Assembly: GCA_947172415.1 (NCBI GenBank)
Contig: OX359193.1
Location: 816,501-880,500 of the forward strand
Direction: 5' to 3'
DNA: 64,000 nt
DNA from: Chondrosia reniformis
Lineage: Eukaryota > Porifera > Demospongiae > Chondrillida > Chondrillidae
The notes under the pieces were generated by a model. That model was not told the origin of the DNA, made no database searches, and saw only the letters and a list, made by a program, of their open reading frames with translations. Positions 1 through 64,000 of this stretch are shown here, one piece after another; within the stretch, counting starts at the first letter, position 1, and every line of letters starts with the position of its first letter. The position numbers and the translations under genes are program-made.

Positions 1-3000
1 TAAACTGTTTTGTATCATGCACAGTAAAGCCAGTGTAGTGGTTGCCTAAATTGTTGATCATCTCCAAATTAAGTTGGCTAAATTGTGTAAATGGATCGTA
101 GGTTTCGCTGCAGTATATACAAAGTTTTAGAATCTGTCATATATGTATTTCTTCAATTAAAACCAATCTTGTACTGTCAACAGGTATAGTACAATATAAG
201 TATCTCTCTAAGGTACATTCTGAGAATGTAAAAGTCTTACATCTTTGAAGGCTGACAGTCCCAAAGCTTCTGCCAGTATAACTGTATCACCTATATTCCA
301 CTGTGTGTTTCCGGGCTGGTAGTCATCGCTCACCCGAATCTGTGTCACCACATCGATTAGGAGGCTCTGAAGATAGTGTTTGGGCCAAGCCATGCAGTAT
401 TGTATGGTGAGGCCATTGTCATAAGCCCCTTTACCCATTTCCTCCAACCAATCTTTTGCCAAATCAAATAGTTTCTATTGAGACACATGTGACATACACT
501 TTAACTCATGTATACAAGTTAGGATAATAACTAAAGATTCATAACTATCCATTCAGTAGAGCTCACATGTAGGTACGTACGTAGCTGGTAACTCATACAT
601 ACTAATACTTTATAGTGCTCACATAGGCAGCTAGTGCTCACATAGGCAGCTAGTGCTCACATAGGTAGCTAGTGCTCACATAGGTAGCTAGTGCTCACAT
701 AGGTAGCTGGTAAGTAGCTCCCAACGTAGTCCAGCCAGTCCTGTTCGTAGACCATCAGACCCCACTGAGATTTGGCTTGAGATAAGAGAAAATCCCAAAA
801 ACCATTTCCAGGGACTGGTAGACCAAGGGTCCCCTCTATGACAAAGTCAAACTTGCCTCCATTCTGTGACAAAGTCATGGAAAGAACTAACATCACAGGA
901 TGTATAAATTATTCCAAACATTGAAGTTTGGAGTGTGAGCATACATATGTTATTACTGCACATTAGGCTTTGCTGCACCATAACAAATTGTACTTTAATG
1001 ACAATAATTAAGAGATGTCTCCTTACTCTGAAAATGCTGCACATTTTTATCTGATGTAATTATAATGTGTGAGGTTTCTATTACTCTTATCTGATTGCTC
1101 TAGTACAGTCCATATTTGGAGGTACGTACACAGAAAGACAAACCTGAGTAGCATAATCAGTGTTGTTGGCCCAGTATCGATTGTGTGCTACTATAGGCCA
1201 GCCAGTCTGCTTCACTACTGCTTCAATTCCATTTGGAAAGATGGATGGCATTGCTGTCCAGTTCTTCACTCCATTACTGGTCCCTTTAAAGTACCACCAC
1301 GAGTCAATCTTAGCACAAGAGAACAGCAAGTCGGTTAGGAAAGCTATTATTACTGAATGTATATACACACTTATGATTCAGAAAGGGTGCTTAATTGGGC
1401 AAACTATGTATAACCATACATACGTACCTATCCATGGGCATCATCAGAACATTATAAGGAAGTGCATGGTTAAAGTGGAGTTCCTACAGCTATGCATTGT
1501 ACTATCTTGCGCCTATCACATGAACAAATGCACCTCACTATACCATACGTAGGTTAGTGTCACTGATCCATTTAAACATATTCACACAATCTTGTCAAAA
1601 CTAACTTGTAAATATTTAAAAGGAATACCCTCCTTGTCAGCATATTCCTTCACAGCAACCATTGCATCTTCGTAATTGGCATAATCGCCAGTGTAGTAGT
1701 AGTAGCACGCTCCATTGTCCGTCCAGTATCTAATAAGCCAACCACATATACATATACAGAGACCACTTCACTAGTGTACTGACCCAAGGTTGTTAATGGC
1801 AACAGAGTCTAGTGTACTTACCCAAGGTTGTTAATGGAATAGTCCTTTGTTCTGTATGTCTGGTCCTTTTTGGTATAAGCCCTCATTAATCCTCCCCACT
1901 CCAGCACAGTGTCCACAATGCCACTACCAGCATACAACATGACCTCAAACATTGTACCAGATGGAACCTGGAGCCAAAATGAAAATCTAACATGAAGCAG
2001 TCTCCACCTTACAGACCTTAAAAATGGAGGCTCTCTCAATCCACTAGGGACTAGTATACATATATATTTCAAGCAACAGCAAGAGGTCATATCTTGGCCA
2101 ATCCACTAGCTCTCCATGTCTATGCATATGGGTGAATGAAGGTGGCATGTAATTTGATTACTGAGTTAAAAGCTCCTCACACCTTTTCCCAACAAATTTC
2201 CCATTTTTAACTACATACAAGACCAACCTTGTTAGCAAATGACCACACCCACATCTGGGGCTATTAAAAAGACATGTTGGCAAGCCACACCCACTTCATA
2301 GCTTACTACAACCTTGCCTTAGTAAGATATCAGTCTCAGCAATCGGAGAAGTGAGACATTACTTACTTTATTAAGAGCTGCTATCGGACCAAATCCTATC
2401 ACATTTTGGTTCTTGTTTGACTTCCAGGTATCCTGATTAAAATTCATAAAGTTGTTGCTCGGGGAAACCACCAGAGTGTTCAGCTGCTGTTTGTCAAAGA
2501 AGATTACTGGAAATCCTCCATCGATTGAGCCGTACACCTCATCAACCGAGTTGAGAGGACCAAACTTGGTCTTAGCTCCCACTACACGAGCAGATTAGCT
2601 ATAACCACCAGTAGAGATTATCAAAACCACAACCGTTTCTAAGCACAATAATTAGATATAAAACTAGTTATGGTCACACATACTAAGACCCTTTCGATAA
2701 TTATCCCTCAAATATATTACTTGTCAATGCTTTCATCTTTGGCCTGTTTCTTGTACAACTATCATCTCGTAACGTATTTAGATTCAATTACTAGTTTTGT
2801 CACCACTCTGTATGCCTCTCGAGAGCACTATTATTGGATTGCCTCTTCTCCAACCCTGTCCATGTCAATATGGACAAAATTAAATTCGATTCACACAAAC
2901 AGAAGTACCACTGGAATCACCAATAGGTCACCATCATGTTAAACCATGCCTCATGCTGCCATTATTGGGTATAATGGACTAATTGGCCATTTGAGCAGTT

Positions 3001-3729
3001 CAATTACATACTTGTATACAAACTGCAATTGACAATTCATTTAAAGGCTCTTACTTCATTTACAAACATTGCGCCATAAACTGCAATTGGAACTGTGTAC
3101 ATATAGCAGTGTCTACAAATACAGCTCTTAAAAACTTGCATGTCCCACTTAGGGCCACCCCCACCTAACATTGTCTTGCAAAGCCAGACCAGCTGGTGAT
3201 TAATGATAAAATGGCGAAGCTTACTATTTCCCGAATACGTCATCCATCCTCTGTCTCCAGAATAAGCAGACGAGTCAAGAGGAATCAGTGAGGGAAAACT
3301 ACAACTGATGCCAGTTGGCTGTCCCGCGGTATTAATCCAATCCTTTCCAGCGTACGATCTGAAAAGAACTATCGGATTTTCACCGTAAAACTTCATTACC
3401 TCCGTGTGCAGGAGAATACTGTTCTGCTTGTTCACCCAGGTGTACTCCCACGCAGTGTATTGCCCAAATGGATCAAGATTTGAGTTGTACTCTTGGAAAG
3501 TCTTTAGAAGAAGCGATCCATCTTCAGTGGAGTATCGCTCGTCTCCATCTGTCACGAATATCGGTCCGGACCTAAACCAGAAACCCGGAGTTATCCAGTT
3601 GATTCGAAAGCCTATTTCAAACGTTCCATTTGGGTAAATTTCTAGGAGAAAGTTTTGCCTTGGTGGTGCTGCTGTAGTTATTGAACTAACTACAACAACA
3701 GCTAGCAGTACTTTGATAGTAATACCCAT
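1..3729 (-). CDS. Secreted glycosidase-like protein, partial (3' end off the left edge)
   Basis: Seven in-phase exons, listed 5' to 3': 3225-3729, 2367-2581, 1822-1967, 1606-1729, 1144-1308, 699-863, 241-474 (518 codons so far). The start is the Met at 3729, followed by a hydrophobic signal peptide of about 20 residues, so the product is probably secreted. Seen in the protein: YLQIDSWWY near residue 328, an acidic YEQDWLD near 425 and RVSDDY near 487. This spacing recalls TIM-barrel glycosidases of the GH27/31/36 type, where an RxxxD motif carries the acid/base; that assignment is inference and no substrate can be named. A further exon may lie at about 1-107 (reads ETYDPFTQFSQLNLEM) but its phase does not fit exon 7, so an exon may be missing. 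The donor of the 699-863 exon lies inside a 19-bp tandem repeat. The gene is head-to-head with DRC10. Confidence 0.7.
593..712. repeat. 19-bp minisatellite, about 5 copies
   Basis: Unit reads gctcacataggcagctagt with c/t variation. On the minus strand each unit contains a potential GTGAGC splice donor, and one of them ends the 699-863 exon of the glycosidase-like gene. Confidence 0.85.
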
Positions 3730-3792
3730 TTTTATATGGGCGTGGTTTATAAGGCCGACCCAGGAGCTCGTTTCTATAGCAACCAACTAGAA
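3730..3792. promoter_or_regulatory. Shared 63-bp divergent promoter region
   Basis: Only 63 bp separate the start codon of the glycosidase-like gene (minus, 3729) from that of DRC10 (plus, 3793). Any core promoters must overlap this interval or the first exons. No TATA box stands out. Confidence 0.55.
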
Positions 3793-5605
3793 ATGGCTAC
3801 CGCAACAGTTGGTCCGGTGCCTACACTTAAAGTTTCTACGTTTCGCCAGAGCTCGAGGGGGAGGGGTAATTTGCACGACGAATCAGTTACATCAACGTCA
3901 ACAACTTTGAGTACTGTTCAAGATGATTTGACAAGAATATTAGAACCTTCTATGAAGAAATTGACAACGGTAGAATCTCAACGTATCCTTTCTGTATTGG
4001 ATGAGTGCATCAAGAAAATGCATATTCTCTCGGCGCTCCCGGTAATTCTTCGAGATCTACACGTAAGATTTGCGGTTTCCTTCGGTTCTGAGGTGGTGCA
4101 AGTTTTGGAAGAACACGATCGACTGCAGCGAGAGTACTTTGAGGCTTTGAGGGAGAAGGGAGAGACCTTGGGAAGCATTGAGGCACTGACACCCGCAACC
4201 AGCCAAATTAGCATTCCAGAGTCTCCAGGTTCAGCCAGCAACTTGAGTATTCACAAACCTCGAAAGCTTGAGCCACTTTTGAGCAAACCTGTTCTCATTA
4301 GAACGGAGGAGGAGCTGCAAGTCTTATTGAAGCACTCCACACGTAATGTCCTCAGAGTAATTACCCGTGATCCAGCAGCCATGGGGGTTACCATGGCAAT
4401 CCAACCAGAACCAGCATCCCATCATTCAGCCTTGTTTACAGAGCTGCAGAGTTTAAAATTCGTTCTGTTGGAGCGACTACTCACAACACATCAGGAGAAG
4501 GAAAATCAGAAGCAAAGGATAGATGAACTATCTCAAAAGTTGCAAGACACGACTGCTACTGTCAACCAATTGGAGTTAGAACTCTCGGAAGCCGAGAGAC
4601 TGCGAAAAGAAGAGAAAGACAAGCATGATGCTCAGATTAGCAAGTTGAGAATGAATATACACAAAGTGGAGAAGTTAGCTGAAGACCTTGACCAGAAGGT
4701 TAAAGTGGATTCTGTGAAGCAACTGGAAGGAAATAAGAAGGTTCACGAGACAAAATTAAACAAACTTTCATCTGAATTTGCAACAGAGAAGAAACAGTAT
4801 GATTCTAATGTGCTAACCGACAGAGAAGAAGAGCTAAAGTTGAGAAAGGTAACAGTGAATGGTCTTTTCCCAAATTAACTACATTTAAACACTTACATAA
4901 AACTAGATGATAGGGATTCTTCTAACTGGACCAAACCTACCTTGAGATGTGTAGTCTTTTGAGTGTATGTTTCTTGAGAATTGATGTTTCTACCCTGGGG
5001 GTCTTATTCAGTGACTGATGGTGACTGCAGGACTTATACAAATGTATGCAAATGTACTTCTTTGTATGTGTGTACTTGTAGAAAGTCTTCAAACGTGAGA
5101 CTGAGGTAGATAATTGGATTACCAAGTACGACTCTGAGATGGGCGAAAAACAGGTGTGTCTTGCTAATTGCTACAATATGTTAATAAAGTTTATAACATG
5201 AGCAATCCAAAACACCATTTTCCTATCTAAGTACATCATTTGTACATTTGTAAATGAATGTCTGCCTTCATTCCACGAGTTCTGTTTTCATTGTTTGCCA
5301 TTTCCATTCAGAATGAACTGGAGGAAGTGGAGTCACAGTTTCTTACAGAAAAGGACCAACTCAAGGAACTCACTGAGAAGTTTGCAGTCCTAGAAATAGA
5401 GTACAACCATGTTCAAGAGGAGAAGAGGATTGCCCGAGAAAAGGCTGAAGAAGCAGAAAAGAAAATGAGTCAAATGATGCGAGCAGCCACTATTATTCAG
5501 TCATGTTGGCGAGCTTATAAGTGCAGAAAATCACTTAAAGGGGACAGTCGCAAATCAGGGAAGAAAAAAGGAAAAGGAAAGGGAAAGGGTAAAAAGAAGA
5601 AATAA
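3793..5605 (+). CDS. DRC10: Dynein regulatory complex subunit 10 (IQ domain protein D)
   Basis: Exons 3793-4848, 5082-5153 and 5312-5605 join in phase to 473 residues, close to the length of animal IQCD/DRC10 (about 450). The family is part of the nexin link/dynein regulatory complex that sets the beat of motile cilia and flagella. The N-terminal half is mostly helical; long coiled coil follows from about residue 220 to 430. An IQ motif (ATIIQSCWRAYKCRK, from about residue 435) should bind calmodulin or a related light chain. The last 20 residues are almost all Lys and Gly. The open frame extends upstream to 3736, but the Met at 3793 is chosen because upstream codons overlap the divergent gene. 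The presence of this gene implies motile cilia. Confidence 0.85.
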
Positions 5606-5771
5606 ACATTGTTGTCCTGTTGTACATGTATATATGCTACTGTAATATGCGGATTCATTTATACTCGTATACGTACGTACGTATACATACACTGTATAAG
5701 AAACTGAGATTTTTACTCAAACTCATTTGAACAATTGGAAATCGAAATTGAAAATTATTTAGACGAAGAGG

Positions 5772-6815
5772 ATGAAGATTAACGAGAAGACCGTAGCCAG
5801 TTTCGCTGTTTGTTCCTCGCCTGTTGACATGGAGGGATATCTTTTCAAGCGCGGAGAGCTAAACAAAGGTTTTCAAAGAAGATGGTTTGTTCTGAAAGGT
5901 AATTTACTATTTTATTTTGAGAAGAAACAAGACAAAGAGCCGGTAGGCCTAATTGTGCTAGAAAACTGCAGCGTTCAGGCGTCGGAAGTGGATAAATACG
6001 CATTTGAGTTGCTATTCGAAGGCACCAACACTCGTACATATGTACTTCAAGCAGATACTGAAGAAGAACTGGACTTGTGGATGAAGTCGGTTGCGCATGC
6101 CTCCTACGAGTATCTCAAAGCGATAGTGCAAGAGTTACAGGGTCAGCTGGACACAATCATGTCAGATAGAATGCTGTATAAGGAGAGGGAGGCCAATGGC
6201 GGGAACAAAGGGAAGGTGAATGGCAGGGCTACTGTCAAAGAGATCTCTTCTCGCTCGGAAGAGGTTGATGAGATTCCACCAGAAATCCCTAAAAAGATCA
6301 GGAGTTCCTCTGTAGCCGTATGTGTACCTTCACTACCTACTCATTCCTCAGACTATACCCTTCTGGAAAAAACGAAGAAGAGTCACTCGGTGGATGGTCC
6401 ACCCTTTTCAGACGAAGATAACATAGACGAGGAGATTCCCCCATTTCCCATTCCCGAGGAAGACGATATTCTTCAATCTCCCCCGTTCACTACTCCCCTC
6501 TCCCCTTCACCCGAGGTTGATCCTACGCCAATCATGGAACCCATAGAACCACATGGGGAGAACCCTATCGTTAAGTTACAATCAGTAACCAATGGAGAGA
6601 CTAAGAAGATTGAGGACAACTCTGATAATTATTTTGAATCCTCACCCCGTCGAGTGCGGTCAAAGGTCTTGGTCAATTCGGAGTCTCCGTTGATGAAGCG
6701 AAACCAGCGTTCTTTGTACACAATCCACCACGAGCTTGGTGATGCCCTCAAGGTTCTGAACCCTGAGATAGCCGATCAGTTTCCACCATTGCCAACACAC
6801 CACACCAATCATTAA
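5772..6815 (+). CDS. PHETA: Sesquipedalian (PHETA/FAM109) endosomal PH-domain adaptor
   Basis: A single uninterrupted frame of 347 residues. The N-terminus (MKINEKTVASFAVCSSPVDM) and the PH domain at about residues 18-112, including GFQRRWFVLKGNLLFYFE, match sesquipedalian-1/2, which bind phosphoinositides on endosomes and recruit the 5-phosphatase OCRL. A helical stretch follows the PH domain (about 113-140), then a long acidic, Pro/Ser-rich linker. Near the C-terminus, residues 315-322 (LYTIHHEL) sit where vertebrate proteins carry the F&H motif (FxxxHxxhydrophobic) that contacts OCRL/INPP5B; here Phe is replaced by Leu. The lack of introns is unusual among the neighbours and could reflect an ancient retrocopy. 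A poly(A) signal AATAAA lies at 6836. Confidence 0.9.
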   Translation: MKINEKTVASFAVCSSPVDMEGYLFKRGELNKGFQRRWFVLKGNLLFYFEKKQDKEPVGLIVLENCSVQASEVDKYAFELLFEGTNTRTYVLQADTEEELDLWMKSVAHASYEYLKAIVQELQGQLDTIMSDRMLYKEREANGGNKGKVNGRATVKEISSRSEEVDEIPPEIPKKIRSSSVAVCVPSLPTHSSDYTLLEKTKKSHSVDGPPFSDEDNIDEEIPPFPIPEEDDILQSPPFTTPLSPSPEVDPTPIMEPIEPHGENPIVKLQSVTNGETKKIEDNSDNYFESSPRRVRSKVLVNSESPLMKRNQRSLYTIHHELGDALKVLNPEIADQFPPLPTHHTNH

Positions 6816-7361
6816 ACTATGTATAGTTGCACTGTAATAAATTATATGTCACTATATGTGTTTGTCTGTACAAACTGGAAAATAATAAATCTACTTATCT
6901 ATTTCTATAATATGGTAGACTATATTTTTATTGCTATATATAATTTATCTGTACAATTAATGGATAATTTGTATCAAGAGCCATTGTAAAATAATACCAC
7001 TGATGTGATTGCTATGAATGATCATGACTTGATGTATATACGTGTATTCATGGTCTGATCACTAATCTATGAATAAACTACACCATTTTTCCCATGCCTA
7101 TAATTAATGTGCATATAAGGCTAATGACTAGAATAGACTAAAGTATAACTTTCTAAGGTTTGTTATTCATTGTAAATTAAGGTCAGGTATGTACATTTCC
7201 ACAAATTTTCATTGCATTTACAATAGTGGTATTCAAATCTATTTGTTTCACTAAATATAAGTTATTTTGTTTTGAGTAAGAAACAGAAATTTACAGATAT
7301 TTATGGTTTAGAATGACAAATAAAAAGAGTTCAGTCTGAATAAATAATTCAAGGGATAAAA
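6816..7361. other. AT-rich convergent 3' region
   Basis: Intergenic space between the convergent ends of sesquipedalian (plus) and SGF29 (minus). It holds AATAAA signals for the plus gene at 6836 and about 6882. No coding exon, RNA gene or hairpin was found. Confidence 0.5.
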
Positions 7362-10300
7362 TTATGTTCTTTGTCTTTTTCCCTCCTTTATGGGAATCAC
7401 AAACCTCTGGGGGACGTACAGAGGAGGGGAATACCCTTCTGGGTATGAGGTGTCCTCAAATAAAACGGCATAATCATGATCTACCTATAAATTAAAAAGT
7501 TTACAACAATATTTGAACGCATGCAAATACATACAACTACAGCTAGTAATATACAACTGTTCACAGATAAGAAAAGACATATGAGTGCTCTCCAGAGAGG
7601 TACAGTGTTAAATTAGAGATAGAGAACTAGTTTTATATAGTTGTAGTCACATGTTTCTCATATACTTACATCTGTAGGTTGTTCATGAATAATAGCTTTA
7701 TAAAAACATGTCGTTTGAGGATAAAGAGCCAACACAGTCTGTAGGAAAGGTAGCATGAAACAGCTTGTTTTACAAGTAGCATGAACCATTGAAAAGGATC
7801 ATCATTTAGGAAGTAGGTAATATCACATATATACAAGTTCTACAGTGGTAACTACTATTGGTAAAGTACAATTCTTCTTTTGGACAATCCACGCACACCA
7901 CAATCAGAAATGAAATATTTAATTGCAACGTTTCACCCACAAGCCTAAAGAAGCCCATGTGGGTGAAACATTGCAATTAAAATTTCATCTGTGATTGTGG
8001 TGTGCGTGAATCGTCCAAAAGAAGAATTGTACTTAATCAACAAAACCTGCACAATAATTTTTATGAAACTACTGTTGGTACTTACATACGTAGGCTCAAG
8101 ATAATTATTCTGCATACTTACCTGGCCTTTCTTAAATAATGCTTCTATGTGCTTTTGTGGATCTGCCTTGTACTGTGGCAGGGGAATTACCCTTCTTCTG
8201 TTAACTTGATAGTGGCTAGCAGAAGAGAGATATCTGACAAAAATGATGAATTAGAGGATGACTTACTAAACCTCATAAATGGAAATACAAATATTGGTGG
8301 AAATGCATTCTTGTGGTTTGGCAGCTTTGAGCTACTAATTTATGGGCAATCAAATCATTTAAGGGTTACGGAATTTCATTATTACTATAAAATGAAAAGC
8401 ATAAAAAAACAAATACAAGGATTTGCCAAACATAATTCCTGTGTGCCTATATTGTATTTTCAATTCCTCACACACAGTTTCAAAACTGTTTTCACATTCA
8501 AATGATTGGTCAAGCCTAAAGCAGTATTCATAATACCCATACAGGGTCAAGCTCTCAATTTTGTATTTTATTTATGGCTCGCTTGGTGCAGAATACACAT
8601 ACCCGGACTCTTTACCATCTTCATCAAAATCATCCACTGTATACTTGTGATGATGCGAATCATACTTGACCACTACAGCCATTATCCACTGTTCCTCGCC
8701 ATCATCCATCTTCACCCTAGCTGCAACCTGCATACGTATACGTACAAATATAGATGAATAGCTTTTACTTGTAACATACATATAAGGATTGAGCCAAGAA
8801 TTTAGAAAAGATCAAGAAAAGATTCCCAGGGTCACTGATGAAGGGTGAAATTCCCAGAAACAGCTGTCTGGCCCAGTGGAGCAGGAGAAGAAAGAAAAGA
8901 AAAGTCTCCAGGACCTGTATCTTTATCCAAAGCTCTCTCCAGATTTAGTTCCCTATAGGCTTTTTAAAGTGTAGGCATAGCATGTAGGAAAGTGGTGTAT
9001 TATATTATTCATATGACTATATAGCATGTACTACATTACTACACTTGAGACCTACATGGTCGTGAGGCTTGGCTTTGTATTTCTCATCCACAGTCTTACA
9101 TCCACAGAGTGGAGGAGGGCTACAGGCCACAAGAGAGACCATTCACGTACATACTTACATACATTTAATGGGATTACATGGTACATACACATACCATGTA
9201 GTTTATCCTACGTATACACATTTGGCTGTCTATGTATACACACATTGGGGTGGGATGACATTCCATTGGCAAAGTAAAAATATTAGTATCTACGGATGAA
9301 CATTTGTGACTATAAAGTATTAAACACATAGAATAGAGATTCATTGCTACGTTGTAACTACGATAGAGGAATTAGTGAGCAGGGTGAAACAATCAAGATT
9401 ATTTCAGAACATTTCGGTTTGCAGACCTTCTTCAGCTGATAAAACACTGATTGGTTACATGCACACCAAACATAAAGAAACTATATATTAACACATATTA
9501 TACGCTTGAATAATAATGCAGATGATAGATAGACTCCATTTTAGCAATCTGTAAGCATTTTGTATGAGCACCTTTCTCCACTACCTCCATGCCAGACTGA
9601 TATACGGGCTGTCTGTTGGAGGATATTCATTAGGACTCCCTTTCTGATTGCTCCTCCCTTCTGTTTAAGCTGAGACTGCTCTTGACCTAAGAGAGAAGAA
9701 GAAGGTGAAATGTGGCAATTAGAGTAAGTGTAAGCAATTAAGAGAGAACCAACCTCTAAGAGAACCATTGTCATGTCAGCTAGCGTTCATGAGTAAATCG
9801 AATTCAGAATTAAAATAGAACTGAGTTATTACTATGTGATTCATATGTATACAGTAAAACCTCTGAAGAAAGGACACATTAAGGAGTAAGAATTAGTCCT
9901 TCTTAGAGAGGTTGGCCCTTCTTAGAGGTTATGCCTATATTCTTTGTCCTACATATTTTAAAATCAACCGGGGCAAGTAGTTTGTCCACTGTAGAGAGGT
10001 TGGCTGTTGTTTGGAGGGGGGCATGACAGTTGGGGTGGGCGTGATAGTTGGGGTGGGCGTGATAGTTGGGGTGGGCATGACAGTTGGGGTGGGCGTGATA
10101 GTTGGGGTGGGCGTGATAGTTGGGGTGGGCGAGATAGTTGGGGTGGACGTGATAGTTGGGGTGGGCGTGATAGTTGGGGTGGGCGTGATAGTTGGGGTGG
10201 GCGTGATAGTTGGGGTGGGCGTAGGAGTGGGTGTGACTCTTGTACTCAACCTCCTATGACTATGAACTCACTCTTTTTGGCAGCAACTTCATCTTTTATA

Positions 10301-11266
10301 GCTTTCACCTTGACCAGAGTTTGTGAAATGAGACTAGAAAATTTCAGAGATAAATTCCAATGTATTTACATACATGCTACATAGATTAAGGAAGATCCAA
10401 ACACTTGTGTGTGCAAGACCATCTCAACTATAACTTTGGAACAGTTAGGAGAAATCCTGCAAATACAAATTAACTTAAATTGTTCTTGAGAAACTAAAAG
10501 TATTTGTACAGAAACAGTTTCATAAATACTCTTATTAATTAAACTAGTTTAATCAATTTAAATGATTAGCACAAACATGCCTATTGACATATAAAGTGAC
10601 TCACGCATTTTCAGATTTTGCATTGTGCAAAGCATCTGTATACAGCTTGTGGAGCTTGTTTGTGTGACTTTGGTTCACTATATTGAGCAATAACTGATTA
10701 ATATCCATATCAATGCGTCAGTAACACAGACGTGCTCTGTAATTTGTGTGTGTACAATATCATTAAAAGCACTCTGGCCATTTGGCCAGTTTCATGTATA
10801 TTTAAAAAGATCATCCATGTATATGTACATATTAATTATTACACTAGTTTCCTACATACATTAAGTGTACGTCATTAATTAATTATTAAAACTCACATTT
10901 CCTTTCTGATCGGACTTTGTCATGCACCTTATTGATCGACACGTAGCTCTCTGCGCTTGTAGTTCTGGCTTGCTGCAAAGGAAGAACATAAAAACACGCT
11001 TAACAACTCTATACTCAAATTATTCTAATCTGTTTATAAAAACTACGAACACTCACATCAACTTGTTTCATGAGATCCATCAATTCACTTAGCATATCGT
11101 TTACATGTGGCAAGCTAGTCTCCGATTCAGTCTTCCCTGAAACGTTACTGTTTCCTTTAGGAATTACTGGAGGCATTTTCGTTGGAGCGATCTTACTGGC
11201 TACTGGAGGCCTAACTCCCGAGGCCATGCGTTTTCCCCTACTACGCATACTCCTGTAGTCAGCCAT
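7362..11266 (-). CDS. SGF29: SAGA-associated factor 29 (tandem Tudor H3K4me reader)
   Basis: Ten exons resolved in phase, 5' to 3': 11057-11266, 10897-10972, 10605-10677, 10272-10333, 9572-9686, 9056-9119, 8603-8727, 8122-8215, 7670-7738, 7362-7484; total 336 residues (human 293). The protein matches SGF29/CCDC101, the subunit of the SAGA and ATAC histone acetyltransferase complexes that reads H3K4me2/3. The N-terminal half is helical. The linker keeps [17 protein letters not shown]. The tandem Tudor domain starts at about residue 201 ([15 protein letters not shown]) and retains [34 protein letters not shown] and [16 protein letters not shown]; the aromatic pocket residues in YPQTTCFY are present. 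The N-terminus is about 35 residues longer than in vertebrates and basic. Intron 4 holds an 18-bp minisatellite, intron 8 a hairpin. Head-to-head with EMC6. Confidence 0.93.
7864..8034. repeat. Hairpin (MITE-like) inverted repeat in SGF29 intron
   Basis: A near-perfect palindr omic pair of ~75-bp arms: aagtacaattcttcttttgg at the left and its complement at the right end, also covering gcacaccacaatca / tgattgtggtgtgc and gcaacgtttcacccaca / its complement. The loop is about 15 bp. Typical of a non-autonomous foldback or MITE insertion. Confidence 0.85.
8808..8960. repeat. Dispersed repeat, copy 1 (second copy near 63045-63160)
   Basis: The stretch around gggtcactgatgaag and cccagaaacagct, followed by an A/G-rich run and atcctttatccaaagctct-like sequence, recurs in the same orientation at 63045-63160 inside TMEM97. 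The shared ~110 bp identifies a dispersed repeat family. Confidence 0.7.
10010..10235. repeat. 18-bp minisatellite, about 12 copies
   Basis: Unit gttggggtgggcgtgata, in intron 4 of SGF29. Because the unit is a multiple of 3 it leaves spurious open frames (Thr-Pro and Gly-Val repeats) on both strands. Confidence 0.95.
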
Positions 11267-11335
11267 TTTGATACGCTAGGGGGAGAAACCCTAAATTATA
11301 CAAAAAGGCGTAACTCAAGAAATTGAATTGATGCC
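11267..11335. promoter_or_regulatory. Shared 69-bp divergent promoter region
   Basis: The start codons of SGF29 (minus, 11266) and EMC6 (plus, 11336) are 69 bp apart, so the two genes must share a bidirectional promoter region. Confidence 0.55.
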
Positions 11336-11692
11336 ATGTTCTTGCCTGGTCAACCCAACCCTATTCCATCAGCTTCTGCTCACTCTGACGTAAAGATATA
11401 CAACGAGGTGAACGTGAAGAGCAATCATGATGTGGTGGACTACTGTCGCACCTCTCTCTCTATTATCGCTGGGTGCACAGCCGGTATTTTGGGATTAACT
11501 GGTTTGAGCGGGTTTGGCTTTTACATCGTGGCGTCGTTGTTAATGACCATTGCATTGGTTTTCAAGGCGGGGAAAAACTGGGAAAAATACTTTACGTCGC
11601 GGACCAGTCTATGGTGGGACGGAGTCTTGGGAGGAATATTCAGCTACATTTTGTTTTGGACTTTTCTTTATGGTGTTGTACATGTCTTTTGA
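11336..11692 (+). CDS. EMC6: ER membrane protein complex subunit 6
   Basis: A single-exon frame of 118 residues, close to vertebrate EMC6/TMEM93 (110). The EMC inserts tail-anchored and multipass proteins into the ER membrane. The family signature is visible: a soluble N-terminus with VKSNHDVVDYCRTSLSIIAG, then hydrophobic segments GCTAGILGLTGLSGFGFYIV, ASLLMTIALVFKAG and, near the C-terminus, VLGGIFSYILFWTFLYGVV, separated by a short loop with W, R and K residues. An out-of-frame ATG 5 bp upstream (11331) precedes the chosen start. Ubiquitous housekeeping gene; its coupling to SGF29 looks like shared promoter use rather than shared function. Confidence 0.93.
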   Translation: MFLPGQPNPIPSASAHSDVKIYNEVNVKSNHDVVDYCRTSLSIIAGCTAGILGLTGLSGFGFYIVASLLMTIALVFKAGKNWEKYFTSRTSLWWDGVLGGIFSYILFWTFLYGVVHVF

Positions 11693-12487
11693 ATAATTTA
11701 TAATATAAAGCAAAACAGGTTACAGTTAATGCCGTATTTCGACCTTTTCTGCTAAATTTTGAACTCAGCAGATAAAAACATAATCCCAACTTCAACAGTT
11801 AAATGCCAAAGTAGCATATATACCATGGCCAGTACTGTATGATTACCTTTATCACATGAGCACTATCTTGTGTTCAATTTTCCAGATGTGCTAAGTCGCA
11901 CTGTTGCAAGCACTGCCACCCCTAATTCTAACTTGATCATTTATTATATTGGGGGGCATAAACAGATACAATACACAGAGTAGTCCATAGAGTAAATTGT
12001 CAAAGAAAGGTCATTGCAAAAAAGTTTCATGACAGCATGCTAGCCCATAAATGTGCTTATGGAACTTTGTGTCTGCACTGGCATATATCCACAAAGTATT
12101 ATATTGTACCTACGTATGTTAGTCCCGCGTAGTCCAGACCAGCTATTTCGCCGACCGTGTGACGTCATCAAGAAAATATGGAGGCGAAATAGCGGTCTGG
12201 GCCATGCGAGACTAGATATAATATATGTAATGTGTCAGTGTCTGTGTAGTATATTCTTGCCTCCAATTCACGTCTCAAGTACAAAGGTAGAACATGGATA
12301 AAAATAACTACACAACAGATACAGTATGTAAAGACATGGAAGGGTAACAAAAATAACTGCACACCGTCTTTTAATGTACTGATAAATATTGTAGAATGGG
12401 CATTAATTGAAATAAATGCTGTATATATATATTCATATATATATATATTATATATACTTCAAAAACAGATGATCTAACAAAAGGCAA
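11693..12487. repeat. Convergent intergenic region with a small MITE
   Basis: Space between EMC6 (plus) and the corepressor gene (minus). At about 12119-12215 lies a ~95-bp hairpin: agtcccgcgtagtccagacc with gctatttcgcc at the left, and the inverted match ggcgaaatagcggtctgg with gcgagact at the right. A (TA)n stretch lies at 12420-12465. No gene seen. Confidence 0.7.
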
Positions 12488-15400
12488 CTATTTCTGTTTA
12501 AAACGCGAAGATTCATCATTTGATTCATTTTTCTCAGATTTATATTGGATATTAGTTAATTGTAGAGTTGATTCCGAGTTGTCACTGTTGTTTTCGTTAA
12601 CAGAGGACATTAGTGATATGGCTATAGCATCTGGTGAAAAGGTTTCGTGGTCAAATGCGTCAGAAGAAGCAGGAAGGTTGTAATTTGAAGGGTCAAAGTT
12701 CATTTCAGGTAACAAGTTATCTAGAACACTGCCATCAGGAAGTTGCTCATTCATTTCTGGTTCCTGTTCTTGCTTGAGAGATGTTTTGAAATTAGTTAAA
12801 ATGCTTCCTGCTTCACTTGTGTCTTCTTGTTCATTCTCTTCCGGACTACTTTCATCATTGAAAACAGGTGGAGCCACTTCTTCTCCAAGTTTACCTAAGT
12901 GTTTCTCTCTGTCAGACTCAGTGTGGTTAACGGGTAAGCTAGTGTCCATTTCTTCCACTCCATTGCAGTTTGAATCCGACTTGATATCATTTTCTTCCTT
13001 CCCTTCTGAAATACCTGAACTGCTGCAGCCATCAACAGGTTTATCAGCACTGTTGTCAAGAGGCAAGGTCCCGGTGCTACTAGTGCTGGTTGATCTAGTA
13101 GCACCAGGAGTGGTTAATACTGGCTTGGTAATCTCAGCACTATCTTTGGCAGGTTTTGGTGGCGTTATGTTGGGGCTGGTGGCAGCCGAGTCTCCCTGAT
13201 GTCTGGGCATAGTAGTTAAACTTGGCATTGTGGGTTTGGTTGCTGAGTTTGGGGAGAGAACAGGAGGAGACAAGATTGGTTTCTGGGGAGCTTGTTGCTG
13301 CGACTGCTGATGAGAGTTGGGCATCATGTGTGATGGAAATGGACCATGAAAGGTGGGCACCATTGGGAATGGTGGGGTAGCATAACCCTGTGGAGAGGGA
13401 TACACCAGTTTCCCTGAAGAAGAGTATATGACTCCAGGACCAGGAAATACGGGGAATCCCCAAGGAGGGGGCTGGTGTGGTACCCACTGTTGCGAACTAC
13501 TCGATGTGGACCCAGGATAGGAAGACTGAGATAAAAAAAATCCATATTGGATGGAATGGTGTCCATCAGGTGATGTAAAGCCGCTACCTGGAACAGCAGG
13601 CTTTCCTTGTGGAGGTTTTCCACCTTCCATCAGCATAGGTGGTGATTTCTGGGCAGACAGACCTGTTGGTGTAGTTGGCACATTCTTTGTTACTTCTGCT
13701 TCGCTGCTTCCCTTCAGGTGAGGTGCAGCGGCAGCCACATTGACCAGGGTCTCAAAGTCCGCACCTGGGGTGGAGGACGTAGCAGGGCTACTACTACTGT
13801 TGACCTTCAACCCAGCTGTTCCAAGAGTGGGTGATATTGCCGGCTTGGGTTTCAGAGGGCTAGTTAGGTACTTTGCAGGAGGTGTTCTCACATAGGTAAT
13901 GGGGGAAGCTGCTTTGGTGGTGCTAGCACTTCTACTCCTAGCTCTGGGTCCGGTCTTCTGGTCAGTTAAAGGCACCTGGAGGCTGGGGCCGGCTGGGGAG
14001 AGGAAGCTAGGCTGGAGACGTTGAGATGTACTATTACTTCTTTTTGAACTGTTGGGTGGACGACCTCTGGGGGCTTTCACAGGAGACAAAAGAGGCGAGA
14101 CACGGTTAGAAGAGGAGTGGCTAGGCATTGTTGGAGAGACAACGGCAGCCGCAGCCGCTATTAGGGAAAGCCCTGAAGCGGCAGTGACATCTACATTGTG
14201 AAATAACATGTCTTGTGTCAAGCAGTATGTGTGATCATGTAAGGCAACTTCAGATGGCACTGTGGCACCTTCAACAATCTCTGCAGCAGTGAAGAGAACA
14301 TCAAGAGAATCTTCAGATAATCGATGTGACTTTGAAATTGATCGCTGTATCTGATGAAACTTTCTTCGTTGAACAACCTTACCAACTTGTACAGAAGGCT
14401 CCTCATCGGTCTCGTCAGAGCTGACAGCTGTTTTGGTGCTGGAGGTGTCTGTTTCTGTTGCTGAGTCTGATTGGGATGCTTCCTCTCCTTCAGTATCCAC
14501 GGAGATGGTCTGCTTCAAGCGGGAGGAGGATCGAGACCTCAGGACATTGGAGACTAATTCAACTGATTTAGATTCACTCTTTCGCTGAATCCTTGCTGGA
14601 CTCTATAAAGAAAATACAGAAAAGGATAACACGTATGTACTGTACGTATGTACTACCTACAGTACAATTTAAATAGCCCATTAGTACTTTAATTCTCGTA
14701 TTTCATTAATGAACAAGATTGTAATCTGATTTTAAAGCAATGGCATGCAGCAACATGTAATGGTGGTTAACTATCTCTGTGTGTACCTTATTCTTCAAGT
14801 GCTCCTCCAAGGTTGAACCAAGTTTCAATCTACTGTCCGTTTGGTACTCCTGGAAAAATGTCTTACACTGCGCTGGAGTTTTACCAGATACCTGTCGACT
14901 GACTTTTGTCCAGAGTCTTCCATGTAGGGCTATACCCTCTCTTAGACCGGAAATGTCATTCTCAGACCAGTCTCCATAAGGTGACATTCCTGGCCAAAAA
15001 CAAGGGATTGAAATGATTTCAGATGTACACACGTACGAGTAATCTAAAACACTAGTTTCCTACATACTACATCCATTCTGTAGTAAAAGGTCTATGGGAA
15101 ATAAACTTGGCAAGAGTTTTGGTTGAGGATATACAAGAGTTTTCTCCTTCTTCTGCTGTTTATGAATGTGTATGAATTGCATGGACACCCCAGTTGGTAT
15201 CAATTTTGCACCCTAGCAATGGTACCTTCTGAATGGTCCCTTCTGAATGGTGTTTGGTGTAGAGACACTCACTTTTTCCTTTAGGTTTCAGTAATGTTGG
15301 TCTTCTCGTGAGCAGAGGAACAGTCTGCTGATCAGAACTGTGTACATGCAATGGTACAAACAATTACATACGTACGTACATACATATAAATAGGTTGTAA

Positions 15401-18400
15401 TGTATTTGTGGTACAAGCCATCAAGTAATGTACACGCATATATACGTACGTATGTGTACTCATAGATGCACAGATACTAATGATGTACGTAGATGTTAAT
15501 TGGCAATGCTTACCTCAAGTTATCATTATCAGGTGTTAAAGATGGCTGTCCTGACGTTGGTGACTCATGGGCCACTTTGATCAGTCCCCTGTGCTTCTTT
15601 TCTTCTTTAACAGCATTCACAAAGTCTTTATATTTCATCTTCTTCTTGGTCAAGTAGTAGTAGTGGATGCACTGCTGAATGGTCTTGTGCGGAAGGAAAC
15701 AGGCAATCCTTTCAAAGTTCTTTGGATAGAGAGCATAACTGGGAGAGAGAGGAGAGGGAGGGATGGAGAGAGAGGGAGGTATGGAGTGAGAGAGAGAGGG
15801 AGGGAGGGTTAGAGAGAGAGAGGAGAGGGAGGGTTAGAGAGAGAGAGAGAGGAGAGAGAGGGAGGGAGGGTTAGAGAGAGAGAGGAGAGGGAGGGAGAGA
15901 AGTGATCAATTAAGTTAAAGTTAAATAAACCTCTAAAATGTGGTTAAACTTACATATTCTTAAAAGTGACTTTCTCATTCTCTGTCCATGAATTGATGCC
16001 TTCAGAGATGGACTGTTTATGAGTGTCAAGTGGATTCACCAAGAGACCATTTCTATTCCTAAAGCTTACACACTGATGGTCAGTTACCATGGATGGTACG
16101 GCCGCATGGCACTTTCTATGACGGTCTTTAATCTGTGCAAGGGAGGAGAGAAGTGAATAAAAAATTTGAAAACAGTCACATATAAATGTTATCCAATAAC
16201 ATTACAGTAGTATGCAAGAGTCTTAGTATGTATGTACTGTATATAGTATATTTAAATAAGTTGAAGATGGAAAATAAGCAGTGAGCTATGTATGTATGTC
16301 TACTAAGCACAAAGGCATAGTAAAATATATATGTATTTTTCAATGCCATGGATAAGTGAATAAAATGGAAGATAATATATACGAATGTATAGAAATGCTT
16401 TCACTGTTGTTTAGCTTTATCTAGTGTCCCTCTAATCTTAAACTTAAGCTCTGCGGGCAGGAAGCGTACACCACAAGACACTAACAATACGTACATACCT
16501 CTTCTTGGGCATTCAGTGCATCCATCAACTCATTAAATTCTGCATCACTCCGTACAATATTGATACCTCTGGAGTCTATTCTGTTTAGCTTTTCAGATGG
16601 TTCTTTAATCCTTTTGATTTCTGGGAAAAACTTTTCAAACAACTCTTTAGTTTTTTGATCTTTAGCTCTCTTCCTAGGATTCTGCTCATGCTGCTCCAAG
16701 TGCCTCTCCCACTGATCAAAGAGATTGTCATACTCCTCACAGAGCTTCACATCCTACGTACGTATGTCCAGCATACAGCACAACAGTAAACAAACAAACA
16801 AACATGTACGTACGTAGATTGCTAATTACAGTTCAATAAAGTAAACAGTAAATATTAAATTGCTCGACTATATGCTGCACCCCATTTAGTAGCAGCCCTC
16901 GAATAATAATCACATCTTTCCAGACCTGAAATAATAAAATAATAGTAGCCACGGTATCTATTCGAGCAAATATGGTATGCACTCTAGAGTCAAGTACTGA
17001 TATACTAACACTACTGCTTATACAGATAAGACAAATTCTTGTAAAATTCTAGTTACTTGTGAGGTCACATGACATCATATGCTGAGGTCACATGACATCA
17101 TACACACCTTCTTATGCTGTTCCTTTCGCTTTTGTGTGATGTACTGAACAAGTCTGGGATAAAGGGTCCTATGCATCTCATCTTGGATCAAAAACCCGGG
17201 AACTTCACAAGGCTGATGATACAAAGGCTATTGGAAAGACATTTGATGTTTATAGATGTTTACTTTGATTTCAGTGTATTAAACTGGGCCCCATGAAAAG
17301 TAGCCTTTGGCTAATGGGTCACCCAGTATAAATAAGATAAGTGATAAGTGATAAGTGATGAAGACAATTTACATAAGGGACAGTCTTTACAAGATCCCCA
17401 ATGTACGTACGTATGAGAAACAAGTCTTCAAGTGGATAAAACTGAATATTTGAACTTTTGCATTGCCCACTTCAAATCATTAGGCTAGACCAAACAAGTA
17501 TCTAATATTTCATAGGTATCTTAGCAACATAAGCTTCATAAATTAGCTGTATGTCATATTCATCATAAGTACGTACGTACATACATACATATTCATAAAC
17601 TACAGATTGAGTGACCACAAGGAAGCAGACACCACTGCACGGATTGAACAGGACAAGACAGAGAATATAGAACACAACTACAATGAACATGGGAGTTAAT
17701 TGCACTTGGCCTGTACAAAGGCTAAGATGATAAGCAAATAATCACTGGAAATGTATCAGTGGTTGCCAACCTAATAGGACTTTGGTCCCCCAGCCAAAAC
17801 TAGACTGCGGTCACCTGGCTGGTTTGGTGTAATACATTTCCGGTGATTGTTTACTTATCATAAATGTTTGTTGCTGTAAGAGTCGTATACACAGTTATTG
17901 TTAAACTGTACAAAAAGTGAAAATGCAGCAGTATATAATCTTAATTACCCATGAATTCATCTTGGAACTAAATACGACCGCACATGTATGTACATACATA
18001 CGACACTTACCTTGGTATCACCTCCCTGTTGCACTGCCGACCTCTTGTCCTATATGGTAAGTTGTCATTAGTTAGTTCAGATACATATGTACGTAGACAA
18101 AAATAACATCTACAATGTTGTAGTGTGTAATCTAAGCAGACCTCATAGAAAGCTATTAAGATAGAATTACATAAATCCATGATTATAATACAGATCATAG
18201 CATAGTCTCATACATACAGTACATCCTCCTTCCTTAATATCTTATAAAGATGTACATATACGTACGTACACATGTCATTGTGGTAATTACGTAGTAACTT
18301 AATACAGTGCATGGGAAACCATCTTAATTAAATCTCTCAATTAATTAAAAGAAGACAAAGGTAGTCACTGGGAACGAAATTCAGAATACTACTTTTAGTA

Positions 18401-21400
18401 ACAAACTACAATGACTAGCATGTACATTACATACATACATATGTGTCAGCCAATCCCCAGTCTATAACTACAGCTCAGAACTACGTATTTACACTACGAT
18501 GTGCGTACATCCCTTAGAGGTCGAGGGGGATACGTAGGCAGGTTTTCAACATCAGATTTTTTGTAGGAAACCTCACAAGTGCTACTTGAACTAAGGTATA
18601 GGCACCCACTGGAACCATTTGCAATTGCAATTACATTTTCACAAGCACTATAGCCAAGACGGTAGAGACACTTTACTTGTTATACCAGTACATTTTCACA
18701 AGGCAAAACAGCCTCAGGTGCTTCCTGAAGAAACAGACCTGTCACATGATCTCTAAGACAACTGCCTCACTGCACACTTAGTATTCTTATCACATACATA
18801 TCTAGACATAATACAATTACTTGTGATATTGTCAAACCACAACTATTTCATTTAAATATTAAAAACTGATTGCCATTATTGTATATGTATGTATTACCAG
18901 TAAACTAAAATGGTCAATGCAATGCTAACTCCAACTGTGGCTATATGAGCCAAAAGGGTAGAAGTGCTCACTCAACGCCTAATATGTACATTCATATGGA
19001 ACACTAACAGAAAGTGAAAAGTACAAATACTACTGTTACCATGGTAACAAGCTCAACTTCAATATTAAACTTCAGGACTTCAGAACACTACTGCTATTCA
19101 TTGGTATCACATGTAAGACTGTACAGGTACTAAGCTTTTGAAGGAGAAACTAAAAAGTGTGAAAAATTTCTTTACACAACTCACAGTTTAGCCAGACTTG
19201 AGGTTCACCACAAATTGGCTCAATTACTCACACTCACATGATAATATGTAGCAGCCTACCTGAGAGCATAAGGTCACACTGTACACCTACATGCGTAGGT
19301 TACCAAACTACTATGTGAGTGTACTACACACCATCAGTACCAGAGATATGTTACCAAACTATGCAAGTGTACTACACACCATCAGTACCAGAGATACGTT
19401 ACCAAACTATGTGAGTGTACTACACACCATCAGTACCAGAGATATGTTACCAAACTATGTGAGTGTACTACACACCATCAGTACTAGAGATATGTTACCA
19501 AACTATGCAAGTGTACTACACACCATCAGTACCAGAGATATGTTACCAAACTATGTGAGTGTACTACACACCATCAGTACCAGAGATACGTTACCAAACT
19601 ATGCAAGTGTACTACACACCATCAGTACCAGAGATATGTTACCAAACTATGCAAGTGTACTACACACCATCAGTACCAGAGATATGTTACCAAACTATGC
19701 GAGTGTACTACACACCATCAGTACCAGAGATATGTTATCAAACTATGTGAGTGTACTACACACCATCAGTACCAGAGATACGTTACCAAACTATGCAAGT
19801 GTACTACACACCATCAGTACCAGAGGTACGTTACCAAACTATGTGAGTGTACTACACACCATCAGTACCAGAGATACGTTACCAAACTATGCAAGTGTAC
19901 TACACACCATCAGTACCAGAGGTACGTTACCAAACTATGCAAGTGTACTACACACCATCAGTACCAGAGATACGTTACCAAACTATGTGAGTGTACTACA
20001 CACCTTCAGTACCAGAGGTACGTTAATACCAGAGAGGATTGCGACATCACTACCAGCACATGAAGCATAATGTACATACTAAACTAAGAGCACTACACTA
20101 CTCAGTACCAGAGAGGATTGCGACATCACTACTGGCACATGAAACTGACCTTGTTACTCATATAAATCTTCACATGAAGAGGAATATCCGTGGGTGGCCC
20201 ATCAACTTCATGACGCTCAACCTCCTCGCTGATAAACATCTTGCAGGATGGGACATGGTAGGTTACATCTGTTTCCGATACCACTGCCTACAACAACATT
20301 AATTCAGTGATTAAGGTAAGCCAGCCAAACAATTACTTAAAGGCATTTCAAGGGATATTTTGGATATAATTTAATACTGGCTTATAGTTAAATGGATGGA
20401 GAAAGGAAACAATCCTTACTTTACATACATGTTCTGATGCCACAGAAAATACATACCATTTTGGCTTCCAATATCTTCTTCTCTTCTTCTGCTTTGGTGA
20501 TGCAACTTTCCAAGTCTTCCATGACCTGAAACACTTCTTCCTTAGTAAGCGAGCACAGCCCATCTCCATCCAATTTGGTCAAACACTTTGATTCTTCCAA
20601 AGGAGATTCCTGATGATCCTTCTCCTCCGAAGAGTGAGAGGAACCAGGCATTGAATCCATAGCTTCTTCATCACTATCAATATCCTCTAAAAATGGTTGC
20701 AGGCTCTTCATAGGACTGTGCACGGGGTCCTTAGCAACGCTATCCCTTTGATTGTTGCACGGTTTGGGCTCCCTCGAGGAGGAGTGGTTACTAGTAATGC
20801 GCTGCTCATTGTAGTGCTGTCTTCTTCCGCCGGACCCGTGGCTACCCGAGGAAGAGAAAGGTTTCGACCTCTTTGGGGATGGAGACCCTCTATTGTCGCT
20901 CTTCTCGGAACATCCCGAGTGTCTGGACTGGTACGCCTTTTGGCTGTGTTTTAACGAGCTTCCCTGGCCCCTGTAGGCGTCTCTCCCGCCTTCGCTCTTA
21001 CCCGCGTGCTTCCTAGGCTGATGGTTACTGTAATTCTTACCATAGTTCGACCAGCGGTCCGACGCTATCGACGGGCTACAATAACAGACAAAATGGCCGT
21101 TCTTACAAAATGTAGGAGGTGCCACTAAATAAAGGATCCTTTGTTCCTTTTTGATACTTTAAAAGTGACTAAAACAGTTAGATATATTTACCTTAAGGCG
21201 TCTCTATCTCTCTGACTGACGTGTCTATGCCTGGGAGGACTCGTACTGCCGTGCTTTCTGGACTTGTAAGAAGGGGAGTACGGGCTTCTGGGGGTGAGAT
21301 AAGAGACGAGATTGGAGATAACATAAACTTTAAATTTAATCAATTATCCGTTTCTATGACTAACTGCAATTCTTTTATACTGGTCAGTACTATATGCCAC

Positions 21401-21616
21401 CCTTAACGAGCCTATAAAGGCTTCATTAGAGGGAGGAGAACGAAAACACGTTAAACACCTTATATTCTTTAAAACAGACTCTAAATACACACTTTCACGT
21501 AAATACAGTAACTATATCAAAAAGGCGCTTACATATTTCTCGATAATGCTCGTTACTTACCTGTTTCTGTGATCTCGCTTCGAAGACTCCAAATCGCCTT
21601 TTCTTGTAGATATCAT
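12488..21616 (-). CDS. NCOR: Nuclear receptor corepressor (NCOR/SMRT type), short form
   Basis: Twelve coding exons in phase: 21561-21616, 21192-21287, 20457-21075, 20150-20287, 18011-18049, 17108-17212, 16499-16753, 15954-16132, 15514-15738, 15273-15337, 14787-14989, 12488-14602; 1364 residues. The family scaffolds HDAC3 and TBL1/GPS2 for transcriptional repression. In order: an Arg/Ser-rich N-terminus; a repression-domain-1 coil (LTKEEVFQVMEDLESCITKA, about 230-257); a conserved basic block (NPRKRAKDQKTKELFEKFFP, about 380); the HDAC3-activating region with the first SANT domain (about 478-540, ending IQQCIHYYYLTKK); a second SANT domain (about 600-645, DWSENDISGLREGIALHGRLW); then 700 residues of low-complexity Ser/Pro/Thr sequence. 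Vertebrate NCOR1/2 exceed 2400 residues; the receptor-interaction region with CoRNR boxes is not recognisable here. The 39-nt exon is confirmed only by phase and splice signals. Confidence 0.88.
15735..15905. repeat. GA-rich purine tract
   Basis: Imperfect gagagag/gggaggg repeat directly against the splice acceptor of the 15514-15738 corepressor exon. On the transcribed strand it forms an extended CT polypyrimidine tract. Confidence 0.85.
17745..17870. repeat. Dispersed hairpin-type repeat, copy 1 (copy 2 at about 41735-41845)
   Basis: Contains aataatcactggaaatgtat at one end and the inverted match atacatttccggtgattgtt at the other, with the core taataggacttt between. A diverged copy with the same ends lies in the RRM/F-box gene. 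Interpreted as a MITE family. Confidence 0.75.
19297..20035. repeat. 48-bp minisatellite, about 15 copies
   Basis: Unit begins gttaccaaactatg and contains tactacacaccatcagtacc. It lies in the intron between exons 20150-20287 and 18011-18049 of the corepressor gene. The unit length is divisible by three, so a 259-codon open frame crosses the array; it is on the strand opposite the gene and is rejected as coding. Degenerate extra copies of the unit end (agtaccagagaggattgcga) lie just upstream at 20030-20140. Confidence 0.95.
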
Positions 21617-21906
21617 CTTGAACTTTGCACAGAAACACAAATTAGTTCAGAATGCTAGTCATTCTGATTATAAAAAGCTGAAAACGCTTGAAACAACTTC
21701 TTTAATAGTCAAAAACTTCACTAGCCCCAAGATGCCAAATTCAAAGAACAAAATGGCTACCTTCGATTAATAGCAAACGCGTTGCAAACGTCACTTCCGT
21801 ATAATAATTTTACGCATCTTGCTAAAGGTCATGGACTTTCCACTCTGAACTTTATCTCGGCTGAGCAGTGCGTGTGTCAGTAACGTCTGAGAAGAGTGCT
21901 CTTATA
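21617..21906. promoter_or_regulatory. Divergent promoter region, corepressor / HPD
   Basis: The corepressor start (21616, minus) and the HPD start (21907, plus) are 290 bp apart. Moderately GC-richer than its surroundings; no TATA box seen. Confidence 0.45.
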
Positions 21907-26118
<4,212 letters not shown>

Positions 26119-26473
26119 TGTTCACCCTTCACCAGAAATGTGAAGAATTATGTTAGATAAATGAAACAGTTATATACGTAACTTGCTTGAATTTGTTGTC
26201 ATTAATGAAAATCTCTTTCAAATTGCATTGTACATAAAGTGAATGGTTCGTTTGAGGTTTAGCCACATTTGCCAATTTCTATGATCCAACACATATATAA
26301 CTTGTTTAAATTTATATAATATAAAAATTGCTGATGATGTTTGCTAAATCAGTGAGTTACATATATTTCAGGAATCCTCTTTCAACCACGACAGGACTCC
26401 ATCTGCAACATCCTTGTTTTCAAATTCAGCTAGGCTATGTAATTCTTCATTAGTAATTGCCAATATAGCATTT
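26119..26473. other. Convergent 3' region with a second open frame on the minus strand
   Basis: Between the HPD stop and the stop of the coiled-coil gene. On the minus strand from 26519 down to about 26370 a second frame stays open and reads LPSVKRVRNSKNAILAI then SLAEFENKDVADGVL and ends WLKEDS-stop. It could be an alternative last exon of the coiled-coil gene. Confidence 0.4.
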
Positions 26474-28294
26474 TTACTGTTTCGGACTCTTTTCACGGAT
26501 GGCAATCTCAGCTTGGTCACTGGATAGCTACATCACATGTACAGATGCACACATTCAAATTGAAATATCTAAATCTATATCTATCTAATATATATACGGC
26601 AATTTCTGTTTTACTTGTAAGCCATTGCTGCTGCTCCCGTTTTAAGTTTCAGCCACTCTTCTGTCACTTTTTTACTCTTTTGAATTTCCTTTTTTTTAAC
26701 GACTTCCTCCGCATGCCTTCTCAAATGCCCTTCAAGAACTTGTATTCTATCACTAGCTTTTTCCAGCTGATGCCTTAACTTCTCTTCTCTTTTCTTTTGT
26801 TCCTGGACAGTGAACTTTAAATTAACCATATCTTTTTCCATTAACTTTGCTTCATTCTCAGTAGATGACAGATCTTTATTTCGTTTAATAACAACTCTGC
26901 CTGCCTCATTCATCTAACATCAATAATTATAATAATAAACTTGAAAAATATATTTTGAATCAGTAAACTATAAAGGACATATTATACAGTTACTGTGTTG
27001 GACCTTGTGTTTTTCAACTTTAAGTGCTATATGAGCCTTCAATGAGTGTCTTTCTGCAACATGAAGCCTTGATTCTAGATCATGAGTGACTTTTCTAAAA
27101 TTTTGACTCATGACCTCATTTCTATGGAGTGCTTGTGTCAAAGCTTCTCGTGTAGAATACAATTCTAAACAAAAGAAATATGTCTGCATATGACTGTTAA
27201 TAACTTTTGTCTACATATATAACAACTCACCAGACTTTGAACATCTCAGGGCATCCTTTAGGGACTTCCTTTCCTGCTCACTTCTTAGGAGTAGCTTTTC
27301 CATTTTCTCCTGTTCATGCTGCATTTTAAGCAAAGATACATGCTCAGCTCTTCCAGGAACATTGCTGGCTATCAACTTGGAAACTTTTACAATTTTCATT
27401 GGACCACATGAAACTCCTTTTATCCTCTGATACATGTCCTTACCCTTTCTACTCTGTACAGGGAATATCAAACCATAATTGAATAGATAGCTGATATATC
27501 TTTACTCCATAATATTCATATACATATTGAGTATCAAATTTAGGCTGAGAAATTACATTTGTCAAAGAAAACTACCTTTCAGGGAGACTATAGTGTGATT
27601 TACACCTATTATTTATCTCCTCACATTAGCTACCTGTATATGTAGAACAAAAAACCTTTTCTTCCTCCTTAAATCTCTTTCTTGTGAACTCAATAGCATT
27701 TTGAAGTTCCTTTTGCTCTTTAATGAGTTGTGATTGATGATATGTCAGATTATGTTTCGTCTCTCGAATCAGTTTAACCTCCTCTTGTAGAAGACGAAAC
27801 TGATCAATAAAAGAACCAATGATTAATTGGACAGACTGCAGAATGACTTTAGCTAATTCTGAAACGGCAGACTTTCGAAGGAGACCTCTTCCATGCAACA
27901 TGCTCTCGATCAGTTGCTTCATTTCGATCATATTTGAGTGCAAAATTTCTTCGAGAGAAACTAGAGGAACTGCTTCCATATTACATTTAGTGATACATTC
28001 TTTAGCTTCCTTTATTGTGCTTAAGATAGCATGGACATCCTTGACCATTTGAATTAGTGCTAGCTCTGGTAAAACGGTCGACTTAGACTGCATGGGAGGG
28101 GCCCTTTTGTCTCCACGCCTACTTTCTGAGTCTTCGTTTGTATACATTTTTTTCGTAGAGGAGCTAGAATCTAGATAACTCCTCAGTGATACATTTGGAT
28201 CATCAAGATCAGAAAAGAATTGGACTAAGCCACTATCCTCTTTTCCCTCGTCTTCTTCTGGCAGCGGATAAACTGAGAGATCAATGTCGTCCAT
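26474..28294 (-). CDS. Coiled-coil protein, family not recognised
   Basis: Exons in phase: 27656-28294, 27231-27453, 27004-27164, 26615-26913, 26474-26519; about 455 residues. The start is taken at MDDIDLSVYPL; an upstream in-frame Met at 28321 would add nine residues. The N-terminus is acidic; then a conserved-looking helical stretch (QMVKDVHAILSTIKEAKECI), and long Lys/Glu-rich coiled coil from about residue 150 to the end (LRHQLEKASDRIQVLEGHLR). No enzymatic motif. The composition suits a centrosomal, ciliary or cytoskeletal protein but I do not recognise the family. The first intron needs a weak GTTTTT donor; the obvious CAG|GTAGCT donor at 27634 breaks the frame. The C-terminal end is uncertain (two possible last-exon frames). 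Confidence 0.6.
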
Positions 28295-28321
28295 TTTGTT
28301 CTTTCGCAAGGTACTACCCAC

Positions 28322-28860
28322 TACAATACGTTGGCTACCTGTCTGTGGATGGCACCAAGCTTTATATTTGTTATGTAATTAAGCATGTAAATAATAAATT
28401 ATATTATGAAAGACGTACAGGGATGTGTACTAGCAGAACAGCATCCTGTTTGCCGACCTGTTATCTCATACGGCTCACACCAGGTAAGATTTCGTTACAG
28501 TATAGTAGCATTTATAAAATGATAAGGTTTAACCAATGTAACAACTGATGGTCACCATGCAGTCAATTATGCATTATGGAATGAAGATTATTGCAGACGA
28601 CGATAATGTGAAGGGATTTTCCCTTTAGCTTGCATGATTTCCTCCATTCTATTTTTATAATTGTGATCAGCTAGTCTAACATTCAATTATATAATTTATA
28701 ATTTGAAAATCATGATCATACTTTTTATTATATATGTACAAACATTAAAATATAAGTTATGGTAAAATGTACAAGTTCTAATAACCAAGAGTTTACGAGT
28801 CCAGTATTAACAGCAACGTGTTCTTTGAATTTTCACTCGTAAAACTTTCCTTTACTTCTT
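28322..28860. other. AT-rich spacer, no gene seen
   Basis: Upstream flank of the coiled-coil gene leading into the satellite block. No exon, RNA gene or hairpin could be supported. Confidence 0.4.
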
Positions 28861-28864
28861 TTAG

Positions 28865-29297
28865 CATGAATCTGAAACTCTAGCTCAGTTTTCACAGAGA
28901 TGAATGAAAGATTTCCAATAAGTTTTGCAAATTTTGAAATCAACTCAAATTTGCCCTATCTCTCACCAGACATTATGTTGTAAAGCAGTAATTGAAAGTA
29001 CATTTATGGCTCTAACTCTGCCAAATGAAGAGATATGGATCTGAAACTCTATATCAGTATTCACAGACATGTATGAAACATTTCCAAACAGTTCTAGAAA
29101 TTTTGATTTCTACATAAATTTGCTCTATCTCTCCTCATACATTAACTTAACAAATGTACACTTAGTGCCGTAACTCTGTCAAATCGGTAAATATGAAGCG
29201 TAAACTTGGTATCTACATTCACAGACATGTATGAAACATTTCCAAACAGTTTTAGAAATTTTGATTTCTACATAAATTTGCCCCATCTCACCATACA
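28865..29297 (+). repeat. Satellite monomers, diverged outer subfamily
   Basis: About three diverged ~130-170-bp monomers with the family hallmarks aaatgaagagatat, tttcacagagatg and caaatttgccctatctctca. They resemble the last monomer at the right edge (36740-36920) more than the central array. Confidence 0.8.
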
Positions 29298-30365
29298 TTA
29301 ACTAACCCTAATTTCGTAATATTATAAATGGCCGACCTTGAGTAGGTGTAAGAGTGAAAATGCGGTACTGTATGCATTTCTTAAAAAATAGAACTCTTTG
29401 AAAGATTTCTTATACACATGGATATGCACTGTGTAGTACTTGATTGTTGTTGAAGCAGTATCTATCCACATATATTATATGGATGTCGTTAAAGTGAAAT
29501 TTTTCCGATCGACGGCCAACGAAACTCCAAAGAAAAAATGTTGGACCATACCGAACGCTACCATCCACGACGCTCAGAGGCCGGGATCGGTGGTAACGCT
29601 CTGCCGAGTTGAGCTTTGGGTGTCACTTGCGTGAGAAGAACCAGTTCTTCTCAATATGGCCGACTCATATGAATCCTTAAAGATATCAGATGCCAATCCC
29701 ACATTACGTGGAACCCCCCCGAAATCCGGATTATTGGTGAGCACGTCTCTATGGCACCAACCGATTAGGAGACAGCTTCAGAGTCTAAGCGCTACCAACC
29801 CCTATGGGAACCGCTACCACCATAGAGATGTGTCCAGGTAGGCCTACTTTATAAAGTTTTGCGCTTCTATTTAAACAACAAAATTTCAAAAGGAAACGAT
29901 TGTGGTTGGCGCAATTCCATACTTAAGAATAGGGTATTTGCGAGAAAAATGTAGTCAAATTATATCAAGTTAATTCGGGATGAGTGCATCGTTCCAAGCC
30001 ATTTTAAAGGTATATCCAGTATTTGTGGTTCATCTAGAAACTGGGAAAAATGGATAGAATCCTGTAAGTGTCTTGATTGGCGGAGGAGACCAACTTTTGT
30101 GGTCCCACGTAGAAACGATTTTAGCGAGAGGTGTTCCGATATGAACGTAAACTAGTGTAACCAGCCACACTCAATCTCAATTGCTGTAATAGTATAATGG
30201 CTACCTGCGTCTATATAAAGACCTTCTGATAGCTGCGTTCTGGACTGTCCCTTCGTGTTTCTAGTTGCCCCATTCGTGTCAAATCATTTAAACTTGGTAT
30301 GCCAATAATTTCCATAATAGTATCGCACGATATAAATGCTACACCATTAAAGGTCGTATAATAGA
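29298..30365 (+). repeat. Unit A of a ~1-kb triplicated sequence
   Basis: Nearly identical to unit C (35700-36740). The core (about 29440-29860) is also shared with the inverted unit B. Its potential frame is broken by a TGA after the residues WVSLA; unit C reads through with CGA. The core ends in a CAG|GTAGGC splice-donor-like site. Confidence 0.85.
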
Positions 30366-33160
30366 AATTTAATGCACATTATAGTGCTGTAACTCTTCCA
30401 AATGAAGAGATATATATGAATCTGAAACTCTATCTCAGTATTCACAGAGATGTAGGAAAGGTTTTCATTGAGTTTTGGAAATTTTAATATCTACTCAAAT
30501 TTGCCCTATCTCTCACCATACATTAACTTCGTGTAGCAGTAATAAAAAGTACATCAAGTGCTGTAACTCTTCCAAATGAAGAGATAAGAATCTGAAACTC
30601 TATCTCAGTATTTACAGAGATGTATGAAAGGTTTTCATTGAGTTTTGCAAATTTTGATATCTACTCAAATTTGCCCTATCTCTCACCATACATTAACTTG
30701 GTATACCAGAAGTTAATGTACTTTGAGGGCTGTAACTCTATCAAATGGAGAGATATGAAGCTAACCATTTGTGTCAGCATTCACAGACATCTATACAACA
30801 TGTCCAATAGGTTTTTGAAATTTTGATGAAACTTAAAATTTGCCCTATCTCTCACCATACATTAACTTTCTATACCTTAATTTAATGTACATTGAGGGCT
30901 GTAACTCTATCAAATGGAGAGATATGAAGCTAAACCTTTGTGTCAGCATTCACAGACATCTATACAACATGTCCAATGGGTTTTTGAAATTTTGATGAAA
31001 CTTGCCCTATCTCTCACCATACGTACATAAACTTTCTATACCAGAAGTTAATGTACATTGAGGGCTGGAACTCTATCAAATAGAGAGATATGAAGCTAAA
31101 CATTTGTGTCAGCATTCACAGACATCTATACAACATGTCCAATGGGTTTTTGAAATTTTGATGAAACTTAAAATTTGCCCTATCTCTCACCATACATTAA
31201 CTTGGTATACCAGAAGTTAATGTACTTTGAGGGCTGTAACTCTATCAAATGGAGAGATATGAAGCTAAACCTTTGTGTCAGCATTCACAGACATCTAAAG
31301 AGCATGTCCAATGGGTTTGTGAACTTTTGATGAAACTTAAAATTTGCCCTATCTCTCACCATACATTAACTTTCTATATCTTAATTTAATGTACATTGAG
31401 GGCTGTAACTCTATCAAATGGAGAGATATGAAGCTAAACCTTTGTGTCAGCATTCACAGATCTCTATAGAGCATGTCCAATGGGTTTGTGAAATTTTGAT
31501 GAAACTTAAAATTTGCCCTATCTCTCACCATACATTAACTTTCTATATCTTAATTTAATATACATTGAGGGCTGTAACTCTATCAAATGGAGAGATATGA
31601 AGCTAAACCTTTGTGTCAGCATTCACAGACATCTATACAACATGTCCAATGGGTTTTTGAAATTTTGATGAAACTTGCCCTATCTCTCACCATACGTACA
31701 TTAACTTTCTATACCAGAAGTTAATGTACATTGAGGGCTGTAACTCTATCAAATGGAGAGATATGAAGCTAAACCTTTATGTCAGCATTCACAGACATCT
31801 ATAGAGCATGTCCAATGGGTTTGTGAAATTTTGATGAAACTTAAAATTTGCCCTATCTCTCACCATTCGTACATTAACTTTGTATACCAGAATTTAATGT
31901 ACTTTGAGGGCTGTAACTCTTTCAAATGGAGAGATATGAAGCTAAATCTTTGTGTCAGCATTCACAGACATCTATAGAGCATGTCCAATGGGTTTTTGAA
32001 ATTTTGATGAAACTTAAAATTTGCCCTATCTCTCACCATACATTAACTTTGTATCCCAGAAGTTAATGTACATTGAGGGCTGTAACTCTATAAAATGGAG
32101 AGATATGAAGCTAAACCTTTGTGTCAGCATTCACAGATCTCTATAGAGCATGTCCAATGGGTTTTTGAAATTTTGATGAAACTTAAAATTTGCCCTATCT
32201 CTCACTATACATTAACTTTGTATCCCGGAAGTTAATGTACATTGAGGGCTGTAACTCTATCAAATGGAGAGATATGAAGCTAAACCTTTGTGTCAGCATT
32301 CACAGACATCTATAGAGCATGTACAATGGGTTTTTGAAATTTTGATGAAACTTAATATTTGCCCTATCTCTCACCATACATTAACTTTGTATCCCAGAAG
32401 TTAATGTACATTGAGGGCTGTCACTAAATCAAATGGAGAGATATGAAGCTAAACCTTTGTGTCCGCATTCACAGACATCTATACAACATGTCCAATGGGT
32501 TTTTGAAATTTTGATGAAACTTAAAATTTGCCCTATCTCTCACCATACATTAATTTTGTATCCCAGAAGTTAATGTACATTGAGGGCTGTAACTCTATCA
32601 AATGGAGAGATATGAAGCTTAACCTTTGTGTCAGCATTCACAGACATCTATAGAGCATGTCCAATGGGTTTTTGAAATTTTGATGAAACTTAAAATTTGC
32701 CCTATCTCTCACCATACATTAATTTTGTATTCCAGAGGTTAATGTACATTGAGGGCTGTAACTCTATCAAATGGAGAGATATGAAGCTTAACCTTTGTGT
32801 CAGCATTCACAGACATCTATAGAGCATGTCCAATGGGTTTTTGAAATTTTGATGAAACTTAAAATTTGCCCTATCTCTCACCATACATTAACTTTGTATA
32901 CCTTAATTTAATGTACATTGAGGGCTGGAACTCTATCAAATGGAGAGATATGAAGCTAAACCTTTGTGTCAGCATTCACAGACATCTATACAACATGTCC
33001 AATAGGTTTTTGAAATTTTGATGAAACTTAAAATTTGCCCTATCTCTCACTATATGTACATTAACTTTGTATACCAGAATTTAATGTACTTTGAGGGCTG
33101 TCACTCCATCAAATGGAGAGATATGAAGCTACATCTTTGTTTCAGCATTCACAGACATCT
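30366..33160 (+). repeat. Satellite array of ~169-bp monomers, about 16 copies
   Basis: Head-to-tail monomers with ctatcaaatggagagatatg, gtgtcagcattcacagacat and ttgccctatctctcaccata. The first one or two belong to a subfamily with ttccaaatgaagagatatga; the rest are highly similar to each other, indicating recent amplification. No promoter or gene seen inside. Confidence 0.95.
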
Positions 33161-33167
33161 AATATAA

Positions 33168-33881
33168 CCGGTGTCACAGGATATTTTATCCCCCGTGTAT
33201 TTTATCCGCCCGGATAGTATAAACTATCCCGGCGGATAAACGAAACTAGGAAATTTTATCCTACCCTAGGATAATTTATCTAATACTCTACGATTTAAGC
33301 GTATCATCACGAAATCCTTTAGATACATAAGAAGGAACCTTGGGCTGAAAAAGGGATACGATTTTAGGATTTTCAGCCAATAGGAAAGTGACAAAATAGA
33401 AAAGCGCTGAAAATGTCTAGAAAAACCGTTGCATTTTCATCCGTAACAGTTTAATAATCGATCTACAATGACATCGACGATACTATCAGAGGAGAGATGC
33501 CAAGCACTCGTTCACTATATCCACGGAAGCAAGGAAAATCGACCCGAATATCCTGACGGATTCACAGCTAACGATAAGAGAGCGTTGAGACAGCAGGCCG
33601 AGAAATTTGATGAACGAAACGTTGTTCTATTTCGAAAAACAGATTATGTATTTTATTAAGTATTTTGTACTTATTTATTAATAATAAACATTCATATATG
33701 ACAAATGATTAGGATAAACTATCCTAGTATATTTCATCCCCCAGATAAAATATCCTAGGATATAATTTCCTAGGGTAGGATAAATTTTTCTAGGATAAAG
33801 TATCCCAGGGGATATTTTATCCTAGGATATTTTATCCGGGGGGATAAAATTTAGGGGGGATAGAATTTACTGTGACACTGG
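33168..33881. mobile_element. 714-bp DNA-transposon derivative with terminal inverted repeats
   Basis: Left end ccggtgtcacaggatatttt; right end, read inverted, ccagtgtcacagtaaattct. The outer 12 bp match with one change and the similarity continues over ~45 bp. Subterminal regions are packed with short ggataaaatatcc / cctaggata motifs in both orientations, as expected for transposase binding sites. Inside, 33468-33659 encodes 63 residues (YPDGFTANDKRALRQQAEKF) resembling the segment upstream of the zinc finger in integrase-like (Ginger-type) transposases; this match is tentative. No target-site duplication was recognised. Confidence 0.75.
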
Positions 33882-34840
33882 CTTAGTTGAAATATCGATC
33901 ATAGATATAAATATCGTACAGGCGATAAATATCGGACCTCTCACAATCGCTAGTTTTCTGTATCACGAAAAGTCGCTCTCCTCCCTCCACCAAGACACAT
34001 ACAGGCTTTTATCCATTTGCCACAGTTTTGAGATGTATTGGAAATACTGCGTATGTGTGTAAAATTGCTTGGAACGATTCACTGGTCTGGAATTAAAGTG
34101 GAATAAATTGACGATTTCTCGAAAATAATTGGGATCAGAAAAGTCGTTCTCCTCGGCCCATCAAGACACTTACAGGATTTCTTTCGCTTTTCCCAGTTTT
34201 CAGGTGAACCACTAATACTGCCTATGTCTTTAAATGTGCTTTAAACAATTCACTGATCTGGAAATAACGAAAAATTTATTACAAAAGGTCCCAACCACAA
34301 CCGTTTTCTTTGGACAAAACTTCATATAAATAGAAGCGAAAAACCTAATAAAGTAGGCCTACCTGGACACATCTCTATGGTGGTTGCGGTTCCCATAGAG
34401 GTTGGTAGCGCTTAGACTCTGAAGCTGTCTCCTAATCGGTTGGTGCCATAGAGACGTGCTCACCAATAATCCGGATTTCGGGGGGGTTCCACGTAATGTG
34501 GGATTGGCATCTGATATCTTAGGATTCATATGAGTCGGCCATATCGAGAAGAACTGGTTCTTCTCACGCAAGTGACACCCAAAGCTCAACTCGGCAGAGC
34601 GTTACCACCGATCCCGGCCTATGAGCGTCGTGGATGGTAGCGTTCGGTATGGTCCAGCTTTTTTTCTTTGGAGTTTCGTTGGCTGTCGATTGACGAAATT
34701 TCACTTTAACAAGATCCATATCAAAATATATGGATAGATAGTACTTCAATAACAATCAAGTACTACACAGTGCATATCCCTATGTATAAAAAATTGGAAA
34801 GTATTCTAGATTTTCAGATATAGTTTGGAATTTTGTCTTT
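33882..34840 (-). repeat. Unit B, inverted and diverged copy of the ~1-kb unit
   Basis: Reads as unit A/C on the minus strand. The core (34340-34790) is strongly conserved, including the 5'-half and 3'-half frames, with the same TGA after WVSLA as unit A. The flank (33882-34340) is much more diverged from A and C. It starts immediately next to the terminal-repeat element. Confidence 0.8.
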
Positions 34841-34899
34841 ATTATATTATACCTTCTAACGGTCGGCCATATATAGTATTACGCAATTTTCTCTAACAA

Positions 34900-35699
34900 A
34901 ACAGTACAAATGGAGAGATATGAAGCTAAATCTTTTTGTCAGCATTCACAGACATCCTATAGAGCATGTCCAATGGGTTTGTGAAATTTTGATGAAACTT
35001 AAAATTTGCCCTATCTCTCACCATACATTAACTTTCTATACCAGAAATTAATGTACATTGAGGGCTGTCACTCTATCAAATGGAGAGATATGAAGCTAAA
35101 CCTTTGTGTCAGCATTCACAGACATCTATAGAGCATGTCCAATGGGTTTTTGAAATTTTGATGACACTTAAAATTTGCCCTATCTCTCACCATACATTAA
35201 CTTCGTATAGCAGTAATAAAAAATAAATTAAGTGCTGTAACTCTTCCAAATGAAGAGATATGTATCTGAAACTCTATCTCAGTATTCACAGAGATGTATG
35301 AAAGGTTTTCATTGAGTTTTGCAAATTTTGATATCTACTCAAATTTGCCCTATCTCTCACCATACATTAACTGTGTATATTTAAAGTACATTAAGTGTTG
35401 TAACTCTTCCAAATGAAGAGATATGAATCTGAAACTCTATCTAAGTATTCACAGAGATGTATGAAAAGTTTTTATTAAGTTTTGCAAATTTTGGTATCTA
35501 CTCAAATTTGCCCTATCTCTCACCATACATTAACTTCGTATAGCAGTAATAAAAAATACATCAAGTGCTGTAACTCTTCCAAATGAAGAGATATGAATCT
35601 AACACTCTATCTCATTATTCACAGAGATGTATGAAATGTTTTCATTGAGTTTTGCAAATTTTAATACCTACTCAAATTTGCTCTATCTCTCACCATACA
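34900..35699 (+). repeat. Satellite array, second block (both subfamilies)
   Basis: About five monomers in the same orientation as the main array although they follow the inverted unit B: two of the central subfamily, then three of the outer subfamily (ttccaaatgaagagatatga, ttttcattgagttttgcaaa). Confidence 0.9.
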
Positions 35700-36740
35700 T
35701 TAGCTAACCCTGCGTAATTGTGTAATACTACTTCATATATTTCTGATAATTAGAACTCTTTGAAGGATTTTTATACACATGGATATGCACTGTGTAGTAC
35801 TTGATTGTTGTTGAAGCAGTATTTATCCACATATATTATATGGATGTCGTTAAAGTGAAATTTCGTCAATCGACAGCCAACGAAACTCCAAAGAAAAAAA
35901 GCTGGACCATACCGAACTCTACCATCCACGACGCTCATAGGCCGGGATCGGTGGTAACGCTCTGCCGAGTTGAGCTTTGGGTGTCACTTGCGCGAGAAGA
36001 ACCAGTTCTTCTCGATATGGCCGACTCATATGAATCCTTAAAGATATCAGATGCCAATCCCACATTACGTGGAACCCCCCCGAAATCCGGATTATTGGTG
36101 AGCACGTCTCTATGGCACCAACCGATTAGGAGACAGCTTCAGAGTCTAAGCGCTACCAACCCCTATGGGAACCGCTACCACCATAGAGATGTGTCCAGGT
36201 AGGCCTACTTTATAAGGTTTTGCGCTTCTATTTAAACAACAAAATTTCAAAAGGAAACGATTGTGGTTGGCGCTATTCCATACTTAAGAATAGGGTATTT
36301 GCGAGAAAAATGTAGTCAAATTATATCAAGTTAATTCGGGATGAGTGCATCGTTCCAAGCCATTTTAAAGGTATATCCAGTATTTGTGGTTCATCTAGAA
36401 ACTGGGAAAAATGGATAGAATCCTGTAAGTGTCTTGATTGGCGAAGGAGAACTACTTTTCTGGTCCCACGTAGAAACGATTTTAGCGAGAGGTGTTCCGA
36501 TATGAACGTAAACTAGTATAACCAGCCACACTCAATCTCAATTGCTGTAATAGTAGAATGGCTACCTGCCTCTATATAAAGACCTTCTGACAGCTGCGTT
36601 CTGGACTGTCCCTGCGTGTTTCTAGTTGCCCCATTCATGTCAAATCATTTTAACTTGGTATGCCGATAATTTCCATAATAGTATCGCACGATATAAATGC
36701 TACACCATTAAAGGTCGTATAGTAGAAATTTAATGTACAT
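35700..36740 (+). repeat. Unit C of the ~1-kb sequence, with an intact 133-codon frame
   Basis: Close copy of unit A. The frame 35801-36202 is open for 133 codons (key segments NETPKKKSWTIPN, GSVVTLCRVELWV, ISDANPTLRGTPPKSG) and ends just after a possible splice donor (CAG|GTAGGC). It resembles no family I know and has no clear transposase motif. It may be a captured exon or a non-coding repeat core. Confidence 0.75.
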
Positions 36741-37083
36741 CAGAGTGCTGTAGCTCTGTCAAATGGAGAGATATTGTGTAAGTATTCACAGAGATGTATG
36801 AAAGACTTCCAATGAATTTTGCAAATTTTAAAATCAACTCATCTCTCATCATACATTAAATTTGTATAGCAGTAATTAAAAGTACATTTATGGCTCTCTG
36901 CTCTGCCAAATGAGGTGGTTATTTCCACAAAATGGTGGAAACTAGTTGAAAAGTATTGGCTCTCAAATAAGGTGGAAATTACCATTAAATGTTGAAATTA
37001 TCTGCCTTTTATAGAAACATGTAATTGTAATAAACACAATGAAAAGTTGTATAAAACATAAGAAAGATATAAAAGTGGAGTTT
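36741..37083 (+). repeat. Terminal satellite monomer and spacer
   Basis: One diverged monomer to about 36920, matching the leftmost monomers, then a short AT-rich spacer with gtggaaat-type short repeats up to the next gene's stop codon. Confidence 0.6.
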
Positions 37084-38318
37084 TTAAAAATTTGTGATCG
37101 GGCTGTAATCTTGTTGAGGGTTTGAGCAGTTGCTAAGCAGTGGGGAGCTAATAGTGCGTAAATGACTCTTCAGCTTCCATCCCTGACGCCTTCCATCCAA
37201 GCCAAACTTGTACTTGACGTAAGCCCATCTCTTTGAAGAAGGTTTCCAAGAGGGAAGTCCCGCGTGCTGAAGCTCTCTGTTAAACCAGGAACGGATGGAG
37301 TCGGCTGGAAACGCGTTCGAGACACTGACTGGTGTAAACTCCTGTGGAAATCTCCTCAGGAGAGCCTGTTCTACCTGATTATAGTGAGGCTTCGCGGGCG
37401 GCTGGCGACCGTTGGAAGGATCTGAAGCTCTCGTGACCAAAGACTCTATCGTTTCTATAAAATTAATAGACAATATCAATGACACATCACCATCAGTTAA
37501 AAAGATTATCATACGTACCTCCCAATTCGTCAAAAGCATATCGAAGAACAAAGTCGTCAATTTCTTTCTTTTCTATACCCAAATCACTGCCATATTTATG
37601 GTACACCTGCAGCTGCGTCCTCAACTGAGTCGCCACTTTAGTCAAAAAGACTTTCTTATGAAGCGCTCTGGATGCTATGGGACTCCTAAAGAAATCCTGC
37701 TTCTTTGGACTGTATACCTTGGTGTGAATTTGCTCACTAAAAGTTACCTAAAAATATAGAATAAAAGTACACGGGTAACTGTGAACACCAAGACCAAAAA
37801 ATATAGTGTACCCATACCTTTTTACTGCTCAGGCTATCCGTAGCGTTTGGAGGAGCAAGAAATTTACAGAGCTCGCCCGATATATAAAACTGTTCCTCTT
37901 TAGACAAGCCAGTAACTTCCCAAATGGACGAGTTTTCTTGCGTCGCAATGGTAAGGAGGTGAACGGTGCGACCATCTATTTCAAGAGCTCTGAAAACTCG
38001 ATGTATATATCTGAAAGATAGGAAGTGCAGTAACGTAAACACTATTAACGATGAAATAGATTGTAAACTTACGGTAAAAGAGTCGGTTGCGTCTGTATCC
38101 AGGTATCCAGGTCATCCGCGCTCCAAGTCCGCCAAACGGAATAGGGAACGCTTTCCTGGTCACTTTGACAGGAACTGGTAAAGGAGGATGGAATATTTGA
38201 ATTTGTCAGCTGGAGAGAGAGAAGCGAATGATGACACAATATACGATAAGAAACCTTATAAGTTTACAGCAACTGGGTAACAACTCACTTCAATGTCAAT
38301 CGCATCCCGTCTAGCCAT
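37084..38318 (-). CDS. Unassigned protein with a SAM-like domain
   Basis: Five exons in phase: 38289-38318, 38073-38209, 37818-38010, 37519-37747, 37084-37454; 319 residues, all introns short and canonical. Residues about 40-110 (TWSADDLDTWIQTQPTLLPY, IDGRTVHLLT, IWEVTGLSKEEQF) have the W...L..W / aliphatic / IDG..L..LT spacing of a sterile-alpha-motif-like helical domain; this is inference. A second helical block follows (LRTQLQVYHKYGSDLGIEKK). The C-terminal third carries ADSIRSWFNRELQHAGLPSW and a basic WKLKSHLR. No signal peptide or membrane segment. I do not recognise the family. It lies tandem and only 150 bp from the stop of the RRM/F-box gene, so the latter's 3' UTR must be very short. 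Confidence 0.7.
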
Positions 38319-38470
38319 GATAATTCACTTTTTCGAGATTTTCACAAGTTATGAATGAATGAATATTAGAGAATAAAAAGGCGTTTATATGCCACTTTAA
38401 TTCATTAATTTAGGCGGTAATTTCTTAAACTGTTAATGATAAAAATTCATTTTTATCTGAAGAAAACTGC

Positions 38471-41400
38471 TCAATCAAAGTCAAAGTCCTCTGGATTGCT
38501 AAATTCATCGCTATACATAGCCGGGTCGTCGACCTGCAAGAAGTCATACTCTAGAGCTTCTTCATCGCTCTCAAGACCTGGCCAGTCATCATCTATTTCA
38601 TTTACATGCCTCATGTCAAAGGGCTGATGTAGCTCCTCTTCCCAATTTTCATCTGCAAGGAGATGAAAAATACTTGCAGGAGTGATTTTAAAAACCTAAA
38701 CACTTAAGTGCAAAGTATACCAAACATCATACTTGCATTAAGTCTTAAAAATACTCCTACTAGTCTAAAAATGGATGCCTACTTCTACTAGTCTAAAAAT
38801 GGATGCCTACTTCTACTAGTCTAAAATGAATGCCTACTTACCCAACTAATAACTTATAATATATAGCATATGTAATGGCACAGTGTCCAAACTTCTACAG
38901 TTCACTGTGTCTGAGCTTATATAGCCAACAAAGTTGGCAGTTCAAAGTGAACCGGCTAATTAACACTTTCTTTATAGTCCTGTCTTCAAAAGGACTTCAA
39001 ACTAATCACAAATTTACCTGAAATACAATTTTTAAAGGCAATATAATATTTTATTTCACTAATCTTTACTATACTTTTGGTATAAGAATATTATACATAG
39101 ATGATAGGGATTTCCTCTACCTGTGCCAAACTTATTGAGATAAGACTAAAGATGAGCCATCCCAGAGGTACGTATACGTTTCTTCTCACCGAAATTCATA
39201 TAAGGGTCACAAGCTTGAGCTAACTTTGCTATTGACAAGTCATACAGGGAGACTGTTACGCCTACATTTCTAGCAAATTCAAGAGCCTCCACTGGATCAA
39301 CTGATGTACCTATAGAGATTGGCCAATCAGATATAAATGATTTTAGTCTCTTCAATCTTGAAACACTATACCAAGTAAAAAACATCAAATTACTATACAG
39401 CACGTTTAACACATTTAGTAGTAGTGGACCACAAGTTTCTGGCCCTACTTCAGTATAACTTATCCGTTTACAGTAACTGTTGTACTGCACTTAACTGATT
39501 ACATGCAAGAAATGTGTCCTATATTTACCTCCAAATACTATAGTAAAATCGGAGCCTTCCTTTTTGTGTACAAATTGTAGTGTTTCCTGCAGTATGGGTA
39601 AAACCCTATTAGTTACAGAGAGGCAGCCAGATATATCAACCTCTTGCAACTCTGGACAGGAAGAACACAACTGTCCAATACCTAAAACAATACAAAAACT
39701 AATAGATTAAGGGGAAATACCCTTATTATATGGACACGTAAGATGGTCCAAATGTAGTAATACTGGAAGGGACAGAAGACCCGCTTAATTTGTAATTGTC
39801 TGCAGTGCATTACATCTGCTTCAACAACACACTCTCATACGTACCTCATGTGTAGGATGCAGCATCATTCATTCATTCCAACTTACCTCTGTCGCTGATG
39901 TGAAGGCAGGCCCTTAAAGAGACTTTCTGCAACATTTCATGGCCTACACTCAGTGAGACTAAACCATCATCAGTGACCTGTGTAAAGAAGGTCAAAGGTC
40001 AACTACAAATGTACCATTGAATAACTACATACAATGTATATAGATACTGGATTTTGATATTATAAGTGTACAATTTGAATCCAGCTATTAACAGGGAATA
40101 ATAAAAATCAAAGTCTGCTGATATAAAACACAAAATAATTAGATTTTTTTTAGATTTTTAGATATTTATCCAATATTTCTTTATAGTCTACAGTGATGTG
40201 ACTGACATTGGCACCAATGTAGACCTACAATCGTCATACCTAGTGACAGTAGTTGTACAATCTGATACAAACCCTTAAAATCCTAATTAGCAGCTATTCA
40301 GAATTTGCAGCTGTTTCTTGTACAAGTGTATACAGTTTTATATTGAAAGGGTACAAATTTGTACACTTTGTACAAGAAACAGCTGAAAAGGACCTAAAGT
40401 AATAGCTTTTATGTAAGATTTTAAGGGTTTATCCCAGATTGTGTTAAATGTAGACCCACAATCACCATACCTTGTGACAGTAGTTGAGTACAATGTGACT
40501 GAGACGGGTACACTCTGAGAGATACTGTATGCCAACATCAGTAATCGCCTGACATAGCTCAACTGACAGATACCTATACAGTACAGTATATGCATGTACA
40601 GTATGTGTATATATGTACAGTCATAGACCTCATGCCGTAATTAATGTGAAATGGAGAGTACTGAAATGGAGAGCTACTGAAATGGAGAGCTACTAAAATG
40701 GAGAGCTACTGAAATGGAGAGCTACTGAAGTTGAGAGCTACTGAAGTGGAGAGCTACTGAAGTGGAGAGCTACTGAAATGGAGAGCTACGTATACCTTAG
40801 CTCTTGGCAGTTTGCTCCAAGGACACAAAGCACGTCATCAGTGACTGACATATGCTTGTCCAGGACCAGTTCTTGCTGCAAAGAAAAAGAAATTCAATTT
40901 GACACATTTATTCTGAGACACTCCATATTAGGAAGTAACAATTAACAATAACATTGTAATAGAATGGCAGCCATATGCTCAAAGATGTTGGAAGAACTGT
41001 AATGATACAGGCATGCTAGGCAGACATTGAACCTCTCTAATGTGGAACTGTACCAAATCATGTAGTTGTCCCAAGGAGAGAAAGTGTTCAGTAGAAACAT
41101 CTTTGTTTCCATCACTAGCAAAATAGAGGTTCTTTAGGAGTAGGCAGTTCTGCATGAAAGAGAATAACATTCTTACACATAAACATGATACTATACAACT
41201 TACACAATTTATATGTTATATATGGGTATGTATGTATGTATGTGTACATTTTAAGGGGATGGTATACAGACCTTCGCTAGAGCTACAATGGCACTTCCTG
41301 ATAGCTTGGAGCACCTGCTGATGTCCACATGCACTAAATGGGAGCTCCTTTGTGCTAGCATGTCCACACCGGCATCTGTCAGCTACTTCAAATAGCATAC

Positions 41401-44038
41401 AATATATAACTATGGGTACACCAGACGCACAACTACAAGCAATGTACACAGGCGGATACGCAGAGCTGAGTGAGGGAACATCTGTAAACTACAAATAGTG
41501 AGATCTTCATGTCTTACATTTGTGCAATCCGCCAACACAATCTCTTTGATGGACATTCCAGCTTGGAAAAAGCACTGCAAGTACATGAGGCACACGTCGG
41601 CTCATCACAAACTAGACTCAACTACCCTTAACACTAAATGCACTACAGCAATACACAACATTTTATTAAACACAAATTTACCAACAAGCACATTGATGAG
41701 CTCTAAGGAGGTCAAAATAGCAGTCTGTGGTTCTTTGAAGGTAATCACTGGTTGCAACTTTAATAGGACTTTGCATGGTCTCCCAACCAAGATAAGACTT
41801 TAGTTCACTGGCTGGTATGGCATAATATATTCCAGTGATTATCCATAGCATAACATAGCCTTTACAGAGGCATTGTACAAGTAACTCATTTTTATTAATC
41901 AGGTACACATAACTACAATACAATGGCTACTCTAGAATGTTGTTGGACATTAAGAATACCTGGCCAGTGAGTCTTCTATTATCTGTCAAGTTGAGATACT
42001 CCAAAGACTTGAGGCTGTTTAACACCCACCATACCGCCTTCTCCCCAATGTCTTGGCAGTGACACACGTTCAAGTACTACATTCACAGACATCAATAAGC
42101 AATCACAAGATAAAGCAACCTGCCACCCCTCTGGCCCCACCCCCAACCACCTCTGGCCCCACCCCCAACCACCTCTGGCCCCACCTCCAGTCAGTTTCTC
42201 AAAACTGTAAATGTATACTTTTAAGTGTCTCAATCTGACAGCAAAGTTTAGAATTAAGAAATGAGATTCTCTAAAAAGTACAGTACAATTGATCCATATT
42301 TGTATTTCATCCAAAATTTGGCCTTCAGGGATTGAATGGGTAATGAACTGTTACCTTTAAATGGGGGAGGCGCTGGACCATGTTCTTCAGGGAAACTTTA
42401 GTGGTTCCCATGTTTGTCAGATTAAGGTTGAGAACGTTAGGACAAAAGGTCCCTATGAGATCCAGGGCAAAGTGAGAGAGGCGATATGGCGAGGAGGAGA
42501 GGTCTAGAGATACCAGACTTTTGCCACAGCGTTGCAGCATCATACGCAACTGACCATCAGTGAGACCTAGAGAATAGATAGTTACACAACTCATTAAAAA
42601 CATTGCCATGAAATGATTACAATTATTTTATGAAATCTCAGAAGGAAAAAAGGATTTTCCAAACATATTTGTTTGTAGTCTACAGCAGAAACAATTATTT
42701 ACACATCAACTATAATAGTGGCCATGTTTATAATAACCATTACCTCCATTACCGCCTCTGAAGATTGACTTGAAAATATTCTCAAAACTCAACTGTTTTA
42801 CTGTTAACCAAGAGCGCTGTGCCAATCTATGCCACCTTCTACACACTGAAATTTAGAATTTAAAGCCAGTTAATAATTTGATGTGATATAAATACATTGA
42901 CAATGTACCTCTTTCAGTAGTAATGCGATCTGTGATATTAAGATAACCAAAGACCGTCAGCCACAGGTCGTCGGTGAGGTCTACTACCTTTGCATGGAAT
43001 GGCGGAACCCTATTATTAAATGTGGGCGTGGTCTGGGATCCAGAGAGTTTCTGACTATGCAATTGTGTTTCATCTTCACTGCAAGAGGCTCCATCAGATT
43101 CGCCACTTTGCACTTTGGAATTCTGCAACTCAACTAACCACAAAGTGGAGGATGTGATAGTGAAAAGTGATAGTGATAGTGATGGTGATAGTGATAGGGA
43201 AGGTGATGGTAGCAGTGATGGTGATGGTAGCAGTGAAGGTGATGGTGACAGTGAAGGTGATGGTGACAGTGAAGGTGATGGTGACAGTGAAGGTGATGGT
43301 GACAGTGAAGGTGATGGTGACAGTGAAGGTGATGGTGACAGTGAAGGTGATGGCGACAGTGATGGTGATGGTAGCAGTGATGGTGATGGTAGCAGTGAAG
43401 GTGATTGTTGAAAGAACATCAGCAGAGGGTTACTGTAATAGTGACCTCTTTTTGGTGTTTTTGGTAGTGCTATTCTCAGTTGCCGTCCGTCCAGCACTAG
43501 CTGATCTGAAGGTGGATCAGCTAACAGGAGATCAGCAGTTTTCTTTTCTTTGAAAGTAACAAATCCAATTCTGAAGAAGAAAGCACGATTGCGCACTCAA
43601 TAAACACTCCAAATGTGCATGGTGATAACACAGTCTACAGTGAGTCAGAATTTGTAACAGACAGCTAATTTTCTGGAATCTAGATGCTGACTTATAAAAA
43701 TACATTTCCTTACCCTCTTGACCAACCCTTTCTGTGGTCCTTCACGATGCGACATTTTTCGACATCACCAAATTTAAGAAAGAAAGATTTTAGTTCACGT
43801 CTCGTAATCTAAAGTAATGAAAAACACAATCTATCCCAGTTTTAATTAATCTTGGGCTTAAAGTGTCCCGGTCCCGTAGCTATGAAGTAATAAACAACAA
43901 CGCAAAGATTATAATATACAGTCTGGCTCAAGTTTCTTTAGGCGTGCATTGTTCAAAACTTGCTCTATAACTGATATTTCCAACAAAGAGCTTTCGACCC
44001 CTACGGGAGTCACTAGGGGTTTCTCCCTTGGCAGCCAT
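38471..44038 (-). CDS. RRM + F-box + leucine-rich-repeat protein with acidic tail
   Basis: Fifteen exons in phase: 43964-44038, 43714-43808, 42909-43570, 42744-42845, 42355-42566, 41960-42076, 41518-41574, 41272-41382, 41033-41149, 40796-40875, 40471-40573, 39887-39977, 39529-39681, 39190-39309, 38471-38652; 758 residues, or 654 if a 312-nt in-frame stretch of exon 3 (43134-43445) is spliced out. RRM at residues 16-97: RNP2 KLFVGNI and RNP1 SRGIGFVTF. F-box near the end of exon 3 and in exon 4: VVDLTDDLWLTVFGYL and VCRRWHRLAQRSW. Then cysteine-type LRRs (LVHVDISRCSKLSGSAIVAL, LQEVDISGCLSVTNR). Last 60 residues are Asp/Glu-rich. The F-box should recruit SKP1-CUL1; the LRRs usually bind substrate; the RRM suggests RNA contact. 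Intron 1 has a GC donor (AGA|GCAAGT). Confidence 0.85.
38735..38830. repeat. 28-bp tandem repeat, 3 copies
   Basis: Unit tctaaaaatggatgcctact plus tctactag, in the last intron of the RRM/F-box/LRR gene. Confidence 0.85.
40216..40497. repeat. Palindromic element flanked by copies of an exon end
   Basis: A ~168-bp hairpin (about 40266-40433) with arms starting acaaacccttaaaatc and a strong inner stem gcagctgtttcttgtacaag. It is flanked by two ~45-bp direct copies, 40216-40260 and 40447-40497; the second is the 3' end and donor of exon 40471-40573 (atacctt/cgtgacagtagtt). Part of the exon end was duplicated around the element. Confidence 0.75.
40640..40795. repeat. 16-bp minisatellite, about 9 copies
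   Basis: Unit ggagagctactgaaat; runs directly up to the donor of exon 40796-40875. Confidence 0.9.
41735..41845. repeat. Dispersed hairpin-type repeat, copy 2
   Basis: Diverged copy of the element at 17745-17870 (aatcactggttgc, taataggacttt, ttccagtgattat). Confidence 0.7.
42115..42190. repeat. 22-bp tandem repeat, 3 copies
   Basis: Unit ctggccccacccccaaccac plus ct, in an intron of the RRM/F-box/LRR gene. Confidence 0.85.
43150..43410. repeat. 18-bp minisatellite, open in frame inside exon 3 of the RRM/F-box/LRR gene
   Basis: Unit gacagtgaaggtgatggt and variants, about 14 copies. On the gene's strand it reads SPSPSL repeats without a stop. Lies within the putative 312-nt optional intron. 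Confidence 0.95.
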
Positions 44039-44131
44039 TTTAGAAACGTGTTTGCGGATTTGTTAAATGGCTGACAGTCGACAGTGATACAGCAGTTTTT
44101 TCGCCTAGCTTGCTCTGGTAGTCTTGCCTAC
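44039..44131. promoter_or_regulatory. Shared 93-bp divergent promoter region with a short uORF
   Basis: Start codons of the RRM/F-box/LRR gene (44038, minus) and the NHR gene (44132, plus) are 93 bp apart. On the plus strand an upstream ATG at 44068 opens a six-codon frame that stops before the NHR start. Confidence 0.5.
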
Positions 44132-46345
44132 ATGGTTATATATGAAATGGATAATGAAGTAAAGTATGGTAAATTTCACAATAAACATGGAGCAAATATA
44201 GTTTTTTATGAAGACCAGCGCGTTGCGCATCGGAAAGACAGCTACCACAAAGGAGTGGTGTTTACCGAACAACCACTTGAAATAGGCAGTTTATTTCAAT
44301 TAAAGATACTCGACAAGGGCGGAGGATGGGCAGGCGCCCTGGTGAGTATACTGTAGTCCTAATGTTATCAGCGCGCTCTGCACGTAATCGCCAAATCCAC
44401 GCATCTGATTGCTTAAACCTTATCAACGTGTTTTACACGGAAAGAAGCTTTATTATTATTATTATTGTTGTTGTTGAAAAACACACCAGTGAAGGTGCGA
44501 AAGAACAAAGACAAATGTAAAATGATTAAAGTGTTAAGGTTACATGGTGGAGGATGAAGATACAATAAAATTAATTATATTTGTGTAATTCTGTTTTGAT
44601 TGTTGTGTATGATTTAATTGTATTAGAAACATTCTATTCAATATTATTATTTATGCTGGCTGTTGGAGGATCCTTTAGCTATATTTGCATACCTTTGAGA
44701 TGGTTCTTTAGTCTTTTGAGCGTCTAGAGACGCAGTTTGTTTCATTAGAATAGAACCTTTTGACTCTGATGTCTTCTTCAGCTGCCATATTTGCATAACT
44801 CATACAAACAGTCTTGTATCATATCGTTATTTAAGTTAAAATATCTTCTGTTGTAAACTTTTCAAAAACATGCAAATGCATAGAACTACTTGTGTGAACC
44901 ACCCATCTATCTGTTACTTGTGTGAACCATTCGTCTCTCTGTAGCGAATAGGTTTTACTCAGCATGATCCAGAGACTGGGATACCTTCGGGAGCTCTAGA
45001 TTGCTACAACAACTCACACTACTGGATCCTCTCTGCGTCTACAGTCCACCACGATGGGAAGGAACACAAAATGGACTTCAGTATAGAGGAGCTAAAGGTG
45101 CAGGATTCCATAGGGTGTTGCATAACCAATGAAGGAGAACTGAAATATTTTGTGAATGGGCAGGACAGGGGGGTGGGGTGGAAGAATGTCCCAACAGACA
45201 GACCCTTATGGGGCTTTGCAGACTTGTACGGACTTACAAGGAAAGTCAAATCAGAGTTCACATTTGGTGAGCGAGTTGTCTCGCAAATGATGTATTTACA
45301 ATGTAGTGCAATGATTCACAGTCATTGTCATAAATACAGGTCGATGGAATCGGGCTTTCCTTTAATTAATAGATGTATACTGCCCATGTGTTAATTAATA
45401 ATAAGAAAATTCATTTGGATCCATTTTATTAATGTAGAATAGAGAAACAATACCGTAATTTGGGAAATTTTCGTTGTTAAAATATTTTCATGGTTGGCCC
45501 AAACCATGAAAATTTCTCACCCGAAATATTTTTAACAACAAAATAATAATGCGTACGATCTATGTATATACAACATACGGTCACGCAAACCACTGAAAAT
45601 GGCTCTACTGCGATACCTGCAACCATGGATCCATGCTGCAACGCAAGGATGATCCCTTTTGTAATCCTCACACGAAAATCTCCCAAATTACGGTATATTA
45701 CACTCAATGTACATTGAACTGAACCTGTGTGACCTTACTAGTTAAGGGGTAGTTTAGTGTGATCTAAATAACTGTATTAACTCTAATTAATGTACAACAT
45801 TACACCATATAATGTCTAATTAATGGTGAGGTAATGTTTTGGAATAATGCCTTAGTATGTGAAATCAAGTGAATTGTTTTTTTGTTGTTGTAAAGTATAA
45901 CAATGCTGTTAGAGAGTATAGTAGTACTCTCTAAGTAGATAGTCATGGCCGCCCTAATCTATATATTTTCAATTAACACCCAATAAATTCTTTAATAGTT
46001 TCAACTGAGTGACTACCACTTCTTTAAGCTAGATAATAAGGATTTCTTCTAACTGTTTCAAACTTTTCTTTGAGATGGTTCATCTTTAGTCGTTTGAGTG
46101 TCTGAAGATGCAGTTTGCTTCTAGTGAATCATCAGTTATTGAAGACCCCATGGCTAGGGTCGGAATGTCCGATTCTCAAGAAACAAACTGCATCTCTAGA
46201 CATTTAAAAGACAACCATCTCAAAGATTCCTTGAGCTGGTGAATATTTGATGTGAGATGTCGTGTGTTGAATTATGCAACATTCCTCTGTAGCCCAATTC
46301 ATGGATTGTAGAGAAGATGAAGACTTGCAAGATGTTACTGGATAG
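44132..46345 (+). CDS. Neuralized homology repeat (NHR) protein
   Basis: Exons 44132-44341, 44945-45266 and 46293-46345 join in phase to about 194 residues. Almost the whole protein is one NHR domain: KHGANIVFYEDQRVAHRKDS, GVVFTEQPLEIGSLFQLKIL, GWAGALRIGFTQHDPETG, then GELKYFVNGQDRGVGW and RPLWGFADLYGLTRKVKSEF. NHR domains in Neuralized proteins bind ubiquitin-ligase substrates such as Notch ligands. Unlike NEURL2 there is no C-terminal SOCS box, and unlike NEURL1 no RING finger; the last exon adds only 17 residues, which leaves partner recruitment unexplained. The start could also be the Met at 44147. The last exon is short and rests on splice signals alone. Two MITE-like elements sit in the second intron. 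Confidence 0.75.
44640..44810. repeat. Hairpin-family element with gaaga...tc core, copy 1 (degenerate)
   Basis: Contains gagcgtctagagacgcagtt and cttcttcagctgcc, shared with the elements at 46030-46250, 54690-54850, 56865-57045 and 58365-58500. Confidence 0.6.
45450..45700. repeat. MITE-like element with terminal inverted repeats
   Basis: Left end accgtaatttgggaaatttt and right end, inverted, accgtaatttgggagatttt. An inner palindrome (catggttggcccaaaccatg) lies near the left end. In the second intron of the NHR gene. Confidence 0.85.
46030..46250. repeat. Hairpin-family element, copy 2
   Basis: Arms tttgagatggttcatcttta and the inverse near the right end; central agggtcggaatgtccgatt. Same family as 56865-57045. 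Confidence 0.75.
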
Positions 46346-46478
46346 CCTTAAACTATAATGTTATATTGTAATTAAATAAACCTTTTTTATAGTTTGTTTT
46401 CAAAGTGACAATTCAATGCTCTATGTATATACATACTTAGTACAAATCAGAGTATTGGATGGACTGAGATGTTTTTGA

Positions 46479-49400
46479 TCAGCTTGACGACTGCAATCCT
46501 GCCAGTTCCTTCTTCACGCCACTGCTCTCGAGCCACTCCTGTGTTGTGTAATTGAATAATCTAACACACCATTTTCAACTTGCTACATCTCTTCTACAGT
46601 AAAAGGCCTATATATAGTACTAAACCTAGCAAGAGCATTGGACAATATGTATGTAAAGAACAGAGATATCATAGATACATTTATGGTCTTAAATGGTGGG
46701 AGGATCTTGTATTATGATCTCAGTAATTTTCAAATATAAACCTTGTAATTCCCCTAGACCTGACCCCGATAAGTATATGTACTAGTAGTGAAGTGATAAG
46801 GTTTTTTTTATTGTGTTCGTAATAAGTATATAATGCTGATGAAGACCTCCAGGTCGAAACGTTCAATTTTGTTTTTAAATACAATTGTTGCTGAGTCTCA
46901 ATAAATTAGGATACTTATGTACTAGTATAGTGTATGTGTATTCATCATTGCTATTCCAGCTAACCATGAACTTTGTTTGTACTATTCTATTTAATGTGGC
47001 TCTCTGTTCCTTGGTCAGTGACTCCTGTTGAATTGCTCTACTCCACTCTGTTAGGCACCTAACAAGAGAACGTACATATGTCTCTTGTATGACATTTAGG
47101 AAATATTACGAAACATTATGCAATCAATGAGTCATTTCCTCCTTGTACATTGTGAAGCTGGAATTCTTTGAAATATATATTGTGTAATGTTTTGTAATAT
47201 TTCCTAAATGTCACATGACTAGAGGCTCAATACATTCATCATCTAGTATTTACAACAAGTGATTGGAATCAATGAGTCATTTTCTTATTGCTTACTGTTC
47301 CCTCATGTCCATCTCCTTCCTGTACTCCTCTGGTAGTGTGTAGGGCAGCTTTTGTGTCCCATCTCCTGACCCAATCTCAAACGGAACCCTCAGACACCTA
47401 AACTCCTGAGGAGCTAGCTTCCTCCAGTCAGTCCCTCCGGCACTGTTTATAACGAAGGGCGTATCCCACCGGTTGGCGTCGACTGGGGTGCCAACCAAGA
47501 GGCCCGCCTCTGTCGCATGAGTACCTAGCTGCGCGTAGTGGGTGTTGTAGGGCGCCATGGCAACCTGACTGCAGCTGCTGTACAGCAGTGGGCGGGTCAT
47601 GCAGTGTGTGTACACAGTTGAACTGTGAGAAGAGCTAAATACGTAAGTGTACAAAGGAAGAAGAGATTAGTGACTTGCTAGATGTAGGCACAAATCTGGT
47701 TAAGTTAATATATAAATAAACAATGTACATTTCAGCTTGGTTTCCTGGAAATTAAGTGTATTGGGCAATAATTATCTACATATACTTAAAATAAATAAAT
47801 TTACTTGTAAATCAGTTAAATTTCTAATAAGGAATCCCTCCACACTATCCAGTCAATGTCAAAGGCTATCTTACCTGATTTGCAAGCGTCGACAGATAGT
47901 GGAGAGAGTGACGTTGTCACATCCATTCACGGCCACAACCCTCTCAACTGGACCAAGTACAATCTGGCAATTTGAACATTTTTCAATGTTTACATACCTA
48001 TGTAGCAGAAAATGAGGTCAGCTAGATTGTCCATGTGCTCAACAAGTGTACCCTGGTAACCAAACCTTAGAGGAGCTAGTATGTAGATGTAGGCGTTGTG
48101 ACAGTGCTGTATGTCCACAGCGCACCCGTTGACCAAGCCGGGTCCCTTGGCAATGGTCTGACTGGTTATGCGGTACAGTAGCAATGTGCGGTATGAGCTG
48201 CAGGAAGGTCAAAGTGCAGTATGAGCTGCAGGAAGGTCAAAGTGCAGTAAGAGCTGCAGGAAGGTCAAAGTGCAGGAAAATCAATAAACACAAAAAAACA
48301 TTGACAAAGCATTATTTGACCTTTTTTATTTACAGGTGTGCAAACTATAAATAATCTAAATATTAGTTAATCAAGATCACTGGAATTAGGCATTCCTTTA
48401 ATTTAGAGAAGCACGCACACACATTGATTCACATAAACTCACCTTTCTAAAGCAATAGAGGCATTAAACATGACCTTGCCCCTTCCTATGGAGCGATACA
48501 CTAAACACTTCCTGTCCCTCTCTCCGGAGAGCAGGGCAGAGGAGCCAAAGGGACTACTGGAGAGACACTGACTGGTCCAGTTCAACACTTTATCCATCTT
48601 AAATGTTCTTGTTAACTGGAGAAATGTAATTGAGGTACATAATGAATTGATCAAACAAAGATATCTACAGTCTTATATCACAAGCCGCAGTCTCTGAGAC
48701 CCGAGACTGCCTTGCTTCCTTTTGTGTGTGCTGCACAGTCCATTGAGTTGTGATGCAAGTCATGTGATTCTCACATGACTACACTTGCATTATGGCAGTG
48801 GTTTATATCACAGAGATCAACTTACCTTTGAATAACCAGTCATCTTCCCCTCAGTGTGAGAGCTCGCCAACTGAGACACTGTTCTTATCAGCATACCCGA
48901 GTCCCACCCAAGTAGGATGCAGTCGAGTGCTTGCAACGCCTCAAGAGATATATCTTCACCAGATGAACCTTTAAAGGAAGCAGCAAAGAAGATCAGCATT
49001 GTGTCCCACTAGTGGGGAGGTGCGCCTTATAGTACTGGTGGGGAGGTGTGTCCTATAGTACTGGTGGGGAGGTGTGTCCTACTGGTAGGGAGGTGTGTCC
49101 TATAGTACTGGTGGGGAGGTGCGCCTTATAGTACTGGTGGGGAGGTGTGTCCTATAGTACTGGTGGGGAGGTGTGTCCTATAGTACTGGTAGGGAGGTGT
49201 GTCCTATAGTACTGGTGGGGAGGTGCGCCTTATAGTACTGGTGGGAGGTGTGTCCTATAGTACTGGTGGGGAGGTGCGCCTTATAGTACTGGTGGGGAGG
49301 TGTGTCCTATAGTACTGGTAGGGAGGTGTGGCAGTACCTGGTTCCACTAGGAGCTCCAGGAGTCTTGGGAGCTCATTCTTGAGCAATGAAATCTGATTAG

Positions 49401-52331
49401 CTTCTTCTCTCTTCAGTTTCCTTCCATCCTTGGGTGAGGGCCACTTGCTAGGTAGCTCAAGTTAAAGGAAGCCACAGGAATTACACACAAGTAACTGGGC
49501 ATCACATCACTACACTGCTATAACTAGATTCATCACATCACTACACTGCAATAACTAGATTCATGACATCATTACACTATTATAACTAGATTCATCACAA
49601 TCACTGCAGCTATATATAACTAGATTCATCACATCACTACACTACAATAACTATAGTACTATAACATCTGGTGTAACTCTATTGAACAGGTGACTATTAA
49701 TTAAAAGCGGCAGCCTGATGTTAATTAATTAGTGACCACACCCCTAAATGCAATGACCACACTCACAAAGTGGAATGACCACACCCACAAAGTGGAATGA
49801 CCACACCCACAAAGTGCAATGACCACACCCACTCTTAGACAGGTAATCGTACTAGCTAGATGATCAGCTATAAGTAGATTACTGTTTCTATGGAAACGAT
49901 GGGATACTCCTCCGTTCCTTTAAGGGGTGTATGCCTGCATAGCTGGAGTCCGAGGAAGACTACAAACTGCATTAGGTCCACCATGAATCTCTTGCGCAAT
50001 GCAACTACCATAAAGTGGTGATATATGTAGATAAATGGACACAGAGAAGAGAGAATGCAAGCTCCCTCTACTGACTTCTGTCTTCTTCAGATCTACATTT
50101 TGACATCATTTCTGCATTAGCTGTTCGGTCCTTGATGGATACATTACTGACAAGGTCAAATGTTTCAAATAACCTATCACCAGGTGTCAAAGGTCAAAGA
50201 CAAAAGTATTACATAAAGTGACTATCAACAAATAATGCAACACAAACTGAGCACATGCAGTAAGTGAATGTGCCTTCATATCAATTATCATTATAAGTGT
50301 GGGTAGGGGGGGTGGAGATGATACTGCTATATAAGTGTGGGTAGGGGGGTGGAGATGATACTGTTATATAAGTGTGGGTAGGGGGGTGGAGATGATACTG
50401 CTATATAAGTGTGGGTAGGGGGGTGGAGATGATACTGTTATATAAGTGTGGGTAGGGGGTGGAGATGATACTGCTATATAAGTGTGGGTAGGGGGTGGAA
50501 ATGATACTGCTATATAAGTGTGGGTAGGGGGGTGGAGATGATACTGTTATATAAGTGTGGGTAGGGGGGTGGAGATGATACTGTTATATAAGTGTGGGTA
50601 GGGGGGTGGAGATGATACTGTTATATAAGTGTGGGTAGGGGGGTGGAGATGATACTGTTATATAAGTGTGGGTAGGGGGGTGGAGATGATACTGTTATAT
50701 AAGTGTGGGTAGGGAGGTGGAGATGATACTGCTATATAAGTGTGGGTAGGGGGTGGAGATGATACTGTTATATAAGTGTGGGTAGGGGGGTGGAGATGAT
50801 ACTGCTATATAAGTGTGGGTAGGGAGGTGGAGATGATACTGTTATATAAGTGTGGGTAGGGGGTGGAGATGATACTGTTATATAAGTGTGGGTAGGGGGG
50901 TGGAGATGATACTGTTATATAAGTGTGGGTAGGGGGGTGGAGATGATACTGCTATATAAGTGTGGGTAGGGAGGTGGAGATGATACTGTTATATAAGTGT
51001 GGGTAGGGGGTGGAGATGATACTGTTATATAAGTGTGGGTAGGGGGGTGGAGATGATACTGTTATATAAGTGTGGGTAGGGGGGTGGAGATGATACTGTT
51101 ATATAAGTGTGGGTAGGGGGGTGGAGATGATACTGTTATATAAGTGTGGGTAGGGAGGTGGAGATGATACTGTTATATAAGTGTGGGTAGGGGGGTGGAG
51201 TTGATACTGTTATATAAGTGTGGGTAGGGGGGTGGAGATGATACTGTTATATAAGTGTGGGTAGGGGGTGGAGATGATACTGTTATATAAGTGTGGGTAG
51301 GGGGTGGAGATGATACTGTTATATAAGTGTGGGTAGGGGGGTGGAGATGATACTGTTATATAAGTGTGGGTAGGGGGGGTGGAGATGATACTGTTATATA
51401 AGTGTGGGTAGGGGGGTGGAGATGATACTGCTATATGAGTGTGGGTAGGGGGTGGAGATGATACTGTTATATAAGTGTGGGTAGGGGGGTGGAGATGATA
51501 CTGTTATATAAGTGTGGGTAGGGGGGTGGAGATGATACTGTTATATAAGTGTGGGTAGGGGGTGGAGATGATACTGTTATATAAGTGTGGGTAGGGGGGT
51601 GGAGATGATACTGTTATATAAGTGTGGGTAGGGGGGGTGGAGATGATACTGTTATATAAGTGTGGGTAGGGGGGTGGAGATGATACTGCTATATGAGTGT
51701 GGGTAGGGGGTGGAGATGATACTGTTATATAAGTGTGGGTAGGGGGGTGGAGATGATACTGTTATATAAGTGTGGGTAGGGGGGTGGAGATGATACTGTT
51801 ATATAAGTGTGGGTAGGGGGTGGAGATGATACTGTTATATAAGTGTGGGTAGGGGGGTGGAGATGATACTGTTATATAAGTGTGGGTAGGGGGGTGGAGA
51901 TGATACTGTTATATAAGTGTGGGTAGGGGGGTGGAGATGATACTGTTATATAAGTGTGGGTAGGGGGGTGGAGATGATACTGTTATATAAGTGTGGGTAG
52001 GGGGGTGAGGCTAAAATGTCCACCATTAACAACTTACAACCATGCTTGGTCTTCTGAAAGACGCATTTTTCCGATTGCAAGCGACTGCCACGTGCTGTAT
52101 TTTAGCCACGGGTGCGAACCAGTGGATTTACATCGAGAGACAAACTTCTTCAGGTGCTATATAAAGTGATTTCGAAAACGGTAGCATTAATATTCAAAGC
52201 AGACAAACTTGTAAACGTATTACACAAATTAATGAAGTACGTACGTTCCACGAATATTGCGGCTCATGTCCACTGTCATAGTGCAGTATTCCAAAATGCA
52301 ACACTTCACTGCGAGGCCAAATAACAGCCAT
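46479..52331 (-). CDS. TBCCD1: TBCC domain-containing protein 1
   Basis: Twelve exons, 5' to 3': 52245-52331, 52038-52156, 50076-50173, 49935-50004, 49338-49447, 48826-48968, 48443-48615, 48066-48197, 47875-47997, 47296-47622, 46965-47047, 46479-46538. The protein follows vertebrate TBCCD1 along its length: WLKYSTWQSLAIGKMRLSED, LQLC|SKWPSPKD, then the beta-helical TBCC domain (VNIEKCSNCQIVLGPV, VVAVNGCDNVTLSTICRRLQ, APYNTHYAQLGTHATEAGL, DANRWDTPFVINS). TBCCD1 anchors the centrosome/Golgi near the nucleus and localises to basal bodies; the arginine finger of TBCC itself is not evident. Two joints are irregular: 49935 has a GC donor, and 47296 to 47047 is out of phase unless a microexon (about 11 nt) is present. 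A second Met six bases upstream (52337) is possible. Confidence 0.87.
47091..47213. repeat. Imperfect hairpin
   Basis: Arms tgacatttaggaaatattac and gtaatatttcctaaatgtca enclose about 80 bp. The adjacent aatcaatgagtcattt is repeated near 47264, at the donor of the 47296-47622 exon. Confidence 0.75.
48170..48275. repeat. 28-bp tandem repeat carrying a splice acceptor, 3 copies
   Basis: Unit gtatgagctgcaggaaggtc plus aaagtgca. On the minus strand each copy holds cctgcag|ctcatac; the copy nearest the exon is the acceptor of TBCCD1 exon 48066-48197. Confidence 0.85.
49008..49337. repeat. 26-bp minisatellite, about 12 copies, ending at a TBCCD1 donor
   Basis: Unit tactggtggggaggtgtgtc plus ctatag. 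It abuts the donor of the 49338-49447 exon; on the minus strand units read accagtac, close to the real donor ccag|gtact. Confidence 0.92.
49485..49835. repeat. Two short tandem arrays (31 bp and 22 bp)
   Basis: 49485-49645: about five copies of taactagattcatcacatca plus ctacactgcta. 49725-49835: four to five copies of gaccacacccacaaagtgga plus at. Both in a TBCCD1 intron. Confidence 0.85.
50285..52010. repeat. 37-bp G-rich minisatellite, about 46 copies
   Basis: Unit tataagtgtgggtagggggg plus tggagatgatactgtta; the G run varies from 5 to 7. Lies in the 1.9-kb intron between TBCCD1 exons 50076-50173 and 52038-52156. Each unit contains GGG, GGGGGG and GG runs close together. Confidence 0.97.
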
Positions 52332-52659
52332 TTTCATAAAAACTTCCCGCCATTCCAATAAATAAACAATTGCAAGTAAACAGAGTTTGTAAACAAACTA
52401 TATTATATCGTTGAGAAACTTAAAATTTGCTGTGATAAATACGAGCCTCAGCAACACAAATTTCAGCAAAATCGAACTATTGCTTGACCCAGTGGCTTCT
52501 TCAGAATGAGCATAGGCATATATATAGCATTTACATGTACAATCAAGTTAAGACCTGAATTAAAATCTGGTAACTTAAAGTTTCAACAAATGACATAGCT
52601 AATGTATTACAATGATGAAAACACTGACAATAGGTAAGAAATTTAGCATCAGCAAGAGT
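52332..52659. other. Upstream flank of TBCCD1
   Basis: No exon seen. Contains gacccagtggcttcttcaga, a degenerate relative of the dispersed gaaga-type repeat core. The next gene on the same strand ends at 52660. Confidence 0.35.
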
Positions 52660-53161
52660 TCACACAAGGTGATGTTCATCAAGAGGGGGAGGACCATCCT
52701 TATAAATCTTGATTCCAGAAGAAACTTCTTTGTATTTTAAACCCAACTTCTCTGCTACCATTTTAGCACCTTCTAGCTCCTCCCTTGCAAGAATATCTGG
52801 TAAAACCAGGTGCATCAAACTGTCATTCAACTTCAAATCCCTTCAACCAATAAAGAAGCAAATTTACACAACTTTTAAATGATAGGTGCTTACAATATAT
52901 AAGCAATAAACCTACTCCAATTGCTTTCTAACAGATTCTGATATCTCATAGCCAGTTGTATTTTGACCTACGTATACATACAAAATGAACTTGAAAATAG
53001 TAGCTTTATGAATGTGAACAGAAACGTTTTGGGAATATTGTATTTAAATTGTGGCAAATTATTTTCTATCAATACTGTTTGACTTACCACTTTCCTGTTT
53101 AATACCTCCAAACGCTTGTGAGGGAAATTCTGTTTCTATATCTTTAAATTTTTTATGATTT
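52660..53161 (-). CDS. Small unassigned gene, 5' end not found
   Basis: Three phase-compatible exons: 53088-53161, 52916-52967, 52660-52840; at least 102 residues ending in PPPLDEHHLV. Recognisable strings are FPSQAFGGIKQESG, TTGYEISESVRKQLEEDLKL and LMHLVLPDILAREELEGAKM, then LGLKYKEVSSGIKIYKDGP. The protein is hydrophilic and helical. I do not recognise it. The first exon needs two bases from an upstream exon; no convincing start was found between 53161 and the phospholipase-D gene, whose start at 53446 lies head-to-head. Confidence 0.5.
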
Positions 53162-53445
53162 CTGCATACATAGATACATACATCTGCATACACCTATATA
53201 TATATATATATATACACATTGCATAAACACAGTATATATGATGATTGGCTAGCCACTTGTGGTTTGAGAAAGAACAGAAAGGTTAGCAAGGCTAATGGAA
53301 CATAACAGTCCTGGCTATATACGCATATATACATTACTCATGTCACGTCATGATCACGTGCAAGCAATAGTTTACATATACATAGTATGGTGCAATCGTA
53401 CGTAGATGAAACTTCTTTTAGCTGCACTTTTGTGATGACTTAAAA

Positions 53446-55901
53446 ATGGTCCAGGATATCGCTCAGTTAACCCTGATTATTCTGATGGTCGTCCCTGCGC
53501 TGTCTATCACCTACCCCGATCCAAGTTACGACCATCAGACAAGGACTTACGTGTCACAATTCAAGTCCCACTACTGCAGGAGCCCCTGCAGTGCTACACC
53601 CTACTTCTCGCCGGATCATTCGATTCAGACGTATGTGAACTTGATCGAGGAAGCTGAAGAATCTATCGACTTGTTTACACCAGGTTTGTTAAGTACATGC
53701 TTACAGATATCTCTTCAGGAAATTTATCTAGCGTCAAAGATCTAGACCTTATACCCGAACATGTTCGAGTATAAATTCCTAGTTTAGCTAAGCTTAAGTA
53801 GTTTTTGACGTTCATTTGCGTCTGTGCAGGATTCGACAGCTGGAGCAAATGCACGCCTTTCGAAGGATGTATTGGTTGTACTTTGAAAGATCAAAGAAAC
53901 GAGTCTTTCCCAGTGTTTCCCGCCCTTTTGAACGCTGTCCACAAGAAGAAAATTGTGGTTCGCCTACTCACGAATGATTACAATCAGAAAACTTGTGATG
54001 GTTTAATATCTCCCCTGGACTGGTTGTCTTTGAATGGGATCGAAATACGCTATTACACTAGTACCACATTCATGCACGCCAAATACATGATTATAGACAA
54101 GGGTAAAAAGACATCAGTGTCATCAGTCAACTTCAGTCATACCTCCTTCATGAGGAACAGAGAGGCTGGCGTTGTGTTAACAGGGACATGTAGCACTGCC
54201 ACTGACTTCTACACCAGTGTGTTTGACTCTGATTGGAACAATGGTCTCATATACAATGTATCCCAGAAATACAATTCGACAGCCATGAAGTACATAACTG
54301 ACCCCGCCTCTCTACCAGTAGACACTCCCCCTCCTCCAAACATCCCTGGTTCCTACGTCTCACCCCTCAACACTTACAATAATGTTCAGGTTAAAAAGGT
54401 CTACACGGCACCTGATTTTGCACTGGAGACACTCTCGGACACCTTAAAGGCTGTAAAGTCGTCATTCTATCTTATGATCTACCAGATAACGGGTACAACC
54501 CTCTGTAATGACATACTGAACCTGTACAATAAGGGCATTGACCTTAGGTTGCTGGTCTCCAGTAGAATATATAGTTACTCAGACTGGAAGAGTGCACAGG
54601 TAAGGTCATTACACAGTTAATTCTACCTGTATCTGCCAACACCAGTACATATTGTTTACCTATGTATCTCTAATGTAGCACTTTCTCTCTAATAGAATAA
54701 GGATTCCTTCTAACTGTGTATGATACATCCTTTGACTTTTGAGCATTTAGAAAGTGAGGACCCCCAGGGTCGAAATGTTTGACCAAGAACTAAACCAAAC
54801 TGCATTTCTAAATTCTCTAAAGTCAAAGGATGTACCATTCAAAGACACTTTCTTTCTCTCTGTTTATGAACATTTCAAGCATTACTTAATTAGATTTAAA
54901 TTGCCCACAAATGATAAAATGTAACCACTATATAGAATCAGTCATGGAACTTACACACTCAATTGCTACTCACTAGGAGACCACATACAAACAAACAAAT
55001 ATCATTAAGACCTCTAATAAGTTTACCATACATAATTCAGTTTAATTGGGTCATTGTTAATTATATGTAGGCATGTTACACAACCCTGTACAATGCCGGT
55101 CTGAAGATAAGGAAGACCCCATCGTACTATGAGTACTCGCATCAAAAGTTTTGGATTATTGACAACTCTACAGTTCACCTCAGTACAGGTAAGGAAAATG
55201 TGTTGAGACACACCTCCAACTGATGGGTAGAATTGAGACATACCCCCAACTGATGGGTAGAATTGAGACACACCCCCAACTGATGGGTAGAATTGAGACA
55301 CGCCCCCAACTGATGGGTAGAATTGAGACACACCCCCAACTGATGGGTAGAATTGAGACACACCCCCAACTGATGGGTAGAATTGAGACACACCCCCAAC
55401 TGATGGGTAGAATTGAGACATGCCCCCAACTGATGGGTAGAATTGAGACATACCCCCAACTGATGGGTAGAATTGAGACACGCCCCCAACTGATGGGTAG
55501 AATTGAGACATACCCCCAACTGATGGGTAGAATTGAGACACGCCCCCAACTGATGGGTAGAATTGAGATACACCTCCAACTGATGGGTAGAATTGAGACA
55601 TGCCCCCAACTGATGGGTAGAATTGAGACATACCCCCAACTGATGGGTAGAATTGAGACATACCCCCAACTGATGTACATGTTACATGGTGTCCATTGTT
55701 TGTTGCCTAGGTAACTGGAGTCCATCTGACTTTCCGGCCGGTAGCAGTTTCCCTCCCCACTCCTCCCCCTCCTGGCAATCCACAAACCGAGATTTTCTAG
55801 TGGTTCTTGAGAATAGTGGAGTGTTTAAAGACTTCTTTACCCTGTTTTATCAAGATTGGTTGAGAGGGACAGACTGGATGCCAAAATCCCAGAACTTCTA
55901 A
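53446..55901 (+). CDS. Secreted phospholipase-D-family protein (PLD3/PLD4-like)
   Basis: Exons 53446-53683, 53830-54599, 55071-55188 and 55711-55901 join in phase to 438 residues. The N-terminus is a signal peptide or signal anchor (LTLIILMVVPALSITY), so the protein acts in the secretory or lysosomal lumen. Both HKD motifs of the superfamily are intact: HAKYMIID at residues 162-169 followed by SVNFSHTSF, and HQKFWIID at 360-367 followed by STGNWSPSDF. Each domain supplies one catalytic histidine. The layout and length resemble PLD3/PLD4, which act as 5' exonucleases of single-stranded nucleic acid and in lipid metabolism; the substrate here cannot be told. Several Asn-x-Ser/Thr sites and paired cysteines fit a lumenal protein. 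Intron 3 has a 30-bp minisatellite, and a hairpin element lies in the same intron. Confidence 0.9.
54690..54850. repeat. Hairpin-family element, copy 3
   Basis: Arms gatacatcctttgacttttg and caaaggatgtaccattc-type inverse; core gacccccagggtcgaaatgt. Confidence 0.8.
55203..55675. repeat. 30-bp minisatellite, about 16 copies
   Basis: Unit ccccaactgatgggtagaat plus tgagacacac, in intron 3 of the phospholipase-D gene. Open frames of 160-210 codons cross it on both strands and are rejected as genes. Confidence 0.96.
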
Positions 55902-56666
55902 GAAGCTACCACTGAGCTACTCAAGGTTGCTGTATTACTACCCAACTAGTCTATGCACTAGTAAATTTGTTATTTATGCTCATTTGCTTTGCTATTACTA
56001 ATAATCTTGTAGAAATGTGCTGGTAGATTCATATTATTATTATTATTATATTATTAGTACATAAATAACATTCATTTGAGAGTGGAAATTAATGTACAGC
56101 ACAAAAGAACTTGACATGGCTCTTACTACAAAATGGAGTACCTACTACTACATTCCTTCCAATTTAGTATCGGAGGTCCCTCCGAATGTCTCTGAATGAA
56201 GCATCAGACAAGTGCTTTCTCTCTCTTGCATCAGATTAAATCGTTTTGTTGGTGATTTATGAGGTGTTACTTGATAATACATTAGATAGGGCAGCCATTT
56301 TATCATATTAAGCTGAACTACAATAATGTTCCTCAGTATATATATAATATTATCTATCAATCTAACTAGTAATTGTTGATAGAATACTTATGTGAATGTA
56401 ACTTTAGTGTCATAGCCTACTTGTAGCTTGACGCCACCCACTTACATTATGTATATTTATATATACAGTGTAATCGTACCTAATGGATGCCCTGAAAGGC
56501 GGCACCTTGAAAATTACCCCTGAAATAAGGACAACCCTATAATTTGCTGTTTCCAAGGTGTCTAGATTATAGGGGGTTCCTTTCTATATACTCATCTTTA
56601 TGTTAGCTACTTCTACTACATTTCTGTATTCTCTTACAGCCAGCCCTGCATGCCTGGTAATACACC
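55902..56666. other. Convergent 3' region
   Basis: Between the phospholipase-D gene (plus) and FKBP6 (minus). Contains a (TTA)n run at about 56030-56060 and AT-rich sequence. No exon or RNA gene supported. Confidence 0.4.
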
Positions 56667-59553
56667 TCACTTGTCTAGTCTCTGTAACTCCTCTCTTATC
56701 TCAAGGTTGCCTGGTGCCAAGTTGGCTGCCCTCACTAGATGCTGCTTTGACTTGTGAAAGTCACCCAAATGCATGAAAGCCTGGTAAAAGAGTAAATACA
56801 TAGTAAATGAGGTATTTGATGTGTACGGAGATAACCAGGATATTCAGTTACATACCTTATGTACTTTGTAAAGGTTCATCTTTCGACTTTTAGAGCGTCT
56901 AGAGACGCAGTTTTTTTGACTGAAGAAGACCCCCAGGGTCGAAACGTTTGGCAGACAGAAGAATCGGTGGCAGACAGAAGAATCGGAAAAAACTGCGTCT
57001 CTAGACGCTCTAAAAGTCGAAAGATGAACCTTTACAAAGATAAGTTTGACGCAGTTAGAAGAAATCCTTATTCCAATACATTATGTACCTATACGGAGCA
57101 AGTACCTATAACAGTTGAATAATTACTTCCTCAACAATATAAGATAATAATGGATTTCATGACAAGTTTGAAGAAGAATCTCGTCATGCATTTAACACAT
57201 CTTGTCACTAGACTAACACATTACCTGTCCCAGTCTGTAGTGAGATTTAACATTATTTTCGTCCAACTCTAAAACCTTTCTACAGTAAATGACACATTTT
57301 TCAGGATGTTTCATTCTCAAGTAACACAATGACAGGTTAAGATACAACTTCAAGATGGCCGTCTTCCACACCAACTCCTCATCCTCATTCTGTAAATGCC
57401 TTTTTTCCAAGAGATTTATAGCCTGTAGAGACAATTACAGGTTTTTGTATGAAATAGCTAACTACAGTATAACAAATGATCATATTCACACTAGACACAA
57501 AAGTCTGTAAGACAATTGTTAAAAGTTACTCTATTAGAAATATTACAACTAACTGCATGCAGTGTATTAATATGATTGTCACAATATATTAATGCATATA
57601 GTAACACTCTCAAACAACTGGGCAGTGCTTGGTAGATAATTGTGGCGTTGCAGAGTGTTTTTCAAACCTTCTGATATCTTGTGATTGCCTTTCTATAGGA
57701 TTTGGTCTCAAAAAAGTCATTTCCAAGCTAAACAACAAGGTACAGTGACATGCTTCAAGACATTTCTAACATGCTGGCTGGTGCATTGTGGATATTTTGA
57801 GATTACACGAGCAGGAAGATCTTACTCTTTTCTCAGCTGCTGCTACTTCAAGCAATTGCTCAAAAGTGACCTCTTTCTTCTCATTCTACCAAAGTACAGA
57901 GCATGGCAGCTCGCTCATAGGACAAAGCAGTGAATAGCTTGTGTACATTTGGATAATCTCTACTCACATCTTGAGATGCCTCAAAGTCACTTGCGGCCTT
58001 GTAATCCACAAAGCTCAGCAACTCTATCTCAAACAAGACTATGAGGTATGGATGTGACATTTATATACATATAATAAGTCTCATGTGAGAGCCATGAATA
58101 TACTTACTGGTGCTGTTGGGAGGGATACGTGGGGGACATCCTGCCTCTCTAAAGGCGTACTGGGGAGACACTACAAATCTGGACAGTTCACCTCTTCGCA
58201 TGGTTTCTATGGCAACCTCCATTCCTGGAATCAGGCCACTCTTTCCCAGTCTTGCCTGATAAGGTTTGCTTCTCAATCGAGTGGAATCATATGGTTCATC
58301 TGAATACTCCAAGTATCCATTGTAATGGACTGTAGAGAGAAAACACAAGTGTATCTTGATAGAATAAGGATTTCTTCAAACTGCGTCGAACTTATCTTTT
58401 GAAAGGATCATCTTTTGACTTTTAGAGTGTTTAAAGACACCGTTTTGTTGTCTTTAGATGCTCTAAAAGTCAAAAGATGATCCTTTCAAAAGATAAATGT
58501 CATTTAGTTATAAATTTGTTTGAAACCACTAATGCAAGTAAGAAAGTTGAAACGTAGTAATTTATGGAAGTTAAGCTTGGGTATTCCCCCTCTAAAGAGA
58601 GATAAGCATTAAACGTTATTGTTATAAGGTACACACTACCATTCCTCACTCACCTCCTCAAGCTATAGTGGTCTCACTCACCTCCTCAAGCTATAGCGGT
58701 CTCACTCACCTCCTCAAGCTATAGCGGTCTCACTCACCTCCTCAAGCTATAGCGGTCTCACTCACCTCCTCAAGCTATAGCGGTGTGATTTTATCTCATG
58801 TGATTAAAAACCAAATCTGATTGGGCCATTGTTTTACTGATTTCAGTTTTTTTTTGCATGTCATGTCATAAACAACTATTTTTATATTATAGTATATCTT
58901 CACACAGTCTATTGTTGTTCACCTCTGACAAGAGCTCCTTCGGGTACTACAGGTCCAGTCCCTTCTCTCAAAACCTTCTTGACAACTCCTCCGTCATCTG
59001 TCACTTTGATCATCTTTGTTTTTAGCTTATCAAAGGGCAGGCTGGCATCTTTATCACTCTCGCTGCTATCCTCCTCCTCCCATAGGCTGTGGGGGATCTG
59101 GTTGAATAATTCCTCGCCTTTGAACATATCACTGGCCATGGGGGACGTTGCATTTCTGTCGACATCTATCTCAAACACTGTGCCCTCTCCTGAGGTCAAT
59201 TGACTCACGTCAATTCCACCTTTAAGTGCTATAGTGTTCTCTGAGGACTATATGACGAATGAAGAGGAAGAACTAATCTTCAAGATTTTTGCAAGCAGTG
59301 ATTTTAATACCAACTAAACTATATGCAAATCGTCAGTCAAATTTTATTCTTTATCCACGTTTAAGGCAGATATGGCCTAATTAAGCGTACAAGCACAATT
59401 ATATGTATGGCAAATTGCCAATGACTAGCACTGGATTATGACAGTGTACATTTGATAACATTTAAGTGGCGTGTGGTTTGCTTAATATACAAATCATGGT
59501 GTTCGCACTGAACAACTAACTGTCGCTTCGCTTTCAAGTTTCTCCCGATCCAT
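56667..59553 (-). CDS. FKBP6: FKBP6-like (Shutdown-type) FKBP/TPR co-chaperone
   Basis: Eight exons in phase: 59521-59553, 58923-59247, 58108-58329, 57968-58038, 57826-57885, 57668-57727, 57225-57422, 56667-56780; 360 residues (human FKBP6 327). FKBP6/Shutdown is an HSP90 co-chaperone in loading PIWI proteins with piRNAs. Acidic N-terminus (about 1-95), FKBP fold (about 100-215: HYNGYLEYSDEPYDST, MRRGELSRFVVSPQYAF, GCPPRIPPNST, ILFEIELLSF), then TPR helices (LGNDFFETKSYRKAITRYQK, LYLNLSLCYLRMKHPEKCVI, AFMHLGDFHKSKQHLVRAAN). In the FKBP pocket the usual Trp is Met (LIPGMEVAI) and Phe is Tyr, as in family members without isomerase activity. Shares a 92-bp promoter region with RANBP1. Two hairpin elements lie in introns. 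Confidence 0.88.
56865..57045. repeat. Hairpin-family element, copy 4 (best preserved)
   Basis: Arms of ~60 bp: tttgtaaaggttcatctttc... and the inverse ending gatgaacctttacaaa, including gagcgtctagagacgcagtt on both sides. Loop contains gaagacccccagggtcgaaa. In the last intron of FKBP6. Confidence 0.92.
58365..58500. repeat. Hairpin-family element, copy 5 (short loop)
   Basis: Arms atcttttgaaaggatcatct and its inverse around a ~20-bp loop with gttttgttgtctt. FKBP6 intron 2. Confidence 0.9.
58640..58790. repeat. 28-bp minisatellite, 5 copies
   Basis: Unit cactcacctcctcaagctat plus agcggtct, in FKBP6 intron 2. Confidence 0.92.
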
Positions 59554-59645
59554 AGTCTGCAAAACTTTCGAGAGCAACAACGGGGAAGTCCCTGTTCGTG
59601 CACGTGCTGATTGGCGCCAGTCTTTTCGCTGAATCAGATAAAAAT
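59554..59645. promoter_or_regulatory. Shared 92-bp divergent promoter region
   Basis: Start codons of FKBP6 (59553, minus) and RANBP1 (59646, plus) are 92 bp apart, with no room for two independent promoters. Confidence 0.55.
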
Positions 59646-61865
59646 ATGTCCGAAGAGAAAGTGGTAAGTTCCATAAGACTTGAGTGCCATTCTATGGGAA
59701 AAGAGAATTTCTTTACATTGTCACAGGAAGAAGTAGAAAATCCCGAAATACACTTTGAACCAATTGTAAAATTAACTCCCGTGAAGGTAGAGAAGTTGGA
59801 AGAAAATGAAGAAGAAATTTTTAGCATGTAAGTCGTTTCGTAGTCTTTTGCTAGACTAGAAAGAAGGTGTATATAAAAACTGCAACTGTTTGAAGTCACA
59901 CTCTTGTGGGCGCTGACGGATGTACTGCAGAGTCTTCTGTAATGGTTACCTATAGTGACCTTTTAAGTAGTATTGTTAAGTTCGTTGTGCCTGCTGGGTA
60001 TTACGTAATCACCGGACGAATTAGTCCCCCTGGAGAAATAATGTAATAAGTCAATATCTTTACATATTCTCTGCAATATGTAGTAATACTTGTACTGCAA
60101 TATATAGTGCTAGCTTGGTCACCAATTAACATTTTACAGTAAAAACTATAAGTGGCTACATTAGCAATATATACATTAATTAAGTCATTATTTTATAAAC
60201 TAGACATACACAGGTGTTGTGTGAGTTTGCAGTTTTGAATAAAAGTGAGCGTCTGAACTGCGTTCACGCCTAGTTATATTATTTCTCTAAAAAATGACAG
60301 ATTTAGCCTTTAACCCAGGGTCTTGTTAACTCTCACCAGGGAGGGGGAGTATAAGGTAGTAAACTTTGGAGGTGGCAGTTCCATCTCTGCATATACTATA
60401 CGCATTTAACCAAGCATCCATTCACGAATAACATTAATCTTTGTTCAGCTGACATTTCTGGAAATTTTGCCTCACGAATATTTCCACACTTATGGTAATC
60501 TGATTTTGTTCCACTTTAGACGTTCCAAGTTGTTTCGAATGGACTTTGAAGCTGATCCTCCCGAGTGGAAGGAGAGGGGGGTGGGGTTTCTGAGGATACT
60601 AAAGCATCAAGAGTCAGGGAAGTTCCGGCTATTGATGCGGAGGGATAAAACACATAAAATTTGCTGTAACCACATCAGTACGTATATTTAAATATTCTGT
60701 TCACTCTAAAGGTCACCTCTATACGAGCCACTCTAATAGGTCACCTCTATATAAAAATCACTCTAATAGGTCACCTCGATATAAGAATCACTCTAATAGG
60801 TCACCTCGATATAAGAATCACTCTAATAGGTCACCTCGATATAAGAATCACTCTAATAGGTCACCTCTATATAAGAATCACTCTAATAGGTCACCTCTAT
60901 ATAAGAATCACTCTAAAGGTCACCTCTATATAAGAATCACTCTAATAGGTCACCTCGATATAAGAATCACTCTAATAGGTCACCTTGATATAAGAATCAC
61001 TCTAATAGGTCACCTCTATATGAGTCATTCTAAAAGGTCACACTAGAAGGTCACCTCTGTATAACAGTAGCTCCTCATTAGGTCTAAAGGGCAACCATTT
61101 TGTCAGGTTTAACTGTACTGTGATGTTATATTCCCTACAGTTGGCCCCTTCATGAAGCTGTTACCAAATGTTAGCAGTGAAAAGGCGTGGATCTGGAGCA
61201 CAAACGCTGACTTTGCAGATGAGACTCCCAGAGCTGAACAATTGGCAGCTAGATTTGCAAATGTAGAAAGTAAGCAACCAATTCTGTGACAAAAGGATAT
61301 TCTTTGTCTCCGTTCGCTGCATAATACATTCTACTGGCTTGTGCATACAGCTAAATTGTTATTTTGACTATCTTACAAATATATGTGTAGGCATACAATT
61401 TTCAGTTGCTATAACAATTTAAATATTTCCTTTTATATTTTCTATTGCATTTATGCATGTTGTAAGAACATTCAGTATCTGATCACTTTTAATTACACTA
61501 CACCTGTAGCTTTCGTGACATAACCGTTTATTTTTTTGAATTGCATTGTGACTTCAGAAGCTCAAAAGTTTAAAGAAGCTTTTGAAAGATGTGTTGCTGA
61601 CACAAGTAGTAGCAGTGCTGACGTCAGTCTCAATGAATCTAAAGAGTCCGAAGGGCTTGCGGAGGAGTTGGACAAACTTGAGATTAATAAAAGTCAAGAT
61701 GAAAAAGAAGACAAAGTTGTTGAAAAGGAGGCAGAAGATCCAGTAAAGGGAAATTCCCAGGAAGAGACAACAGAGCAGCAGCCACAGGGAAATCCCCCAG
61801 AAGAGAGGCCAGTGGAATCGCCAAAGGATGGTACTCAAGATGAATCTAAAGAAAGTCCTGAGTAA
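59646..61865 (+). CDS. RANBP1: Ran-binding protein 1
   Basis: Exons 59646-59663, 59727-59827, 60520-60677, 61141-61269 and 61558-61865 join in phase to 237 residues (vertebrate about 200). RanBP1 stimulates RanGAP-driven GTP hydrolysis on Ran and releases export complexes. The Ran-binding domain spans about residues 12-135: [20 protein letters not shown], then [36 protein letters not shown] and [20 protein letters not shown], all family hallmarks. An acidic Glu/Lys-rich tail follows. The first intron is only 63 nt and in frame; if retained it would add 21 residues, so it is called an intron from its GTAAGT donor and TTGTCACAG acceptor. Intron 3 has a 30-bp minisatellite. Confidence 0.93.
60700..61065. 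repeat. 30-bp minisatellite, about 12 copies
   Basis: Unit aggtcacctctatataagaa plus tcactctaat, in RANBP1 intron 3, starting close to the donor of exon 60520-60677. Confidence 0.95.
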
Positions 61866-62044
61866 TCTAGAATTTAAGTTGTGGAAGATCTATAGCATAG
61901 TGACCAGCTCAATCAATAACTAAGCACCTCTAATACATTCATTATTTTATGATGTGTAAGATTAACAATTAAGTATGAAAAAGCTATAAGAAATTAACAT
62001 GTGACATACTGTAGTATGATGGTGGTATACTAAAGACATATGAG

Positions 62045-63803
62045 TTATTCTACTTTAAGCCGCTGACGAAACACTGGTGTGTTGGCCACTCGCACCATGG
62101 CTAGAAGTGGTACTACAATGTATGCTCCGTAGGCACTCCAAAAGAGAGGAATGTTCTTACTACAGTGTTCGCCATAGAGCTGCTCCAAGGTGATGGGGAC
62201 CATGGACAATATCAATCCGTAGGCCCACATCAAAGCTGCAGTAGGAAAGGAAAGTAGCTCAACAGATGACTTAGAAATGAAATATTCTGACATCTCAAAT
62301 GTGACCAGTAGTAATTCACTGAAACAGTCAGACTATATAACACCTCGCAATATACATGTCTGAGACTCCCCTCATTGTAGTGTGTAGACAATCTCTTATG
62401 AATAAAGGAAACTAACTAAACCTAAAACAGAGAGAAATGAGATGATTGGAGAAGACTTAAAGCAAAAAAGAGTGCTGAAGAAATTGCAAAAGAGATGGAG
62501 AAGGCTTGACAGGAATGGGATTAGAGAGGCTAGCCAAGACAGTGTATGAATCAGAGATGGAAGGAGAGAAGAAAAAGACCAAGGAATAGATGGAATGATA
62601 AATAATTAGGCATCATTTTTAACTCTGAAACATTTAAAGGGTATATGACATGAAATATTTTTCACTTAATCCTTTTGGTATAGGACAACCTCCTGTCAAA
62701 AAGATACTGTCCGTAGGATTAATTCCATACTTCACCCAATAGTTGTTACAAATCTGTAACTAATGATCACTGACAAACAATGTAACTCTCACTTGGTATT
62801 CTAATCCATTCCCTTTCCTTGATGAAGGCATATATTGCAAACAAATAGAAAGGTATATAAATTATTGGACTGAGCACGGCCAATGTTTGATACCTGAAAA
62901 GAAGAGATTTTAGATTCATAAGAGCTGCTTTAACCAGATATAATGCATGCTACTGCATAATCTGTTATGTAAGCCTAGACATTAACAGAAACATCATTTA
63001 GAAATACTTATACAACACGTTTATATAAGTAGCACAAACACTCCATGGGTCACTGATGAAGAGTGGAGTTCCCAGAAACAGCTTTCTGACACAGTGGAAA
63101 AAAGGAAGAAAAGTCGGTATGAGACTGTATCCTCATTCAAAGCTCTATAGGTTTTCACTAATTAATAGGTTTAGGAAAGCAGTCAATTCTATTTGCATTA
63201 TTCTTCAACCTCTTATTGTCAACTTCGTCTTTAGGAAAATATAAGAAGGTAAGAACGCTTAACATGTCTATTGTTGAAGTTAAAAACATGAAGTGAAAAT
63301 GAAAAATCCTACATTTCTTTGTGCAAATACATTAGAGTACATATTCGTATTTCAATATGCTGGACAGCACCCTCTGTAGCTACGTATACACGTGACATCA
63401 TAGCTACTCTGCACTAGTGTTGAGTATCTATGGTGATACACACACTATCTGTTTCTCAGTATACAGGCGACATGTAGCTACATGCTTACCATAGAGGGTT
63501 CTTTCCCAATAAAGGGTCGACCTCGTTACACCACCATTTGTAATATTCTATGAAAACTGGAGGAGGCCAGGCAACCTCGCCCTTTATACGATCCAAGGGA
63601 CCATGGTAAGCTTGAGTGAAATCTACTCGAAGAGAGAGAGGAAAATTAAAGGGCTTTTACTTCACCACTCGTTCATTACAAGTGCTGTACTGACAGAATA
63701 GACTGGACTAATAAACATTACCTATAACTAAAGCTATGACGGCAAATATTAGGAACGAAAGAACAAGAAATAGATCAACAGGTCTCTTCGACAAGGAAGC
63801 CAT
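62045..63803 (-). CDS. TMEM97: TMEM97 / sigma-2 receptor (EXPERA family)
   Basis: Exons 63722-63803, 63490-63622, 62793-62893 and 62045-62235 join in phase to 168 residues (human 176). TMEM97 is a four-helix ER/endosomal membrane protein that binds sterols and NPC1. Visible: first membrane helix (LFLVLSFLIFAVIALVI), a lumenal loop with the conserved YYKWWCNEVDPLL, second helix (VLSPIIYIPFYLFAIYAFIK) followed by EREWIRIP, third helix (LMWAYGLILSMVPITLEQLY), fourth helix (YGAYIVVPLLAMVRV). The acidic residues in the Asn-Glu-Val-Asp loop stand where the ligand-binding Asp/Glu of the family lie. The protein ends in RQRLKVE, a weakly basic tail. Converges with RANBP1 at 180 bp. Confidence 0.9.
63045..63160. 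repeat. Dispersed repeat, copy 2
   Basis: Shares gggtcactgatgaag, tcccagaaacagct and caaagctct with 8808-8960. In a TMEM97 intron. Confidence 0.7.
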
Positions 63804-64000
63804 TTTCAGTGACAAAGTTATAATTTTTTCAGTGACCAAGTTATTATAATTTTTCATACATTTAAACCCAACTATGTAGATTGCATATCTACGTATGTAG
63901 ATTGTATGAAGGCATCACTGCTTCAGTACGAAGCTCAGATCATAAATGTGATCACTCTCTAAACACAGAGATCAAGAGTCAGATAAGATCAAGTAAAATA
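63804..64000. other. Upstream flank of TMEM97
   Basis: AT-rich; contains a short direct repeat (ttataattttttcagtgacc / ttataatttttcatac) and tatctacgta motifs. No further gene start visible before the window ends. Confidence 0.35.

Follow-up and report, generated by a model that had tools for sequence, protein, structure and literature searches.

A predicted sponge gene joining an RRM, an F-box and leucine-rich repeats

Receptors of the FBXL type, such as FBXL2, FBXL17 and SKP2, are built from an F-box followed by leucine-rich repeats (LRRs), the F-box needing SKP1 as its partner, and to our knowledge the known FBXL proteins carry no RRM. The mRNA export factors NXF1/TAP contain an RRM and LRRs in one protein; we know of no F-box in NXF1. 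RNA-binding ubiquitin ligases (RBULs) hold an RNA-binding domain and a ligase part in one chain and are defined by a HECT, RING or RBR domain, with the RRM among the classes listed in the available part of the source (PMC5707401), whose main text contains the term F-box 0 times. CFB2 of Trypanosoma brucei is an F-box protein which binds SKP1 and is associated with mRNA; it has an MKT1 motif, and LRRs are not named among its domains in the sections available (PMC8051951). Pof8 of fission yeast, in which RRMs are present, was initially described as a putative F-box protein, but it is a La-related telomerase protein whose F-box could not be confirmed, according to the available text (PMC5805746).

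A different arrangement was found in a window of 64,000 nucleotides on chromosome 5 of the demosponge Chondrosia reniformis, where an RRM, an F-box and LRRs are predicted to follow each other in a single protein of 654 residues. The gene is predicted at approximately 854971-860538 of the chromosome. Its coding region runs on the minus strand from an ATG at 44038 to a TGA at 38471 of the window and comprises 16 exons in a phase-consistent predicted splice model. The original prediction of a continuous and phase-consistent model was borne out, except for its count of 15 exons, which becomes 16 with intron 3 parting exons 3 and 4. The features are as follows.

38471..44038, minus strand: whole coding region, 16 exons, stop at 38471 (predicted splice model)
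43964..44038, minus strand: exon 1, start codon, RNP2 KLFVGNI, GC donor at its end (model and Pfam RRM_1)
43714..43808, minus strand: exon 2, RRM helix 1 and strand 2, assigned by eye (model and Pfam)
43446..43570, minus strand: exon 3, remainder of the RRM including RNP1 (RGIGFVTF, which starts in exon 2) (model)
43134..43445, minus strand: intron 3, length 312 bases and divisible by 3, open in frame (model)
42909..43133, minus strand: exon 4, linker, then the N-terminal portion of the F-box (model and Pfam)
42744..42845, minus strand: exon 5, C-terminal portion of the F-box with VCRRWHRLA (model and Pfam, F-box residues 150-188)
42355..42566, minus strand: exon 6, first LRRs (model)
39529..42076, minus strand: exons 7-14, remaining LRRs (model; best PDB match FBXL2)
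42076-41960, 41574-41518, 41382-41272 and 41149-41033, minus strand: exons 7-10, LRRs
40875-40796, 40573-40471, 39977-39887 and 39681-39529, minus strand: exons 11-14, LRRs
39190..39309, minus strand: exon 15, between the LRRs and the tail (model)
38471..38652, minus strand: exon 16, acidic tail (model)
38396..38401, minus strand: ATTAAA hexamer resembling a poly(A) signal, 70 bases past the stop (consensus match only)

In the predicted model, 14 out of 15 introns are of the GT-AG type. The exception is intron 1, a GC-AG intron with the donor AGA/GCAAGT, which was kept due to the fact that the GT donors seen by eye in exon 1 either break the frame or lose RNP2. Splice sites were scored with a small matrix built from other introns of the same gene, by which the GC donor of intron 1 and the donor of intron 15 reach -0.9 and -0.7, respectively, and the acceptor of intron 3 reaches -0.5, the lowest value of the 15 acceptors. 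The donor used for exon 3 scores 7.0. An alternative donor of this exon, GTAACC at 43433, has the same phase and would add four residues; it is absent from those scoring above 2.

RNP2, RNP1, the F-box and the acidic tail of the original prediction were all recovered on the minus strand, with the domains above their Pfam cut-offs. RRM_1 is matched with an E-value of 4.6e-14 and 52.5 bits (cut-off 20.7) at residues 17-70, corresponding to model positions 1-53 of 70; the part of the RRM beyond model position 53 was assigned by reading of the sequence rather than by the Pfam match. The F-box (PF00646) is matched at residues ~150-188 with an E-value of 2.3e-6 and 27.7 bits (cut-off 20.5), and the F-box-like family PF12937 with 2.4e-6 and 27.7 bits (cut-off 24.3). 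LRR_6 follows with 6.2e-9 and 35.7 bits (cut-off 23.4). Where at least nine LRRs had been claimed, twelve units were counted by eye between residues 224 and 538. The last 60 residues form the acidic tail, with 24 Asp/Glu and a single Lys/Arg.

Position 3 of RNP1 is usually aromatic, one of three such positions across RNP1 and RNP2. Here RNP1 reads RGIGFVTF with Ile at position 3, and Phe is kept at position 2 of RNP2 and at position 5 of RNP1, so that the RRM retains 2 out of 3 usual aromatic positions. The consensus start of the F-box is LP; the predicted F-box starts with LT. Among 20 other F-box-like stretches of the genome, a subset of the 25 detected, the Pro was judged by eye to be present in 13, absent in 6, and unclear in 1.

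Compared with solved structures, the RRM part resembles the RRMs of PABP and hnRNP A1/A2B1 among the best 60 of 245 matches. The F-box/LRR part, which was compared alone, gave 15 matches, including FBXL2 (6o60_C, E-value 1.9e-30), FBXL17 (2.5e-20), and SKP2 (4.5e-9). The sponge protein shows features of the FBXL receptors, namely an F-box domain and an LRR array after it, as well as that of RRM proteins, an RRM domain with RNP1 and RNP2; it differs from the FBXL receptors by the added N-terminal RRM and the acidic tail. Membership in three other groups was considered and ruled out. No La motif was present among the 12 Pfam families matched at E-values up to 1, which excludes the La-related proteins (Pof8, LARP7) with a La motif next to the RRM. 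Nor did these 12 families include a RING, HECT or RBR domain, by which the RING-type RBULs are excluded; the ligase part of the sponge protein is a predicted cullin-ligase adaptor, in contrast to the HECT, RING or RBR domains given for RBULs in the available part of PMC5707401. LRR_NXF1-5 (PF24048) was matched with an E-value of 0.03 and 14.3 bits, below its cut-off of 30.5, and NXF1/TAP membership was rejected for this reason. In NCBIfam, eight families were matched, all of RRM type and all below their own cut-offs.

The C. reniformis genome searched comprises 117,379,552 bases in 15 contigs, with the window situated on contig C5. It also encodes SKP1, to which four stretches at two places on contig C2 were matched. 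These two SKP1-like loci (C2 ~3736218-3736814 and 4035494-4036092) are located on the same strand, about 300 kb apart, with very similar exon spacing, and perhaps represent a recent duplication.

As judged from the DNA, a single gene in which RRM, F-box and LRRs are combined appears to be the best reading, and we consider it likely that the three parts are indeed joined. The weak point of the predicted fusion is the joint between RRM and F-box. Two adjoining genes would be the alternative, exons 1-3 encoding a small single-RRM protein and exons 4-16 an ordinary F-box/LRR protein. Genes appear tightly packed in this region, with the putative start codon of the head-to-head neighbour only 93 bases from that of the fusion gene and that of the following gene on the minus strand only 152 bases past the fusion-gene stop, and therefore the interval of 312 bases that separates exon 3 from exon 4 might be intergenic. 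The weak acceptor of intron 3 is in agreement with two genes as well, and the F-box/LRR part is complete on its own. Against this stands the frame running on from exon 3, which is free of stops until past exon 4 whether intron 3 is spliced or not, and the exon phases agree across the joint. Furthermore, the F-box part has no start codon of its own in frame, except for a Met within intron 3: in the spliced model, residues 1 and 216 have no Met between them, and if exons 3 and 4 are read through unspliced, the only in-frame ATG is found at 43419, where an RRM-less isoform may start. Neither AATAAA nor ATTAAA occurs at 43445-42909, between the two domains, whereas an ATTAAA is present downstream of the stop at 38471. 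Due to the start-codon and poly(A)-hexamer evidence, two genes were set aside as first choice and are regarded as improbable. The openness of intron 3 by itself says little, since most of the intron is filled by an 18-base minisatellite (13.9 copies, 43154-43405) which is open in other frames as well; in the frame of the fusion it reads as a Ser/Pro/Leu repeat. As the length of intron 3 is a multiple of 3 and its frame is open, a retained intron would still yield a fused protein. The GC donor of intron 1 and the low-scoring donor of intron 15 also count against the fusion. So does the chance of an open start of exon 4, whose initial 47 codons were free of stops in 1223 out of 20000 single-base shuffles (~6%) and are open in a second frame as well.

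For the fused protein, we favour with some reserve a substrate receptor of the F-box/LRR type in an SCF (SKP1-CUL1-F-box) ligase, which would be placed on ribonucleoprotein particles by its added N-terminal RRM. The F-box would dock the predicted protein on SKP1, the LRR solenoid would hold the substrate, and the RRM would bind single-stranded RNA and thereby bring the ligase to ribonucleoprotein particles, where RNA-bound proteins or the ligase itself may be ubiquitinated. The sequence itself supports the gene model and the presence of three types of domain, and from these we infer a single transcript, SKP1 binding, RNA binding and the class of substrate. Of the RNA-guided SCF ligase proposed originally, an SCF adaptor contacting RNA is a fair inference, whereas "RNA-guided" exceeds the evidence. 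The RNA more probably tethers the ligase than guides it, and the gene and domain analysis gave no sign of a guide RNA. In a sponge, an early-branching animal, RNA recognition would be linked to the SCF system by a cullin-ligase receptor that itself carries an RRM; the pairing of an RRM with a ubiquitin-ligase adaptor is unusual and suggests that RNA may help to choose what the cell destroys. In a stronger version, the RRM would recognise defined sites in RNA, and proteins bound beside these sites would be ubiquitinated through the F-box/LRR part, with the RNA sequence setting the choice of substrate. We regard this version as unlikely. If it is true and kept across sponges, an RNA-directed SCF ligase would add a cullin-based class to the RNA-binding ubiquitin ligases.

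Two further readings accept the fusion and assign its domains other roles. The F-box may act on its own protein, such that SKP1 binding limits the amount of the protein and the RRM regulates mRNAs, as has been proposed for CFB2. Deletion or mutation of the T. brucei CFB2 F-box raised the abundance of the fusion protein, and the stability of VSG mRNA depends on CFB2, as given in the sections available (PMC8051951). The same sections, however, call CFB2 an unconventional RNA-binding protein (PMC8051951), and the solenoid of twelve LRRs in the sponge protein points to substrate capture. Self-limiting use is a fair rival to the SCF receptor, although one of rather low probability. It is also conceivable that one of the domains has been shorn of its usual role, the RRM binding protein or the F-box not binding SKP1. 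Ile at position 3 of RNP1 and LT in place of LP in the F-box would fit such a loss, and a warning is given by Pof8, for which sequence and profile searches found the RRMs but did not confirm the putative F-box, according to the available text (PMC5805746). With both RRM and F-box above their Pfam cut-offs, and with the Phe residues of RNP2 and RNP1 retained, we consider a lost role very unlikely; the Pro is likewise absent from the aforementioned 6 out of 20 F-box-like stretches, as read by eye.

Animals show such shuffling of domains not infrequently, and the present finding covers a single gene in one sponge. A named RRM-F-box-LRR family was not found in the open-licence literature, searched largely by title and start of the abstract and including 40 of the 266 papers in which both F-box and RNA recognition motif are mentioned, and exact phrases joining RRM and F-box gave no open-licence paper. 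The available parts of PMC2408969 and PMC3070815 contain no RRM-F-box protein. The combination is considered unusual, and no description of it was found in the open-licence papers covered, with CFB2, Pof8 and the RING-type RNA-binding ligases as its nearest counterparts. Elsewhere in the C. reniformis genome, none of the 25 F-box-like places lies within 29 kb, on the same strand, of any of the 127 RRM places among the matches listed, the nearest pair among these being 29,179 bases apart; this proximity test cannot register domains interrupted by introns, and even the sponge fusion gene itself escapes it. Searches of two contig collections, in which a sponge gene is hardly to be expected, revealed no relative: the F-box/LRR part (556 residues) gave 2 pattern matches in the viral collection and the whole protein gave 61 in the genome collection.

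The head-to-head neighbour, situated on the plus strand at 44132-45270, encodes a Neuralized (NHR) domain (PF07177, E-value 3.4e-38), a domain which occurs in some ubiquitin-ligase proteins. It may share a promoter with the fusion gene. The next downstream gene is located on the same strand as the fusion gene (37493-38318, minus strand), and 197 hand-joined residues of it match no Pfam family at E-values up to 0.1. Two tandem arrays, at 30497-33161 and 34907-35702, have units of 169 and 170 bases which look similar, with 15.8 and 4.7 copies, respectively. A further tandem array at 50292-52007 contains 46.6 copies of a 37-base unit, one strand of which is very G-rich, with a GC skew of 0.749 at 50001-52000.
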